Part shown: piece after piece, positions 1-64,000 of the stretch | Position numbering within the stretch: position 1 is the stretch's first letter | How the letters are laid out: every line of letters starts with the position of its first letter | Assembly: GCA_937941455.1 (NCBI GenBank) | Contig: CALDHM010000010.1 | Location: 62,001 to 126,000, forward strand | Length of the DNA: 64,000 nucleotides | Direction of reading: 5' to 3' | From: an uncultured Pirellulaceae bacterium | Lineage (GTDB): Bacteria > Planctomycetota > Planctomycetia > Pirellulales > Pirellulaceae | Notes under the pieces: generated by a model | What the model was told of the DNA's origin: nothing | What the model saw: the letters and a program-made list of their open reading frames with translations, nothing else | Databases searched by the model: none | Made by a program: the position numbers and the translations under genes

Positions 1-701
1 TACAGCCGGACAAATTCCGAGCGAAAGGCCTCGATCGCGGCCAGAAAAGACATGATCGCCAAGCCGATGCAAATGCCCCCAACGACACCCAGGGCGGGCA
101 ATCCCAGCTGCAATCCCGCGACCCGCACAATCAGCAGCCCCAACACGAAGGGGACCAAGGTCGCAAGCGAGCCCAGCATCTGCGCGGCCTTGGGATCGCG
201 AATCACGAGGGACAAAATCGAATTGGCGGCGATAATCCACGACGCCGACCCCATCGTGAAACCCAACATCACCACCGTGAACCAGTATTCCTCGGCGTTC
301 TGCCAGGCCACTTGCAGATGAAACAGCACAACCAACCGCGAGAGGAGCGTGACGGCCAGCAGGACGAAAAACACCGCCATCATGAACCACAGCCACTTGC
401 CGATAAACAAGCTCACCGGACGCAGCGGGGACGCCAGTACCGCCGGCAGCGTGTGGTGCACCCGTTCGGAATAAAACGACTCCGACGAAATGATCCCGGC
501 AAAGAACACGCAAATCAGAAAATTCGCCAGATCGATCATGTTGCTGAACGATGCGAATTGGCTGACCCCGGTGAGCAGGACCAAGGGGACGGTCAAACCG
601 CCGATGGCCACAAGCGCCGCTACCGTCGCCAATTGCACCTTCATCGATTCGGCAAATGCTCGATAATGCCGCCAAAAGACCACTTGCACGTCAGCCCACA
701 T
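1..701 (-). CDS. ABC-2 type transporter permease (partial, 3' end outside window)
   Basis: Reading from the ATG at 701 the frame stays open to the left edge, so about 233 residues of the N-terminal part are visible and the C-terminus is missing. The product is strongly hydrophobic, with several predicted membrane helices, for example LATVAALVAIGGLTVPLVLL near the start and further helices to the edge. No catalytic motif is expected for such a subunit. It lies 109 bp downstream of an ABC ATPase on the same strand, which is the main reason for calling it the membrane partner. A GAGG sits 8 nt before the ATG; an in-frame GTG two codons upstream is the alternative start. The substrate cannot be read from the sequence. 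A drug, lipid or Na+ exporter of the ABC-2 class would be typical. Confidence 0.7.
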   Translation of the reverse strand, partial: MWADVQVVFWRHYRAFAESMKVQLATVAALVAIGGLTVPLVLLTGVSQFASFSNMIDLANFLICVFFAGIISSESFYSERVHHTLPAVLASPLRPVSLFIGKWLWFMMAVFFVLLAVTLLSRLVVLFHLQVAWQNAEEYWFTVVMLGFTMGSASWIIAANSILSLVIRDPKAAQMLGSLATLVPFVLGLLIVRVAGLQLGLPALGVVGGICIGLAIMSFLAAIEAFRSEFVRL

Positions 702-810
702 CGTCACCGCCTCGCTTGACGAGACGCCTCCAAAATAAAGCGATCGAGTTCAAAAAAAGTAGCGCCCACCGGAGCCTTCCCAACAATCAAATGTCAGCGC
801 GCACGACGAA

Positions 811-1736
811 TCAACGATCGAGCTCCAGGTAAATGTCTTCCATCAGCACGGGGGTCTCCGCCAAGCCTACCGGACGAATGGTTTCGGGATCGACCTCGCG
901 GTTGATCCGCAGCACCACCGCGGCGCCGAGCAAATCGGATTCCTCACGGACCAGTTCTACGCCAGGCGGCAGGTTGCGCAGCAAATTACGAACATCGTCA
1001 ACTGAACCGTGAAAACGCCGCAGCCGAGCCGCTCGATAAAATCCGGCCAGCGTCCCGCTGTACAGCGATCTCCCCTCGCGCAGCAACGTGACATGAGTGG
1101 CCAGCCGTTGGACCTCCGACAAATCTTGACTTGCAATCAAAAACGTAGTCTGTCGGCGGCGGAAATGTTGAATGGCATCGCGGACACGACCGCGGGACTG
1201 CACGTCCAGTCCAGCGGTCGGCTCATCGAGCAGCACGAATTCCGGCTGATGCTGCAGGGCCCGCAAGATCGCCAGTTTACGCTTCATACCGGCCGACCAT
1301 TTGACGACCCGTTCATGCCGCCGATCGTACAAACCGACTTGCTCCATGAGCTGCTTGGTTTCTTCCTCCCATTTTGCTAATTCCAACCGATAGATGCGAG
1401 CGAAAAACTCGAGGTTTTCCCAAGCCGAGATGTCTTCGTACAGCGCATCGGGCTCGAACAGAACGCCGAGCCGTTGTCGCATGCCGCGGCGACTGCGGTT
1501 CCGCCAGGGATCCTCGCCGAACAGACTGACAGACCCGGACGTGGGACGAATCAAACCGAGAATGATGCGAATCAGGGTGGTCTTACCCGCGCCGTTGTGC
1601 CCGAGCAGAACGTGGACTTGGCCCGCCTCGACATCCAGCGAGACATCGCGGAGAGCTCGCAGTGTTTTGAAATTTCGCGAGACATTGCGAATCGACAACC
1701 GCAGCGAAACGCGTTCCCCCTCTGACGACGGATTCA

Positions 1737-1740
<4 letters not shown>
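811..1740 (-). CDS. ABC transporter ATP-binding protein
   Basis: This 309-residue nucleotide-binding subunit would energise the permease encoded just downstream. Walker A (GHNGAGKTT, residues 47-55), the signature loop (WSAGM, 148-152, a variant of LSGGQ) and Walker B (FVLLDEPTAGLD from 168) are all present in order. About 90 residues follow the ATPase core, as in ABC-2 exporters of the CcmA/NatA class. Its ATG overlaps the glyS stop codon (ATGA, 4-bp overlap), so translation is probably coupled to glycyl-tRNA synthetase. The neighbouring membrane gene supports an exporter; the cargo is unknown. Confidence 0.9.
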
Positions 1741-3347
<1,607 letters not shown>

Positions 3348-3628
3348 GTGGTGCCTTTTCGAGAGGGGAAGGACTCGCCGCGGTCAATTTGCTGCTGCCG
3401 TGCGACGGATCTCGTGCTAAAAATTTGTTTTGCCCAATGCACTATGAAAACACCGCGCTGCCACGGCGACAAGTAGGCTGCTGATATTCCGCTGCCGCTT
3501 TGCCAGGATTTGAACACAAAACAACTAGCCACGCAGCGCGTTGACCCGAGTTCATCGTTCGTGTCGCAGCCCCTCGATTCAGTGGTCGAATCGGCTCGCC
3601 GCCGCGCGACTTCTGCTTCTGCCGCTGG

Positions 3629-4231
3629 TCAAGCTTCCCGATCTAATCGATTCCGCAGCAAGACGCTCTCGGTGACGACAGCATCCAAGGTCACATCCCA
3701 CGCCGCAGGTTCCCAGGCCGATTGCCGCTGCACGTCAAAGGCCACCCCCACCAACCGCGGCGTTCCCCACGGATCCTCGCGTCGAAAGGCGAACGTGCGA
3801 TCGTAGTGTCCCGCCCCCAGCCCGATTCGATGGCAACGCTCGTCGAACGCCACCAGGGGCACCAGCACGACATCGAATTGGCGGGGGTCAACTTCGTGCG
3901 AATCGCGAGGGTCGGGTTCATCGATCCCAAACGGGCCGCGCGACCACTGCGAATTCGACTGCACTTCGTAGAAACGCAGAGGGCGTGTTCGCCCCACGAC
4001 TTTGGGCAAGCCGACACGAATCGATCGCTGCCAAGCCCACGCAAGGAGTGGTCGCAGGTCGACCTCGTCGGGCATCGAGAGGAAGGCTGCCAGCGATCCG
4101 GCCCCCGCCACCTCGGGCAACTCCGTCAACCTGCGACAGATCGCCTGGGACGCAGACGCCCGCGCCGGTGGGGTCATCGCACGGCGGGCTTGCAAAGCCG
4201 CCTGGCGGATGTCCGGTTGTTCCCCGATCAT
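3629..4231 (-). CDS. 5-formyltetrahydrofolate cyclo-ligase family protein
   Basis: This protein of about 200 residues should convert 5-formyl-THF to 5,10-methenyl-THF with ATP. The C-terminal signature RIGLGAGHYDRTF matches the family's GxGxGYYDR loop, with His in place of the first Tyr. The N-terminal basic helix (RQAALQARRAM) and the VDLRPLL segment also fit. The frame is open upstream to 4297, but the ATG at 4231 has GGAG four bases upstream and gives the normal N-terminus (MIGEQPDIRQ). The gene stands alone: 281 bp separate its stop from the glyS start, and a nested repeat lies on its 5' side. Confidence 0.85.
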   Translation of the reverse strand: MIGEQPDIRQAALQARRAMTPPARASASQAICRRLTELPEVAGAGSLAAFLSMPDEVDLRPLLAWAWQRSIRVGLPKVVGRTRPLRFYEVQSNSQWSRGPFGIDEPDPRDSHEVDPRQFDVVLVPLVAFDERCHRIGLGAGHYDRTFAFRREDPWGTPRLVGVAFDVQRQSAWEPAAWDVTLDAVVTESVLLRNRLDREA

Positions 4232-4284
4232 ATTGCTCCGAAAAAAAGTGGACGCGTTCCAAAAAAACTCAATCGGACACGATG

Positions 4285-4451
4285 AGCCTGTCCCCAAAAC
4301 AGACCTCGCTTACGCTTCGAGCGAGGCTTTGTCTCTAAACATGCGTCGGAACGCGCTAGCGTCCGATTTTCGGGGACAACCGCGGGCTAGGGCCCTGCGG
4401 CTGCAAGGTTTTGCACAAAGCCTGAAGCCGATGACGGTTTTGAGTTAGGCT
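4285..4451. repeat. Hairpin repeat family A, copy 1, split by a family B element
   Basis: The left part (CCCCAAAACAGACC, then CTCGCTTACGCTTCG) and the right part (GGTTTTGAGTTAGGCTT) match the two halves of the copies at 25532, 50904 and 54643. Between them sits a 100-bp sequence with its own inverted ends (see 4324-4423). The outer stem CAAAAC/GTTTTG is intact. The right end touches the stop codon of the minus-strand gene at 4452, the same position relative to a gene as the other copies. Confidence 0.8.
4324..4423. mobile_element. MITE-like repeat family B, copy 1
   Basis: The element begins AGGCTTTGT and ends ACAAAGCCT, perfect 9-bp terminal inverted repeats around 100 bp without a coding frame. 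Inside are CGCGCTAGCGTCCGATTTTCG-type core bases (about 4353-4372) and an internal CCGCGGG...CCCTGCGG hairpin. The copy at 61557-61658 has the same ends, core and hairpin. It interrupts a family A hairpin, which indicates insertion after A was in place. Transposition by an enzyme supplied in trans is inference; none is encoded in the window. Confidence 0.65.
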
Positions 4452-5489
4452 TTATTTGTCCGACTTTTCGCCCCCCCCTGCTGACTTCGGCTCAGGCGGA
4501 TAATTGGGGATCGGCTCATTGGCCGCGAGCTTAGCGACGATCTGTGGCAACGACAATTGGCTGGCGATGCGAGCCACCTCGAATTCGGCGTCGGTCATTT
4601 TGAATTTCTGGTCAGGACCAATTAGCCACAGGGAAGGAAACTGGGACAAGCCATAGTCGCGCGCGACCTTACCATCCCACGGGCCGCACACGATAACCTG
4701 TCCCGGCAACTCGGCCTTGGCCACGACTTCTTTGACCCGATTGACATTGGTCTCCATGCACGCCGATACCAGAATAACTGGCTGTGAAGGCTGCTGTTGT
4801 TGCAGGTTTTCCCACAAGGCCTTTTGAAATTGCAGAGCCGGTCCTCCGTCGATCATCCAGAAGACGACCAGCACATGCTGACCGGCCAGCGACTTCAGTT
4901 CGAAGGGCTTGTCATCGAGCGTTTTTCCCTCCAGCGGGGGTGCGGCCTGTCCCGCCACCCACAGCGGCGTGGCCACCACATCCAATTTGCCGACCACCAT
5001 TTCGTCGACTTGCGGCGCGACCTCGAGAGCGCCGAAAACCTGAAACGCGTATTCGACATCTTTGATTTTCTTGTTGACCACGCCGTACAGCTGATAGCGC
5101 CCGGGTGGAATGTCGTAGACCTTGAAGTCTCCGTTGGGCTCGATCCGCACGTTGAACGTTTTCGCGTTGTCCATCCGCTGCTGGCGATCGGCAAAAAAGG
5201 CCTTGCCTTCGGCCGACTCTTGAAACGCCGACCACCATTTATTTTGTTCCTCGGCGGATAGCGACTGCCAATTTTCGGGAATCGGCAGGGGGGGCAAAAA
5301 TACGTCCTCGAGCAACTGCAGGGGCAACTCGGCCGCTTGGAAAACTTCGGCGTATTCCGCAGGCACCGAGACCGTTCCCAAAATAGTGGTCCCGTCCTGA
5401 GAAGCCTTCTTTTTTGGAGGATCCTGGGCAACAAGCGACCCCGCGCAGACTAGGCAAACCAACAATATCAACCACAATCGCATAGACAC
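4452..5489 (-). CDS. Secreted thioredoxin-fold (TlpA/redoxin-like) protein lacking CxxC
   Basis: This 345-residue protein begins with a signal peptide (MSMRLWLILLVCLVCAGSLVAQ, cleavage after AQ), so it is exported. The first half is a planctomycete-type beta-rich region that includes VRIEPNGDFKVYDIPPGRYQL, resembling a carboxypeptidase-regulatory-like fold. The second half is a redoxin fold (LEGKTLDDKPFELKSLAGQ, then HVLVVFWMIDGGPALQFQ). The usual CxxC that follows VVFW is replaced by MIDGG, so disulfide exchange by that site is impossible. Two cysteines remain in SACMETN and VIVCGPWDG. GGAAGG lies 7 nt before a GTG at 5489, which favours GTG over the ATG at 5483. Confidence 0.75.
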   Translation of the reverse strand: MSMRLWLILLVCLVCAGSLVAQDPPKKKASQDGTTILGTVSVPAEYAEVFQAAELPLQLLEDVFLPPLPIPENWQSLSAEEQNKWWSAFQESAEGKAFFADRQQRMDNAKTFNVRIEPNGDFKVYDIPPGRYQLYGVVNKKIKDVEYAFQVFGALEVAPQVDEMVVGKLDVVATPLWVAGQAAPPLEGKTLDDKPFELKSLAGQHVLVVFWMIDGGPALQFQKALWENLQQQQPSQPVILVSACMETNVNRVKEVVAKAELPGQVIVCGPWDGKVARDYGLSQFPSLWLIGPDQKFKMTDAEFEVARIASQLSLPQIVAKLAANEPIPNYPPEPKSAGGGEKSDK

Positions 5490-5533
5490 CGAATCGCCTT
5501 CCGTCAGAAAACCAAGATTTCACTCGAGTGCAC

Positions 5534-5599
5534 TAGCTACCGTCGCCAGACGGTGGAGCATCAAATCGAAACCAGACCACCGTCTGGCGACGATGGCTA
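5534..5599. repeat. Long perfect hairpin (family C palindrome)
   Basis: CGTCGCCAGACGGTGG (5541-5556) and CCACCGTCTGGCGACG (5577-5592) are exact inverted repeats of 16 bp. The stem extends to about 23 bp with two wobble pairs (TAGC at 5534 with GCTA at 5596) around a 20-nt loop. There is no T-tract. It lies 45 bp upstream of the start of the minus-strand gene 4452-5489. Only one copy is seen here. From memory, similar CGTCGCCAGACGGTGG palindromes occur between genes in related planctomycetes; this was not checked. Confidence 0.7.
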
Positions 5600-5971
5600 C
5601 ACCCCGTTAGCTCGCAGTTCGTTAGCGAACACTACAGATGACTGAGTGGTTCCGAACCAACCAGCCCTGATCGAGCGCTTGGCCGTCATCGACATCCGCG
5701 CGTCGAAAACCGTTGACCTAGCGCTTTCTCTATGTCTCTATTATGATTGACTTGCTCAGGCCGTCAAAACAAGGCCCGGAGCAGTTTCTCCGCCTTACCT
5801 GGCTTGTCACGGCCAATGGCCGGGTTGCGATCCCGCCCAAGGATTTTCTCGAAAAAAATTTTTGCAGAACTTGACGAGTTGCTCTTGATTCGGGCTGATC
5901 CGGCGAAAAACCCCGTCGATTGATGCGATAGCATGGCACGAACGAAACTTTTGAAATTTCGCAAAGTTGCC

Positions 5972-6000
5972 TTGACGCGTTCTTAGGCTTTTCATACCTT
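5972..6000 (+). promoter_or_regulatory. Candidate sigma70-type promoter for the 6007-6255 RNA
   Basis: TTGACG (5972-5977) and TACCTT (5995-6000) are separated by exactly 17 bp. The -35 matches five of six consensus bases and the -10 is weak. The predicted start near 6007 is one base before the first hairpin of the candidate RNA. No plus-strand protein gene follows. Confidence 0.4.
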
Positions 6001-6006
6001 GCAGCC

Positions 6007-6255
6007 ACGTTGATGGGACGGAGACGCTCATGGTTCCAGCAACGAAGACAAACCAAGTGAAACTGTTTTGTTTTGTTGGCCTCGCGGCTAACTCGTGACT
6101 AGGGAACGGCATGGAGGCTTGACCCGGAAGCGAGGACAAAACAATTCGAAGTCGATCAGCATGGATTAGCGCGATCGACCTTCATCCAATCGCTCTCGGC
6201 TAGTGCGCGGAGTCCTTCACCCCCCTGGACCCAACCCCTTCCGAGAGCTTTTTTT
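6007..6255 (+). ncRNA. Candidate structured non-coding RNA
   Basis: This stretch has a promoter-like start (5972-6000) and an intrinsic terminator at its end but no credible plus-strand reading frame. Hairpins run almost end to end. H0 pairs CGTTG/CAACG plus GGGA/TTCC (6008-6044). H1 pairs TTGTTTTGT and CCTCGC (6068-6085, 3-nt bulge) with GCGAGGACAAAACAA (6130-6144). H2 pairs GTCGATC/GATCGAC (6151-6179). The terminator stem is GCTCTCGG/CCGAGAGC with T7 (6192-6255). I compared it by eye with tmRNA, RNase P, SRP, 6S and common riboswitch signatures and found no match. Expression is not shown by sequence; this is an inference from structure and position. Confidence 0.42.
6192..6255 (+). terminator. 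Rho-independent terminator, long loop
   Basis: GCTCTCGG (6192-6199) pairs with CCGAGAGC (6241-6248) and is followed by seven Ts (6249-6255). The loop of about 41 nt can form a smaller inner stem (GGAGTCC with GGAC). It points along the plus strand, where no protein gene precedes it, so it implies another transcript. Confidence 0.55.
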
Positions 6256-6383
6256 ATGCGCCAAGCGGACAAGCTTTTCCCAGGATTGCCACGAAGGCAG
6301 CCGACGAAGGAAGCGCAGTACCGCGGCTGACAAATCCGAAGCGCAGCGGGTCGGCCATTCCTCCCACCAAGGCGGGAATTCGC

Positions 6384-7229
6384 TCATTCGCCGTCGGGAA
6401 GCTTCGGATTTTTGTAAAACTGTTCGAGATTGATCCCCTTTTCGCGCTGCTCGTCCTCCAGCAGCTTGACCCGCACTTCCAGCTTTTCGACGATCTTGGC
6501 GAGTTTCGGCAGCAGCTCTTCTTGGGGGTCCTTCGGTTTGGGTTTCGGCACTGCCGGATAATTGAGTTGCCGCTGTAACGCCGAGAAAAAATAGAGCGGT
6601 TCCTTACGGCGATTGGCCAGTGCGATCCGCCCCTCTTTCTCGCTGAATAGCAGGGGGACCGGCCGATGCGGGTCTCCCCCCTCTTGCTGGCTACGGATCA
6701 CGTAATAGTCGCTGTGAACGTACACTAGGTCGGCCAGTTCAACCAAGCCGATTTTGTGGCGGATCGTGGCCATCCAGTTGCGCCACACCTCATCGTAGAT
6801 CGGGTCTTGGGCCATCGCCGCCAACCCCTTGTCATAGCTCAATCGATTGCGGCATAGGACCTCGAATTGAAAGAAAAACATCGCCGAAAATGTGGTGAGG
6901 CTCGTCCGAAACAAAGCCTCGGCCTCCAAGATCTGAAAGGCCCGATTCATATCCAACCGACTTTTTTCCGACTCCGCATTCTCGACCAAAAAAGTTTGAA
7001 ACGGAGTGAAGTAATGAGACATCCGCCCCATGGCCGTGGCCATCAGTCCGACATGATTGAGTTCAGCCAGGAGATAGTCGATCGCCAGTGGCAGTTTAGT
7101 GGTCGAGAGGATCTCCTCGCGAACCGATCGGAGCAGCTCTTGCGCCGGCTCGTTGGCTTGCATCCGATTGGCCAGTGCCCGAAACAGATGGGCTTGCTCG
7201 ATGTATTCCTCTTTTTCCAGCAAGGGCAT
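6384..7229 (-). CDS. Conserved planctomycete-type protein with C-terminal coiled coil, function unknown
   Basis: The frame is open back to 7652, but the ATG at 7229 (MPLLEKEEYIEQAHLFRAL) has GGAGAGG 9 nt upstream, and the residues before it overlap a terminator, so the protein is about 281 residues. It is soluble and largely helical, with no signal peptide or membrane segment. Segments such as KLPLAIDYLLAEL and FTPFQTFLV look well conserved in character. The last 60 residues (LAKIVEKLEVRVKLLEDEQREK) form a coiled coil after a proline/lysine linker. I recognise it as a conserved family of planctomycetes without an assigned role. It is a single gene. Confidence 0.75.
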   Translation of the reverse strand: MPLLEKEEYIEQAHLFRALANRMQANEPAQELLRSVREEILSTTKLPLAIDYLLAELNHVGLMATAMGRMSHYFTPFQTFLVENAESEKSRLDMNRAFQILEAEALFRTSLTTFSAMFFFQFEVLCRNRLSYDKGLAAMAQDPIYDEVWRNWMATIRHKIGLVELADLVYVHSDYYVIRSQQEGGDPHRPVPLLFSEKEGRIALANRRKEPLYFFSALQRQLNYPAVPKPKPKDPQEELLPKLAKIVEKLEVRVKLLEDEQREKGINLEQFYKNPKLPDGE

Positions 7230-7289
7230 AAAACCCGTCCTCTCCATCCAAACAAAATTTTTTGACGATCTCGGGCTGACTCCGCCCTT

Positions 7290-7339
7290 CGCCAAAACAA
7301 AAACTAAGACCAGCGCACGGTTGCCGTCGAGCGCTGGTC
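7290..7339 (-). terminator. Rho-independent terminator after the hydrolase gene
   Basis: On the minus strand GACCAGCGC (7339-7331) pairs perfectly with GCGCTGGTC (7316-7308), and the stem is followed by TTAGTTTTTGTTTTGG. It lies about 130 bp after the stop of the 7469-8581 gene and before the start of 6384-7229, so it separates two transcripts. Confidence 0.7.
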
Positions 7340-7468
7340 GGCATGTTCTCTCCGGTAAATCAATGCCGTTGACTTGTGGTTTCGTCGTTGATGACGAACC
7401 ACCAACCTGCAACTTGCCGCCACCACCCCGCGATTGAATCAAAACCCAACCCTCGGCGAAGCACAAGC

Positions 7469-8581
7469 TCACCGCTGTTGACGCTGAATCGGCACCGCTC
7501 GCTTGCCTTCGTCCTTGTCCTTTCCCGCTGGCAAATGGACTTGTAAAAAGTCGGCCGCACTCTCGACGATTTCTTGATTCACGAAACCGCCGAAATGGCC
7601 GCAGTCGGGAAGCACGACCAAGGTACTGGGCAAGCCCATTTCGAGACGGCACCGGTGGAATCGCTGCGATAACTCCAAGGGCACGACTCGGTCGAATGCA
7701 CCATGATACAAAAAGACTGGTTCAGCCGTCGCGGGGCCGCAGTGAGCCAGCGGCGACGCCAAGGCGAACAGGCGGGGATTCGATCGTCGCGTAGCCCGCA
7801 ACCAATACCACAAGGCGTACGAGTCCTCGTCGATCCATTCGAAATGGCAAGGGCTGCCTCCGGCCACCACCGCCGCGACATGCGGCGAGACGCCGCGCAA
7901 GTTTTCCGGAACATCCCGCTCCAACTCCAATGGACAATCGGCCAACAACAACAACGCAAGATGGCCACCTGCCGAATAGCCGTAGGCCCCGATCGCTGAC
8001 GGGTCGATCTTCAGCTCAGCCGCATGGGCCCGCACCCAGCGAACGGCGTTACGGCAGTCGATCCATTGGGCTGGAAATGGATGCCAGGGAGATTTGCGAT
8101 AATTGATGGCGACAACCACAAAGCCGCGGCGGGCCAGACGCCGGGCGTGAAATTGCCAATTGAATTTGCTCCCCCAAGCCCAAGCGCCCCCATGCAGCAT
8201 GACGACGGCCGGAAACGGCCCAGGGCCAACCGGTCGATACACATCGAGCTTCATGCTCCAGGTTGGTCCACTGCTGTATTCTATCCCCCCCTGCTTTTCG
8301 ATCGCAGTGGAGTCAAGCGGCCGCTGCGACGCCTTTCTCGCCAACGTGTTTTCGACTGACTCCCCTTCGTTTAACGCAACTGCCACCGACGACAACCGCA
8401 ACGACGCCTTTCTCGCCAACGTGTTTTCGACTGGCGCAACCGCGCCGAAAGTATTCGACTCCTGAGCAACGGCAGACAAATTGCACGAACTTGTCATCGA
8501 CCAAGCGACAGAAAACGCCGCCATGATTCGCTGCCATCGCGGCGATCTGGCAAATAACCTAAATCTCTGCATGGCCTTCAT
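7469..8581 (-). CDS. Secreted alpha/beta-hydrolase (BD-FAE/esterase-lipase type)
   Basis: This carboxylesterase-like protein is about 370 residues long. The N-terminus (MQRFRLFARSPRWQRIMAAF and following residues up to AVAQ) looks like a signal peptide. The hydrolase core shows the HGGAW oxyanion loop, the nucleophile elbow GYSAGGHLA, acid FDRVVP and histidine DCGHFGG. Between export signal and core lies a linker in which VENTLARKAS occurs twice, encoded by a 32-bp exact repeat. The start is uncertain: ATGs at 8602, 8581 and 8572 are in frame and none has a strong ribosome site. The substrate is unknown; a short-chain or plant-ester deacylase is possible. A clear terminator follows. Confidence 0.82.
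   Translation of the reverse strand: MKAMQRFRLFARSPRWQRIMAAFSVAWSMTSSCNLSAVAQESNTFGAVAPVENTLARKASLRLSSVAVALNEGESVENTLARKASQRPLDSTAIEKQGGIEYSSGPTWSMKLDVYRPVGPGPFPAVVMLHGGAWAWGSKFNWQFHARRLARRGFVVVAINYRKSPWHPFPAQWIDCRNAVRWVRAHAAELKIDPSAIGAYGYSAGGHLALLLLADCPLELERDVPENLRGVSPHVAAVVAGGSPCHFEWIDEDSYALWYWLRATRRSNPRLFALASPLAHCGPATAEPVFLYHGAFDRVVPLELSQRFHRCRLEMGLPSTLVVLPDCGHFGGFVNQEIVESAADFLQVHLPAGKDKDEGKRAVPIQRQQR
8327..8433. repeat. Two 32-bp exact direct repeats inside the hydrolase gene
   Basis: The 32 bases at 8327-8358 recur exactly at 8402-8433, 75 bp apart, which is 25 codons and therefore keeps the frame. In the protein each copy reads VENTLARKAS. The 43 bp between copies are not repeated, so this is not a simple tandem duplication of a longer unit. 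Confidence 0.9.
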
Positions 8582-8602
8582 CTTCTCTGCTCTCGATACC
8601 AT

Positions 8603-8971
8603 ACCACTAGAATCGCCTCTGATTTCTTCGCGAGCACCCGCGGCCCGCTCAGACTACAAGCACTTGACCCGATCCCGGTGCGACTTTTTTCACAAGCGGT
8701 TACCAATTGTCTCTTTTGATCATACAACCGCGACCAAGAGGAAATTTGACACAGTGAGTCTTCGGCTGTCGAAGTGGTGCTTTTCCCGATTTCGCGGCTG
8801 GGAGTACGGCACGTCTGAACGATTGCCTTTTTCTCTGTCGCGGTTGGCGGTGAGCGAGGCCGAAATTCTTCGGATAACTCTAAAGCAGGCCGAAATAACC
8901 CACGGAAAATCAGCGGCTATCGCTATAATACGAAATAAATTTCTGCGAGACGAGGAGAACCGAATTATCTT
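8603..8971. other. Divergent intergenic region upstream of ribBA
   Basis: A perfect TATAAT lies at 8924-8929 on the plus strand, 43 bp before the ribBA ATG, but no good -35 stands 16-18 bp before it. GAGGAG (8952-8957) is 14 nt from the ATG, a long spacing. No FMN-riboswitch signature was found. The open frame here (8481-8975) does not look like a protein. Confidence 0.5.
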
Positions 8972-10180
8972 ATGAGCGCCAATTTCTCGACTGTAGCCGA
9001 GGCCGTTGAACAAATCGCCCGCGGCGGTGTGGTGATCGTATTGGACGACGAAGATCGCGAGAACGAAGGGGATTTCGTCTGCGCGGCGGAACTAGCAACC
9101 CCCGAAACCATCAACTTTATCCTGAGCGGACGCGGTGATTTCTGCATGCCGATCCTCGCAGACACCGCGCGGCGATTGGAGGTGACGCCGCTGGTGCAAA
9201 CGAACACCACGAAGCTGGAGACGGCATTCCTCACGCCGCTCGATCACGTCACCGCCAAAACTGGCATTACGGCCGCCGAGCGTGCCGTTTGCGTACGCGA
9301 GATTTGCAACCCAAATAGCAAACCTTCCGATTTCGTCCGTCCAGGGCATGTCCATCTGTTGCTCGCTCGCGAGGGGGGCGTACTGCGGCGAGCCGGACAC
9401 ACCGAGGCAGCAGTTGACCTGGCACGCATGGCCGGCCTGAAACCCGCCGGTGTGATTTGCGAGGTACTCGATCGCGACGGTAATCGGGCCACCCGCGACG
9501 AGTTGATGGCGATTGCCAAGGCCCACCAATTACCAATCATCACGATCGAGCAACTGATCGCTCATCGCCGGATCAGCGAGAAACTGGTCGCGCAAATCGC
9601 CTCGGCCAACTTGCCAACGCGCTACGGCGAATTTCAGGTCATCGCCTACGATGTCAAATTCGAGACCCAACAACCGATCGCCCTCGTGATGGGAGAGCCC
9701 GCCAAGTCTGCATCCGCTCCGCTTGTGCGGATGCACAGCAGTTGTTTCACCGGTGACCTGCTCGAATCGTTGCGTTGCGACTGCGGCGACCAATTGCACC
9801 TCGCGCTACAACAAATCGCCCAGGAAGGCTGCGGTGTGGTGGTCTATCTGCCGCAGGAAGGCCGCGGGATCGGCTTGGCTGAAAAAATTCGCGCCTATGC
9901 CCTGCAGGACAAGGGGCTCGATACGGTCGAGGCAAATATCGCGCTGGGCTACAAAGCCGACAGCCGCGATTACGGCGTCGGTTTGCAAATCCTCAAGGAT
10001 CTCGGCCTGCGTGCTGTTCGGCTGCTGACCAATAATCCGAAGAAAGTCGAAGCCTTCAACTTCCGCGGCTTCGATCTCGAAGTTGTCGATCAGGTGCCGC
10101 TGCTCCCTCCTGCCAACATCCACAATTCCAACTACCTGAAGACGAAGCGGGAAAAGCTCGGTCACAAGATCCCCAGCTAG
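8972..10180 (+). CDS. ribBA: Bifunctional DHBP synthase / GTP cyclohydrolase II
   Basis: This 402-residue fusion makes both early riboflavin precursors: 3,4-dihydroxy-2-butanone 4-phosphate from ribulose 5-phosphate (N-terminal half) and the pyrimidine from GTP (C-terminal half). The RibB acidic loop [10 protein letters not shown] is at 25-34 and [13 protein letters not shown] at 143-155. The RibA half carries the zinc cysteines C258, C269 and C271 (HSSC...LRCDCG) and GRGIGL at 298-303. Length is normal. It appears monocistronic, with 369 bp before and 487 bp after. The absence of other rib genes and of an FMN riboswitch means its control is not evident. Confidence 0.97.
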
Positions 10181-10667
10181 CGTCGACTCCAGCTGCCACC
10201 CGTCAGGCAACGAACCTTTCGCCAGCATTCGCACGGGGATGCTCGCTAGCAAGTGCCGGCGTATCGTTCACGCTTGCTGACAACAGCGATCACCGGGGCC
10301 GGTGCTTAACTCAAGGTCGGACCTTCTTCAGCGCGACGGCTCGCAGATACTACCGCTCGCCGCCAACTTCACGGTTACGGAATCTACGTTGTCACGGAGC
10401 GACGGAGTTTACCAGAGCCATGAATCGATTCACAAATCCAGCCATCTTGATTTCGATCTGGATAGAAATTGCCGGGCATGATAAAAACCATGTTGAATTT
10501 GCTGAGGCCACGATGGCCGAAACTGCGGCGAATCGCGATCGCAATCCTTTTTTGGATGAGACCAACAGCCTCGCTGGACAGTGAAAACCGGGCATCAGCG
10601 CGACCGCTAGGCCCGTAACGAAAGCGGCGCTCGATACCGCAGCATGGATGTGTAGGGAGACTAAGTC
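10181..10667. other. Intergenic region without recognised gene
   Basis: It contains small inverted repeats such as CACCGGGGCCGGTG (about 10291-10304) but no T-tract terminator and no convincing promoter. AGGGAGA at about 10653-10659 is the ribosome site of the next gene. I see no coding frame. Confidence 0.5.
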
Positions 10668-11501
10668 ATGCAACAATCGGCCAACGATTTTTCGAAACTC
10701 AATTTTTACCGAGCGACGCTAATCGCCGGACTTGCTCTGGCGTTCGTAGCCGCCGGCGGCGCGGCCCCAGCTCAAGAATTCAAGATCGAATCGCAAGTCT
10801 ACGTCGATGAGCAAACGACCCCGATCGCGTCCACGTTGACGCTCTTCCAAGACAAATTAGTTTTCGATTTTGCGATCGGTCCTGATGGCAGTTCCGTGTC
10901 GGAGGTTGTGATTTTCGATTCGCGAGTCCAATCTTTCGAACTACTGGATATTGCGAAGGAACGCCGCGTCCACATGGAACAATTCGAGGTGCTCCGCCTG
11001 CTCGAAACGCTGCGGCAACAGGGGGCGCAGGACGAGCGACTAGGACCGCTGATCGAACCGAATCTCAAGGAGACGGTGGATCTATCGGGACGCTTTCTGC
11101 GACTGGCCAACCAACAGGTGGTCTATGAAGCCAAATGCGAAACACCGAAAGATTCCAGTCTCTTGCCGACCTACTACGAATTTTTGGACCAATACACGCG
11201 CCTGGCTGCAACCGACCCACGCCGCTTGCCTCCGTTTCCCCGGATGGAACTCAACCATTCGATGCGCAAGCACGGTTGGATTCCCCAAGAAATTAAGCTC
11301 ACGCTGGACGGTGGCGAGATTTCCACCAAAACTGTCAAATTGACGGCGAAACACCAGTGGATCGATCGCCTGTCGGAACAGGACAAAAAGCGGATCGAGT
11401 TAGCCAGACGCCATTGGCTACAGTTCAAACCGGTGAGCTTGAGCGAATACCGCGACTTGCCGAAACTCGCACAATCGCAAGAGGGAGACACCGAAAAATA
11501 G
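10668..11501 (+). CDS. Secreted protein of unknown function
   Basis: This 277-residue protein has a clear signal peptide (hydrophobic LIAGLALAFVAAGGAAPAQ, cleavage after PAQ). The mature part begins with a beta-rich segment (EFKIESQVYVDE, then TLFQDKLVFDFAI) and continues with a helical middle (VHMEQFEVLRLLETLRQQG). A conserved-looking stretch (RMELNHSMRKHGWIPQEIKL) precedes a helical C-terminus. No catalytic motif, lipobox or membrane anchor was seen. GGGAGA stands 9 nt before the ATG. It has no close neighbours. I do not recognise a named family; planctomycete-restricted periplasmic proteins of this layout are common. Confidence 0.7.
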   Translation: MQQSANDFSKLNFYRATLIAGLALAFVAAGGAAPAQEFKIESQVYVDEQTTPIASTLTLFQDKLVFDFAIGPDGSSVSEVVIFDSRVQSFELLDIAKERRVHMEQFEVLRLLETLRQQGAQDERLGPLIEPNLKETVDLSGRFLRLANQQVVYEAKCETPKDSSLLPTYYEFLDQYTRLAATDPRRLPPFPRMELNHSMRKHGWIPQEIKLTLDGGEISTKTVKLTAKHQWIDRLSEQDKKRIELARRHWLQFKPVSLSEYRDLPKLAQSQEGDTEK

Positions 11502-12002
11502 CGACGATCCAGGGATTCACGATAGGGTTTGCCTGAGCAAACTGGCGCAACGCTCGAGCGAAACCCTTAATAGGGGGGAAAATTGCGCGGTTTATGTTGA
11601 AAAAACGGAAATTTCTAGGGATTCTGGCGAGAAGAAATAAATTTTCTTGAAATCCGTCTAAATTAAGGGTTAAAATAGGGACGGAATGCCGCATCCCGTC
11701 CCTCTAACTGTCGAATTCTAGGAATACAACGAAACCTTGACCGGTCAGGCGGTGTCTATTCGATAGAGAAATTTGGTCGTTTCGAGCGAACAGCGTAGAG
11801 GCAAATGTTGTTCAAGCGAGAGAAAAGCCAAACAGGTCGCTACTGACGTTGAACTCGGCTCCTTCGGTAAAGGACATAGCAGGCGGTGCTCGGGCATGAC
11901 TTGAGCCCACCTTGTCAGGACGAGAGCTCCAGTGCAGCAAGTCTGTCAAGACACAAGAATACCGATCGAGCAAGCTTGTTAGTGTGGGCCAGGGAGAGAT
12001 GA
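11502..12002. other. Intergenic region with several short hairpins
   Basis: Visible stems are GTTTGC/GCAAAC (about 11526-11541), AGGGACGG/CCGTCCCT (11677-11684 with 11696-11703) and GGGC/GCCC near 11893. None has a terminal T-run. The 3' part is the leader of the pentapeptide gene, with GGGAGAG at 11992-11998. No riboswitch class was recognised. Confidence 0.4.
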
Positions 12003-12644
12003 ATGATCGAGATCAAACACAAATCGACTGGTAAACTCTTGCATCGTCATGACAAAGAATCTTTCAACGGTGCGCTGATCACGGGTGTCGATTTCACGGG
12101 AGCCGATTTCTCCGAGATGGATCTGACGGGATGCAAGCTGCACAGTTGCAACCTGTCTGAAGCCACTTTTCGCGGCGCGACGCTCGACAAAGTGACTCTG
12201 CAGAATTGTATCCTGCGCCGCGTCGACTTTTCCAGCGCTTTGGTCAACCACACGAACTTTTCGGATAACGTGATGGATCTGTGCGTTTTCGAGGAAGTCC
12301 GCGGGATGTGCGCGCAGTTTCGACATTCGAAAATCAATGGCGCGAGCTTCCAACGCTGCCAACTCCCGCGGGCGGACTTTTCATTTGCCGAAATGCGGGG
12401 CACGAACTTTCATGCCTCGGTGCTCGCGAAGGCCAATCTGTTCGGAGCAGACGTCTCCGAAAGCGACTTCACGCAGTCCGATCTCCGCGACTGCAACATG
12501 ACGAATGCAAAAATCTTCAAGGCCGATTTCAATTTTGCGAAAATGGCGGGCAGCATCGGCACCAACGGCAAACCGTGGGGCTCGTCTGTCAAGGCGGAAC
12601 CCAAGCGGCCGTGGTGGCAAATCTGGCGCAGCGCAGCCGTCTAA
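12003..12644 (+). CDS. Pentapeptide-repeat protein
   Basis: Most of this 213-residue protein consists of pentapeptide repeats of A(D/N)LXX type, such as GADFS, ANLFG, ADVSE, SDFTQ, SDLRD and NAKIF. They run from about residue 28 to 182 with one short irregular stretch (CVFEEVRGMCAQF). Such repeats fold as a right-handed quadrilateral beta-helix. The N-terminus (MIEIKHKSTGKLLHRHDKES) is short and charged, and the C-terminus is basic and tryptophan-rich (KRPWWQIWRS). There is no signal peptide. GGGAGAG stands just upstream of the ATG. Some such proteins mimic DNA and protect gyrase (Qnr/MfpA), but nothing here shows that role. Confidence 0.88.
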   Translation: MIEIKHKSTGKLLHRHDKESFNGALITGVDFTGADFSEMDLTGCKLHSCNLSEATFRGATLDKVTLQNCILRRVDFSSALVNHTNFSDNVMDLCVFEEVRGMCAQFRHSKINGASFQRCQLPRADFSFAEMRGTNFHASVLAKANLFGADVSESDFTQSDLRDCNMTNAKIFKADFNFAKMAGSIGTNGKPWGSSVKAEPKRPWWQIWRSAAV

Positions 12645-12715
12645 TCCCACGCGGCAACCCGCGAACTCGAACCGAGCGAACCGTTTCCCCCGTCACGTCG
12701 CCGTGACAACGCCGT

Positions 12716-14191
12716 TCAACTCGTCCGTTCAGTTTTCGTCAGCGCATCGAGCGTTTTCAAAAGATACTGCCAAAACTTTTGTACCGAGCTGACTTGAACC
12801 CGTTCATCCGGCGAGTGGGCGCCACGAATATTGGGACCGAAACTGATCATCTCCATTGCCGGATAATGCGCCCCGATGATGCCGCACTCCAAACCCGCAT
12901 GGCAAGCCGCCACATGCGGCTCGGTGTCATACCCCTCCCGATAAATTCGCCGCATCAACGCGACGATTTTCGATTCAGGATTGGGCTGCCATCCGGGATA
13001 ATCGTTGGCAAATTCCACACAAGCTCCAATTCCCTCCAGAATCTGCCGAATCACTCGCCCTAACTCTTGCCGCTCGGAATCGACCGAACTTCGCGCGAGA
13101 CATGCCCATTCGGCCGTACCGTCTTTGATCGTTACCTTCGCCAAGTTGTTGCTCGTTTGCACGAGTCCCGGTACTGACGGGCTCATGCGAAAAATTCCAT
13201 TGGGGAACGCATCGATGGCGAGCAACGTTTTCTGCTGGTCGCGCTCCGACAACACTTGTGACGCTGCAGGTGCCAGACGACATTTGATCGATAGATCGGG
13301 ATCGGTCACGGCATATTCATGTCGGATGATCGCCGTCAAGTTCGCCACAATCTGATCCACTTTAGCGGCCGTGTCACTTGGCACGGCGAACATTGCCTGG
13401 GCCTCGCGCGGAATCGCATTTCGCAGCGAGCCACCTGTCAGTTCAACCAAACGCAACGGAACCTCTGCCGCTACGGTCCCCAGGCAACGCGCGAGGAGTT
13501 TGTTCGAATTGCCTCGACCTAAATGGATATCCATGCCGGAGTGACCTCCCGTCAATCCGCTGATCGCCAATTCGTAAGTCGTATATCCAGAAGGCAATGG
13601 CTCCAGCGCTACGGCCAGTTGCCCCGTGACATCAAGGCCACCGGCACATCCGATCGTCAATTCGGTGTCATCTTCGGTATCCAAGTTGAGCAGAATTCGC
13701 CCGGCCAACCAGTCGCCCGTTAGGGCCTTCGCTCCGGTCATTCCGGTTTCCTCGTCGATGGTGAATAGCGCCTCCAATGGCGGATGCCGCGGCGCGTGCC
13801 CCTCGAGAATGGCCATGATCGCGGCCACGCCAATGCCGTTGTCTGCTCCCAGCGTCGTCCCCTCGGCACGCACCCAATCTCCGTCGACCCGCATGCGGAT
13901 TCCCTCGCTGAGAAAATCGAAATCGGTTCTGGAATTTTTCTGGTGCACCATATCCAAATGAGATTGCAGGACCACCACCGGCGCGTGCTCGCAACCGGGA
14001 GTCGCGGGCTTGCGAATCAGCACATTCCCAACGGCGTCGACGGATGTCTCGAGCCCGAGGCCTTTTCCGAAATCCACCATGAAGCGGGTGACTTCGGCTT
14101 CCTTTTTCGACGGGCGTGGCACCGCATTAAGCCGCATGAAATTTTGCCACAAAGGAAGTGGCTGAAGCGTGTGGAGTTTCGTATCACTCAT
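12716..14191 (-). CDS. pepD: Aminoacyl-histidine dipeptidase (M20C, PepD-like)
   Basis: This metallopeptidase of about 490 residues should cleave Xaa-His and other dipeptides in the cytoplasm. Zinc-ligand regions are visible: VVVLQSHLDMVHQ, GADNGIGVAA, TIDEETGMTGA and the C-terminal HAGLECGIIG. The two-domain layout and length fit PepD. The ATG at 14191 (MSDTKLHTLQPL) has GAGG 9 nt upstream; the upstream extension to 14227 is unlikely. The gene is monocistronic and converges with the pentapeptide gene, with 71 bp between the stops. Confidence 0.93.
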   Translation of the reverse strand: MSDTKLHTLQPLPLWQNFMRLNAVPRPSKKEAEVTRFMVDFGKGLGLETSVDAVGNVLIRKPATPGCEHAPVVVLQSHLDMVHQKNSRTDFDFLSEGIRMRVDGDWVRAEGTTLGADNGIGVAAIMAILEGHAPRHPPLEALFTIDEETGMTGAKALTGDWLAGRILLNLDTEDDTELTIGCAGGLDVTGQLAVALEPLPSGYTTYELAISGLTGGHSGMDIHLGRGNSNKLLARCLGTVAAEVPLRLVELTGGSLRNAIPREAQAMFAVPSDTAAKVDQIVANLTAIIRHEYAVTDPDLSIKCRLAPAASQVLSERDQQKTLLAIDAFPNGIFRMSPSVPGLVQTSNNLAKVTIKDGTAEWACLARSSVDSERQELGRVIRQILEGIGACVEFANDYPGWQPNPESKIVALMRRIYREGYDTEPHVAACHAGLECGIIGAHYPAMEMISFGPNIRGAHSPDERVQVSSVQKFWQYLLKTLDALTKTERTS

Positions 14192-14383
14192 ATCGATGGC
14201 CTCGTGCAACAGGATTGATGGTGGCAACTACCCTTGCAATATAGTCTCCGCTCGCGACGAAACCGAGCCTACTACCGCTGGGATCCTCTTCATTGCGGTC
14301 TGCTGCTCCGATAGAACGAGATCAAAAAGCCTATCCCCAGAACCACCCGTGGCCGTTAGCCGAAATGCCAGCGAGTGCTCTCT

Positions 14384-14411
14384 CGGGATCGGCTCAACCG
14401 CCCCGATCCCG
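14384..14411. repeat. Inverted repeat in the pepD/peroxidase divergent region
   Basis: CGGGATCGG (14384-14392) and CCGATCCCG (14403-14411) form a perfect 9-bp stem. Immediately left, TTAGCCGAAATGCCAGCGAG (about 14357-14376) resembles the reverse complement of the family A core, so this may be a diverged relative. It lies between two divergent genes. Confidence 0.45.
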
Positions 14412-14494
14412 ATCCCTAGATTGGGCAGTTGCGGCTTGGGGTGTTCCACCGCTGATTCTGGCCGTCTTGACCTGCTGCCGAAGCTCCTGTCCGG

Positions 14495-14523
14495 TTAACC
14501 GCCCGTAGCGATCACGGTACAAT
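14495..14523 (+). promoter_or_regulatory. Candidate promoter of the glutathione peroxidase gene
   Basis: TTAACC (14495-14500) and TACAAT (14518-14523) are 17 bp apart, matching four and five of six consensus bases. The predicted start is near 14530, about 45 nt before the ATG. Confidence 0.45.
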
Positions 14524-14575
14524 CGCAATTGCAGTTTCGTAACGAATGCTGGTACCCCCTACAGGAGCACGTTAG

Positions 14576-15175
14576 ATGAATATTCGATTTACGTTGTCCT
14601 CTGTTTTGCTTTTCGGTTTCCTCGCTATCGCAAGCATTGCGAACGGACAAGAAACACTTACTAAGGAGCAAACCAAAGTGGCCCCTGCTTTGAATTTCAA
14701 AATGACCTCGATCGATGGCGAAGAAGTCGATCTCAGCCAGTATGCCGGCAAAGTCGTGTTGGTGGTCAACGTCGCCAGCAAATGCGGCATGACCCCACAA
14801 TACAAGGACTTGCAAGCCCTCCATGAAAAATACGCCGACCAAGGCTTGGTGGTATTGGGCTTCCCCTGCAATCAATTCGGCGGCCAAGAGCCTGGTTCGG
14901 AAGCGGACATCAAGGAATTCTGCTCGACGAAGTACAATGTCAGCTTTCCGATGTTTAGCAAAATCGATGTGAAAGGTTCCAAGCAGGCACCATTTTTCCA
15001 ATATCTGTCCAATCTCGATCTCCAGCCCAAGGGCAAGGGGGAAATCGGTTGGAACTTCGAAAAATTTATCATCGATCGCTCGGGTCAACCAATCGCCCGC
15101 TTTGGCTCGCGAGTCAAACCGACTGCCCAAGAGGTCGAAAGGGTAATTGTTGCCGCCCTCAATCAGAAGAACTGA
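14576..15175 (+). CDS. Exported glutathione peroxidase family protein (Cys type)
   Basis: This 199-residue thiol peroxidase reduces hydroperoxides, probably with thioredoxin-like donors since planctomycetes usually lack a glutathione system. A signal peptide (LLFGFLAIASIANGQ) places it outside the cytoplasm. The peroxidatic cysteine is C70 in NVASKCGMTPQY. The second conserved block is LGFPCNQFGGQEPG, and the Trp/Asn of the catalytic tetrad are in GWNFEKFIID. Length is standard plus the signal. AGGAG is placed well before the ATG at 14576, a promoter lies at 14495-14523 and a strong terminator at 15258-15290, so it is a complete single-gene unit. Confidence 0.94.
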   Translation: MNIRFTLSSVLLFGFLAIASIANGQETLTKEQTKVAPALNFKMTSIDGEEVDLSQYAGKVVLVVNVASKCGMTPQYKDLQALHEKYADQGLVVLGFPCNQFGGQEPGSEADIKEFCSTKYNVSFPMFSKIDVKGSKQAPFFQYLSNLDLQPKGKGEIGWNFEKFIIDRSGQPIARFGSRVKPTAQEVERVIVAALNQKN

Positions 15176-15257
15176 AAGCGCCATTTTTTTCGAGCCAACT
15201 GGAAATCGTTGATCAGTTGGTACCGCAATTTGCTGGTTGCGATCGTTTTGAAAGAAG

Positions 15258-15290
15258 GACGCAAGACCGCGATGTCTTGCGTCTTTTTTT
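15258..15290 (+). terminator. Strong rho-independent terminator, probably bidirectional
   Basis: GACGCAAGAC (15258-15267) and GTCTTGCGTC (15274-15283) pair perfectly around a 6-nt loop and are followed by seven Ts (15284-15290). Read from the minus strand the stem is followed by CTTCTTTC, so it may also stop the convergent gene at 15296. Confidence 0.92.
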
Positions 15291-15295
15291 CATGA

Positions 15296-15793
15296 CTATT
15301 TTAATGGCCGTAATCCCGCCGATTTTCGCGCTCGCGCGACGATCAGCCACGCTGCCGGTTCAAGTCGCAAAAATTTGACGAGTTGGCTCTGCGATATTTG
15401 GAGAAAATCGGCGCAGTCGCTTAATTCCCCCTGGTGGGCAAGTACCCTATCCAACGCTTCGGCCAGCAAGCGAGGAAAATCCTCATTGTTGGGATTGATG
15501 GCGACTTTTCCGCTTTTGATATATTTCTGCCATCGCGGCGAAGGTTCACCGACAGGTTGACTGCGAACCGCAAGTGCTAGGTTCAGACGCAGCCGCTGAA
15601 TGGCTAAGTCGCGATTTTGCTGCAGGCTGCGACGCTCGCTGGCTCTACCACAAACCCCCGTCGCCAGGTGAATCACCTCGACAGCCGTTTCGACTTTATT
15701 TCGATGTTGTCCACCCGGACCACTCCCCCGCGTGCGGCGTTCGCCACACAGTTTCAATAATTCCGGAATTGGCAACGAGGCTGGATGGTTCAT
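15296..15793 (-). CDS. Peptide chain release factor-like protein (GGQ domain only)
   Basis: The peptidyl-tRNA hydrolysis motif GPGGQ (in RRTRGSGPGGQHRNKVE) is clear. The codon-recognition domains of RF1 and RF2 are absent, so this 165-residue protein belongs with the single-domain release-factor-like proteins (ArfB, RF-H, C12orf65 relatives) that may rescue stalled ribosomes. A helical C-terminal extension (LLAEALDRVLAHQGELSD) ends in basic residues (RARKSAG), as tail contacts with ribosomal RNA would need. The frame is open to 15964, but the ATG at 15793 (MNHPASLPIPELLKLC) gives the normal N-terminus. No Shine-Dalgarno sequence is visible. Confidence 0.85.
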   Translation of the reverse strand: MNHPASLPIPELLKLCGERRTRGSGPGGQHRNKVETAVEVIHLATGVCGRASERRSLQQNRDLAIQRLRLNLALAVRSQPVGEPSPRWQKYIKSGKVAINPNNEDFPRLLAEALDRVLAHQGELSDCADFLQISQSQLVKFLRLEPAAWLIVARARKSAGLRPLK

Positions 15794-16288
15794 ACGGCAA
15801 CATTGTATTGAGTTTTGTCTTGACAGAGACGAGGACTGATTTGCGGGCGAGCCACAACCGCGGCCAGTCCCCTTTGCGCTGAAAACGGACTTCCCACGCC
15901 CCACACGAATCGCGAAACCGTCCCCCAGTATGTTCAAGTTAGGGACGTCGGAATGAAGCATCAATCTTGCCAGCGTGCGACCAACTCAACCACCCTCCCG
16001 TGGCACTGCAGGAGGATCGAAACCGAGCACAGCGCGGCGGCGGGAGGAATGAGCCTTTCCAGATGACAAACCACGATTTAAGCCTAGTCGGTACGCAAAC
16101 GCTCTGATTTATCGAAAAATAGCCCGAAACTTTTTTGGCGATTCGGATGCCGCAATGGTATACTGAAGTTCCAACCACGCAATCCGGTTCGCTTTATTCC
16201 ATTCCTTGCGAGTAACGAATGAACTGTCGAGACGCGCTCCAGTAGCTCGTGAGCGACCATCCCCAATGTGCAGAGAAAGGAACCTACG
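15794..16288. other. Divergent intergenic region
   Basis: Apart from the promoter candidate at 16135-16164 I see nothing coding. A small stem-forming GC-rich stretch lies around 16000-16020. The open minus-strand extension of the release-factor-like frame through here lacks protein character. Confidence 0.4.
16135..16164 (+). promoter_or_regulatory. Candidate promoter upstream of the 16289 gene
   Basis: TTGGCG (16135-16140) and TATACT (16159-16164) are 18 bp apart. The -10 matches five of six bases. The leader to the ATG at 16289 would be about 120 nt. Confidence 0.35.
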
Positions 16289-16987
16289 ATGAGAATCTTA
16301 GCCATTGTCGCTTGGCTGTTTGTTGGACTTGGAGCGGGCATTTATCATTTTGGACCTGGCCAAAGACAGTTGCATCTCGACAGTATCGCCTCGATGATAC
16401 ACGACGCGCGGCAGGCAATTGCCGATCAGAATTGGGAACAGGCTATCTCCAGTTTCGATGCGGTACTGAGCGCACTGCCGGCGGATCTTCGTATTGAGTC
16501 GATGCAAATCCAGCTCGAAAAGGCCAAAGCGCAAATGATGGCCGCGGAACTCCCCGCGGCTCGGACGATGCTCGACACGCTACTTGCCGACGTTCGCAAG
16601 GCTCCCGTGGCCTCCCCCAAGCTCTTGGCCGATACCCAAGCGACACTGGCGAACGCTCAATATTACATGGCATGGCTGATGCGCCTGGAAGGAGCCGCCG
16701 AGGAGGATTGGATGGCTGAAATCGAATCAGCTCGGCAGAACTTCACGCAAGTCATGCACGAGGCTGAAGCCCGCGGCGATTCGCGACTGGCTCAACAATC
16801 TTCAGAAGATGTCGAGTCCGCGATTCGGCTCGCACGCATGGATCTCGGCGAACTCCAAGTTCTCCCCTTGCCGTGTCAATGCAAAGGTTGCTGCAGCGGA
16901 AAAGGCAAAAAGGCCGGGAAACGAAAGTCTGATAATTCGGCTAAAGGCGCTGGCAAGGTGGAAATTTCTGAGGGGTCCGGCAGCTAA
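16289..16987 (+). CDS. Membrane-anchored TPR-like protein with Cys-rich basic C-terminus
   Basis: From the ATG at 16289 (AAGGA 8 nt before) the protein has about 232 residues. It begins with one membrane helix (ILAIVAWLFVGLGAGIYHFG), probably an uncleaved anchor. The rest is helical, with a TPR-like pair (IADQNWEQAISSFDAVLSAL and AELPAARTMLDTLLADV). The end is odd: a cysteine cluster (CQCKGCCSGKGKK) followed by a Lys/Ser/Gly tail. The cluster could bind metal, but this is inference. It is followed 133 bp later by the 1639-residue membrane protein on the same strand and may share its transcript. I do not recognise a named family. Confidence 0.7.
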   Translation: MRILAIVAWLFVGLGAGIYHFGPGQRQLHLDSIASMIHDARQAIADQNWEQAISSFDAVLSALPADLRIESMQIQLEKAKAQMMAAELPAARTMLDTLLADVRKAPVASPKLLADTQATLANAQYYMAWLMRLEGAAEEDWMAEIESARQNFTQVMHEAEARGDSRLAQQSSEDVESAIRLARMDLGELQVLPLPCQCKGCCSGKGKKAGKRKSDNSAKGAGKVEISEGSGS

Positions 16988-17120
16988 ACCTGGCGCAGTG
17001 CCTCGCTTCCACTGGCCAATTTCTCAGATTGCATGGTTCACGGATGAACTAAGCATTCTGCAATTACCCAGCATTGAAACCGACACTGACCTCCTGTACC
17101 GATTGATCTAAAGGCATCTG

Positions 17121-20100
17121 ATGACTCACCACCCCGTCTTCTTCAAATCAAAACTCTGCTGGCTGATTAGCGTTGGCTTGCTAGTTTTCGGTGACGTGGC
17201 AACGGCGCAAAAGCAAGTTGTTGTCCGTCCTGGCGTCTATCCAAGTCGCGCGATGGTACAGGTTCAGGAGGTGGCCGCCGCAAGCCAGGCGGCATCGTCT
17301 GGAGGTGAGGGAGCCGCCGCCGGCAACAACGCGGGAACCCCAAAGTCGCAAGGCGGCACCGCCGAACAAAAAACCAAAAAAACTCCGCAAGAGCAACGGC
17401 TCGAGCTGCTGCTGGCCACACAGTTTCAGCGAACTCCCGATGCCATCTTCAAGGCTTGGAGCGCGAAAACCAGCACGCCATCTTCGCCCCAACCACAGGC
17501 CTCGCCCCCCGCCGCCACCGGACGAATCGTCTTGAGTTACCAAGACAAATTGATCATCGAGTTGGCCGGTCCGCTGACGTGCCAAGCCAATGACACTCTG
17601 AACATTGCCGAGGCGACCGCCGAGGGCGAAAAAACGCCCCCGCAAACGCGGAAGTTCAAAATTCTGTCAGTAGACAAGCAAACGATCATTGGCCAGCTGT
17701 TGCCGCAAGAGGTTACCCAAGACAAATCGTCCGGTTCTCCACCGGCAGAGGCACCGCCGGGCGCCGCGGCCACAGAGAGCCCGCCAAGCTCCGAACCTCC
17801 TGCCGACCAGACCCCGCCCTCCTCCAACCCACCCACCGCGGCAAGCCCGGTCGCTAATACTCCCCCCCCACCCAATTCGGCGGCCCCCCCCACAGCGGCG
17901 CAGCAGCAAACCGACGAAGCGATTCCGTTCGCGGTGGGGACAACAGTCACAGTGACTTGTGACACCTCGCCGTCAGCTGAAGAGCAAGAGAAACAACAAC
18001 TCGACAAGATCAAGGCCGAGATCGAAACGTTCAAAACCAACGTGACGCTCGGCCAATGGCGAGCAGTGGGGAATTATCTCAAATCCCTTGACGTTCACGA
18101 TGCCGACCAAGTGTACGCCCATCTGTTGAAATCACTTGGCGAGGGGGCCCTCGAGCGGCCGATCGGGGAAATCCCCGGCTTATCGCCGCGGCAGCAAGCG
18201 ATACTTGCGCAGCAAACGCAAGCCGAAATCCAACCGCCGCAAAACGTGTTGACCCCCGACGACTTTTATGAATTGTCCGAAATCACTCCCAAACCGATCC
18301 GCATCAACCGCGTCAAGAAACTTGAGGCTTCCAAAGCCGACGCTGATCCGGTTTCTGGGATTTGGAAGATGACCGTATCGGCAGAAGGAATAGAAAATAG
18401 TGCAGAATTTGTTTTAGATCTGAGTTGGGACGGTTCAACACTAAAAGGAGCCGTCGGTTGGCAGAACGAAAACTTCACCATTCAGCAGGCAAGTTTCGTA
18501 GAGTCGCATGGCAGCATCTCTTTTCGGGTCGTCCAGCCCGGGCGAGGTTCCGCAAGTGTTACTGGAACTGTGGCTAATGGAACGATGACGGGAAATATAA
18601 CGTTATCACCCACTTCCGACATGCAATTTCCCTTCACTGCCACCTTGGTGGAACCGAGAAGGAACGTCGCCACCATCAGTCCAACCGAGGAATCGTCCCG
18701 CGAGGCCGAATTGAGTGACGCCAGTGCCGACGCAGCTCAGATCCAATTGCCACCGGGAGTCTCTCTCGACCAACTCCCGCCGGAAGTCCGCGTTCAACTC
18801 GCGGCCAAACAAGGAACTCCACCAGCCGCCAAAAAGAGTTCGGAACCGACGTCCGATCACACCCAAGCTCTGGCAAATCTGATTCAATTGTCGATCCGCC
18901 AAGGGAACGATTTCACGGGATTCGCCGACAGGCTCGCACAGGGCACCACGCATTTCGGGCTCAATGATCTGGAGCGGCAATTGGCGACAGGTTATCTCAT
19001 GGTCCGGGCTGGCTTGGTCAACCAGGCAACACGCTTTCTGCCATCTCTCGAAAACGAAGCCAACGCGGCGGACCTGCGGGTCCTCAAACTGTGGAGCGAG
19101 TATTCTCTGCAGGCCTACAACTTGAAGAAAAGTGCGATCCATCTTCAGCAAATTTGGGATGTAAACCAACGGATCTTAGCCTTCGACTTTGCTTCGGATT
19201 CCGACAAGCAAACGGCGACCGAAACACTGATTCGCCACGCTCACTTGGTTGAAAAATCGCTCGGGGCATCTTGGATTTTGCAAAGCTTTACCGCCGATCT
19301 GGAGCGCGGCAAACGAGTGCTCGCTTGGCTCGGAGCTCAGTCCGCGGATCTCGCGCTCAAGGCTTCCCAGATCTCGGACGATCAACGGCTAAAGCAACTC
19401 GAGCTCCAGAACAAAGTCGCTGAAACTTTGATTCGCGAAGTCCCAGACCAGGCCGCGGCCTGGAATTCGATCTTGACCCTCCTGGCGGATAACTGGATCG
19501 CCGAAGCGGAAACGTCGATCAAGTACTCCAAACAAACGTCGCGCGGCGGCAACATGCAAATCGATATGTACGGCAATTTCTATTGGGTCGATCCGTCGGA
19601 AATGTACGACAATTCCTATGGCGAGAATCGACTGCAAGCCATCGACGTCGGCGCGATGTTGCAAATCTCCCCCAGCTCCGCCTGGCAAGCACTGATCCAG
19701 CCGGAGCGGTTGCTCAAGCTCCGGCAAGCGCTGGCCAAATTGCACATGCGGGTCAACGAGGAGGATCGGGCCTTTCCGCTGATCGAAATCGTGGCCCAAG
19801 AGCGGCCTCAACTGGGGCTCGAGCTCGTCAGTGAATTCTTGCGCGTTTGGACCCAGAATCACGACCCGAATTCGTCCGTTCGCGAGAGAAATCCTTACAT
19901 CTATTACTACGGTTTCGATCAGAAAGCGGACGCCATTCCGCTAACGAGGTCCAAACAAGAACGCAACCTTGTCGAACTGGCTGAATGGGTGCGGCGGATC
20001 CGCGCACTGAACCTTGGCGAACTCGACGAATTCCTCTTGGCCCGCGCATTCACCACCTGCCATAGCAGCGCGGAGGTCTTCGACATCCAGCGTCTGCGCA

Positions 20101-22040
20101 GCGTCTTCGGCGACCTGCAGCAGCTCAAACCTGAAACGACAGCCTCCATCTGCGAAACGATGCGAGCCAACCTAGCCGGCCAATGGCGCAGTGTGAGGCT
20201 GCAAGAAGAAAACAAGACGAAACGAAAGGAACCAGAGGTCCAAGCCGCTGTACTCCGCGGCTATGCTACCGCTCTGGAACTCGTCAAAGAATCCCTGCAG
20301 GCTTATCCAGAAAACTGGCAACTCCACTTGACGGTTGCCTGTCTCGACTACGACCAGAACATTTACTCGCAAACGATCCAAAAAAGTTCCGAATTCAGCC
20401 ACCGTCGGGATCAGGCGTTCGCGAAATTTGCCCTGGCCGTCGAGAAATACACCGCCGTTGCCCCGACGCTCGATAAATCCAAACAATCGACCGATGTCTT
20501 CGATCGATGGTTCTATGCGGCCCTTGGTTCCACTGACCTGGAACGGATTACTCACGAGACACGCCCCGATCTGCGGCAGTTTGCAAAGATCCGTCAGGCC
20601 ATTGAGAATCTGCCGGGCGCGTTAGCCGAGGATCACATGGCCAAGTTCGCGAACAACCTTTTCGCGCGGATGAGCCCGCTCAAGCCGGAAGTCAAATTCC
20701 GCTATTTGCGCGGAGGGTTCGAAATCGTGGGGGATCATCCGCGAGCGTGGGAGGCGAAGTCACTGTACGATTACTACCGGGACCTCGTGAACGAAATCAA
20801 GCTGGAGTTGGCGATCGATGGTCCAGATACCCTGTCGGCCAACCAACCGTTCGGCGTCTACGTCAACATCGTACACACCAGCGAAATCGAACGGGAGTCG
20901 GGAGGGTTCGGCAAGTACGTTCAAAATCAGAACGCCATGATGTGGGCCTTCAACTACGGCCGACCGACCGAGAATTACCGCGATAAATTTTCAGAGTCCG
21001 TTTCGCAGTTGCTGGAGGAGTATTTTGAAATTCTCAACGTAACCTTCGCCAGCCCCGACAGTATGACGTCGATCCCGGCAGCTGAGCCCGGTTGGCGGAC
21101 AACGCCTTACGCTTACCTGCTGCTCAAACCCAAAGGGCCGCAAATCGATCGCATCCCCTCCTTGAAAATCGACCTCGATTTCCTCGACACCTCAGGCTAC
21201 GTGATCATTCCGATCGAATCGGCGATCATTCCGGTATCGACCAAGCCCGCACCGCAATTACGACCGTTTCGCGATTTGAATGTCGTCCAAACGTTGGACG
21301 AACGGCAAAGTCGCGATGGCAAATTGATCTTGGAGGTCACCGCCTCCGCGGCTGGTTTGGTACCGGAGCTCGAGCAAATTTTCGATCTCAAAAGACCTGG
21401 ATTCGAAATCGTCAACATCGACGATCAAGGTGTTTTGCCCACCCGGCTCGAAGTCTCTTCGTCGTCGATCACCGTCCGATCGGACCGCAGTTGGGCTGTC
21501 GAATACCGGGCCAGCCAGCAGGATACGGTGCCCACAAACTTCACATTCGCTTCTCCGAAACTCGAGGTGGCCAGCCACAAGCGGCAACGCTACGAGGATG
21601 CGGATCTCATCGAGGTTGGGGAAACGATCGCCTTGACCGGTGGCTACGGACGTCGACACTGGACTCGTGTCTTTTGGCCCATCGCACTCGCGTTGGCGAT
21701 CGCCGGACTTGGCATCGTCGCCTACCGCCAGTTCCGGACGCCGGTTGCGAAATCGGAAGCTCGCTTCAAACTCCCCACGGAAATCAACCCGTTCACAGTG
21801 CTGAATCTGTTGCAAACGATTCAGGATCGCGGCGGCGTTTCGGCGGCCGAGGCTCGCGAGTTGGAATCGGTCATCGCCCGTTTGCAATCCGATTTCTTCG
21901 GGCCGACGAGCGGTGAAACGTCACCGGCCGAGGGCAACGGCTCAGGCTTCTCGGCAAACGCCCGACCAGGTGACGATCTGCGGTCCATCGCCGTTCACTG
22001 GATCCATCGGACTGTACGAAATGGTCAGGTTCATGCGTGA
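17121..22040 (+). CDS. Giant exported type I membrane protein, function unknown
   Basis: This 1639-residue protein has a signal peptide (LCWLISVGLLVFGDVATAQ) and a single C-terminal membrane helix at about 1513-1536 (IALALAIAGLGIVAYRQF), leaving about 100 residues inside. The first 280 exported residues are low-complexity Pro/Ala/Ser. A beta-rich segment around 410-515 (SGIWKMTVSAEG to MQFPFTATLVEP) resembles a lipocalin-like barrel. The long middle (600-1230) is helical and repeat-like, and a beta-rich part follows (1230-1500). The cytoplasmic tail (PFTVLNLLQTIQDRGGVSAAEARELE) resembles tails of BatD-like aerotolerance proteins, a weak parallel. AAGG lies 7 nt before the ATG. It converges with the next gene, 17 bp apart. 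Confidence 0.8.
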   Translation: MTHHPVFFKSKLCWLISVGLLVFGDVATAQKQVVVRPGVYPSRAMVQVQEVAAASQAASSGGEGAAAGNNAGTPKSQGGTAEQKTKKTPQEQRLELLLATQFQRTPDAIFKAWSAKTSTPSSPQPQASPPAATGRIVLSYQDKLIIELAGPLTCQANDTLNIAEATAEGEKTPPQTRKFKILSVDKQTIIGQLLPQEVTQDKSSGSPPAEAPPGAAATESPPSSEPPADQTPPSSNPPTAASPVANTPPPPNSAAPPTAAQQQTDEAIPFAVGTTVTVTCDTSPSAEEQEKQQLDKIKAEIETFKTNVTLGQWRAVGNYLKSLDVHDADQVYAHLLKSLGEGALERPIGEIPGLSPRQQAILAQQTQAEIQPPQNVLTPDDFYELSEITPKPIRINRVKKLEASKADADPVSGIWKMTVSAEGIENSAEFVLDLSWDGSTLKGAVGWQNENFTIQQASFVESHGSISFRVVQPGRGSASVTGTVANGTMTGNITLSPTSDMQFPFTATLVEPRRNVATISPTEESSREAELSDASADAAQIQLPPGVSLDQLPPEVRVQLAAKQGTPPAAKKSSEPTSDHTQALANLIQLSIRQGNDFTGFADRLAQGTTHFGLNDLERQLATGYLMVRAGLVNQATRFLPSLENEANAADLRVLKLWSEYSLQAYNLKKSAIHLQQIWDVNQRILAFDFASDSDKQTATETLIRHAHLVEKSLGASWILQSFTADLERGKRVLAWLGAQSADLALKASQISDDQRLKQLELQNKVAETLIREVPDQAAAWNSILTLLADNWIAEAETSIKYSKQTSRGGNMQIDMYGNFYWVDPSEMYDNSYGENRLQAIDVGAMLQISPSSAWQALIQPERLLKLRQALAKLHMRVNEEDRAFPLIEIVAQERPQLGLELVSEFLRVWTQNHDPNSSVRERNPYIYYYGFDQKADAIPLTRSKQERNLVELAEWVRRIRALNLGELDEFLLARAFTTCHSSAEVFDIQRLRSVFGDLQQLKPETTASICETMRANLAGQWRSVRLQEENKTKRKEPEVQAAVLRGYATALELVKESLQAYPENWQLHLTVACLDYDQNIYSQTIQKSSEFSHRRDQAFAKFALAVEKYTAVAPTLDKSKQSTDVFDRWFYAALGSTDLERITHETRPDLRQFAKIRQAIENLPGALAEDHMAKFANNLFARMSPLKPEVKFRYLRGGFEIVGDHPRAWEAKSLYDYYRDLVNEIKLELAIDGPDTLSANQPFGVYVNIVHTSEIERESGGFGKYVQNQNAMMWAFNYGRPTENYRDKFSESVSQLLEEYFEILNVTFASPDSMTSIPAAEPGWRTTPYAYLLLKPKGPQIDRIPSLKIDLDFLDTSGYVIIPIESAIIPVSTKPAPQLRPFRDLNVVQTLDERQSRDGKLILEVTASAAGLVPELEQIFDLKRPGFEIVNIDDQGVLPTRLEVSSSSITVRSDRSWAVEYRASQQDTVPTNFTFASPKLEVASHKRQRYEDADLIEVGETIALTGGYGRRHWTRVFWPIALALAIAGLGIVAYRQFRTPVAKSEARFKLPTEINPFTVLNLLQTIQDRGGVSAAEARELESVIARLQSDFFGPTSGETSPAEGNGSGFSANARPGDDLRSIAVHWIHRTVRNGQVHA

Positions 22041-22057
22041 CGGCGGGCCATTAGTTC

Positions 22058-25000
22058 TCAGTCCGCGACGTTCAAGTACGGTACGGCCAATTCGTTGAAC
22101 TTGCGATTGAATTCGGGAACCATTTGATCAAGGATCCCACGGAACTTTGCCAACTCTGCATCGGCCAGCCCCGACAATTCCTCGAACAGCTGGATTGCTT
22201 GCACCGTCGGCGGATGGTCACCTTGCCCGGCAACGGTGGCCAAATAGGAAATCCGATTGTTCAAGCGTATCGGAAAATTCAGTGGATCCTGCGAGCTGCG
22301 CAACTTGGTTTGATACAAGGTCTCCTCGATGCACTGCATTTCGGTCAGCATGTTGTCCACAAGTTCTACCAAGGGTTGGTAACTCGCGTTCCCGCCGAAT
22401 CGTGTCTTGAAACCAGTCAACTGTTCGCGCAACTGCCTGATCTTCTTGATCGCGCGATGAATTTCGGTGACTTTGTCGCGAACCTTGATCAGAAACTGGA
22501 ATTGGGCTTGCAGTTCTGCCTCGGTCGCGGTCACTGTAGGCGGAACAAGCAGCTCGATCTCGGCGGCTTCCGTCTGCTCTCCGACCGTCAATTCGACCCG
22601 ATACTTTCCGGGAGCTGCTTTTGGGCCTTGCGTCCCGCCCCCCCACAAGACCATACCGTCAAAGGTTTCGGCGTCGGGGTACCGCATATTCCAGCCGATC
22701 TGGTTGAATCCCTGCCGCGGTTCGAGTTTGGATTCACCCGCTTTGGGCTGAGTCGCAAAACGATGGGCGACGCCGCCAAATGGATCGTAAAGCGTGACGG
22801 ATACAGGCTGTTCGCTAAGTTTGACGTCAGACCCCAACCAGAACCGTACGGACAATTCAGTTTTCGGATTTGCGCCATCGGTTTTCGATGCGACTCCGAC
22901 TCCGCCGGGCATACGGTACACGGGCCGGCCGGGAAAGATGAATTGCTGTTTCTCTGTCAATCCAGGTTCCCAGATCTGGAGCAAACTCAAATCGTCGATC
23001 ATCCAAAACGATCGACCTTGGGTTGCTACGATCAAGTCATTGCTCTTGATGGTCAGATCGGTGATCGGCACGATCGGTAAATTGTTTTGGAACGGGCGCC
23101 AACTTGCTCCATCGTTGAACGAAATGTACATGCCGCGCTCCGTGCCTGCGTACAGCAAACCCGGTCGAACGGGATCTGCTCGGATCACTCGCGTGAAATG
23201 ATTGGCCGGGATGCCCGAGTCGATCTTGGTCCAAGTCTGCCCGTAATCGGTTGTTTTGTACAGAAAGGGGCGGTCATCGTCGAGTTTGTAACGAGTCGCC
23301 GCGAGGTACAATCCTCCGGGCTCTTTGGGATGGATTTCGATCGCATTGATCATCGACCATTCGGGCAAGTCGGGCGGGGTGACATTCGTCCAGTTTTTAC
23401 CGCCGTCTCGCGAGACGTGGACCAGACCATCGTCGGTGCCAACCCAAATTGTGTTGGCATCGTGGGGAGACTCGGCCGCCGCGAAGATCGTGCAATATAC
23501 CTCGACTCCCGTATTGTCCTTGGTGATCGGTCCGCCGGAAGGTCCGAGCTTCGCGGGGTCGTTTCTCGTCAGGTCAGGACTGATCGGGGTCCAACTGTGT
23601 CCTTCATCCTCGCTGACGAACAACACATTGGCCGCCGCGTACAAGCGTTGCGGGTTCGTCGGTGAAAAGAACAACGGAAAATTCCACTGAAATCGGTAAC
23701 GAATGTCCCCCGCACCGTGGCCGATTGGATTGTCGGGCCAGACGGTGATGTTTCGCGATTGTTTGCGGCGATGGTCCAGCCGAATGAGGTAGCCCCCATA
23801 GGATCCGCCGTAAACGATTTCCGGATCGCGGGGGTCAGGCGCCAAAAATCCACTTTCGCCCCCCGCCGTGATTTCCCAATCTTTTTCGGTCAAGTGTGAG
23901 TTGGGACCTCGGTGCGCGATCCGGACCGTCGAGTTGTCCTGCTGCGCGCCGTAAATGCGATAGGGAAAATGATTGTCGGTGGTCACCCGATAAAACTGAG
24001 CCGTGGGCTGGTTGTGGTAGGTCGAAAAGGTCTGGCCGCCATCAAAGGACACCTGCGCGCCCCCGTCGTCACCGATGATCATGCGCTGCGGATCCTCTGG
24101 AGCGATCCAGAGATCGTGATGATCCCCGTGCGGTGTATTGATGGAGGTAAACGAAGTCCCTCCGTCGCGCGATCGCCAAAATTGAACGTTCAGCACATAG
24201 ACCTCGTTGACATCTTGAGGTCCGGCATAGACTCGTGAGTAGTACCAGGCACGCTGTCGCAAGTTACGATCGTCGTTGACACGCTTCCAGGTTTCCCCGG
24301 CGTCGTCACTGCGGAACAAGCCCCCTTCCTCAGCCTCGATGATGGCCCAAACTCGCTTGGAATCGACCGGCGATACCGTAACACCGATGATCCCCAACGT
24401 CCCTTGCGGTAAACCAGGACGGCCCGTAATTTCGGTCCAAGTGTCGCCGCCGTCGATCGATTTCCACAAACCAGACCCAGGACCGCCACTTTCCAGAGAG
24501 TACGGCGTTCGCAACACTCGCCACAGCGAGGCGTACAAGGTCCGCGAATCCTTCGGATCGATGATCAAATCGACCGCTCCGACTTCATCATTGACATGCA
24601 GTACTCGGGTCCAAGATTTTCCGCCGTCGTCGGTTCTAAAAATGCCCCGCTCCGAGTTTGGTCCGAACAAATGCCCCAAGGCTGAAACATACACGCGATC
24701 GGGATTTTTCGGATCGATGCGAATCCTGGTGATATGACGCGAGTCTTCCAGGCCGATGCGAGCCCAAGTCTTGCCGCCATCGATCGACTTATACATTCCC
24801 TCGCCGCTGGAGACGTTTCCGCGCACTGTTTTTTCGCCACCACCGACATAGATGATTTGCGGATTGCTCGGTGACACGGCCACTGCTCCGATCGAGCCGC
24901 CGAAGTAGCCGTCACTGACATTTTCCCAAGTCGCACCGCCATCTGCGGTTTTCCAAACACCACCTCCGCACGCCCCCATAAAAAAGACGTTGCGATTGCC

Positions 25001-25180
25001 CGGGATTCCTTCGACGGCCGCTGACCGGCCACCGCGAAAGGGTCCTACCAGACGATACTGGAGTTGCTTCAGGTAATCATCGCTCGGCTCTTCGCTCGCT
25101 TGCCCATAAGCGAACAACGGAATCAGAAATAATGCCATAGCTGCCATCGCGATGGCCCAGCGGAATTCGCGCTTCATCAT
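22058..25180 (-). CDS. Secreted VPS10/BNR-repeat (sialidase-fold) protein
   Basis: This exported protein of about 1040 residues has a signal peptide (MAAMALFLIPLFAYGQ). Asp-box motifs of the SxDxGxTW kind recur (KTADGGATW, KSIDGGKTW, RTDDGGKSW, KSIDGGDTW, RSRDGGTSF, SRDGGKNW), indicating two beta-propellers like sortilin/VPS10 or BNR glycosidase folds. A C-terminal helical region (FLIKVRDKVTEIHRAIKKIR) follows. Such proteins are often labelled glycosyl hydrolase, but no catalytic residues are evident and a binding role is equally likely. The start is ATG at 25180 or 25177; TTG at 25186 is less likely. On the minus strand TACAAT at 25254-25249 could be the -10. Confidence 0.88.
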   Translation of the reverse strand: MMKREFRWAIAMAAMALFLIPLFAYGQASEEPSDDYLKQLQYRLVGPFRGGRSAAVEGIPGNRNVFFMGACGGGVWKTADGGATWENVSDGYFGGSIGAVAVSPSNPQIIYVGGGEKTVRGNVSSGEGMYKSIDGGKTWARIGLEDSRHITRIRIDPKNPDRVYVSALGHLFGPNSERGIFRTDDGGKSWTRVLHVNDEVGAVDLIIDPKDSRTLYASLWRVLRTPYSLESGGPGSGLWKSIDGGDTWTEITGRPGLPQGTLGIIGVTVSPVDSKRVWAIIEAEEGGLFRSDDAGETWKRVNDDRNLRQRAWYYSRVYAGPQDVNEVYVLNVQFWRSRDGGTSFTSINTPHGDHHDLWIAPEDPQRMIIGDDGGAQVSFDGGQTFSTYHNQPTAQFYRVTTDNHFPYRIYGAQQDNSTVRIAHRGPNSHLTEKDWEITAGGESGFLAPDPRDPEIVYGGSYGGYLIRLDHRRKQSRNITVWPDNPIGHGAGDIRYRFQWNFPLFFSPTNPQRLYAAANVLFVSEDEGHSWTPISPDLTRNDPAKLGPSGGPITKDNTGVEVYCTIFAAAESPHDANTIWVGTDDGLVHVSRDGGKNWTNVTPPDLPEWSMINAIEIHPKEPGGLYLAATRYKLDDDRPFLYKTTDYGQTWTKIDSGIPANHFTRVIRADPVRPGLLYAGTERGMYISFNDGASWRPFQNNLPIVPITDLTIKSNDLIVATQGRSFWMIDDLSLLQIWEPGLTEKQQFIFPGRPVYRMPGGVGVASKTDGANPKTELSVRFWLGSDVKLSEQPVSVTLYDPFGGVAHRFATQPKAGESKLEPRQGFNQIGWNMRYPDAETFDGMVLWGGGTQGPKAAPGKYRVELTVGEQTEAAEIELLVPPTVTATEAELQAQFQFLIKVRDKVTEIHRAIKKIRQLREQLTGFKTRFGGNASYQPLVELVDNMLTEMQCIEETLYQTKLRSSQDPLNFPIRLNNRISYLATVAGQGDHPPTVQAIQLFEELSGLADAELAKFRGILDQMVPEFNRKFNELAVPYLNVAD

Positions 25181-25531
25181 GACCAACTCAGTTAAGTTAG
25201 AGAATCGTCTATCGACGGCTGCTCATCGATCGCCGCCGGTACGCCGCTATTGTAGTTGCTGCCACTTGAGAATGCACGATTTCTACTGGTTGCAACTCGG
25301 ATTGACTAAGTTTGGGTGTCGGCTGTTCCAAAGGTAACGACGAAATCTCTGCCGCTTTTTTGCGAACGTCAACCATCGATGGAGGCAATCGTCCCCTGGA
25401 CGCAGTTCGGCCAAGGCAAAAAGTCCCCGTTGAGATGGACTCAGCTGCGCTGAACACGCAGGCAGGGCTCAGCCGCGCGACAAATGAGTTATCCCTCGGG
25501 GTCGTATGGGCCAGAGCATCGTTAGTTACAA
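25181..25531. other. Intergenic region upstream of the VPS10-like gene
   Basis: No convincing coding frame is seen. The only signal is a minus-strand TACAAT (25254-25249) without a clear -35. The far side ends in the family A hairpin at 25532. Confidence 0.4.
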
Positions 25532-25602
25532 CCTATTCCAAAACAAGCCCTCGCTTACGCTTCGGGCTAAGGTCGCTGAAGGCTCTGTTTTGGGTTAGGC
25601 TT
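25532..25602. repeat. Hairpin repeat family A, copy 2
   Basis: The outer stem is CCAAAACA (25538-25545) with TGTTTTGG (25586-25593), the loop core is CTCGCTTACGCTTCGGGCT and the right end is GTTAGGCTT. It begins 34 bp after the stop codon of the minus-strand gene 25637-28036. In that gene's mRNA it would be a 3' hairpin. Confidence 0.85.
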
Positions 25603-25636
25603 AACTTACATTGTCTAGCCGTTGGCTGCGATGCAT

Positions 25637-28036
25637 CTAGTCGAGCAACCCATCGAAAGCCTCCTGTTTGCGCAGTTCGCGAGTTTTTTCGTAGAGTTCG
25701 GTTTGCTTTTTGAGCAGGCCGCGAACCAAGTCGATGAGTTCGTTCTGAGTTTCGAACTTCACCAAAGTTTGGATGACCTGTTCTAACTTGCCGAGTGCCG
25801 CCGCAAGTTGCTCGTCGGCCGCTCGAGCCGTTTGACTGATCTCGACTTCCCACCGAGACGTCAGCGGTTGCTGCAAGTATTGCTGGAATTGCGTTTGTAG
25901 CGTTCGTGAGGACTCGCGCAAATTCCCCTTCAGCTCACCGACGATCAAGCGCAGTGGCCGTACGACCTTGTCGGACAATCGCACCTCTCGCTCCCGCGCA
26001 TTGAGACGGTTGTTTGCCAATTGCAATCGCAAATCCTCGAGGGCATCGGCGACGCCGCTGAGTTCCGCGGCGGACTTGTCGAGTTGTAACCGCAGCCGGC
26101 TGGCATAGATTGCCCGCGATTCGCGGTCGAGTCGTTGGCGATCCTCGGTCGTTAGGCGGTCGTCATTTTCGGTCGCACCACTGGGCATTACCTCTGGCTC
26201 ACGAGATCGGGCCAGACGCGCCAGATAATCGCGAACTCGCCGCAGCTCCTCATGAATCTGCTCCAGTCGGTGCCGTTCAGCCGATTCGCGTCGCTCGAGC
26301 GAACGGATCAATTCGTTCGGAGTAACGAGTTCCAGACGAACCATTTCACCGTCGCTTTGATTGGGTTGCTCGTTCAGGTCGCAGCGGTCTTTCGCTTTAA
26401 CGATCAACTGGACTGCTCGTCCCTCGCCAGGTTCAAGTTTGGCGATCCTCTGCTCGTCTTGCAGCCAGCGGAGATCGATCAAGCTCCTCAACGCCCCGGC
26501 ACCGTCAAGTTCCAGTGGAACTGCGAGCGTCTCTGATTCGTTCACACCGATTTCCACCCAGGAGCGGTCCACTCCATAGTCGTCCTGCACGGTGCCGCTG
26601 ATGGGAATTACCGCTTGCGGCGTGATGGCCAATCCGATCCCTTCCAACTTGGAAACGATTCGTGGCGGCTGGTCGGCAACGGCTTCGATCGTGATTGCAA
26701 ACGGTTCTCGGCTCACGACGCCGCGTTCATCAACCAGATAAATTTTGCATTTCACATTGGTTTCCAAGCGGGCGATGGACCAGTGAAAGCCTGTGTCTGC
26801 GCAAGGCAACTCCAAAATTCCCCCCTCCGAACCTTCCCGCCTCGTGTCGTCCGCTTGATAGACACAAACAGCGCGTTTCAACGTTGTTGATGCCGTGCCG
26901 CGCAGCGTCAGCGCTGTTCCTTGCGGCAACTTGGTCGCGACGCTCAACGGGATCGTCCGCGGCGTCCAGCGCAGCGATTCGCGATCGACCATGTAATCGG
27001 GGAACACACAGTCGAGTTCTACGTCGCGGACCGAAGGTGGATCGACGGCGCGGACGAAAAACGGGCCAGCTTGGTGATCGCCGCATCGCAATGAAAACCG
27101 CAAATCAGATCCAATCTGATCGAGAGGGAGACTGTCCAGTTCGAACGTCTGTCGCCCGCCACGCGCCGGCCCGATCCTTTTCAACAGCACCCGGCCACCC
27201 AGACCTGATTCGCATCGGTACACGAGTTCGCAATCCGGCAACGGCGCTGCCGACTCAGCGGACACATCGACACGCTGCACCTCAGCGACAACGGTCAAGG
27301 AGGTACCGCGAGCCACATGGATGATCCCTCCTTGGTCGACAGCCGAGTTTTGTTGCTCCGCGAGCGCGAATTCGGAGGCGTCGTCTTGGCGCCAACGAAT
27401 GGCGACCAGGTTGACCGCGAATCGCCGCGGGTAGTCGCGCGAATCGAGCCACAGTAAACGACTCGCTGCCGTCTGAAATGTACTGGGCATAGCGACAGCC
27501 AAACCAATCAAGACTACCAACGACCCCACGGCGGCAAGGCTCGCCCCAGTGAGCACCCTCGCTTCGAAGAGCTTACGTTCCTCGAAATTCTGCAGGTGCT
27601 CCAGCGTGCGGGCTTCGGCACAGCGGAGCAGCATCAGATGGTTGTCACTCGCCCCCCCCGATGCCTTCGCCGCGCTGACGATCGTCAACAAACCTCCGTT
27701 GATTTCCGGCAAGTGTCGTTCGATCAGTCCGGCGACTTGATCATCGGTCGGCCGAGTGCGAAACAACCATTTGCCGTCGCGCCACAGCGAGGCAATGAAC
27801 GCTGCGATCGCCAGGAACAGTAGCCCGAGCCGCCAAGGTAGCCCAAGTTCTCGCCCGCCAAACCAGATCGGCAGATAATCCAGACTCCAGGCTGCTAAAA
27901 ACATCGCGACACCGAGTGTCACGAGCTGCAGCCCCAACAATTGCCAAAGATAGCGACGTAGATAACGCCTAGTTGTTGCCAGTCGATCGACGATTTCTAC
28001 AGGTAGTTCATAGGAAGTCGCGGCGGGATTTTTCAT
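25637..28036 (-). CDS. Large membrane protein with C-terminal coiled coil, function unknown
   Basis: This 799-residue protein has three membrane helices in the first 190 residues: LLGLQLVTLGVAMFLAAWSL, a second at WRLGLLFLAIAAFIASLW and a third near GSLVVLIGLAVAMP. A long beta-rich exported part follows (about 200-560). The last 240 residues are a coiled coil (RLRLQLDKSAAELSGVADAL, LRKQEAFDGLLD at the end). The layout resembles DUF4175-like membrane proteins found near MoxR/BatA genes in planctomycetes, but no such genes are in this window. It is divergent from the bpt-like gene, with 103 bp between. A family A hairpin follows its stop. Confidence 0.78.
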   Translation of the reverse strand: MKNPAATSYELPVEIVDRLATTRRYLRRYLWQLLGLQLVTLGVAMFLAAWSLDYLPIWFGGRELGLPWRLGLLFLAIAAFIASLWRDGKWLFRTRPTDDQVAGLIERHLPEINGGLLTIVSAAKASGGASDNHLMLLRCAEARTLEHLQNFEERKLFEARVLTGASLAAVGSLVVLIGLAVAMPSTFQTAASRLLWLDSRDYPRRFAVNLVAIRWRQDDASEFALAEQQNSAVDQGGIIHVARGTSLTVVAEVQRVDVSAESAAPLPDCELVYRCESGLGGRVLLKRIGPARGGRQTFELDSLPLDQIGSDLRFSLRCGDHQAGPFFVRAVDPPSVRDVELDCVFPDYMVDRESLRWTPRTIPLSVATKLPQGTALTLRGTASTTLKRAVCVYQADDTRREGSEGGILELPCADTGFHWSIARLETNVKCKIYLVDERGVVSREPFAITIEAVADQPPRIVSKLEGIGLAITPQAVIPISGTVQDDYGVDRSWVEIGVNESETLAVPLELDGAGALRSLIDLRWLQDEQRIAKLEPGEGRAVQLIVKAKDRCDLNEQPNQSDGEMVRLELVTPNELIRSLERRESAERHRLEQIHEELRRVRDYLARLARSREPEVMPSGATENDDRLTTEDRQRLDRESRAIYASRLRLQLDKSAAELSGVADALEDLRLQLANNRLNAREREVRLSDKVVRPLRLIVGELKGNLRESSRTLQTQFQQYLQQPLTSRWEVEISQTARAADEQLAAALGKLEQVIQTLVKFETQNELIDLVRGLLKKQTELYEKTRELRKQEAFDGLLD

Positions 28037-28139
28037 AATGACTTGATTTTAGCCATTGTTTCGCGATGATTAAACGGAAGATCCTGCCGGATTTGCCGGT
28101 GACCGCGGTCCCCGCGCACGAGCCAAGGTCGGTCCTGGT

Positions 28140-28859
28140 GTGACGCCTCTGATGCAAAATAAAAACGAATTCGTGATCATCGACGAAGTCGAACCGTGCC
28201 CTTACTTGCCCGGGGAAACCGCGCGGATGCCGCTTCGTATGCCTCTGCAACCGCTGACCGATCGAGCGATGGATCAGTTGTTGGCGCAAGGGCACCGCCG
28301 CACGGGGGAGTTCATTTACCAAACCAACTGCCCGCGGTGCCGAGCTTGCGAGCCGATCCGCATCGAATGCGCGGCCTTCGAATTCAATGCGACCTGGCGA
28401 CGGGTGCTCAACAAGGGGAATCGTAACCTCGAACTCCGGGTCGGACCGCTGCAATGCGATCGCGAGCGGGTCAACTTATTCAACAAACATCGCCGCCTGC
28501 GCGGGCTGGCGAAAAACGATTCGGACATCGACATCGAAGAATACCACTGGGGCTTTGTCAAGACATGCTTCAATAGTTTCGAGATCGCCTATTACGAACA
28601 AGGACGCCTGGTCGGCATTGCCGTTTGCGACTCAGGCGAGGAAGCGATGTCGGCTGTTTACACGTTTTACGATCCCGATTTCAAAGGAACCAGTCTCGGC
28701 ACCTATTCCATCCTGAAGCAAATCGAAATATGCAACAAAAATGACTGGCGTTACCTGTATCTTGGCTTCTATGTCGAGAACTCGGTCCACATGCGCTACA
28801 AAGCGAGGTTCCGCCCGCAACAGCGGTTGCACAACGGCATCTGGAAAACGTACCACTAA
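28140..28859 (+). CDS. bpt: Arginyl/leucyl-tRNA-protein transferase (Ate/Bpt family)
   Basis: This 239-residue enzyme transfers an amino acid from tRNA to acidic N-termini of proteins, marking them for the N-end-rule (ClpAP) pathway. The N-terminal block CPYLPGETARMPLRMP and CPRCRACEPIRIE, the core RRVLNKGNRNLEL and the C-terminal acetyltransferase-like fold (GTSLGTYSILKQIE, YLGFYVENSVHMRYK) are typical. Whether arginine or leucine is transferred cannot be read directly; bacterial members of this length usually transfer leucine. The start is GTG at 28140 (AAGG 9 nt before) or ATG at 28152. Its stop overlaps the stop of the convergent gene by 4 bp. Confidence 0.92.
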   Translation: MTPLMQNKNEFVIIDEVEPCPYLPGETARMPLRMPLQPLTDRAMDQLLAQGHRRTGEFIYQTNCPRCRACEPIRIECAAFEFNATWRRVLNKGNRNLELRVGPLQCDRERVNLFNKHRRLRGLAKNDSDIDIEEYHWGFVKTCFNSFEIAYYEQGRLVGIAVCDSGEEAMSAVYTFYDPDFKGTSLGTYSILKQIEICNKNDWRYLYLGFYVENSVHMRYKARFRPQQRLHNGIWKTYH

Positions 28860-30805
28860 CGGTCGCGGTGATCGCTGTGCTTCTGTTCGGCGAATCGATG
28901 TTCGTGCCCCGCGCGGCGCAGCAGCACCAACCGCTTCTTGCGAAGAAAATAATCAGAGCTCGTTTCGATGATATAATCCGATGGCAAACGTTGCCGCAAT
29001 TCGTCGAGATGCTCATCGGTCGTGACGATCGCCGCATCGGGGAATCGCTGGGTGAAAGACTCCGGTGAAACACGCGGCCACGGCATCCAAGCCCTCGCCC
29101 GCGCGACGACTTCCCCCTCGTGAGCCGATTCCGGACTCAGCTCAAAAATCGGATGCTCGCCATACACCACCCAACTTGATTCTAGGCAACGATAGGTAGC
29201 CACAGGCGTTCCCGCCGGTAATCTTCGAATTCGCTCCCAAACCAAGTCGGGGCCACGGGCAGAATCTACGACAACCGTCCCCCACCCCCACAACATCGTG
29301 GTAAACGCAACGGTGGTAAGTCCCAGCAGCAATGCCGCTTGCCGCTGATCTCGGCCGGCCACCCACCAGCCGATCACCCCTCCGACGGCCAGCGGCATCG
29401 CTAACCACACCAACTCCCAATGCCCCTGCAGATACTGTCGCGCGGCAACGATCAATCCCGCCGCGAGCGGCAGAGCAACCACCAGCAACGCCAAAAACGC
29501 CAGTCGAAACCACAGCGGTCGCGCCTTGGTCCCGCCGCGAGCAAAGCGATCAACGCTTAGCCCAACAAGCAAGGCCAACGCAGGATACGACGGCGTTACA
29601 TAGCTCGGCAACTTTGTGGCCATCAGCGAAAACAGGCCCACGATCACACCGACCCAGCACAGGAGAAAGGTCATGCTCCGGTCGAAACCGTCCCGGCGAT
29701 CACGCTCAAGCTCCAAACCAACTGGCAGTGCCAAAATCGACCAGGGGAAAAATCCGACCATGATCGCCACCGGGTAGTACCAAATCCCTCCCGAATGATT
29801 TTCAAAGCTTTGCGTCGCGCGGCCGAAGTGTTCCTCCAAAAAAAACTTACGGAGAAACTCTCCGTCAGTGCGAAAACCGACCCAGGCATACCACGGTCCG
29901 GCCACGGCCAAGACGACGAGCACGCCCAGAAACGGTCGCATCGAAACCAACGTCTTCCCAAAATGCAAGGGATGCCAGATCCTCACGAGCTGCCACGACA
30001 GGACACGACTGACAAGGCCACTTTGCGTCCGTTTACATGACTCCCGCGGCAAGCGTTCTAGCAACAGAAATAACCCTATCACCGCCATCGGAAGCATAAA
30101 GCCCGCCAGACCTTTGGCCAGCACCGCCAGGGCCAACGCGATGAAAAAACCCAGCGCCCGGAACCAAGATCGCGGGAATTCAATCACCCCCTCTCCATCT
30201 CCGCCAAAGGCCCGCCGATTGGATACCACAAAAAGGGTCAATCCCAACGTCATCAAAAAAATCAATGTCGCATCTGGCGTCGCCGCCCGCGCAGCCACGC
30301 CGAACATTATCGTGGTGCACAAAATCACGGCGCTCCACAACCCCACCATGCGAGAATACAGCATGCTACCTAGGGCGAACGTCAATAGCACGGTCCCCGT
30401 GCTCAGCAGAGCCGAACCGACTCGCGCGGAAAACTCCGATTCTCCCAGCACGGAGTACGCCAGCATGATAATCCAATACAACAGCACCGGCTTTTGATGT
30501 CGCAGTTGGTCGTTGAAAATCGGAACCACCCAATCGCCGCGAGCCATCATCTCCGCCGCGCAGCCAGCATTGCGAGGTTCGTCCCGGTCCCACAGTCGTG
30601 GTTTGCCCAAACTGGTAAAAAACACCAAGCCGCATACAGCGAGTAGCAAGCCGATCGAAATCGCCAACCCCGGGCCTTGTCTCGCCCCTGGCCTCGTCAC
30701 GTCCCCCGATTGAGCCGACGGGGCCGTGACGGACGGACAGGTTGCTTGGCAAGGCTCCGTCTCCCACGTGCCCCGCAGTGAATGCCGTCGATCGTTGCCT
30801 TCCAT
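28856..30805 (-). CDS. ArnT-like (GT39/GT83, PMT family) membrane glycosyltransferase
   Basis: This 649-residue protein has about a dozen membrane helices. The first periplasmic loop has the hallmark acidic motif (LWDRDEPRNAGCAAEM), followed by HQKPVLLYW, as in lipid A aminoarabinose transferases and protein mannosyltransferases that use polyprenyl-phosphate sugars. The C-terminal 150 residues form a soluble periplasmic domain. The acceptor, lipid A, protein or another glycan, cannot be told. The N-terminus has about 48 hydrophilic residues before the first helix, so a later start is possible. The stop overlaps that of the convergent bpt gene. Confidence 0.88.
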   Translation of the reverse strand: MEGNDRRHSLRGTWETEPCQATCPSVTAPSAQSGDVTRPGARQGPGLAISIGLLLAVCGLVFFTSLGKPRLWDRDEPRNAGCAAEMMARGDWVVPIFNDQLRHQKPVLLYWIIMLAYSVLGESEFSARVGSALLSTGTVLLTFALGSMLYSRMVGLWSAVILCTTIMFGVAARAATPDATLIFLMTLGLTLFVVSNRRAFGGDGEGVIEFPRSWFRALGFFIALALAVLAKGLAGFMLPMAVIGLFLLLERLPRESCKRTQSGLVSRVLSWQLVRIWHPLHFGKTLVSMRPFLGVLVVLAVAGPWYAWVGFRTDGEFLRKFFLEEHFGRATQSFENHSGGIWYYPVAIMVGFFPWSILALPVGLELERDRRDGFDRSMTFLLCWVGVIVGLFSLMATKLPSYVTPSYPALALLVGLSVDRFARGGTKARPLWFRLAFLALLVVALPLAAGLIVAARQYLQGHWELVWLAMPLAVGGVIGWWVAGRDQRQAALLLGLTTVAFTTMLWGWGTVVVDSARGPDLVWERIRRLPAGTPVATYRCLESSWVVYGEHPIFELSPESAHEGEVVARARAWMPWPRVSPESFTQRFPDAAIVTTDEHLDELRQRLPSDYIIETSSDYFLRKKRLVLLRRAGHEHRFAEQKHSDHRDR

Positions 30806-31067
30806 TGCCGTTGATCGCCAAAAACGAATGAACTATGTCGACCCTCAAGCCGATAATTTAGTCATTTTCCGCAGCCGCTCCAACAGCGAATCTCCGCGGC
30901 TCCGCTGAAGCGAAATCGGCGAATATTCCCATCTCCGAGCGGCAAACGACTGCTTTCATCACGACTCACCTTGTTCTGGCTGCAAGATACTCGACAATAA
31001 TCATCAATTGGTCGATAGATTTCGACCATTGAAACCGAGGCTGCGTCACCACTCGAGGTAGCCACTT

Positions 31068-32432
31068 ATGGACATCGGAAGACGATCGTTTCTGAAACAA
31101 GCGGGCCTCCTTTCGCTTGGCCTCCTCCCAGGACACTGGCGCAGCTGGTCTTCTCCTACTCGCCCTCACCGCTGCGTGATCATCGGTGCGGGCCTGGCTG
31201 GACTAGCCGCTGGCTACCGCTTGAAGCAGGCCGGCTGGGAGCTCACCCTATTGGAAGCCCGCAATCGCGTAGGTGGTCGCGTCTTCTCCCACGCCTTGCC
31301 CGAAAACCGCAATTTGATCTGCGAGCTCGGGGCCGAATGGATCGGTGAAAGTCATGAGCGGATCCGCGTATACTGTCAAGAGTTCGGCTTGCCGCTGCAA
31401 CTCCATCGCTTTTCCGATCACCTGCTGCGGAATGGAGTTTTCTCGCGCCCCGGCCAATGGAGTTATTCGCCAGCGGCCAAGACCGCCTGGGAAGACCTGA
31501 TGCGTCAGTATCCGCATCTGACTGAAGAACAGCGACGAGAAATCGATCGGCTCGATTGGTGGACGTTTTTGGAGCGGAAAGGTTTTCCCCGCAAGGATTT
31601 GCTGCTGCGAGAATTATCCGACAGCACCGATTTCGGCGAGTCGATCCGATTCGTCTCCGCGCTGGCAGCGCTCGCCGAGTATGCCGAAGCGAGCGAGCAT
31701 AACGAGATGGACTACAAACTGGTCGGAGGCAATTCGCGATTGATCGATGAGTTCACAAAGCGGATCGGCCGGGAAAACCTTCGCACCGGTGCGATGGTGA
31801 CCAAGATCCAACAAGCTGCAGGACTCGTGACGGTCCATACCGGTACCGAGCAATTTCTGGCCGATGCCTGTATTTGCACTATCCCTACGGCGGCTCTGGG
31901 CCGCATCGAATTCGATCCTCCCTTGTCGGCGGAAAAAAGGCGAGCGATGGATCAGCTGCGATACGCCCGCATCATCAAAAGCTCGATCTTGTACTCTGAA
32001 CGTTTTTGGAAGGATGAGAAATTCTCGATGATCTCCGATACGACGTCTCATTATTTTTTCCATTCGACTCAAAATCAGCCGGGTAGTGAGGGGATTCTGA
32101 CGTCGTACGCCGTGGGCGACAAGGCTGAAGTGTTGGCGAGCCAAGATAACTCCCGGCGGCAAGCCCACATCAACCGCGATTTGATCGATTGTTTTCCCCA
32201 AGCCGCTCGGCTGGCGAGAGGAATTGCCTCGTATGCGTGGCAGACTGACGAACACACCAAAGGGGCCTACGCCCTGTACGGTCCCGGTCAGTGGTATGAA
32301 TTGCGTCCGCTGCTCCAGGAGCCGCACGGCAAAGTCTTATTCGCGGGTGAGCATCTCGCCGACTGGCAAGGCTTCATGGAGGGAGCCATCGAAACCGGCG
32401 AGTGCGCCGCCGCGAGCTTGTCAGGCGATTAA
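31068..32432 (+). CDS. Flavin-containing amine oxidase, Tat-exported
   Basis: This 454-residue FAD enzyme has the dinucleotide fold GAGLAG (40-45) with LLEARNRVGGR (61-71) and a C-terminal FAD segment (VLFAGEHLADWQGFMEGAIETG). These are typical of monoamine or polyamine oxidases, which oxidise amines to imines and release H2O2. The N-terminus carries a twin-arginine signal (GRRSFLKQAGLLSLGLL), so the folded, flavin-loaded protein is probably exported. GAGG is 9 nt before the ATG. A spermidine synthase-like fusion occurs 27 kb away, but no functional link is shown. The next gene, TspO-like, is 89 bp downstream and may be co-transcribed. Confidence 0.93.
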   Translation: MDIGRRSFLKQAGLLSLGLLPGHWRSWSSPTRPHRCVIIGAGLAGLAAGYRLKQAGWELTLLEARNRVGGRVFSHALPENRNLICELGAEWIGESHERIRVYCQEFGLPLQLHRFSDHLLRNGVFSRPGQWSYSPAAKTAWEDLMRQYPHLTEEQRREIDRLDWWTFLERKGFPRKDLLLRELSDSTDFGESIRFVSALAALAEYAEASEHNEMDYKLVGGNSRLIDEFTKRIGRENLRTGAMVTKIQQAAGLVTVHTGTEQFLADACICTIPTAALGRIEFDPPLSAEKRRAMDQLRYARIIKSSILYSERFWKDEKFSMISDTTSHYFFHSTQNQPGSEGILTSYAVGDKAEVLASQDNSRRQAHINRDLIDCFPQAARLARGIASYAWQTDEHTKGAYALYGPGQWYELRPLLQEPHGKVLFAGEHLADWQGFMEGAIETGECAAASLSGD

Positions 32433-32521
32433 ACGGCGGCTTGTGGTGCGGTCATACGCAACGGTGGCGACATTAAATTTTTCAACGGGCGACTCGAACA
32501 GAACAACAGGAAAGCTTGCAG

Positions 32522-32917
32522 ATGTCATGGATAGAATGGTATGAATCTTTGGCCAAGCCTAGTTGGACTCCGTCGCCAGCGACGATCGGTACCATTTGGC
32601 AACTACTCTACCCCATCATCTTCATTACGTTCGGCTTCGTATTTTGGCAGGCCTTTCGCGGAAAAATTCCGCCAGCCGTGGTGACTCCCTTTGCCATCAA
32701 TCTCGTCGCAAATCTCGCCTTCACCCCGATTCAATTCAATCTCAGAAATCTTCCCTTGGCGACCGCCGATATTTTAGTTGTTTGGGCCACGGTCTTGTGG
32801 TGCATCGTCGCCATTTGGCCCCACTACCGATGGGTTGCTGTTTTGCAAATTCCATATTTGATCTGGGTCTCCATCGCGACAGTACTTCAAATAGGTATCA
32901 CCTGGATGAACCGTTAG
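32522..32917 (+). CDS. TspO/MBR family membrane protein, short form
   Basis: This 131-residue protein has the family motif YESLAKPSWTPSPATIGTIW and the C-terminal IPYLIWVSIATVLQ block. Four membrane helices are visible. TspO proteins normally have five: the helix that precedes the KPxWTPP motif is missing, because the ATG at 32522 (AGGAAAG before it) stands only 8 residues ahead of the motif. No in-frame extension encodes it. TspO binds porphyrins and has been linked to tetrapyrrole and stress signalling. Loss of helix 1 could alter the dimer or ligand pocket. Confidence 0.86.
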   Translation: MSWIEWYESLAKPSWTPSPATIGTIWQLLYPIIFITFGFVFWQAFRGKIPPAVVTPFAINLVANLAFTPIQFNLRNLPLATADILVVWATVLWCIVAIWPHYRWVAVLQIPYLIWVSIATVLQIGITWMNR

Positions 32918-33095
32918 TCAGTGCCGCTGTCTCAAGGGTTAGCCGGAGGTCATTCGCAATTCTGTCTGCTGCGGGGAGTGTCACCGCTACCAGGCCTAAG
33001 CGCGTTCAAAATCTGGCCGTAATCGCCTTGAATTTACGTGGAACCCGCGCTCGGCTCGAGCCATAGATGCAAATTTCGTTTTCTAGTAACCAACA
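32918..33095. other. Spacer between TspO gene and tRNA promoter
   Basis: I see no coding frame or hairpin of note in this stretch. Confidence 0.4.
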
Positions 33096-33123
33096 TTGAC
33101 AAGCGATTGCGAATCGTCAGAAT
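33096..33123 (+). promoter_or_regulatory. Promoter of tRNA-Arg
   Basis: A perfect -35 TTGACA (33096-33101) is followed after 16 bp by CAGAAT (33118-33123). Transcription would start near 33130, about 18 nt before the mature tRNA. Confidence 0.6.
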
Positions 33124-33147
33124 AACCAAAGTCGGACACATTTTCTT

Positions 33148-33221
33148 GTCCCCGTAGTTCAATTGGATAGAGCGTCGGCCTCCGGAGCCGAAGGTTACAG
33201 GTTCGAATCCTGTCGGGGATA
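33148..33221 (+). tRNA. tRNA-Arg (anticodon CCG)
   Basis: The 74-nt sequence folds into a full cloverleaf. The acceptor GTCCCCG pairs with CGGGGAT (G1-U72 wobble), the D-loop has AATTGGATAG, the anticodon stem TCGGC/GCCGA holds the loop CTCCGGA with anticodon CCG, and the T-arm ACAGGTTCGAATCCTGT is perfect. The discriminator is A. No CCA is encoded, so it must be added after transcription. Six Ts follow directly (33222-33227 region). It reads CGG codons. Confidence 0.96.
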
Positions 33222-33227
33222 TTTTTT

Positions 33228-33640
33228 ACGTGCGGATGTCATGCTGGGCGGCGTAAAGTTCCTTGCTCGCCCGACACCTATTTTGTTTCCTCCCTGTTTT
33301 GCCCGACAATCGGATAACCGCCAGGCGTCGTCTCGCCTTACTTGGAACCTACCTAAAAACCTTCACCAGCCATACCCCGACGCGAAAGCTTTCAAATCAT
33401 GCTAACCCACCTGGAAGATCATAATCCGAAGTGTCAGCCCGGGATAATCTGCTAACTCAACAAGGCTGACGTCCGACGGTGACGCGTTCCGAAATTTCCC
33501 TCGCTAATGCGACGGGTTACCAAACAGCGGGACTTCAACACGTAAACGCCTAAGGGGCCGTTTTGCGATAGGCTCTCATCAAAGCTGAAAGCTACCGGAT
33601 TCAAGCGAATCTTTTTCGGGCAATAATCTTGCAATGTACC
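33228..33640. other. Intergenic region after tRNA-Arg
   Basis: No gene is supported. CCTCGCTAATGCGACGGGTT (about 33494-33513) resembles the loop core of repeat family A but lacks the matching outer stem. It lies about 130 bp after the end of the minus-strand wzt gene. Confidence 0.4.
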
Positions 33641-34885
33641 TCACTCGCGGCGCCGCCAACCATGCTCGAAGCAAATCAGCCCACTGATACCGTTCCCATT
33701 GACATCGATCGGTGGGGCAACGACACGAAATCCGCCAATCCCCGTCCGCCGATGACAAAAATCGGTCAGCTGCGGTCCGTAGAGTGAGATATCGAAATAG
33801 TAGGCCCCCAACAGTAACGGAATCTTTCGTAACGTCAACTCGAAGACCGACCGACCCATCGGCAAATCGAATCGAAAACCTTGAAACGGTGTCGCCATCG
33901 AGCCGATTGTCTCCGCCGCTGGGGATCCGACCGCCGCGATCAATCGAGCCTCGCGCACCGGCGTCTCACACTCAATCACGATTTCCAGCCGCAGGTCATC
34001 CCCGGTACAAAACTCCGTTTGCTCTTGGCCAGCCTGATCCACGGTGCGCGCCGAAACGATGCGTGCCCTCGTCCAGTGCTGCTCTCCTGGGGACTGCTGG
34101 GTATTCCCTTGATCGACCAATCCTTGTTCGTAAATCGTCAAGCCACGTTGCACATCACCGTCGAACACGATCCGTCCCGCTTCGCAGACGATGGTCCGTG
34201 TGGCCACCCGCGGCAACATCCCCACAGCATGGGTGACCAGCACGATCGAAGTCCCTTGTTGGATCAAGTCGTTGAAATGCTGAAAACATTTCATCCGAAA
34301 ACGGACATCACCGACGGCGAGGACCTCGTCCAAAATCAACAGCTGCGGTCGCAGGTGGGCGGCAACCGAAAATCCCAAGCGCATGCGCATCCCGGAACTG
34401 TAGGTTTTGATCGGATCATCGATCACCGCCCCCAATTCGGCGAACTCGACGATACCGTCGAAGGCCCGTTCAATCTCTGGCTTTTTTAGCCCTAAGACCG
34501 TGCCGTTGATGAAAATGTTTTCCCGACCCGACAGTTGCAAATTGAATCCTGTCCCGAGTTCGATCAACGCGCCGACCCGTCCTGAAATCCGGATTCGGCC
34601 CGCATCGGGCCGAATCAGCCCGGTGATCATTTTCAACAGAGAACTTTTCCCGGCTCCGTTGGGTCCAATCAGCCCGACGCACTCGCCCGGCTTCATCGAG
34701 AAGGTCACGTCCCGCACCGCGAAAAATTCCCCCGGCCGCAACAATTCTTTCGGCGGTCGACTCGCGCGGCGAAAACGAAATTGACTGGCCACATCGAGCA
34801 CGCCATACCACATCGCGCGGCGAAGATTCCGGCAATATTTTTTCCAGACGCGATCGACCTCCAAAATGGCCTGCTCCGAACTCAT
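33641..34885 (-). CDS. wzt: O-antigen/polysaccharide ABC exporter ATPase (Wzt-like)
   Basis: This 414-residue protein drives export of a lipid-linked polysaccharide across the inner membrane. Walker A is GPNGAGKSS, the signature is TYSSGMRMRLGFSVA (family-typical YSSGM) and Walker B is LLILDEVLAVGD. After the ATPase (about 265 residues) comes a beta-sandwich of about 140 residues (LRLEIVIECETPVREARLIA to GGFRVV) of the Wzt C-terminal type, which in other bacteria reads the modified glycan end. The permease gene lies 30 bp upstream. It is the last gene of the hisS-miaA-kdsD-wzm-wzt run. Confidence 0.93.
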   Translation of the reverse strand: MSSEQAILEVDRVWKKYCRNLRRAMWYGVLDVASQFRFRRASRPPKELLRPGEFFAVRDVTFSMKPGECVGLIGPNGAGKSSLLKMITGLIRPDAGRIRISGRVGALIELGTGFNLQLSGRENIFINGTVLGLKKPEIERAFDGIVEFAELGAVIDDPIKTYSSGMRMRLGFSVAAHLRPQLLILDEVLAVGDVRFRMKCFQHFNDLIQQGTSIVLVTHAVGMLPRVATRTIVCEAGRIVFDGDVQRGLTIYEQGLVDQGNTQQSPGEQHWTRARIVSARTVDQAGQEQTEFCTGDDLRLEIVIECETPVREARLIAAVGSPAAETIGSMATPFQGFRFDLPMGRSVFELTLRKIPLLLGAYYFDISLYGPQLTDFCHRRTGIGGFRVVAPPIDVNGNGISGLICFEHGWRRRE

Positions 34886-34915
34886 GCCAATATCAACCTT
34901 TTCATCGATAATCGC

Positions 34916-35794
34916 TCAACTGACGACCATCCGCTCCACCAGCGCTGGAATCGAGACGCGAAAAACAACCAAGCCAAGCACGAACGTGGGGAGAGCCAGC
35001 AAGGAAAACACAACCGTCGCGGCGACATGCTCCGTCGTCCCGAACAGCAAAAGATCGCGGGTTGCCACCAGCAAGGGGCTGGCCGGATTCAACCAATTCA
35101 ACAAGGTCGCTGGCCACGTATTCGGCAGATAGTAAATCACCGGCGTGATGATCATCCAAAACGGCAAGCCGATCGAGATCAACCGCGGAATATCATGATA
35201 GAGAGTACCCAAGGGAACTAAGGTCAGACCGCACCCGACAGCGAATAAAATCATCAGTCCGAACAGAGGCAGCGCGATTAGAAACCCGGAGTGGAGCGAT
35301 CCTGAAAAAAAGACAAAGGCGGGGATTAGCAGCAAACTGCGGATCACCGTGTTGAGTAAGACGTCGTAGAGGCCTTCCAAAATCAAAGCCTCGCGTGGAA
35401 AGTTCAACCGGCTGAGCATTCCCCGATTCGAACTCACCGCGTTCATCGGCATTTGCAACGCTTCCACGAACGTTTGCCAAACGATCATACCCACGAGAAT
35501 GTACAGGGTCGCATCGACGCCCGTTGAACCGTTGGGACCCACCAGGTTAAAGTTGAAAACACCCCGGCTCCGCAAAAACACCCAAATCGCCGTATTCGCC
35601 AGAGGCGGCAAAAATATCCAGAACATGCCCAACAGTGTTTGCCGATACATGCCGCGCAGATTCCGCACGAATATCCGCCAGGCCAGTTCACGGCCACCTA
35701 TGAAAAGGTCTTGAAAAATCTCACGCAGTAATCGCCCCGGAGCAGCAAGCTCCGGTTTCGCATCATAGATGATCTCGCGTGGCGGATCGTTCAT
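34916..35794 (-). CDS. wzm: O-antigen/polysaccharide ABC exporter permease (Wzm-like)
   Basis: This integral membrane protein of about 292 residues has six helices of the ABC-2 family. The N-terminal amphipathic and coupling region (LLREIFQDLFIGGRELAWRI, then YRQTLLGMFW) and the late PFWMIITPVIYYLPNTW block match polysaccharide exporters (Wzm, TagG, RfbA). It forms the channel with the Wzt-like ATPase 30 bp downstream. The frame opens at a TTG (35836), but ATG at 35794 (MNDPPREI) is preferred although no Shine-Dalgarno sequence precedes it. It follows kdsD by 61 bp. Confidence 0.92.
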   Translation of the reverse strand: MNDPPREIIYDAKPELAAPGRLLREIFQDLFIGGRELAWRIFVRNLRGMYRQTLLGMFWIFLPPLANTAIWVFLRSRGVFNFNLVGPNGSTGVDATLYILVGMIVWQTFVEALQMPMNAVSSNRGMLSRLNFPREALILEGLYDVLLNTVIRSLLLIPAFVFFSGSLHSGFLIALPLFGLMILFAVGCGLTLVPLGTLYHDIPRLISIGLPFWMIITPVIYYLPNTWPATLLNWLNPASPLLVATRDLLLFGTTEHVAATVVFSLLALPTFVLGLVVFRVSIPALVERMVVS

Positions 35795-35855
35795 AGAGAA
35801 AGTCGACGAAATGAGGCGGCTCGAGAAGTCGCTCAAATGTAATCGTTGCCATGCA

Positions 35856-36827
35856 TTAGGCCAAGCCGATTTGGACTAACGTGTGCAAATGGATGCCACC
35901 GACAACCTGTTCCTGGTCATTCAATACGGGCAGGACGGTAATCGCATGTTTTTCCATAGTCCGCAGCGCTTCTGCGGCTAGCAGATCCGCTTTGATCGAT
36001 TTCGGGCTACGCACCATGTGATCCGACAGGCGATCACCCAGTGGATTCAGATTCCGCGCGAGCAAACGTCGTAGGTCGCCGTCCGTCAAAATCCCCAGCA
36101 GACGATCGTCTTGGTCCACCGCGATCACGCAACCCAATCCGCAGCGGCTCATCTCCAAAATCGCCTCGCGGATGGACGTATCGGGTTGTGCCTTAGGGAC
36201 ACGATCCCCCGTCTGCATGACATCGTGCACCGTAGTCAACATTTTTTTGCCCAGATGACCGCTGGGGTGAAAAATCGCGAACTGATCTTTGGTGAAACCA
36301 CGAGCCCGCATCAGAGCGACCGCCAGCGCATCGCAGATCGCTAGCGACACCGTAGTGCTGGCTGTCGGTGCCGATGCGATTTCATCGGCCTCGCGCGCCA
36401 CCGAGACGTCGATCACATAAGCACTGCGCCGCGCCAGCGTCCCCTCGCGGCGACCCGTGATCGCGACGATCGGAATCCCCTGGCGAAGAATATGAGGAAG
36501 CAATTCCAATATCTCGGCGGTTTCTCCACTATTCGACAACGCGATCACGACGTCGTCTTTGGTGACCATTCCCAAATCGCCATGCAAGGCCTCGCTGGGA
36601 TGCAAATAAAATGCGGGTGTGCCAGTGCTCGAGAAGGTAGCTGCCGCTTTATTGGCGATATGCCCCATTTTCCCCATGCCAGTCAGCACGACCCGCCCCT
36701 TGCAGGTCTTGAGCAGCTCCACAATCGCAGCAATCGACGTATCAACGCGGGCGGCGGTGCTTTCCAGGCATTGGCTTTCCCACCGCAAAACCTCGCAAAC
36801 CACTCCAACGATTTCGTCGGCATTCAT
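35856..36827 (-). CDS. kdsD: Arabinose-5-phosphate isomerase (KdsD/KpsF type)
   Basis: This 323-residue enzyme interconverts ribulose 5-phosphate and arabinose 5-phosphate, the first step of Kdo synthesis for LPS. An SIS sugar-isomerase domain (about 35-185, with TGMGKMGHIA, FYLHPSEALHGDLGMV and ALSNSGETAEIL) is followed by two CBS domains (from DVMQTGDRVP to the end). This architecture is diagnostic of KdsD/GutQ/KpsF. Its place just upstream of the Wzm/Wzt exporter ties it to surface polysaccharide, and it implies that this planctomycete makes Kdo-containing LPS. Spacing is 72 bp to miaA and 61 bp to wzm. Confidence 0.95.
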   Translation of the reverse strand: MNADEIVGVVCEVLRWESQCLESTAARVDTSIAAIVELLKTCKGRVVLTGMGKMGHIANKAAATFSSTGTPAFYLHPSEALHGDLGMVTKDDVVIALSNSGETAEILELLPHILRQGIPIVAITGRREGTLARRSAYVIDVSVAREADEIASAPTASTTVSLAICDALAVALMRARGFTKDQFAIFHPSGHLGKKMLTTVHDVMQTGDRVPKAQPDTSIREAILEMSRCGLGCVIAVDQDDRLLGILTDGDLRRLLARNLNPLGDRLSDHMVRSPKSIKADLLAAEALRTMEKHAITVLPVLNDQEQVVGGIHLHTLVQIGLA

Positions 36828-36899
36828 AACAGAGCAACCTCAGATTCGAATCATCTCGCGCGATCACTTCCTGGCTTCCTCGCAGATGCAGCGGGACAA

Positions 36900-37901
36900 T
36901 CAGGGGGAAGCAAAAGCATCCTTTTCCATTCGCTGAGCCCCCAAGTTTAGAATTTTTTCAGCCAGATCGGCCGCCGACATTCCTGGAGAAATATCGATCA
37001 TTTCGCACTCCGAAAGGCCGCGAAACCAAGTCTCTTGATGCCGAGCGAATTGTCGGGTACGAATCAACGTCTGCTCTTGTGCCTCGGCGAGTGTTCGTTG
37101 ACCGCGTAAATAATCGATCACCTCGCAATAACCAACCGCTTGCAGGGCAGTGCGAGAAAGATTGTCATATCGGCTCAGCAGTCGCTCCACCTCGGCCACC
37201 AATCCATTTTCAAACATCCACGCGACCCGCTGCGCGATGCGTTCATGCAAAATCGCTCGCGGATGCCGCAACGCGAATACTCGGCATTCGTCGGCGCGGT
37301 GGGCGTGATCGAATTCCATTTGCCAGTGGCTGATCGGCTTGCCCGTCAGGTGGACTACCTCCAAGGCGCGAATCAAGCGGCGGCGGTCATTGACATGCAA
37401 TTTATGGGCACTCAAGGGGTCGAGCAATTTTAGTCGCTCCTGGAGAGCCGCGGTACCAACACGCTCGATTTCCTCCTCGATGGCTTCGCGGAACTTCCAA
37501 TCGGCCGGCGGTCCCTCGAATAATCCGCGAAGCATCGCCTTGAGGTACAAAGCCGAACCGCCGACGAACAAAACCTCGCGTCCGCGTCCGCGGATCTCGT
37601 CGATTTTCTGCAACGCCACTTCGCGGTACTTCGAGACGCTGAACGTTTCCACCGGCGAGATGATATCAATCAAATGGTGAGGAATGGCCCTTTGCTGCTC
37701 CGGCGTCGGTTTAGCTGTGGCGATGTCCATCTCGCGATAAATGGCCATGGAGTCTAGCGAGATGATCTCAGCATTCAGCCGCCGCGCGAGTTCCAGCCCT
37801 ACCAGCGTCTTGCCCCCGGCCGTTGCCCCCGTTAAGTACCAGCAGCTCAAGGCTTTCGCACACGCCGAGCGATTCGATTCCAAACTGGAGGTCAAGTCCA
37901 T
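36900..37901 (-). CDS. miaA: tRNA dimethylallyltransferase
   Basis: This 333-residue enzyme adds the dimethylallyl group to A37 of tRNAs reading UNN codons. The P-loop is GATAGGKT (25-32; most homologues have GPTASGKT/S). ISLDSMAIYREMDIATAKP holds the substrate Asp, and HHLIDI, VGGSALYLKAMLRGLF and the late QAVGYCEVIDYL and RTRQFARHQETWF segments are all typical. An N-terminal extension of about 20 residues before the P-loop strand is slightly long, so the ATG at 37901 may not be exact. It lies 21 bp after a membrane-protein gene and 72 bp before kdsD. Confidence 0.95.
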   Translation of the reverse strand: MDLTSSLESNRSACAKALSCWYLTGATAGGKTLVGLELARRLNAEIISLDSMAIYREMDIATAKPTPEQQRAIPHHLIDIISPVETFSVSKYREVALQKIDEIRGRGREVLFVGGSALYLKAMLRGLFEGPPADWKFREAIEEEIERVGTAALQERLKLLDPLSAHKLHVNDRRRLIRALEVVHLTGKPISHWQMEFDHAHRADECRVFALRHPRAILHERIAQRVAWMFENGLVAEVERLLSRYDNLSRTALQAVGYCEVIDYLRGQRTLAEAQEQTLIRTRQFARHQETWFRGLSECEMIDISPGMSAADLAEKILNLGAQRMEKDAFASP

Positions 37902-37922
37902 CGATGTTCTCGCCGTCAGGGA

Positions 37923-38492
37923 TTAACGCAGGGCCCGCACGCGGAACTGCCCCTGTTTACTTCGCAACTCTTTGGCCTTTTCGATTTTCGCCTTTTCAAT
38001 ATTCTCCGGGATGTCAGGAGCGCGGTAGGCGGGAATACAGGAGACTAAAATGCCAAGCAACACAAAAGCAAACGCCAACGCGACCCCCGCTCCGTATTCT
38101 TGCTGCGTGTAAAAAGGTCGAGCCGACAGTACATCGATTGGCGAGAAAGGGTCCGCGCCCCCACCGTAGGATGAGTAAGCATTAAAGCGAATCCACGCGA
38201 TGTACATCATGACAAACATGGTCGTCAGCACGATTCCCAACGTGATGCCAACCTGATACTTCCGTTTACGCAGCAGCAAAAACGCCATCACGAAGGTGCC
38301 GATCAGCCCGAAAATCATCCCTACGAGTGGCAGGACGACCCGCGAGCCCCCGAACATATTGAAAAAAATCGGGAACACCTGCATCAGAAACGCGACGGCC
38401 GCGAACATACCTGCAAGGATAAGGGAATGCAGAAAATAACGGTCGAGCGAACTGATTTGGGGCTTTTTTGGCTGGGTAGGCGCCAACGACAT
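37923..38492 (-). CDS. Four-helix membrane protein of unknown function
   Basis: This 189-residue protein has four membrane helices: FLHSLILAGMFAAVAFLMQV, VVLPLVGMIFGLIGTFVMAF, VGITLGIVLTTMFVMMYIAW and AGVALAFAFVLLGILVSCI. A loop between helices 3 and 4 (FNAYSSYGGGADPFSPIDVL) and a charged C-terminal helix (IEKAKIEKAKELRSKQG) would lie on opposite sides. No motif suggests a function. It sits between hisS (72 bp) and miaA (21 bp) in the same direction, so it is probably co-transcribed with these translation genes. Confidence 0.72.
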   Translation of the reverse strand: MSLAPTQPKKPQISSLDRYFLHSLILAGMFAAVAFLMQVFPIFFNMFGGSRVVLPLVGMIFGLIGTFVMAFLLLRKRKYQVGITLGIVLTTMFVMMYIAWIRFNAYSSYGGGADPFSPIDVLSARPFYTQQEYGAGVALAFAFVLLGILVSCIPAYRAPDIPENIEKAKIEKAKELRSKQGQFRVRALR

Positions 38493-38564
38493 AGCGAGCC
38501 ATCCGGGTTAGCGAAAACGGCCTCGAGCGACACCAAGGCCTGATGAGTTGATTGTAACCACGAT

Positions 38565-39905
38565 TCACGGCGATTTCAATTTTGCCCGCAGTTCGGCGAC
38601 CAATCTTTCCCCTTCCTGGCCGACATCAATCAGCATTTGGGTCGAATCCGACAGCCATTTCACCTGCACCTGACCCGACTGTAATTCGTCGGGACCAGCG
38701 ACAATGACCGCCTCGAAGCTCCGCCGGTCGGCGAACTTAAACTGCGCCCCCAATTTCTTCGGATCAGGAAACACCTCGACATTGAAGCCTCCGCGCCGCA
38801 GGCACGCCGCCAATCGCAAATAGTGCGGAACGTCCTCGGCGCGAAAATTCGCAACGAGAATCTGCGCTGGCGTCTTCCGCTTGGGCAGCATCTCCAGCAA
38901 TTCCATCGCCGCGAGCAACCGATCCAAGCCCAGCGACGCGCCGATACCCGGCAATTGCTCACGCGTGAACAATTCCGCCAGATTATCGTAGCGGCCGCCG
39001 GAACAGACGCTGCCAATTTCCGGTTTTGCGGACAAAAACGTCTCGAAGATCGTCCCGGTGTAATAGTCCAGTCCCCGCGCGATGCTGGGGTCGATCCGAA
39101 CTAACGGCGCTACCCCCAGACGCTCGTAAGCGTCATACAAGGTACGGAGCTCGCTGCACCCTCGCTCCCCCAGCTCATTGCCAGCCGTCAACTCTTCCAA
39201 GCGTTGCAAAATGTGATTTGCATCGCCGGCGAGCTGAGCCATGTCTAGGACAGCGGTGATTTGTTGCGGCTCGAGACGCGCGACCTCAGCCAACTCGCGG
39301 CTGACCGTTTCGACGCCCAGTTTGGGCAGCTTGTCGATCGCCCTTAAAACGGCGGTCGAGCGATCGGCAAGTCCGAATTTGTCCAAAAAGCCATTGAGCA
39401 CCTTGCGGTTGTTGACGCGGACCTCGAACGCGTCGAAGCCGATAGCGCGAAGTAGGTCGATAATGACCAGCCCCGTTTCGATATCGCTGGTCAGCGCCGT
39501 CGTGCCGATCGTATCGAAATCGCATTGCATGAATTCCCGATAGCGGCCAGCTTGCGGGGATTCGCCGCGCCACACGGTGGCGATGTGGTATCGTTTGAAC
39601 GGCATCCCCAAATCCGTGCTGTGCTGGGCGACGAAGCGAGCGAGGGGCACCGTCAGGTCGAAGCGCAGGCCCACATGGCGATTCCCCTGATCGTGGAAAT
39701 GGTACATCTGGCGATCGGTTTCCTCGCTCCCCTTGCCGGTCAGCACCTCAAATAGTTCGAGGGCGGGGGTGTCGATGGGTGCGAAACCGAAGGAACGATA
39801 GACCCGCCGCGCGGTGTCGATCAAGGCCTCCCGCACCAGCATCATGTCCGGCAGAAAATCGCGAAACCCTTTCAGCGTACGGGGCTGGATTGATGGCGCA
39901 GTCAT
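38565..39905 (-). CDS. hisS: Histidyl-tRNA synthetase
   Basis: This 446-residue class II synthetase charges tRNA-His. Motif 1 is near FGFAPIDTPALELFE, motif 2 includes YHIATVWRGESPQAGRYREF with MQCDFD, the histidine-binding loop is GLDYYTGTIFETFL and motif 3 is GIGASLGLDRLLAAM. The anticodon-binding domain (QILVANFRAEDVPHYLRLAA to the end) is complete. Length matches the longer bacterial or archaeal-like forms. The ATG at 39905 lies 12 bp after the YkgJ-like gene, so the two are surely in one transcript. Confidence 0.97.
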   Translation of the reverse strand: MTAPSIQPRTLKGFRDFLPDMMLVREALIDTARRVYRSFGFAPIDTPALELFEVLTGKGSEETDRQMYHFHDQGNRHVGLRFDLTVPLARFVAQHSTDLGMPFKRYHIATVWRGESPQAGRYREFMQCDFDTIGTTALTSDIETGLVIIDLLRAIGFDAFEVRVNNRKVLNGFLDKFGLADRSTAVLRAIDKLPKLGVETVSRELAEVARLEPQQITAVLDMAQLAGDANHILQRLEELTAGNELGERGCSELRTLYDAYERLGVAPLVRIDPSIARGLDYYTGTIFETFLSAKPEIGSVCSGGRYDNLAELFTREQLPGIGASLGLDRLLAAMELLEMLPKRKTPAQILVANFRAEDVPHYLRLAACLRRGGFNVEVFPDPKKLGAQFKFADRRSFEAVIVAGPDELQSGQVQVKWLSDSTQMLIDVGQEGERLVAELRAKLKSP

Positions 39906-39917
39906 GCAGCGTGCCTA

Positions 39918-40370
39918 TCACGAAGATGCAAGAATCGGGAACATCGGCGGGCGAGCCGAGCGAAAATTTTCGCTGTCGGGTACTGAGTTGTACAAGGCTT
40001 CGTAATACTCCTGGACTTGTTCTGAGGTCTCGAAGTATCGATCGTAGACATTGCTGTCCTCGTACTCGCAATTGTCGGTGGAATATTCCCGGCAAATTTG
40101 CGGACGTGTTTCGTAAATTCCGCAGCGATTGTCAGACTGCAAATGCTTGCAAGTGGTGTGCACGAGGATGTACCAAATTTTTTCGTCGACGAACACCGAG
40201 GCACGATCGTGCAGCAAAAACCAGCGCATGAAATCGAACTCTTGTGCGGTTGTCGGTTTGTCGATCGGCAGTGCAAAATAGCGACAACACTTCGCCGTAC
40301 AATAATCACACAGGCAGGCCCCCATGGGAATCTGATCCTTAGGGATTTTTTTCAGTGGAGGTTTATTCAT
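39918..40370 (-). CDS. YkgJ-like zinc/iron cysteine-cluster protein
   Basis: This 150-residue protein carries the cluster CLCDYCTAKCCRYF (about residues 19-32), then TTCKHLQSDNRCGIYETRPQ and CREYSTDNCEYED, a spaced set of at least eight cysteines as in the YkgJ family (putative zinc or iron-chelating proteins). There is no signal peptide. Biochemical roles are not settled for the family. It is the first gene of the hisS run, 12 bp before hisS, which is a hint that it acts with translation or metal supply there. Confidence 0.85.
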   Translation of the reverse strand: MNKPPLKKIPKDQIPMGACLCDYCTAKCCRYFALPIDKPTTAQEFDFMRWFLLHDRASVFVDEKIWYILVHTTCKHLQSDNRCGIYETRPQICREYSTDNCEYEDSNVYDRYFETSEQVQEYYEALYNSVPDSENFRSARPPMFPILASS

Positions 40371-40722
40371 CGCGGCTGTGGTTCCCTAGAGTAGAAAGCG
40401 GCTGGCCCAACGGCAATCGCACCGGTGCTCTGAGCCATTCCAAAATCGCGTCCGAGCGACGCGGGGAACCGGTTGATTAAGTTGTTGGCGATGCTGGCCA
40501 GATTAGCCCATCCGAATCGCCACGGCCAAAGCGACAGGCAACGCCAATCGGCATGCGGCTCGCCCCGAAATTCCCCAAGTCGATCGTTCAGTCCGCTATA
40601 AGTTATAGGCAAAACCAAAGGGTTTTAAAGGGCGGGTTTGAGTTTTACCGTGGGTTGTGCCGACCAAGCTGAAAGGGTGGCATCATCCAGAACAATGTCG
40701 ACGACGACGCACAGGTCGAAGC
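40371..40722. other. Divergent intergenic region between the hisS run and the HELSH gene
   Basis: The region must hold the promoters for both directions, but I cannot pick a clear -35/-10 pair. A 10-bp palindrome GCACCGGTGC is at about 40429-40438. Confidence 0.35.
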
Positions 40723-41550
40723 ATGCTGGCGATCTTAATCAATAGTTTGAGCCTACTGGCCATTTTGCTCATCCCCGCATGCCTTGTCGCGCTTGCGATT
40801 CATCTGTTCGAATTCAGCATCCAGCTGCAATTGGCGTCACGGTGGGGGTGGCGCAGCGTGATGATCACCGGCTGGCTGGGGACGCCCATCCACGAGTTGA
40901 GCCACGTGATCATGTGCTTCCTCTTTCGACATCGGATCGACGAAGTCCGCTTTTTCGATCCCGATCCCGCCAGCGGCCGCTTGGGTTTCGTTAAACACTC
41001 CTATCGCCAGGGCAACTGGTTCGAAGAATTGGGGAACGGGTTTATCGGGATCGCCCCGTTTTTGGGCGGGTCCATCGCGCTGCTCAGCTTGTCGCTAATG
41101 TTCTATCCCGAATCAACCCTCGAGCTCTTCCGAATCCAGGCTAGTACGGAACGCGAAAGTTGGCAGTTGATCACGCAAATTCCATTTGAGGCATTTGTTC
41201 AGTTTTTGTCGAGTTTGTTCACTATTGAGAACTTGCAAACCGTTCGCATGTGGCTGTTTCTCTACCTTTGCCTCTGCGTTGCCGCGCACATGGCGCCCAG
41301 CATGAGCGACTATGTCGGAGCGCTTCGCGGTCTGATTCTGATCACCGAACTATCACTGATTGTGACGATCCTCGCGATGACCTTCACCCGAGAACCATTA
41401 GCGCTGGCCAAGTCGGTCGTCATCGCGGTCATGCCCTTTATGATTTTGGGGGGCTTGAGTCTCGCCCTATGCTGCGCGCTGTACATAGCCGTCGCGATCT
41501 TTTGCCGGATCATCCCCGCCCCCCCTCCGCAAAAGCGGCGGCGTTGCTGA
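40723..41550 (+). CDS. Polytopic membrane protein with HELSH metalloprotease-like motif
   Basis: This protein of about 275 residues has six or so membrane helices. Within the second, GTPIHELSHVIMCFLF holds HELSH, the HExxH zinc motif of membrane metallopeptidases. FVKHSYRQGNWFEELGNGFIGIAPFLGG follows, with a possible further ligand in HMAPSMSDYVGALRG. This resembles M50-like or related membrane zincins, but the usual NPDG motif of site-2 proteases is not present, so the assignment is tentative. The frame opens at a GTG (40657), but ATG at 40723 with AGG before it gives the natural hydrophobic N-terminus. It is convergent with the next gene. Confidence 0.72.
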   Translation: MLAILINSLSLLAILLIPACLVALAIHLFEFSIQLQLASRWGWRSVMITGWLGTPIHELSHVIMCFLFRHRIDEVRFFDPDPASGRLGFVKHSYRQGNWFEELGNGFIGIAPFLGGSIALLSLSLMFYPESTLELFRIQASTERESWQLITQIPFEAFVQFLSSLFTIENLQTVRMWLFLYLCLCVAAHMAPSMSDYVGALRGLILITELSLIVTILAMTFTREPLALAKSVVIAVMPFMILGGLSLALCCALYIAVAIFCRIIPAPPPQKRRRC

Positions 41551-41600
41551 TGCCGTCAAACGCCGCTTGTAGATTCGCGCGGTCACGCAACGCAGAGCGG

Positions 41601-42695
41601 CTATTCGTCAGGCTTGCTCTGCGACAGGTCCCAAAATATTTCGAAGCGGCCCGTCGAGTCGGCCGCCCCGCTCCCCATTCCCAGCGTGTTGTAGCGAACA
41701 GAAATTTCCCCATTCTGCGCGACGGCGATGATGCCGCCATCGTCGGGCTCGAGAACGTGAGTGAGAATCTGGTTCACCGAATCATCGACGGAGAGTTGAC
41801 GATATTTCATGAGGGCAGCCACTTCATAGGCCACCACATGACGCATGAACTGTTCGCCGGTGCCGGTGCACGACACGGCGACGACGCCGTTAGCAGCGTA
41901 GGTTCCGGCGCCGATGATCGGACTGTCGCCGACACGTCCAAAGGACTTATTCGACATCCCCCCGGTACTGGTTGCGGCCGCGAGATTGCCGTGGCTGTCA
42001 AGTGCCACGCAGCCCACTGTTCCCATGGTGGTGCCGATATCCTCGGCGCAGGCCTTGGGTTTCCAATTCGAGGCGGGGTGTTCACCTTGGCGTCGTTTGG
42101 TTCTCTCCCATGCCTTGCGAGCCTGCGGGGTATCGAAAGTTTCCGGCGGCACCAATTCAAAACCATGCAGTTGGGCGAATTCCTCAGCCCCCGGCCCGAT
42201 CAGCAGCACGTGGGGGGAATCGGTCATCACCCGCCGAGCGAGCGTGATCGGATTTTTGATCCGGCTGACTCCCGCCACCGCGCCACAATTCAGCGTCTTT
42301 CCATCCATGATCGCGGCGTCCAGTTCATGCCCACCGGCCGCATTGAATACTGCGCCTACCCCGGCGTTGAACTGCGGATCGTCCTCAAGAAACCGCACCA
42401 CGCGCTCGACCGCATCGAGAGCAGTGCCCCCGTCGGCCAGCACGTCGACTCCCAATCGCAGAGCCTTTTCCAGCGATGCGCGGCGTTGCTCATTCGCCTT
42501 GCGCGGATACATGCTGGGAGCTGTCCCCGCTCCGCCGTGAAGAGCGATCGCGTATTTAAGCGGCTTCTTTGCGTCCTGATCCATGACCTCTTGTCCCAAA
42601 CTCAAGCGACATAACACCCATAACCAAACCACCGCGAAGCTCGCAAGCTCAATGACACGGGCACCGCGGCAGGAATCGAACCGAATAATGCGCAT
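41601..42695 (-). CDS. Isoaspartyl peptidase/L-asparaginase (Ntn-hydrolase, type 2), exported
   Basis: This protein of about 364 residues has an N-terminal export segment (ASFAVVWLWVLCRLSLG). It begins the enzyme with YAIALHGGAGT, and the self-cleavage site is before the Thr in TMGTVGCVALDSHGNLAA, followed by TSTGGMSNKSFGRVGDSPI and GAGTYA. It should be autoprocessed into two chains and hydrolyse isoAsp dipeptides, asparagine or glycosylasparagine. The ATG at 42695 has GGAG 6 nt upstream; the longer frame would run into the neighbouring stop. It follows the PQQ-propeller gene by 19 bp and is probably co-transcribed. Confidence 0.92.
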   Translation of the reverse strand: MRIIRFDSCRGARVIELASFAVVWLWVLCRLSLGQEVMDQDAKKPLKYAIALHGGAGTAPSMYPRKANEQRRASLEKALRLGVDVLADGGTALDAVERVVRFLEDDPQFNAGVGAVFNAAGGHELDAAIMDGKTLNCGAVAGVSRIKNPITLARRVMTDSPHVLLIGPGAEEFAQLHGFELVPPETFDTPQARKAWERTKRRQGEHPASNWKPKACAEDIGTTMGTVGCVALDSHGNLAAATSTGGMSNKSFGRVGDSPIIGAGTYAANGVVAVSCTGTGEQFMRHVVAYEVAALMKYRQLSVDDSVNQILTHVLEPDDGGIIAVAQNGEISVRYNTLGMGSGAADSTGRFEIFWDLSQSKPDE

Positions 42696-42714
42696 GGACC
42701 GCTCCGACGATGAT

Positions 42715-44139
42715 TTATTGTTTGACGTCATAGCACATGATGAATTCTTGGTCGCGCAGGTAGAGTTTTCCGTTGGCGACCACCGGATGCACCCAGATCT
42801 TGCCGCGTGGCTTGCGCCGTTCGGTGAGCGGGGACAGAACGAACCGCCCTTTGATATCCCACCCCTCGGGATTGGCCTGGATCAATAAGATCTCTCCGTC
42901 GTCCTCGTTGATGTAGTAGAAACGACCGTCAGCGTAGGTCAGGGCTCCCTTCTTGAACGCTTTCTTGTCGACCCAGCGATATTTTCCCGTTTCGGAATTC
43001 TGGCAGCCGAACCCTTCGTACTCGCCGTAGCCGTACAAGAAGCCATCGACGTTGATCACGCCGCCGTGATGATTGCTCATCGAGCGCGACATCCAGACTT
43101 CCTCGGCGGAGTTCCGGCTGACCTTGAACAGTGCCGACCCCGAGCCGTAGCCGGAAGTGACGTAGACATTGCCATTGACCTCGACCGGCGTGGGGATCAC
43201 CGCCGTTTTTCCCGGGAATTCTCCGCGCCACAGAATGTCTCCGGAATCGGGATCGACCCCGACGACTTGGGTATTGAGCAGCTGCACGTAGATCGGCTTC
43301 CCTTCCTTTTCGATGACGATCATCGACGAGTAATGGGCTGTATCCGTGGCGCCGACCGTTTGCCACAATTTTTTGCCTGTCATTTTGTCCAGCGCGACGA
43401 TCGCGCCGGCCGATCCGCCGGGGGTACAGACCACTTGATTGCCGTAGACCAAGGGGGATTCAGCGTAGCCCCATGTCGGAACCTTGCCGCCGAAGTCCGA
43501 CATCGATACCGACCAAAGCTTCGCGTGATCCTCGATGCGGAAGCAAGACAACTGGCCGGTAGCCGACATGAAATAGACGCGATCTTGATCGACCGTAGGG
43601 GTGCTGCGCGGTCCATCCCCCCAATCGTTGACATATCGGTCGCCTATTTCGACGCGCCATAATTCCTCCCCAGTATCGGCGTCAAGGCAAAGTCCAAACT
43701 CTTTGTCCTCGAACAAGCCCATCGTGTAAAGTCGCCCCTTGGCGATCGCGAAGCCGGCGTAGCCAAGCCCCGCGTTATTGTTGACCCACAATTGTTTCGG
43801 TCCCCCCTCAGGCCATTCTTGCAGCAAGCCCGTCTCGGTCGAGACATCGCGCCGATCCTTGCCGCGCCACTGCGGCCAATCGTAGCCGTCGCCCGCCGTC
43901 ATCTGCGGGTCGGGCTGGAACGCTCCGCTGACTCCGGTGCGGGAGTCCTCCGGAACCCAGCATCCCAATACGGCGACGATGCACAACACGCCCAGGCATG
44001 AGACGAACGACTCGCGGTTCTGTGCTCCGCCGAAGCGACTGCACCCCGGCCGGCGGAGAGGAGATCCCTCAGCTTCAGAAGCAAGTAACAGCGAGTCGGC
44101 GGCAACAAGACGGTTTATGAAACGGGTCACGAACTTCAT
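42715..44139 (-). CDS. PQQ-like beta-propeller protein, exported
   Basis: This protein of about 474 residues has repeats such as GLCLDADTGEELWRVEIGD, GAIVALDKMTGKKLWQTVG and GVDPDSGDILWRGEF, the seven- or eight-bladed propeller of the PQQ/BamB kind. No PQQ-binding residues can be assigned. The planctomycete opening DWPQWRGKDRRDVSTETGLL is seen. The N-terminus is odd. From ATG 44139 the first 40 residues contain ASEAEGSPLRRPGCSRF before the real hydrophobic export helix (SCLGVLCIVAVLGC), which ends in a lipobox-like LGC. That stretch is encoded by a GC-rich inverted repeat and looks inserted. GGGA lies 11 nt before the ATG. Confidence 0.82.
   Translation of the reverse strand: MKFVTRFINRLVAADSLLLASEAEGSPLRRPGCSRFGGAQNRESFVSCLGVLCIVAVLGCWVPEDSRTGVSGAFQPDPQMTAGDGYDWPQWRGKDRRDVSTETGLLQEWPEGGPKQLWVNNNAGLGYAGFAIAKGRLYTMGLFEDKEFGLCLDADTGEELWRVEIGDRYVNDWGDGPRSTPTVDQDRVYFMSATGQLSCFRIEDHAKLWSVSMSDFGGKVPTWGYAESPLVYGNQVVCTPGGSAGAIVALDKMTGKKLWQTVGATDTAHYSSMIVIEKEGKPIYVQLLNTQVVGVDPDSGDILWRGEFPGKTAVIPTPVEVNGNVYVTSGYGSGSALFKVSRNSAEEVWMSRSMSNHHGGVINVDGFLYGYGEYEGFGCQNSETGKYRWVDKKAFKKGALTYADGRFYYINEDDGEILLIQANPEGWDIKGRFVLSPLTERRKPRGKIWVHPVVANGKLYLRDQEFIMCYDVKQ
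44024..44070. repeat. GC-rich inverted repeat inside the PQQ-protein N-terminus
   Basis: CTCCGCCG (about 44028-44035) and CGGCGGAG (about 44053-44060) are exact inverted repeats inside the coding sequence, in the segment that encodes the odd residues before the export helix. It looks like a small palindromic element captured in frame. Confidence 0.45.
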
Positions 44140-44431
44140 GACAGACTTTTCCCAAATCAAACAGCAGGTACGAACCAAATCAACCACTGGGTTTATTGTG
44201 CCGGTTCGTTTTGTAAATTTCCACAAGGTATTGTCAGAAAAAAAACGGGTACCGCGAAAAGGGCAGGGGAAAAGGGTGGAGGACAACGGTGCATCCGCCG
44301 TGGGCTACCCAGGAAGAGGTTGCCGTTGCTAAGCCGCCAGACGATGCCGCGTTTCTTAGTCGAATCGCGATGCGTGACCTGCGCGAGGAGACAGCGCGGG
44401 CCAGCGGTAACCGACCCGCCCGGCAATGAAC

Positions 44432-47400
44432 TCAACTGGCTCGCGCGACTTGCCGCGGACCGACTGGTAGGAACTTGTTGGCGTCCTGCGCGACGGCCGC
44501 CATTTCGAATTCGAGTTCTGCGTCGAAATCGTCGGGCACCAGTTCGATGTCAGGACGCTCGACAAATACCGGCACATCCCGTTCCGGCTTGACCACCGGC
44601 AGCGGCGCTGGAACTGGCGTCTCGACAACCTCCACTGCGCGGTAGCGCACCGGTTTAGCGCCGTGCTCGGCCACGTCTTTGTGATTCGGCAGAATCACGA
44701 CGTCGGCACCCAGCGAATCGAACAAATCGCGGACGTGGTCGTGGCAGGTGAATAGCATCAGCTGATAACCGTGTGAGGAAAATTCCATCAGCAACTTTGC
44801 GGCCGTCCTCATCCGCCGGGCGTCGAAATTGACCAGAATATCATCGAAGACCAGCGGGATGACAGCCCCCCGCCGGGCGAAGACCGTTACCAGAGCCAAA
44901 CGCAGACTCAAGTAGACTGCTTCGCGCGTGCCGCGGCTCAGTTTGTCGACCGTGATCGTTTCCCCTTCGTGATTGTCGACCAGCAGTTCTTCGCCCACCA
45001 GCCGTGTCCAAATCCGAACGTAATGGCCGTCGGTCATCTGCTTCAAGTAATCGGAGGCCTCGCGGAGAGTTTCCGGCTGTCGTTTCGACTCATAGCTGTC
45101 GCGAATCGAATCGAGCAACAGCGAGCTGGTCGCCAAACGGCGCCAATTGTTGACGGAATCGCGCATTTCGGCCGCGATCGCGTTGAGCTCCAAGCGAGCC
45201 TCGTCCAGCTTGGGGTCTTCGCCGAGAATTTTGAGTTCTTGCAGCCGCTCGCCGCGGATCTGCAACTGCGCCGCTTGTTCGGCCTTGAGACTTTCCAATT
45301 CGTTGAGAATCTGCTCCCAGCGTTTTTCGAGCCCCGTCTTGGCGTAGGCATGGTAAAGAGGTTGCACGTCCTTTTCTGTCCAACCTGTGCCTAATCCGGC
45401 GGCAATCTGTTCGGTCAATTGATTCCGTTTCTCGATCAGTTTCGCCCGCGCGGCGTGCTTCATGTCGAACTGGCGGTATTCCTCCTCGGTAGCGACGCCG
45501 ACGACCGCCAGCAATTTTTGCCGCTGCGCCTGCAGTCGTTCCAGTTCCCGGCGTGCCTTCTCGAGCGTACCGCGGAGCGTCAGGTATTCGTTTTTGAGCT
45601 CGCGTTGCCGCTGGAACAGTTGGCGTTGGCCGTTGATGAGTTCGTTCAGTTTCTGCACGGCGCGCAATGGCGATCGGATTTCTTCCTTGGGTTTCAGTCC
45701 GGCGATGGCCAGCAACTCGGCGACACGGGCGCCCATGGCCACGAGTTCTTTCTCGCGCAGGCCCAACTCGTGTCGGCAAATTTCCAAGCGGGCCTGATAT
45801 TCGGCGACGCGACCCGAGCGGACGCTCACCTCGCGAACTTGCAGCGGCGTCAGGGAATCGGGCAGGCCAAGCGCCCGCAGGCTCGACTGCCACCGCTTTT
45901 CGCACTCCTCGACCTCCCGTTCTTGGGCCGTGATTTGGCGGCGCAGATCCTCGAAGCGAACCCGCGCGTTCTTCGCATTGTTCTCCAGCGGCACCAAGCC
46001 CTCGAGGCGAGACAATTTCGATTCGGCGTCCTGGAGTTCCAACTCGACTTGTTGCAAACCCGGCGGGAGCAAACGATCGATCTCTTCACGTTCCGCCCTT
46101 GCCCGCTTGAGTTGGCTGCGGACCATTTCAATTTGATGGCGGAAGTCATCCATCGAGTCCCGAGCGAGGCGTTCCCAGTGGTACTTCATCGCCAGCGCGA
46201 CGAAGCCACAGAACAGCCCCATGATCACCATGACGATCCCGACGTCGTACGACACATTGCCGACCTGGCCGAACACGGAGTTCCAATTGGGAAAAGCCCC
46301 GGAACTGAGCACGCCGAAACCAAAGAAAATGAACCCGGCGATGAAAACCAGACCGATCACCGCCAATTTGCCGAACGGCAATACTTGATCTTCGACGACA
46401 TTGTCGATTTCCAGTTCGAGTTCCGAGCGGGATTTTTGCAGTTTCTCGATCTTCTCGTCGAGCTCCAGTCGCCGCCGCAGGCGATTGACGTGCCGCGTCG
46501 TGTCATCAAGCGTTTCGGGAATCGATCCGCCGGTTTCCGACAGGCTGACCCCCAACTGTTTTTCGTGTTGGGCCAAGTCGAATTTAGCCTTATCAGCCAG
46601 ATCTTTCAGGCGTACCAATTTTTTCTGTTGATCGGTCAGGTTGATCGCCAGTGGCTTGAGCGTCTTGATCCCGCGCTGAGCGAGATCCGTAAGATCGCGA
46701 TTTTTCAGCTTGAGTTGCCCCTCCAGACCGGTAAGTTCGCCTGCAATAGCCGCTTCGATCTTCTCGATTTCCGCGCGGTAGTCATCGGCCTGACGCTCGA
46801 GCGACTCGATCCATGGCGTGTGAGCCTGCAGGGCCTCCACCTTGGCTCGCAGGTCCCAGACATTGTGATCGATTCCCAATTGGTCGCGCTGCGCGAGGAT
46901 TTGCTTCCGCTCGCGGCGAATTTGTTGGATCCGTTCTTGCTGTTTGGCGATTTTCTGATTCAGCTGGTCGAGGGTCGCCACCGAGATGTCTTTCGGATCC
47001 GGAAGTACGCCGAAGGTATCGATTTGCTTTTGCACCACGTCGCGAGCCTGCCAACGATCGGACAGCTGAATCGCCAATTCGGTAAGTCGTGATTCGCGTT
47101 CGACCCGTTTGAGTTCGCTCTGGAGTTCCTCCAAACGCCGCGAGGCGTCCTTGACCTGTGCCGCGACCTTCGACCAGCGTTTGGACCGCGACCGCTGCTC
47201 GTCGATCTCGAGCAGCAACTCCCTGCGGCGAGCTTTCAATTTGCCGATCCGAGATTCCTTGTGGTGATCGCCCGACCACAGGAGATTACGCCGACGCTCA
47301 ATGTCTCGCATCACGTCGACGAGCGAAACTCGATCCAGCCCGCTGGTCAAGCGGTAGAGGTGATCGGCAGCTTGCGTGTTGTTGAGCGCACCCAACTCCT

Positions 47401-47815
47401 GGATTTCACGCAGTCCCACGGCAAAGACATTGTTGAAGATCGGCTCGTCCACATTGGCAAGCAGACTTTCGAGCATCGCCCGGCCGTGCAGATCGCCACT
47501 GCGCTGATCGACCAGCGACAATTCCCCCTGCGGATCCTCCGGGCGCTTCAGGTCGAGATGGCGCTGGATTTCGAAAGCTCCTTGGGGCGCCTTGATGAAG
47601 GCCGATCCGCCTGCCAGGCCACCGTACACCGGTGGAACATACTTCTCACGCCGCTCCGCCGAGAAGCCGAACAGCATCGAGCGGACAAACTGCATCAGCG
47701 TGGTCTTGCCAGCCTCGTTCTGACCATAGAACACCGAGATTCGATCGGAAATCTTGTCGACTTGTAGGCCCTTCCATACGCCAAAGCCTTCGACTTGCAG
47801 ATCGGTGATTTTCAC
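44432..47815 (-). CDS. SbcC/YhaN-like SMC-type AAA ATPase with internal membrane segments
   Basis: This 1127-residue protein has a split ATPase. Walker A (GQNEAGKTT, 31-39) is at the N-terminus, and the signature (DKLSRGTREAVYLSLRLAL) and Walker B (VIPLVFDDILVNFD) are at the C-terminus, joined by long coiled coils. Unlike SbcC, the middle (about 485-555) has two membrane helices (VIGLVFIAGFIFFGFGVLS and VGIVMVIMGLFCGFVALAM), as in YhaN-type proteins, and no zinc-hook CxxC was seen. The start is GTG, set by GGAG 8 nt before. The phosphoesterase gene ends 56 bp upstream, so the pair resembles an SbcD/SbcC or YhaO/YhaN complex. Confidence 0.88.
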   Translation of the reverse strand: MKITDLQVEGFGVWKGLQVDKISDRISVFYGQNEAGKTTLMQFVRSMLFGFSAERREKYVPPVYGGLAGGSAFIKAPQGAFEIQRHLDLKRPEDPQGELSLVDQRSGDLHGRAMLESLLANVDEPIFNNVFAVGLREIQELGALNNTQAADHLYRLTSGLDRVSLVDVMRDIERRRNLLWSGDHHKESRIGKLKARRRELLLEIDEQRSRSKRWSKVAAQVKDASRRLEELQSELKRVERESRLTELAIQLSDRWQARDVVQKQIDTFGVLPDPKDISVATLDQLNQKIAKQQERIQQIRRERKQILAQRDQLGIDHNVWDLRAKVEALQAHTPWIESLERQADDYRAEIEKIEAAIAGELTGLEGQLKLKNRDLTDLAQRGIKTLKPLAINLTDQQKKLVRLKDLADKAKFDLAQHEKQLGVSLSETGGSIPETLDDTTRHVNRLRRRLELDEKIEKLQKSRSELELEIDNVVEDQVLPFGKLAVIGLVFIAGFIFFGFGVLSSGAFPNWNSVFGQVGNVSYDVGIVMVIMGLFCGFVALAMKYHWERLARDSMDDFRHQIEMVRSQLKRARAEREEIDRLLPPGLQQVELELQDAESKLSRLEGLVPLENNAKNARVRFEDLRRQITAQEREVEECEKRWQSSLRALGLPDSLTPLQVREVSVRSGRVAEYQARLEICRHELGLREKELVAMGARVAELLAIAGLKPKEEIRSPLRAVQKLNELINGQRQLFQRQRELKNEYLTLRGTLEKARRELERLQAQRQKLLAVVGVATEEEYRQFDMKHAARAKLIEKRNQLTEQIAAGLGTGWTEKDVQPLYHAYAKTGLEKRWEQILNELESLKAEQAAQLQIRGERLQELKILGEDPKLDEARLELNAIAAEMRDSVNNWRRLATSSLLLDSIRDSYESKRQPETLREASDYLKQMTDGHYVRIWTRLVGEELLVDNHEGETITVDKLSRGTREAVYLSLRLALVTVFARRGAVIPLVFDDILVNFDARRMRTAAKLLMEFSSHGYQLMLFTCHDHVRDLFDSLGADVVILPNHKDVAEHGAKPVRYRAVEVVETPVPAPLPVVKPERDVPVFVERPDIELVPDDFDAELEFEMAAVAQDANKFLPVGPRQVARAS

Positions 47816-47871
47816 TCAAAGGTCTCCTGTCATTGGGCCGCGATCACGCGGCGGGTCAAGGTCATCCCGGA

Positions 47872-49119
47872 TCATTGGTTGCTGGAGGCGACCGCGTCAT
47901 CCCAATCGCGATGAGCGGCCAAGTAATCGATGCCGACCAACGACGCGGCCGCCAAGATTTGCTCCCGGTCCGCACCCTGCAACCGCGCAACCGCATGCTG
48001 GACATCGTCCTCGATCATCTCTGGCAGGTAATGATGCAGCGATATCTGGATGCTCGGATCCTCGCGATAACGCCTGAGCGCCCGCAGATAATCTCCTAAG
48101 ATCGTGTCTTCTTCGTACCAGCCGGTGGGCAAGGCCGCGGGGGGATCGATCGTCAAGGCCACCGACCACAAACCCGTCTGCGCTGTGCCGAATTCGCGCC
48201 GCAACCATTGCAGTCGATCCTCGAGTTGCTTTTCAATCCGCAACTTCGGATTGAATGTCCCGGCCGTCAGAACGTGCCAAGGCACTAACAGCATGCGGTC
48301 CGGATTCTCGCTGACCAGCCGCAAGGCCCGTTCGCTGAGCAAATTCTCGAATTCTTCCGCCGTCGCGTTCTCCGCGATTTCAATCGTCTGCGGCAACCAA
48401 CGAAAGACGTCCGTTTCGATGAACTGTGGTCGGGCATGTCCCGATTTGTCGACACGTACGAACACGCAACCATGACTGCCAACCTCGCTCGGTCGACGAC
48501 TCTGCGGCGATCCAGAGAACACGACGTGACTGGTCCCTCGCTCGAGGGCTTGGTATTGATGCCGGCCTCCCAACGCCCAGTAGCAGACATTGCGGGCTGT
48601 AATGGAATTAGTGTCGAATTCGCCGTAGGAGAGGCCGATCGGAAAGATCTCCGCAGTTTCGACCGAAAAGTCGGCACTGTTCTGCCGCTGTGGGTCGTAG
48701 CCGCTTCCCAAGATCGTCGCGATGGGCTGCCCCCCCCTTTGATGGAAAACTTCTTCGACCAGATTCGAGGAGAAGACGCGGACGTTGCCGGGCAATTCTA
48801 CGGTACTGGGCCACCGCTCCGGATGATCCACAGCGCCGCCGCACCAGTAAACGGAGATCTTTTTCTCGGCCAAACGTTCGAATTGCGACAAGAGAAACGA
48901 AGCGGGACGACAGCCGGCTTGATCGAGATCAAACAGGTCACCCGACAACAGAACGAAGTCGACACGTTCGGCAATTGCTAAATCAAATACCCGGGTCGCT
49001 GCCAAATAGGGTGCATTGACGAGAGCGTCCTTCAAGTGCGCGGGGACATGCGACAATTCCGACATTGGCTCATCCAAGTGAAAGTCCGAGGCATGGATGA
49101 ACTTCAGTTCTTCGTTCAT
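47872..49119 (-). CDS. SbcD/YhaO-like metallophosphoesterase with altered GNHD motif
   Basis: This protein of about 415 residues starts with the first metal motif FIHASDFHLD (D12, H14), then LLSGDLFDLD (G61, D62). Where SbcD, Mre11 and YhaO have GNHD, this protein has YWCGGAVDHPERW, so the Asn and His ligands are not in place. The later GGHxH-like motif is YWALGGRHQY. The nuclease centre may therefore be reshaped or inactive. ATG 49119 has GGAAGGG 8 nt before. It precedes the YhaN-like gene by 56 bp and would form the head of a membrane-tethered complex with it. Function in DNA repair is family inference only. Confidence 0.86.
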   Translation of the reverse strand: MNEELKFIHASDFHLDEPMSELSHVPAHLKDALVNAPYLAATRVFDLAIAERVDFVLLSGDLFDLDQAGCRPASFLLSQFERLAEKKISVYWCGGAVDHPERWPSTVELPGNVRVFSSNLVEEVFHQRGGQPIATILGSGYDPQRQNSADFSVETAEIFPIGLSYGEFDTNSITARNVCYWALGGRHQYQALERGTSHVVFSGSPQSRRPSEVGSHGCVFVRVDKSGHARPQFIETDVFRWLPQTIEIAENATAEEFENLLSERALRLVSENPDRMLLVPWHVLTAGTFNPKLRIEKQLEDRLQWLRREFGTAQTGLWSVALTIDPPAALPTGWYEEDTILGDYLRALRRYREDPSIQISLHHYLPEMIEDDVQHAVARLQGADREQILAAASLVGIDYLAAHRDWDDAVASSNQ

Positions 49120-49610
49120 AAACAACCCTTCCTGAGTTTCCAAGAATCCCGCGATGGTTCGCTAGATTCCATTGTCCCGCTGGCAGGCGGCGTCAAATCG
49201 ACCTAGGGGAAGAACGCCGCAGCGATGTCAGCCAGATTATCAATCTTGAAAAGTCTATCCCAACTTACCAGCATCTCATAGAGCAACCAGTCCGCGGCCG
49301 ATGCTAGCAGATCCTGGCCGCTGCCGACGGGTAACTCGGGCCGTCGCCGGCCACGGCTTGTGGATGATGAGCATGCCGCGGCTGAGAAACCCAGGTGGGT
49401 CGCCACTGGCGAGATCGAGCATGTTCGATTCCCATGATCGATCAAGGCTTCGGCTGCCGATAATTAGTGGCTTGTTTCGGCCATGGATGAGCCAATCCTG
49501 GCTGCTGGAGCCCGAATCAGCGCTCGATGACTCCACTCTCCAGCCGCAGGGGGGGGGGCGGGTCGGCCCGTCAGGTTCGGAGAGGGGGGCGATCGTGGTT
49601 TGCACCTTGT
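49120..49610. other. Intergenic region with G10 tract and possible decayed coding remnant
   Basis: A run of ten Gs stands at 49549-49558. A minus-strand frame at 49203-49445 ends with residues such as DLLASAADWLLYEMLVS that look protein-like, but its start half does not, and no ribosome site is seen. I do not call a gene. Confidence 0.35.
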
Positions 49611-50600
49611 TTACGGCAGCACAATCTGCCGGGACCACGGCTGATTCTCAACGTACCAATCGACACACGCCTTCAGCCCTTCGTCGAGTCCTACGCGCGG
49701 CCGCCAGTCGAGCAGTCGATCCGCCTTGGAGATGTCGGCCCAAGTCGATTTGATGTCGGCCTTGTGAAACTCACGATGCTCGATTCGCGCCTGCTTGCCG
49801 AGTAGCTTTTCCAGCTTGGCGATAATCAAATTCAGCGTTACCGGCTGTTTTCCGCCACCGAGATTGACGACTTCATAGCCCACCGGTTTGAGGGCGGCGA
49901 TCGTGCCGCGAGCGATGTCGTCGACGTAGGTGAAGTCGCGCGACTGCTCACCATCGCCGAACAGTTCAATCGGTTCGCCGGCATCGATCCAGCGGATGAA
50001 GCGAAAAATGCACATGTCGGGGCGTCCCGCAGGGCCATAGACTGTGAAGTAACGAACAACCGTCACATCGATTCCGTAAAGGTAGTGATAAGCATAGGCC
50101 ATCACCTCCGCCGCTTTTTTCGAGGCAGCGTAAGGTGAAATCGGCGTATTGACCGCCAAGGTCTCCACAAACGGCATCTCCTGCCCAGCATACAACGATG
50201 ACGTCGAGGCCAGCACATATTTCTTGATTTTGTGCCGCCGCATTTCTTCGAGCAGGTTCAAGCTCCCCATCGCATTGGTCGTCATGTACACATGGGGGTC
50301 GATCATGCTGTAGCGGACCCCAGCCCGAGCTGCCAGATTGATGACGGCATCGAAGCGGTGGTCCGCGAACAGTCGTGTAATGCCGCTGCGATCTTCCAAG
50401 TCGAGTTGTGCGAACATAAATCGCTCGCCCAAAGCGCTCAAGCGATCGAGGCGATGCTGCTTGAGGCTAACGTCGTAGTAATCGTTAAGGTTGTCGATCC
50501 CGAACACTCGGTGACCAGCTTCCAGCAAAAGAGCGGCGACGCGAGCCGCGATAAAACCGGCGCAACCGGTGACTAGATAGGTCTGCGATTTCTGACTCAT
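49611..50600 (-). CDS. NAD-dependent nucleotide-sugar epimerase (UDP-glucuronate 4-epimerase-like)
   Basis: This 329-residue extended short-chain dehydrogenase has the Rossmann motif TGCAGFIAARVA (12-23) and the catalytic YxxxK in SPYAASKKAAEVM. GIDNLNDYYDVSLKQHRLDRL, ARAGVRYSMIDPHVY and FTVYGPAGRPDM match 4-epimerases of UDP-glucuronate and related sugars. The first glycine triad is TGxxGFI as usual. It would supply a sugar (for example UDP-galacturonate) for surface glycans. It stands alone, 381 bp from the next gene. The exact substrate is not provable from sequence. Confidence 0.9.
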   Translation of the reverse strand: MSQKSQTYLVTGCAGFIAARVAALLLEAGHRVFGIDNLNDYYDVSLKQHRLDRLSALGERFMFAQLDLEDRSGITRLFADHRFDAVINLAARAGVRYSMIDPHVYMTTNAMGSLNLLEEMRRHKIKKYVLASTSSLYAGQEMPFVETLAVNTPISPYAASKKAAEVMAYAYHYLYGIDVTVVRYFTVYGPAGRPDMCIFRFIRWIDAGEPIELFGDGEQSRDFTYVDDIARGTIAALKPVGYEVVNLGGGKQPVTLNLIIAKLEKLLGKQARIEHREFHKADIKSTWADISKADRLLDWRPRVGLDEGLKACVDWYVENQPWSRQIVLP

Positions 50601-50903
50601 GAATGCTTGTCAATTCTCATTGCTGTGGATACTGAAACGGGATGCGGGCGACCGCTTGGTCATTTGCAACCAAGTTGCTTGAGGGTCTCATGCCGCTGGC
50701 CACCATATATCGAAGACTTGCGGCGGAGACGCGACGTCGCCACCCGCCGACACCCGACTAACGACTCAGGCACGTTCCCTTACTGGCCCATCTTAGCACG
50801 GTCATCCCAAGACCGCAGCGGCGTTGTTCCCGCGCTCCATGCGGCATTTTTAGACGGAGCGATACCAAATCTGTCGCTTGGGCAAACCTTTCACTAGGCT
50901 TAG
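50601..50903. other. Intergenic region upstream of the epimerase gene
   Basis: I see no gene or clear promoter. The open frame at 50607-50897 on the plus strand lacks protein character. The end of this gap is occupied by the family A repeat at 50904. Confidence 0.4.
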
Positions 50904-50970
50904 AGCCTTACCCCAAACCTGCCTCGCTCAAGCTTCGGGCTAGGGGTGCTGTCGGTTTGGGGATCGGCTT
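50904..50970. repeat. Hairpin repeat family A, copy 3
   Basis: The outer stem is CCCCAAACC (50911-50919) with GGTTTGGGG (50954-50962), with AGCC and GGCT beyond. The core is CTCGCTCAAGCTTCGGGCT. It lies 12 bp after the stop of the P-type ATPase gene (minus strand). Confidence 0.85.
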
Positions 50971-50981
50971 TTCATCACAAG

Positions 50982-53702
50982 TTAACTTTCGCGACTTAAC
51001 GTAAATCGTTTTTCACATTCGACAGCCAACAGCAGGAGCAAGCCGCACGCGCAGATCGGCAACCAATACCAAATGGCCAAGCCACGCGACTCCATAATCG
51101 CCTGCAGGGGAGACCAATACGTAAACAGCAACTGGAAGGCCACCGTGAGCAGGACTGAAATCAGCACGGGCCTGCTGCCGAAAATCCCTTTCCGATTAAA
51201 CGACGACGCCCGCAGGAATCGCGTTGAAAACAAATAGAACGCTTCCATCATGACGATCGCATTGACCGCGAGCGTACGGGCGACCTCGACCGATTCCCCC
51301 TGGCCTCTCGCCCATACGAAAATGCCAAAGGTCCCCAGCGCCATCAAAATCGATACATAAACGATTCGCCAAATGCCGTAGGCATCCAGCAAGCCGACGT
51401 TGGGGTCACGCGGAGGCAGCTCCATGACTTTTTTTTCGGGAGGTTCGAATGCCAGGGCCAGCGCCAGTGTCACGGAAGTGATCATGTTGACCCACAGTAC
51501 TTGCACCGGAGTCATCGGCAACATCAGCCCCAACAATACCGCGAAAAAGATCGTCGCCGCTTCGCCGCCGTTGGTGGGCAGAATGAAAAGGAGAGACTTG
51601 CGCAGGTTGTCGAACACGGTTCGTCCCTCCTCGACGGCCTTGGCGATCGAAGCAAAATTGTCGTCGGCCAAAACCATCTCGGCGGCCTCCTTGGTGACCT
51701 CGGTGCCCTTGAGTCCCATGGCGATTCCCACATCGGCGCGCTTGAGGGCCGGCGCGTCGTTGACACCGTCCCCCGTCATCGCCACGACTTGCCGATGGGC
51801 GTGAATTGCCTCGACCAACCGCAATTTATGCTCCGGGCTGACACGGGCGAACACATGGCAATCCTGCACGGCCCGGTTGAGTTCATTCTGGCTCACCTGA
51901 TCAAGTTCCTGGCCGGTCAGAACCGTTTGCCCGTCGCCGATATTGAGTTGGCGGCCGATTTCGCGGGCCGTCAGTGCATGGTCTCCGGTGATCATCACCA
52001 CGCGAATTCCTGCTTGTTGACAGGTCCTTACCGCCGCGATCGCTTCCGAACGCGGTGGATCGATGATCCCGACCAGGCCCAAGAGAACGGAATCATCGAG
52101 CGCGGTGTCTACCGTCAACTCGTGTTCTGCGCTGATCGCTTTGCCCACCAAGGCGAGCACCCGCTGACCCGCCCCGGCCAGTTGGCTTTCAAATTCGCGC
52201 CAATGCGCGAGATCGATGGCTTGCACTCCCTGCGGCGACAAGATCCAGCGGCAATGCCCCAGCAATTTTTCCGGCGCCCCTTTGGCGAACATCACCCGCG
52301 GGGCCTCGCCAAACGGATTCTGCATGCCAGGCGGCAGGGAATGAATAGTCGCCATAAAGCGGTTCTGCGATTCGAACGGAATGGAATTCAGGGTGCCCCA
52401 CGATCGTCGGAGTTGGTCCTTGTCGAGTCCCGCCTTCTGCGCAAGCGACAGTAAGGCCGACTCCATCGGATCGCCGATCGTTTTCCATTTCCCATCTTCT
52501 AGCAACAAGTCCCCCTCATTGCACACCGCTCCCGCAACCAGCAAAAAATAGAGCGGCGTCGAGCTCTGCACGTCGATCTCGCGATCGTTTTCGATCAGTT
52601 TTCCGACCGGTTCATAACCGGCCCCCGTCACACGGATTCGATGTTCCGCCACAGCCATAGCCGACACGGTCATTTCATTGCGGGTCAGCGTACCCGTTTT
52701 GTCCGAGCAAATAACGGTCAGCGCGCCCAGCGTATCGACCGCTGGCAGCCGGCGGATAATCGCATTGCGTTCAGCCATCCGTCGCACACCAATGGCCAGG
52801 ATGATCGTCATGATTGCGGGCAAACCCTCGGGGATGGCGGCCACCGCTAGGGCGATAGCGGCAAAGAACAATTCGAGCAAGCTCTTGCCACCAACGAAAT
52901 AGCCAATGACGACGGTCAATGCCGAAAACATAACGATCACGATCGCCAGTTGATTCGCGAACTGATTGACCTTGGCAATTAGCGGTGTTTGGATATTTGG
53001 CGTGCTGGTGACCATCTCGTTGATCTTGCCCAATTCCGTTTGCGGGCCGATGGCGATGACCACCCCCAATCCGCGGCCCGACGTCACCAGCGTTCCGGAA
53101 AAAACAAGGCAACTGCGGTCGGCCAACGGTGCCTCAGCCTCAATCGCCGCGATGGACTTCTCGGCGGGAATCGATTCGCCCGTCAGCATCGCTTCGTCGA
53201 TGCGTAGCTCGCGCGCCTCGAGCAACCGCAAGTCCGCTGGCACTTTGTCCCCCGACTGCAGCAGCACCACGTCACCCGGTACCAATTCGGCAGAATCGAC
53301 GGTCAATCGTCTCCCTTGCCGACGGACAGTCGATTTGAGCGACATCATTCCGCGGATCGCCTCGAGTGCTCGCTCCGCGCGGCCCTCTTGGATGAATCCG
53401 ATCAACGCATTGATCACGACGACGGCCAAGATGACCCCGGCATCAACCCATTTGGCCAGAAAAATCTTGATGATGGCCGCTGCGAGCAACACGTAAATCA
53501 GCACGTTGTGAAATTGCAGCAGCAAGCGAACAAGCGGACTCTTTCGGCCGGAGGGGGGCAAGGCGTTCGGACCAAAGGATTGCTGGCGCTGCCGCACGAT
53601 TTCCGATGCGAGTCCTCGCGGATCGGTCTGCAAACGATCAAGCACCTGGGTGATGTCGAGCGCGTGCCAGTTCAAGTTCTCGATTTCACGCGGTCCAAGC
53701 AT
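50982..53702 (-). CDS. P2-type cation-transporting ATPase (SERCA/CtpF-like)
   Basis: This 906-residue ion pump has phosphorylation D334 (CSDKTGTLT), TGES at 174-177, hinge GDGVNDAPAL and ten membrane helices. PEGLPA in M4 (291-296) is as in calcium pumps. In M6 the SERCA VNLVTDG is VNMITSV, so the site I Asp is Ser, as in bacterial CtpF-like proteins. The transported ion, Ca2+, Mn2+ or other, is therefore uncertain. The ATG at 53702 follows the PPK2 stop by 22 bp, with GGAG 12 nt before, so the two genes are in one operon. A family A hairpin follows the stop. Confidence 0.92.
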   Translation of the reverse strand: MLGPREIENLNWHALDITQVLDRLQTDPRGLASEIVRQRQQSFGPNALPPSGRKSPLVRLLLQFHNVLIYVLLAAAIIKIFLAKWVDAGVILAVVVINALIGFIQEGRAERALEAIRGMMSLKSTVRRQGRRLTVDSAELVPGDVVLLQSGDKVPADLRLLEARELRIDEAMLTGESIPAEKSIAAIEAEAPLADRSCLVFSGTLVTSGRGLGVVIAIGPQTELGKINEMVTSTPNIQTPLIAKVNQFANQLAIVIVMFSALTVVIGYFVGGKSLLELFFAAIALAVAAIPEGLPAIMTIILAIGVRRMAERNAIIRRLPAVDTLGALTVICSDKTGTLTRNEMTVSAMAVAEHRIRVTGAGYEPVGKLIENDREIDVQSSTPLYFLLVAGAVCNEGDLLLEDGKWKTIGDPMESALLSLAQKAGLDKDQLRRSWGTLNSIPFESQNRFMATIHSLPPGMQNPFGEAPRVMFAKGAPEKLLGHCRWILSPQGVQAIDLAHWREFESQLAGAGQRVLALVGKAISAEHELTVDTALDDSVLLGLVGIIDPPRSEAIAAVRTCQQAGIRVVMITGDHALTAREIGRQLNIGDGQTVLTGQELDQVSQNELNRAVQDCHVFARVSPEHKLRLVEAIHAHRQVVAMTGDGVNDAPALKRADVGIAMGLKGTEVTKEAAEMVLADDNFASIAKAVEEGRTVFDNLRKSLLFILPTNGGEAATIFFAVLLGLMLPMTPVQVLWVNMITSVTLALALAFEPPEKKVMELPPRDPNVGLLDAYGIWRIVYVSILMALGTFGIFVWARGQGESVEVARTLAVNAIVMMEAFYLFSTRFLRASSFNRKGIFGSRPVLISVLLTVAFQLLFTYWSPLQAIMESRGLAIWYWLPICACGLLLLLAVECEKRFTLSRES

Positions 53703-53724
53703 GATGGCCAATGGCTCCGATCGA

Positions 53725-54612
53725 TTAGCTATCTTTTTCTTGTTGCAATAATCGTTTGGCTTGTTCCAATTCGGCAAGATGCTCGGGAGTCGCTCGGGGA
53801 AACTCCAACGGCAAGGACTGCAAGGTCTCGGAGATGATATGCGAGATGATCAGCCGCGCGTTCTGCTTGTCGTCGGCAGGAATCAGATACCACGGCGACT
53901 CTTTGGTGCTGGTATGCTCGAGGCATTCCTCGAAGGCAAGCTGGTAATCGTTCCAATGCGCGCGGCTGGTCAAATCGCCGAGACTGAACTTCCAATTTTT
54001 ATCAGGATCGTCGATGCGGGCGATCAGCCGCTTGCGTTGCTCCTCGCGGGACAGATGCAAGAAAAACTTGACAATTTGCGTCCCATTGCGATGCAGGAAG
54101 GATTCGATGTTGACGATATCTTGAAAACGGTTCCGCCACAGCGAATCCGGAACGGCAAACTCGCGCGGGATTTTCTGCTTCGCCAAAATTTCGGGATGGA
54201 CGCGCACCACGAGGACTTCCTCGTAGTAGGAGCGATCGAAGATGCCGATCCGACCTCTCTCGGGCAGCCGGCACAAGGACCGCCACATGAAATCGTGGTC
54301 CAATTCCTCGGTGCTGGGAGGGCCAAAGCTGAACACTTGGCAGCCCTGCGGGTTGACCCCCGACATTACATGCTTGATCGCTCCCCCTTTTCCCGCCGAG
54401 TCCATGCCCTGGAAAATCAACAGCAGCGAGTACCGGTCATGAGCGTACAATAACGTCTGCAAATGCGAGATATCCTTCCGAAACTCTTCCAGCAGTTTTT
54501 CATACTGTTCTTTCGATTTGTAGAGTGGAGCGATATCGGTCGGACTCGCCTTGAGATCGACCTTGGCACCGGGCTTGATGCGAAAATCTTTGAGCTTGCA
54601 ATCAAGTTGCAT
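53725..54612 (-). CDS. ppk2: PPK2 family polyphosphate kinase/phosphotransferase
   Basis: This protein of 295 residues has Walker A GMDSAGKGG (69-77), Walker B IFDRSYYEEVL (124-134) and the TEELDHDFMWR lid-side motif of PPK2 enzymes, which move phosphate between polyphosphate and nucleotides (AMP, ADP or GDP). The class cannot be fixed by eye; the sequence resembles class III members that phosphorylate AMP and ADP. The frame opens at 54684, but that extension lies in a repeat, so ATG 54612 (MQLDCKLKDF) is preferred. It is 22 bp upstream of the P-type ATPase, a pairing that suggests local ATP supply or ion-linked polyphosphate use. Confidence 0.92.
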   Translation of the reverse strand: MQLDCKLKDFRIKPGAKVDLKASPTDIAPLYKSKEQYEKLLEEFRKDISHLQTLLYAHDRYSLLLIFQGMDSAGKGGAIKHVMSGVNPQGCQVFSFGPPSTEELDHDFMWRSLCRLPERGRIGIFDRSYYEEVLVVRVHPEILAKQKIPREFAVPDSLWRNRFQDIVNIESFLHRNGTQIVKFFLHLSREEQRKRLIARIDDPDKNWKFSLGDLTSRAHWNDYQLAFEECLEHTSTKESPWYLIPADDKQNARLIISHIISETLQSLPLEFPRATPEHLAELEQAKRLLQQEKDS

Positions 54613-54642
54613 GAAACGAATCCTCGCTGAATCAGCTGTGTA

Positions 54643-54710
54643 GAGCTTTTCGCCAAACTGTCCCTCGCTTACGCTTAGGGGCACGGTCGCTGGCAGTTTG
54701 GGACAGACTA
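54643..54710. repeat. Hairpin repeat family A, copy 4
   Basis: The outer stem is CCAAACTG (54653-54660) with CAGTTTGG (54694-54701) and the core is CTCGCTTACGCTTAGGGGC. It starts directly at the purH stop codon and lies just upstream of the PPK2 start on the minus strand. Confidence 0.85.
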
Positions 54711-56282
54711 TTAATGCTTGAATTGACGTCTGCCCGTAAACACCATCGGGATCTGAAATTCGTTGGCGGCCGCGATCACTTCGGCATCCTTGACGGAGCC
54801 ACCGGGTTGGATAATGCCGGCAACTCCCGCGGCCGCGGCCAGTGGAATTGAATCGGCGAAAGGAAAAAAGGCATCGGAGGCCAGCACGGCACCTCGCGCT
54901 CGCTCTCCAGCCTTTTCAATCGCAATTCTAACCGAATCGACCCGGCTCATCTGACCGGCTCCGACACCGACGAGAGATAAATCGCGTGACAACGTGATGG
55001 CATTCGATTTGACGAAACGCACGATATCCCAGCCGAAAGCGAGTTCATCCATCAAGTCCGCGGGCACGGTCGCCTCTGTGACCGTCTTCCAAGCCAGACG
55101 ATCATCGGGCCGTTGGTCGGACTCTTGGATCAAGGCGCCGCCAGCAATCGAACGAATCTCCCACCGCGAACTCGGCCTCAATAAATTCCCGACGGACATC
55201 AGCCGCACGTTCGCCTTCCATTTCGGTTTGGTCTTGAGCAACTCCAGAGCCGCCTCTTCAAAGCCCGGAGCCACGATCACTTCCACGAACAGGCCCGCCG
55301 TTTCCGCCAGCCACTGGGCCGTCGCCGCATCGACCTCGCGATTGAAGGCTACTACCGAACCGAACGCACTCACCGGATCACCCGCAAACGCTTTCTGACA
55401 AGCGACCGGTAGTGTCGAGCCGATCGCAGCGCCGCACGGGTTGTTGTGCTTGATCACGCTGCATGCTGGTTGCTGTTGCAATCGGACGATCGCCAGCGCG
55501 GCGTCCATGTCCAGAAAATTGTTGTACGACAGTTGTTTCCCATTTAGTTGTTTCGCGGATACAAGCGTCAATCCACACTGGCCTGCCTCGGAGTAAACGC
55601 CCCCCAACTGATGGGAGTTTTCTCCATGTCGCAAAGTTTGGGCCAGCGTCCAGTTGATGGTCATTTCTTGCGGAAGTCCCGGCGTCTGACTGGCATCCCA
55701 CTGACGGGCGAAGAAACTGGCGATCACCGCATCGTAAGCAGCCGTATGTCGAAACGCGTCGACCATCAGTCGCCGCCGCATGTCGAGCGAGATTTTCCCA
55801 GTTTGTTTCAACTCGTCGATCGCGGCCGGATATTGATCGGGGCTCGTCAACACGGCGACATGTTCATGATTTTTCGCTGCGGCGCGAATCAGGCTAAGCC
55901 CACCGATGTCGATGTTTTCGACCGCCTCCTCCAAGGCCACGTCGGGCCGCGAAATCGTTTCGCGAAACGGATAAAGATTGACGCAAACGATTTGGAATGG
56001 AAGCATCACGTGAGCCTCCATCGCCTGGCGATCCTCTTCCCGATCGGGCCGCCCCAAAATACCGCCGAAAATCCGTGGATGAAGCGTTTTCACTCGGCCG
56101 TCAAGGATTTCCGGAAATCCGGTGAAATCAGCAATTTCAATCACGGATAACCCCGCCGCCACGAGGGCCCGCGCCGTCCCACCCGTGCTGTAAATCTCTC
56201 CTCCCGATTCCGCAATGGCTCGGGCCAGGTCAACGATCCCCCTTTTATCGCTGACGCTGATAATTGCTCGCAGTTTTTCCAT
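54711..56282 (-). CDS. purH: Bifunctional AICAR transformylase / IMP cyclohydrolase
   Basis: This 523-residue enzyme performs the last two steps of IMP synthesis: formylation of AICAR with 10-formyl-THF and ring closure. The N-terminal cyclohydrolase (ISVSDKRGIVDLARAIAESG, STGGTARAL, GRVKTLHPRIFGGIL) and the C-terminal transformylase (LRHGENSHQLGGVYSE, CSVIKHNNPCGAA, SDAFFPFADSIPLAA) are complete and of normal length. The C-terminus (GGSVKDAEVIAAANEFQIPMV) is standard. The gene ends at a family A hairpin and is about 100 bp upstream of ppk2 on the same strand, possibly one transcript with a partial stop. Confidence 0.97.
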   Translation of the reverse strand: MEKLRAIISVSDKRGIVDLARAIAESGGEIYSTGGTARALVAAGLSVIEIADFTGFPEILDGRVKTLHPRIFGGILGRPDREEDRQAMEAHVMLPFQIVCVNLYPFRETISRPDVALEEAVENIDIGGLSLIRAAAKNHEHVAVLTSPDQYPAAIDELKQTGKISLDMRRRLMVDAFRHTAAYDAVIASFFARQWDASQTPGLPQEMTINWTLAQTLRHGENSHQLGGVYSEAGQCGLTLVSAKQLNGKQLSYNNFLDMDAALAIVRLQQQPACSVIKHNNPCGAAIGSTLPVACQKAFAGDPVSAFGSVVAFNREVDAATAQWLAETAGLFVEVIVAPGFEEAALELLKTKPKWKANVRLMSVGNLLRPSSRWEIRSIAGGALIQESDQRPDDRLAWKTVTEATVPADLMDELAFGWDIVRFVKSNAITLSRDLSLVGVGAGQMSRVDSVRIAIEKAGERARGAVLASDAFFPFADSIPLAAAAGVAGIIQPGGSVKDAEVIAAANEFQIPMVFTGRRQFKH

Positions 56283-56527
56283 CTCGTCGCTTCGTAAATA
56301 TTGGACAAGCTCGTTTTCACGAGACGTTCGGCGCGGCGCAAGCCGCTGCTAATTGCCGTCGCCTCGCTTGCAGGCAACTGGCAGACAATGCTCCCTCAAC
56401 ACAGTATCAAAATAACGATTCTGGCGACGGCCGTCGATCACTCGCCCATGCGTCGTTTGGGCGACCAATCATTCGCCACGAGAGAAGCACCCAATAAATT
56501 CCAAGCGATACTGCTCACGGCAAGATC

Positions 56528-56562
56528 AAAAAAAAAACCGGGCCCCATCAACAGGCCCGGTT
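56528..56562 (-). terminator. Rho-independent terminator after the subtilase gene
   Basis: On the minus strand AACCGGGCC (56562-56554) pairs perfectly with GGCCCGGTT (56544-56536) around a 9-nt loop and runs into about ten Ts (56537-56528). It lies 28 bp after the stop codon at 56591. Confidence 0.93.
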
Positions 56563-56590
56563 GCAAAAAAATGACGGCAGAAGCCCCGGT

Positions 56591-58531
56591 CTAGCGGAGG
56601 CGACCGCGACCGCGTCGCGAGATGCCAAGCAAGCCGAACAAAGCGATCGCCAAAACTGCGGACGGCTCGGGCACCGGATTAGTGCCGTAGATGTTCAAGC
56701 TCCAGTTCAGCCACGTCGATTGATCAGACGCCCAACCGTCACGAACGCGGAGGGTCCAGGTCCCTTGCGACACCTCCCCCCAATGTTTGACCGACATGAA
56801 CACCCAGTTGCTGTAGGCCGCGCCATGCGGATGCAACGTGGCCAGCAAACTCTGCGTTCCCATCGGACTGGTGAGCAAAACCTCAAGGTCGCCACCGTAT
56901 CCCCCCGCAGTGTTGAACACGACCTCCACATGTTCGATCACCAACTGATCTGTGATGTTGATCGAACTGACGACCGGAGCACCAAAGACGGGGTTGCTTA
57001 GGCTTCCCGACCCGTCTTGGATCAACTGATTGACACTGGCCGTCGCCGATGTCGAAATCGCCGGAGCAACATTCGTCCATGTGGTGGCCATGTTGACGGC
57101 AGCGACCGCGTCGACGGTCCCAAAGCCATAAAAATCATTGTGCCTGAGTCCCGCTCCGTTGGTGATCCAGTTTGGATTGGTGGGGTCGGTTTGCCGGGAA
57201 CTTCTCACCAAGATGTGCTGGACATCGCGCCAACCGAGGTTTGGATTCGCTTCGAGCATCAGAGCCACGACACCTGCCACGATCGGCGAGGCGGCACTGG
57301 TCCCGCCGAACGAAGACGTATAGGTGTTGCCGGAGTCCGTCGTCACGATGTCACGGCTTCCCCCGCTGCCCATGGCGTTGACGAGCAGAGCAGCTCCCCG
57401 CTCGCTGTAACTCGCGCGAACTCCCGCATTGGTCGTCGCGCCGACGGCGATCGTGTAGCGGCTGTTAGCGTAGCCGTCGTAATTCACGTTATCGACATTG
57501 CCGCCATTTCCGCCAGCCCAAACGTAGATGTTGCCCAGGCCGTTCCGTCCATTGGCAACCGCGTTGGCTAGTGCAGCCTGCACCAGCGGGCCAGGTCCAC
57601 TACGAGTACCGTTGTCTGCCGGTCCCCAGCTGTTGTTGTAAACATGGATGCCGTCGAATTGGCCACCGACCATCGTATTGAAATGATTCGTTAAGGCTTG
57701 GGCCTCGACGGAATCGGTCATCGACTGATTCAACAAACTGATACCAGCCAACGAAGCTCGCGGTGCCACGCCCGTAACGCCGATGCTATTGTTCCCACGC
57801 GCGGCCACCAAACCAGCCACGGATGTGCCGTGACTGCCGGCGGTGCCAGTCAACCACAACGAGCGATCGGCTCGTAGATTGGGAGACAGATCGGAGTGCC
57901 CCGATTCGACCCGATTGTCCACGATGCCTACGTTCACCCCCGCGCCCAAACGCGAGTTTCCCGAGAAATTCCACAGCGGCTCGACATTGATATCGTGGCC
58001 GACCATACCGCCACCTTGTCCAGTGTTCCGCAGATGCCATTGATTGCCGAACTGCGGATCGTTGGGAATCTGCCGAGTCGTTTTCTGTTGCGCGAATTGA
58101 GCGTGTACCTGAGCGACCTCGCCGCGCTCGAAGGCAGCATTACCGATCCGCAATGCGTCCATCGGCGTAGCGGCCTCGACTATATAGTACGAGGGATCCC
58201 ATTCATGCTGGCCAACCACGCGGGCTCCCCATTGTTCAGCCAAAGCATGCACATCGCTCCCCGGTTTCGCCTTGACGACGAACTGGTTCGTCATGATGAT
58301 TGCTGCCGGCGCGGGCCCGACTCGCTCAACGCCTGACTTGACAACCTCCGGTTGGCCAAACACGATCTCGGGGCTGCCATCGATCATTTGACCGGTCAGC
58401 TGGATCTGCACCCGATTGCCGAAAACGTCGTAATGGTACAGGTCGGATGGTTGTTGAGCGCTGCCGATCTCACCAAATGCGGCGATCGACAACAGTACGA
58501 AAAATACAGGGAGGCGGAGGATGCGTGACAT
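56591..58531 (-). CDS. Secreted subtilisin-like serine protease with P domain and PEP-CTERM
   Basis: This 646-residue protein has a signal peptide (LPVFFVLLSIAAFGEIGSAQ), a propeptide-like region to about 195, and an S8 catalytic domain: D205 (VGIVDNRVESGHSDL), H234 (GSHGTSVAGLVA), oxyanion N300 (YNNSWGP) and S412 (FGGTSAASPIVAG). A proprotein-convertase P domain follows (about 520-615, YGGDLEVLLTSPMGTQSLLA to VRDGWASDQSTWLNW). The end is a PEP-CTERM signal, VPEPSAVLAIALFGLLGIS then RRGRGR, which directs sorting to the cell surface by an exosortase. The start is ATG 58531; TTG at 58558 is unlikely. A strong terminator follows. Confidence 0.94.
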   Translation of the reverse strand: MSRILRLPVFFVLLSIAAFGEIGSAQQPSDLYHYDVFGNRVQIQLTGQMIDGSPEIVFGQPEVVKSGVERVGPAPAAIIMTNQFVVKAKPGSDVHALAEQWGARVVGQHEWDPSYYIVEAATPMDALRIGNAAFERGEVAQVHAQFAQQKTTRQIPNDPQFGNQWHLRNTGQGGGMVGHDINVEPLWNFSGNSRLGAGVNVGIVDNRVESGHSDLSPNLRADRSLWLTGTAGSHGTSVAGLVAARGNNSIGVTGVAPRASLAGISLLNQSMTDSVEAQALTNHFNTMVGGQFDGIHVYNNSWGPADNGTRSGPGPLVQAALANAVANGRNGLGNIYVWAGGNGGNVDNVNYDGYANSRYTIAVGATTNAGVRASYSERGAALLVNAMGSGGSRDIVTTDSGNTYTSSFGGTSAASPIVAGVVALMLEANPNLGWRDVQHILVRSSRQTDPTNPNWITNGAGLRHNDFYGFGTVDAVAAVNMATTWTNVAPAISTSATASVNQLIQDGSGSLSNPVFGAPVVSSINITDQLVIEHVEVVFNTAGGYGGDLEVLLTSPMGTQSLLATLHPHGAAYSNWVFMSVKHWGEVSQGTWTLRVRDGWASDQSTWLNWSLNIYGTNPVPEPSAVLAIALFGLLGISRRGRGRLR

Positions 58532-58777
58532 CGTCGGGTTGCTCGATTTAGGGCACAAAATTAGAGGGCAAACGGCACCGGTCAGCCGTGAACGCGGGAG
58601 TTCTCAAATTATCACGTGAGGATCAAGCGTTCGTTGAATGCATCAACCGCTTGAGCGTTACCCAAACCGTCAGCGAGGGAATGTCGACGGCCCTTGGCGG
58701 CGGCGTCGGGTGACTATCGCTTCCGTACAGACAATCCATGCAATATAGCTGCCGACCGGCCGCGCGCCCACTCGACC

Positions 58778-61276
58778 CTACCAATAATTTGATTTTCGCT
58801 TGATGATGGGGAGAAGGCTCCCGAAGTCGTCCGTCCACAACAGGGATTTTACCCTGATTTTCTCGGGATTCTCGGACAATCCTAGCTTCAACCAAAATTC
58901 ATCGTTTCGACTGACCAGCATCCAGTCGCTGGAAAAAATTCGGGAGGTGCGACCGAGAGAGTTTTCCGGATCATCGTAGACAGCGGCAGTTTTCAAACCG
59001 TGGACTTCCGCCGCTCCTCGTACTACCGGTTCCAAATTAAGGTGGTGATTCGAGATGTGGAACGCCAGCACGCCATCCGGTTTCAGATGCTCGATGTAAA
59101 CGTCCATCGCTTCTTTGGTCAGCAAGTGCCGGGGGATCGCATCGCCGGAAAACGCATCGACAATCAGCAAATCGAACTGTTCTCTCACGCCGGCCCGCAG
59201 GTCCGATTCCAAGATGACGCGAGCGTCACCGAGACGGGTTCTTGTCGTCACCGGAGCCTCTTGCCGGTAAGTGAAAAACTCATCGGCCAGTTCGACGACC
59301 GCAGGATTGATTTCGTAATACACGAACGAATCTCCTGGTTGCCCCCACACCACCAGCGTGCCCGTCCCCAGACCAATGACTCCGACATGCAGCGAGTGGC
59401 CGGCGATCCGCCTCGGATGAGCTGCGAACGCACGCCCGACCCCACTGGTCGGCCCGTAATAAATATTGGGCTGGAGCTTCAAATCATCCCGCAGAAATTG
59501 CCGACCGTGACCGATACGCCCGTTAAAAATTTCGCGGAAGGTCCCGTCGACCGGCGACTGATACTCTGCCACTCCCGTGATACCGAAAAAGTTTCGCTTC
59601 AGCGCGAGCAGTTTCCCGCCGTAGTGGGGTGTCCCCAGCATCGCCGCCACCACGACGGCCAAGACCATAGCCGCGGCCACCAGACCACCCAGGTGCTGCG
59701 CGACGCCCGCCGAAAAAACCGGCCGAAATTGCGTCACCACCGCAGCCCCCCACAAGACGACGACCATACCTAACGTGGCCAAGGCCCCCCAGTCATGGAC
59801 CGATTGCGGAAACACGAGCAACCAACTTCCGTACAACGCCAAGCCAAGCCACGCGATCAACCACCACAGGCGATCAACGCGCGGCGATGCCCCTCCCTCC
59901 GTCGAGTTCTCCGCCGCTCCTCGCAGAGATGCAGTCCAGTAGCGCCACCCCATCAGGCCGATCGCCAAGCCGACCAGGGCCAGCACGAAAATCACGCGCC
60001 AGCCCAGCGACTCGGCCAACCGCCCTTGGATCGCGTAAAAGCCGAGCACCAAGCCGCCGCTGGCAGCCACCGAAACCCAGGCAACCACCCGCATCAGGCT
60101 GCCGCCGTCCCGCTGCCAAATCCAGCGGCCGAACGTCAAGGCCGCCGCGGCCGCGAGCGCCAACGGCAACTCGTAAAACCGAGAAAAAATCAGCGGCGCG
60201 ACCACCACGACGAACAACCCTCCCAGCGCACCCCCGATGGACAACATCAAATAGAACAACGTCAATCGTCCCGCCTCCGGCTGCATACGCGCCAACTCGC
60301 CGTGGCAGGTCATCCCCGCCGCGAACAAAGTCGCGTTCAAAATCCCGAATTGTGTGGGGTAGCTGAGACTCGTCGGGTAGGCCAAGCAGTAAATTGTCCC
60401 CAGCGATCCGAGCAACAGCATGGCTCCGCAGACGTCGCGGCGGTACCAGCTGGTGTGGTCAAAACAAATGATGAATGTCAGCAAATATAACGCGAGGGGA
60501 ACCACCCACATCATGGGGACGACGGCAACATCTTGAGACAACTCGTTCGTTACGGCCAGCAACAGCACCGAGGGCACGAGCGCCAAGAGCATCCACATCA
60601 GAATTTCCGCGATGACTGTCCGCAATCGTCGCGGTGAGCCCCGAACATTCGACGCATCGGTCGGCGCTATTGTTTCGTCGTTATCGTTGGCCTTAGTTCC
60701 CAGCCATGTCACGACGCCACTCCACGAACAAAAAACAATAAACGCAAGATAGGCCACACTCCAGCCGCCGGCCTGCTGCCGCACCGTGGTGGTCGGTTCA
60801 AAAATTAACGGATAACTGACCAAGGCCAGCAACGATGCGAAATTCGACAAGGCAAACAAGCGGTACGGCGATCGGTCGGGAAACCGCGCGGCAAACCAAG
60901 ACTGCAGCAGTGGGCCGGTCGTGGCGAGCATTCCGTAGACAGGCCCCACAGTCAGCAGCAACAGCGTGAATATTTGCCATCCTGGATGCTGGTCGCCAAT
61001 CGATTGGTGGTCGCCCCGCGGAATGATGGGCAAGCTCGCGAGGGTTGCCCAAAGCACCAACAGATGCACCACAATTTGAACCCGCCGCGGCAGTCGGCGA
61101 GCCAGCAGGTCCGCGTAGAAGTAACCGGCGAGCAAAGCCGTTTGGAAAAAGCAGACACACGTGGTCCAAACGGCTGGTGATCCGCCGAACCAGGGAAGGA
61201 TAAAGCGCGCGATGATCGGCTGCACTTGAAACAGCAGGAACGCGCTCAAGAAAATCGTTAGGGCGTAAGCGGCCAT
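58778..61276 (-). CDS. Fused membrane/spermidine synthase-like protein
   Basis: This 832-residue protein combines an N-terminal membrane half, about twelve helices (start ALTIFLSAFLLFQVQPIIAR, PWFGGSPAVWTTCVCFFQT), with a C-terminal Rossmann methyltransferase-like half. In the latter, HVGVIGLGTGTLVVWGQ and YYEINPAVVELADEFF are the SAM-binding region and LIVDAFSGDAIPRHLLT the aminopropyl-transfer type motif. Such fusions are annotated as fused MFS/spermidine synthase and are widespread in planctomycetes; activity as a spermidine synthase is not proven. The ATG at 61276 is the natural start of the membrane half. It is monocistronic. Confidence 0.92.
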   Translation of the reverse strand: MAAYALTIFLSAFLLFQVQPIIARFILPWFGGSPAVWTTCVCFFQTALLAGYFYADLLARRLPRRVQIVVHLLVLWATLASLPIIPRGDHQSIGDQHPGWQIFTLLLLTVGPVYGMLATTGPLLQSWFAARFPDRSPYRLFALSNFASLLALVSYPLIFEPTTTVRQQAGGWSVAYLAFIVFCSWSGVVTWLGTKANDNDETIAPTDASNVRGSPRRLRTVIAEILMWMLLALVPSVLLLAVTNELSQDVAVVPMMWVVPLALYLLTFIICFDHTSWYRRDVCGAMLLLGSLGTIYCLAYPTSLSYPTQFGILNATLFAAGMTCHGELARMQPEAGRLTLFYLMLSIGGALGGLFVVVVAPLIFSRFYELPLALAAAAALTFGRWIWQRDGGSLMRVVAWVSVAASGGLVLGFYAIQGRLAESLGWRVIFVLALVGLAIGLMGWRYWTASLRGAAENSTEGGASPRVDRLWWLIAWLGLALYGSWLLVFPQSVHDWGALATLGMVVVLWGAAVVTQFRPVFSAGVAQHLGGLVAAAMVLAVVVAAMLGTPHYGGKLLALKRNFFGITGVAEYQSPVDGTFREIFNGRIGHGRQFLRDDLKLQPNIYYGPTSGVGRAFAAHPRRIAGHSLHVGVIGLGTGTLVVWGQPGDSFVYYEINPAVVELADEFFTYRQEAPVTTRTRLGDARVILESDLRAGVREQFDLLIVDAFSGDAIPRHLLTKEAMDVYIEHLKPDGVLAFHISNHHLNLEPVVRGAAEVHGLKTAAVYDDPENSLGRTSRIFSSDWMLVSRNDEFWLKLGLSENPEKIRVKSLLWTDDFGSLLPIIKRKSNYW

Positions 61277-61555
61277 CGTCGCTCAAATCGAATTTCTAAA
61301 CATCGGCCAAATCACGTTACTGGCGCCCTCCTGACGCCGAGTCCTCATCACCTGTCCGTTGCCACGCTCGCACGGCAGAGCCCTCACGGCCATCACCGAA
61401 AGTTCCAAGCGACACTACCCCGCTCAGAATTTTTCGACCCCACCGAGACATCACCAGCGGCAAGGACTGCATGCTAGCGACCTCGTCGCACTTGGTAATC
61501 TAGCTGATTGAGGTCAACAAAATTTTCCCCAACCAGTCCGGAAACTCTCCAATGC
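61277..61555. other. Divergent intergenic region, left part
   Basis: I see no gene and no clear promoter pair. The family B element begins at 61556. Confidence 0.35.
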
Positions 61556-61659
61556 TAGGCTTTGTTTAAAAACGACTAGCCGCAATGCACTGGCGTCCGG
61601 TTTTCGCAAGAGCCGCGGGTTCGTACCCCTGCGGCTAACGAGTTGTGGCACAAAGCCTA
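61556..61659. mobile_element. MITE-like repeat family B, copy 2
   Basis: The sequence TAGGCTTTGT (61556-61565) is matched by ACAAAGCCTA (61650-61659), so inverted ends are flanked by TA on both sides. The core TGCACTGGCGTCCGGTTTTC and hairpin AGCCGCGGG/CCCCTGCGGCT align with copy 1 at 4324. It has no coding capacity. It is in the divergent space between the spermidine-synthase fusion and the LysM gene. The TA flanks would fit IS630/Tc1-type insertion. Confidence 0.68.
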
Positions 61660-61876
61660 AGCCGCGGCCCGCGGACCGCATGAGTTCACCGCCCCATTTC
61701 GCGCTCGGTTGCGCAGCGGGTCCAAACCAGACCCGCGCCAACCGCCGTGAAATTAGAACTTTTGGAAAGCGGTAAATTCTGCTACAACACCACACGTCCA
61801 ACAAGGTGCCCGGCGGCAACTTTCCAGTTCACTCAGTCAATTTCCAATTTCCTTTCCAGCAACTCGTCCCCAATTC

Positions 61877-63322
61877 ATGACCCTTCAACGATCACCTGCC
61901 GACAAAACATCGCGCCGCAAAGAAGCCGTGACCGCCATCGTGATCTTGACCTTGCTCGGGAGTGTTAGCTGTATGCTGGTGGAACGGACTTGGTCCCGAT
62001 TTCGCCTGGCGACCACGATCGACTTCGACGCGATTCCGTTGGCCATCGAAATTCCCCCCGAAGATCTCCATCGAGTACGACAGCCCGACTACGTGCTCCC
62101 CAAACGGGGCCAAAAAGATAAATTCACGCAGTTGCTCGACCGCATCCCTGAGTTTTCCCTCGCGCCCCCGAACGAAACAAAAGCCTCCGCAGTTCCCGGT
62201 CCAGCGTCCGTCGAAGAGCCACGCTCTCGAACCTCACAAAAGACTGAAACGAATACGGACTTGTCGGCCCTTCGGCCAGACAAGCCGTTGGCGACTTCGG
62301 CCACCGATGTGCAGCGGCAGTTGGCTGACTTCGCGCCGGTCTCCTACATCGATGATCGTGATACCCACTTTGCAGAAAAGCAGATTCCACGGACCAACGA
62401 CTCGGTTCACGACACTGTTGAAATAGCCGGACCGGAAAATCGTCCCGTGCCCATGCGACCGACTCCCGGGGCCGCCGCTCCACCGCAACCTGATTTCGAG
62501 AGTGATTTTGATCCCGCACAGCCCAAACACGACGCCGTGAATTCAAACGCCTCCACGATGATGACTTGGCGAGGTGATTTTGACCCTGCTGAGCATTCGA
62601 ACGACTCCGCAGGTGCCCTAAGGCCCCCGACTGTAAACGATCTGACGTTCACCTTGCCGGGATCGCAGACGACCACCACGCTGCCGACCACGAACAACTC
62701 GTTCCATCCCGCAGAACGCTCAGAGCCTGCTCAGCAAGCGGCCACGGTCGCCGTCTCTGACAACGAAACCGGCAGCCGTTTTGTTCCCCCTTTCCCCCAA
62801 TTCGCCGAGACACTCCCTCCAACATTGAGCACGACGACCGCGGACGCTCTGAAACCGACAACCGCAACCGCCGCCGCGACCAAGACCGAAGAAAAAACAG
62901 TTAAGCCAGTTCGGTCCGCCGACGAGGGATTCGTAACCGTTGTTGCAGGCGACACCTTGTGGGACCTGACCGAGCGGGTTTATGGCGATGGCCGGCTGTT
63001 TCGCGCCGTCTTCGCGGTCAACGAGACCGCTTTGCGGGGAAACAGCAAATTGCGACCGGGAACTCCCCTGCGGTTTCCCGCGCAACAGGAACTCGTGCGA
63101 CGATTCCCCGAGTTGATCCCCGCGGACCTGCTCGAGCCCTCCGCAAGTCCAGCGTATCAAACGGCCGCGGGAGACTCCCTGTTCTCCATCGCGCGCGACG
63201 AACTCGGACAAGCGTCACGATATCTCGAGATCATGGAACTGAACCGCGATGTCTTGCCCGCCAACTTACGACATTCTGACGAATTGCCGATCGGACTGAA
63301 ATTGATTCTTCCAAATCGTTAA
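61877..63322 (+). CDS. Membrane-anchored protein with two LysM domains
   Basis: This 481-residue protein has one membrane helix near the N-terminus (AVTAIVILTLLGSVSCMLVE) and a long, low-complexity middle (about 60-340) rich in Pro, Thr and Ala with repeated DFDPA. Two LysM domains end it: FVTVVAGDTLWDLTERVYGD to RPGTPLRFP and YQTAAGDSLFSIARDELGQ to LKLILPN. LysM domains bind N-acetylglucosamine polymers such as peptidoglycan. The protein therefore may anchor the inner membrane to the cell wall across the periplasm. No Shine-Dalgarno sequence precedes the ATG. Confidence 0.86.
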   Translation: MTLQRSPADKTSRRKEAVTAIVILTLLGSVSCMLVERTWSRFRLATTIDFDAIPLAIEIPPEDLHRVRQPDYVLPKRGQKDKFTQLLDRIPEFSLAPPNETKASAVPGPASVEEPRSRTSQKTETNTDLSALRPDKPLATSATDVQRQLADFAPVSYIDDRDTHFAEKQIPRTNDSVHDTVEIAGPENRPVPMRPTPGAAAPPQPDFESDFDPAQPKHDAVNSNASTMMTWRGDFDPAEHSNDSAGALRPPTVNDLTFTLPGSQTTTTLPTTNNSFHPAERSEPAQQAATVAVSDNETGSRFVPPFPQFAETLPPTLSTTTADALKPTTATAAATKTEEKTVKPVRSADEGFVTVVAGDTLWDLTERVYGDGRLFRAVFAVNETALRGNSKLRPGTPLRFPAQQELVRRFPELIPADLLEPSASPAYQTAAGDSLFSIARDELGQASRYLEIMELNRDVLPANLRHSDELPIGLKLILPNR

Positions 63323-63823
63323 ACGTCCCGCGGATTACCAACTAAATCGATCAGCCGGATTGCGCTGGCGTCCAGTTTTCGCACGAATCCCAGGCCGCTA
63401 TCACGCGCTCCACGGGCAACAAAAAAAGGTGCCAGCCGACGACATCTTCAACCACCGTCCCCTGCGGAAGGTCGAGGCCGAGCGCAACAAGGCCGAGGGG
63501 AGGGCCGATGCTCGCAACTATCGCGTACCATCGAAAACAAGAGCGCCCTGAGACAGGCTCAAAACGGCACGCCTACCGCCCCGGAAAATATCGACTGCGA
63601 CGGTCCGCCGCGCGAATCGCAGGCCCTCGCGCAGAAAAATCTCGGTTCCAAATCTTGCTTTGTCGCGACTCCTTCCCAACAATAACTCCGTAAATTTTGG
63701 AACGTTCGCGCGATTGAGCGTCGAGGAGCGACACGGACGGGCAATTCCTGCCGCTGATCGTCGCCTGCCCCCGCCTTGGTCCGCAGCGTCAGCTGTCGCC
63801 TCGTCCTTTCGCCCTGACCCAAC
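63323..63823. other. Intergenic region with family B fragment
   Basis: TGCGCTGGCGTCCAGTTTTC (63361-63380) matches the family B core of 61556-61659, and upstream AAATCGATCAGCC aligns with it too. Inverted ends are absent, so this is a decayed or partial copy. No gene or clear promoter was seen. Confidence 0.45.
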
Positions 63824-64000
63824 ATGCCCAAGTCGACCACGTCGCGCAAACGCTACCAGGATTTTCTCGAAAAATTTCGTCGTAATGAAATTGGTCACGA
63901 GCCGCACGAGGAAGAGGAGGCGCTAGGCCAGCAGCCCCCACCAGGCGCGACCACCGATACATTTGCCGATAAAACCGCGAAGCAGCAACGTCGGCGGCAA
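63824..64000 (+). CDS. Start of an unrecognised gene (partial, 3' end outside window)
   Basis: From ATG 63824 the frame is open for 59 codons to the right edge. The visible protein begins MPKSTTSRKRYQDFLEKFRR and continues with an acidic stretch (PHEEEEALGQQPPP) and basic residues (KTAKQQRRRQ). This looks like a charged cytoplasmic leader of a longer protein, perhaps an ABC or membrane transporter, but nothing visible shows it. Confidence in being coding rests on the open frame and non-random composition. Confidence 0.5.
   Translation, partial: MPKSTTSRKRYQDFLEKFRRNEIGHEPHEEEEALGQQPPPGATTDTFADKTAKQQRRRQ

Follow-up and report, generated by a model that had tools for sequence, protein, structure and literature searches.

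The window analysed here is a stretch of 64,000 nucleotides from contig CALDHM010000010.1 (assembly GCA_937941455.1) of an uncultured Pirellulaceae bacterium. On its plus strand, flanked by minus-strand genes at 4452-5489 and 6384-7229, lies a candidate small RNA gene at 6007-6255, of which the start was placed from the -10 element and the end from the terminator, in line with the promoter and terminator of homologous loci. The promoter (5972-6000) has a -35 element TTGACG (5972-5977), a 17-nt spacer and a -10 element TACCTT (5995-6000), and the terminator stem (6192-6248) is followed by seven T residues (6249-6255). A preliminary description of this DNA had proposed this promoter, a plus-strand terminator with a T7 tract at 6192-6255 and a plus-strand element set between minus-strand genes, all of which are borne out by the window sequence. 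Plus-strand small ORFs at the locus have 13-24 codons, and the gaps in an alignment of the genus (A2) do not come in triplets. Directly after the U tract, at 6256-6261, we noted the hexamer ATGCGC, of which TGCGC recurs in some 80% of the 90 aligned copies.

The neighbouring gene at 4452-5489 has a weak AhpC-TSA match in Pfam, below the cut-off. For the 281-aa product of 6384-7229, no match was found in Pfam at E ≤ 0.001 or among the other loci at E ≤ 1e-4. None of the six proteins around the sRNA gene had a match at E ≤ 1e-4 in other loci, and the control on L001 was found; since the flanks of most other loci are short (0.5-1.5 kb), this comparison tests the lack of synteny only in part. Upstream of the 4452-5489 gene we also observed a long imperfect inverted repeat at 5534-5599 (arms 5534-5556 and 5577-5599), which looks like a dispersed repeat. 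In addition, an alpha/beta hydrolase ORF at 7469-8602 has two copies of VENTLARKAS, an internal repeat close to the N terminus (at about 8330-8431).

The minimum-energy fold of the RNA starts with a 5′ hairpin, H0, at 6008-6044, with exactly the limits proposed before; its sequence varies within the genus. Hairpins H1 and H2 had been placed at 6068-6144 and 6151-6179. Both are present in the fold, but with other limits, namely 6059-6147 for H1, which is branched, and 6148-6183 for H2. Within H1 lies the first CsrA-type hairpin, GGC-AUGGAG-GCU (6108-6119, loop 6111-6116), and GCAAGGAUGC-like words are found in the genus relatives L002-L004. The second CsrA-type site is the apical loop of H2, AUGGAUUA (6161-6168), where a GGA is found at the same place in L002-L004, although in L004 it is not clearly paired. 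The GGAs of the two sites are 50 nt apart, and the first site alone is a strict hexaloop, the loop of the second being 8 nt long. A conserved CATCCAATC (6183-6191), seen in the columns of alignments A1 and A3, precedes the intrinsic terminator (6192-6255), which combines an 8-bp outer stem, GCUCUCGG/CCGAGAGC, and a U7 tract with an inner GUCC/GGAC hairpin (6212-6230). The loop of this inner hairpin is C-rich, with six C residues at 6220-6225. Neither the CsrA-type hexaloops nor this C-rich loop, which together point to a function, had been noted in the preliminary description.

Taken as a single sequence, the RNA exceeds chance in its folding by a small margin only (z = -1.47), and 16 of 200 shuffles reach the same stability. 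In addition, a generic promoter and terminator scan of 5480-6400 listed neither the promoter nor the terminator of the sRNA, because the -10 element has three of the six consensus bases and the scan allows only loops of 3-8 nt. The case for the gene therefore rests on comparison. What exceeds chance by conservation is the promoter type, the terminator region throughout the order and the covarying terminator stems.

To follow the RNA in relatives, 60 genomes were searched by BLAST with positions 5960-6260 as the query. The matches cover mainly the last 50-130 bases, through genus, family and order. From 28 BLAST-found loci with a terminator we built a covariance model, R1, which these seeds match by construction and whose E-values are rough owing to a short calibration. 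In an order-wide draw of 146 Pirellulales genomes, R1 matched 133 at E ≤ 0.01, with E below 1e-7 in 129, and mostly with one copy each; the 13 genomes without a match include G041 and G046, both of which have csrA. In a draw from the whole phylum, 45 of 392 genomes matched. Among the matches listed there, the order was represented by 12 of 12 genomes and family f21, which we infer to be Planctomycetaceae, by 26 of 27 (E from 2.6e-10 to 6.7e-4), whereas the single genome of f22, also in this class, had no match and seven of 352 outside the class matched, all at E between 1e-3 and 1e-2. A class draw at E ≤ 0.001 gave 66 of 148 genomes (35 from the order, 30 from f21 and one from f118), and its misses include at least 20 genomes in f22 and f118-f120. 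Finally, an exact pattern run over GTDB species genomes found 54 loci, every one in Planctomycetota, with Bythopirellula polymerisocia, Lacipirellula limnantheis and Mariniblastus among the hosts, names that identify the order as Pirellulales. One f21 genome, G633, carries three R1 matches on its contig 1, all below E 1e-4.

A set of 211 loci was compared with a core pattern, which 155 of them fit, 137 of these being distinct. The 56 loci failing the pattern include csrA and 6S loci, L001-L003, 18 Planctomycetaceae loci and more than 20 order homologues. The 18 Planctomycetaceae loci were inspected individually, and L055 gave no sequence.

The same type of promoter as in the window, TTGAC-N16-20-TAnnnT, is found upstream of 116 of the 137 distinct loci, compared to one of 135 antisense and one of 80 downstream controls. 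Among these 116 promoters the spacer is 17 nt in 99 and 18 nt in 17, TTGACC occurs in 98 and TATTCT in 58, and the commonest form is TTGACC-17-TATTCT. An AAA located 7-9 bases ahead of the -35 element and a CCCGCC after the -10 element are also conserved; apart from this AAA, the region upstream of the -35 element has only conspicuous CG positions. Promoters under stringent control typically have a GC-rich discriminator, and from the GC-rich stretch after the -10 element we would guess at growth-rate (stringent) control of the sRNA. When 40 genomes were searched with the strict promoter pattern, nine of the 11 matches were located at the present RNA; the remaining two (L230 and L233) are not followed by a C loop and seem to be leaders of protein-coding genes. 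Over the homologues, inferred RNA lengths centre on 305 nt (median; 10-90% 232-382, range 148-442). The earlier proposal of a trans-acting or regulatory RNA of about 250 nt gains good support from this comparison, given a conserved promoter and terminator of its own, and the RNA is probably trans-acting.

The terminator region is conserved as well. Six or more consecutive C residues stand in its inner loop in 90 of 90 aligned copies (alignment A3, which holds 90 of 239 loci and was fitted to R1, itself made from C6 loci), a conserved C run of the kind that marks the terminator loops of B11, 6C and RepG. Ten terminator pairs are changed on both sides versus 4.1 in shuffles, a number reached by none of 500 shuffles. 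Covariation is seen in the outer stem with its AU extension and in the inner GUCC/GGAC stem, where three of four pairs show changes on both sides. Pairing holds in 95.5% of the terminator cells, versus 26-66% for slid versions. Covariation in relatives had been named in the preliminary description as a check on the element, and for the terminator stems it is present.

The preliminary description had also regarded the element as unlike tmRNA, RNase P, SRP, 6S and the riboswitches compared by eye. When the region was searched against Rfam, no family reached its cut-off, and ARAGORN found no tmRNA in the window. Over the whole window, nothing reached an Rfam cut-off except a tRNA elsewhere. For 5700-6420, with matches up to E 10, only two eukaryotic families appeared, on the minus strand and far below their cut-offs. 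Twenty homologues (E ≤ 5) gave weak eukaryotic matches and, in L099, the bacterial sRNA BjrC68 below cut-off. Csr/Rsm families were absent from the matches of both searches, so that no covariance model of the CsrB/RsmZ kind recognises the RNA, and McaS was likewise absent from the output for 5700-6420 and the 20 homologues. Concerning 6S RNA, in three relatives (G045, G005 and G013) a 6S RNA above cut-off sits on another contig than the present RNA; RF00013 had no match at E ≤ 1 in the genome of the window (G000). The loci L154-L157 are candidate 6S genes of Pirellulales relatives, of which L154-L156 are above the Rfam cut-off.

We next turn to the body of the RNA and its GGA hairpins. A strict hairpin was defined as an ANGGAN hexaloop closed by at least three pairs, and hairpins were counted in RNA bodies with the terminator left out. 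The set consisted of the 137 distinct loci and the re-added L001-L003 (140) minus 21 without a recognised promoter, leaving 119 RNAs. These contain 113 ANGGAN hexaloops, with 104 different hairpin sequences, compared to 3.6 (sd 1.7, maximum 7) after dinucleotide shuffling, repeated 20 times, and none on the antisense strand, whereas BNGGAN control loops showed no enrichment (five versus 10.2 in shuffles). When all loops of six bases on stems of four or more pairs were ranked free of any motif, ACGGAT (18) and AAGGAT (17) came first of 376, and 81 of the 376 have GGA at loop position 3. Of the ANGGAN words chosen regardless of pairing, 123 of 243 have three flanking pairs, versus 66 of 1042 such words in the DNA around the RNAs and none of 51 on the antisense strand, and C-G is the closing pair in 110 of these 123 paired sites. 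Pairing of the flanks exceeded all 500 permutations of flanks among sites, at all seven distances. Minimum-energy folding places a GGA in a hairpin loop in 104 of the 119 RNAs, but not in the other 15, with a mean of 1.43 versus 0.29 when shuffled.

With loops of 5 or 6 nt allowed, at least one strict site is present in 91 of the 119 RNAs and two or three in 38; 28 have none, 88 have one or two and three have three. L026 has a single GGA. Paired sites are 18-168 nt apart, 26 of 52 at 50-80 nt. Among the 18 Planctomycetaceae loci, six have a strict hairpin within the presumed transcript, for instance ggcAUGGAUgcc (L050, L051, L052, L057, L062 and L064), and seven are short forms without one (L046, L049, L053, L054, L056, L060 and L063). 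In these short forms the promoter lies close to the terminator. Predicted CsrA sites are hence not universal in this RNA family. Because some loci, the short forms included, have no strict GGA hairpin, the C-loop terminator is, judged by sequence comparison, the constant part of the RNA, and the CsrA sites are a frequent module. The C-loop terminator may also carry the older function, since some Planctomycetaceae copies are devoid of GGA hairpins.

The hairpins resemble a described binding code. The high-affinity CsrA/RsmE site is an ANGGAX hexaloop placed directly on a stem, the hexaloop stems of RsmZ close with C-G, and a loop longer by two bases is bound about tenfold less tightly (PMC4005645); hexaloops of the form CANGGANG are mentioned for CsrA as well (PMC4894983). 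By these affinity data the second site of the window, with its 8-nt loop, would be the weaker form. A putative binding partner is encoded in all 60 relatives, each of which has csrA, and the genome of the window has six csrA matches. In the four CsrA copies read (one own, three from relatives), residues L4 and R44, which we take to be the RNA-binding residues, are kept. Co-occurrence with csrA says little, however, because every relative tested has the gene. FliW is present in 54 of the 60 relatives, and the RNA is found in all six without it (G006, G019, G035, G044, G048 and G052). As the RNA occurs with and without FliW, loss of FliW does not predict it; the pattern shows that the RNA is not dependent on FliW and does not separate the hypotheses.

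At the level of sequence, the comparison establishes the gene, its promoter and terminator, the hairpin motif and the co-occurrence with csrA. We interpret the locus, with a probability of roughly 0.7, as a member of a new family of CsrA-binding sRNAs that probably also act by base-pairing, encoded by a stand-alone gene with a sigma70-type promoter in Pirellulales and a sister family. The RNA body would mostly offer one or two CsrA sites of the high-affinity type in the form of ANGGAN hexaloop hairpins, on which a CsrA dimer could be captured. Such capture would either lower the level of free CsrA or bring CsrA to the RNA, and the C-rich terminator loop might pair with target mRNAs at G-rich ribosome-binding sites. 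CsrA binding, the targets and transcription of the RNA are what we infer in this scheme. The small number of strict sites, the 8-nt loop of the second site in the window and the loose spacing are points against the CsrA-binding reading.

We prefer such a dual RNA, binding CsrA and pairing through its C loop, over one that would only titrate CsrA in the manner of CsrB or RsmZ, with the C-loop terminator serving stability and termination. Titration alone would agree with the enrichment of hexaloops on stems that turn over in sequence and with several csrA matches per genome. We nevertheless consider it unlikely: 88 of the 119 RNAs have one or two strict sites, 28 have none and three have three, an invariant C6 loop (90 of 90) is needless for a plain terminator, and the short forms retain the C loop although they lack the GGA hairpins. 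That same invariance, together with the existence of these short forms, favours the converse idea of an sRNA that acts by base-pairing through its C-rich loop, as RepG, B11 and 6C do, with the ANGGAN hairpins being structural or meant for another protein. We regard this as somewhat less probable still, as the hairpins agree with the CsrA/RsmE code from the literature in the A, the GGA, the C-G closure and the variable N, and all 60 relatives have csrA. That the RNA is a diverged 6S RNA or some other known housekeeping RNA, which the near universal distribution in the order with mostly one copy might suggest, is highly improbable in view of the separate 6S genes in three relatives, the lack of an Rfam match at cut-off for 5700-6420 and the lack of an ARAGORN tmRNA in the window. 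Equally improbable is a conserved terminator or DNA element without a functional RNA, which would fit the weak z-score of the single-sequence fold but not the promoter, found at 116 of 137 loci and at only 1 of 135 in antisense, nor the hairpins with covarying stems between promoter and terminator.

For the dual RNA we also envisage a wider role, to which we would give slightly less than even odds: a Csr-type RNA system outside Gammaproteobacteria, spread over two families or orders of the class, which joins CsrA binding and C-loop pairing in one molecule, controls a non-flagellar CsrA, coexists with FliW and stays where FliW was lost. PMC7652899 and PMC4894983 tie CsrA-antagonising sRNAs to Gammaproteobacteria, and for Planctomycetes, as for some other groups, control of CsrA by FliW has been suggested (PMC4682653). 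The line around Gammaproteobacteria is less sharp because flaA mRNA titrates CsrA in Campylobacter (PMC4894983) and Csr/Rsm sRNAs have been called widespread throughout bacteria (PMC4005645). If a conserved CsrA-type RNA is truly present here, dedicated RNA control of CsrA would have arisen more than once or be older than thought, and it could live beside FliW. Eight sRNAs are counted for the whole PVC group in Table 1 of PMC9029176, and planctomycetes would gain a widespread and readily testable RNA.

In the open-access literature searched on CsrA, sRNAs and structured RNAs in planctomycetes, we found no description of the present RNA. The TwoAYGGAY motif is known for its AYGGAY loops. Its listing covers human gut samples, gammaproteobacteria and Clostridiales (PMC2864571), and the present RNA differs from it in having no such Rfam match in the window, the region or 20 homologues. 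The Rhodopirellula-1 motif, listed in the same source without an Rfam number, might be the same RNA; it is listed for Proteobacteria as well as Planctomycetes, whereas the 54 exact-pattern loci of the present RNA are all from Planctomycetota. The present RNA resembles CsrB/CsrC and RsmX/Y/Z of Gammaproteobacteria in its ANGGAN-type GGA loops, stand-alone gene, intrinsic terminator and a csrA gene in the genome. It differs from them in the lack of an Rfam match, in having usually one or two strict sites versus the 22 GGA of CsrB (PMC7652899), in the FliW that 54 of 60 relatives also have and in its conserved C-rich terminator loop. This loop recalls other sRNAs: RepG of Helicobacter has a C/U-rich terminator loop, and the mycobacterial B11/6C RNA has a C-rich loop in its intrinsic terminator. 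In B11 this loop pairs with G tracts by ribosome-binding sites (PMC12395582), which makes B11 a precedent for the proposed action of the C loop; RepG is described in PMC8295292. Unlike these RNAs, the present one has no Rfam 6C match and carries CsrA-type hexaloops, which the excerpts on B11/6C and RepG do not mention for them. The closest parallel to the proposed dual action, CsrA binding and base-pairing in one RNA, would be McaS of Escherichia coli, which binds CsrA at few sites and also base-pairs (PMC10729762). The present RNA likewise has few CsrA-type sites, and the base-pairing that is known for McaS is predicted here from the conserved C loop.
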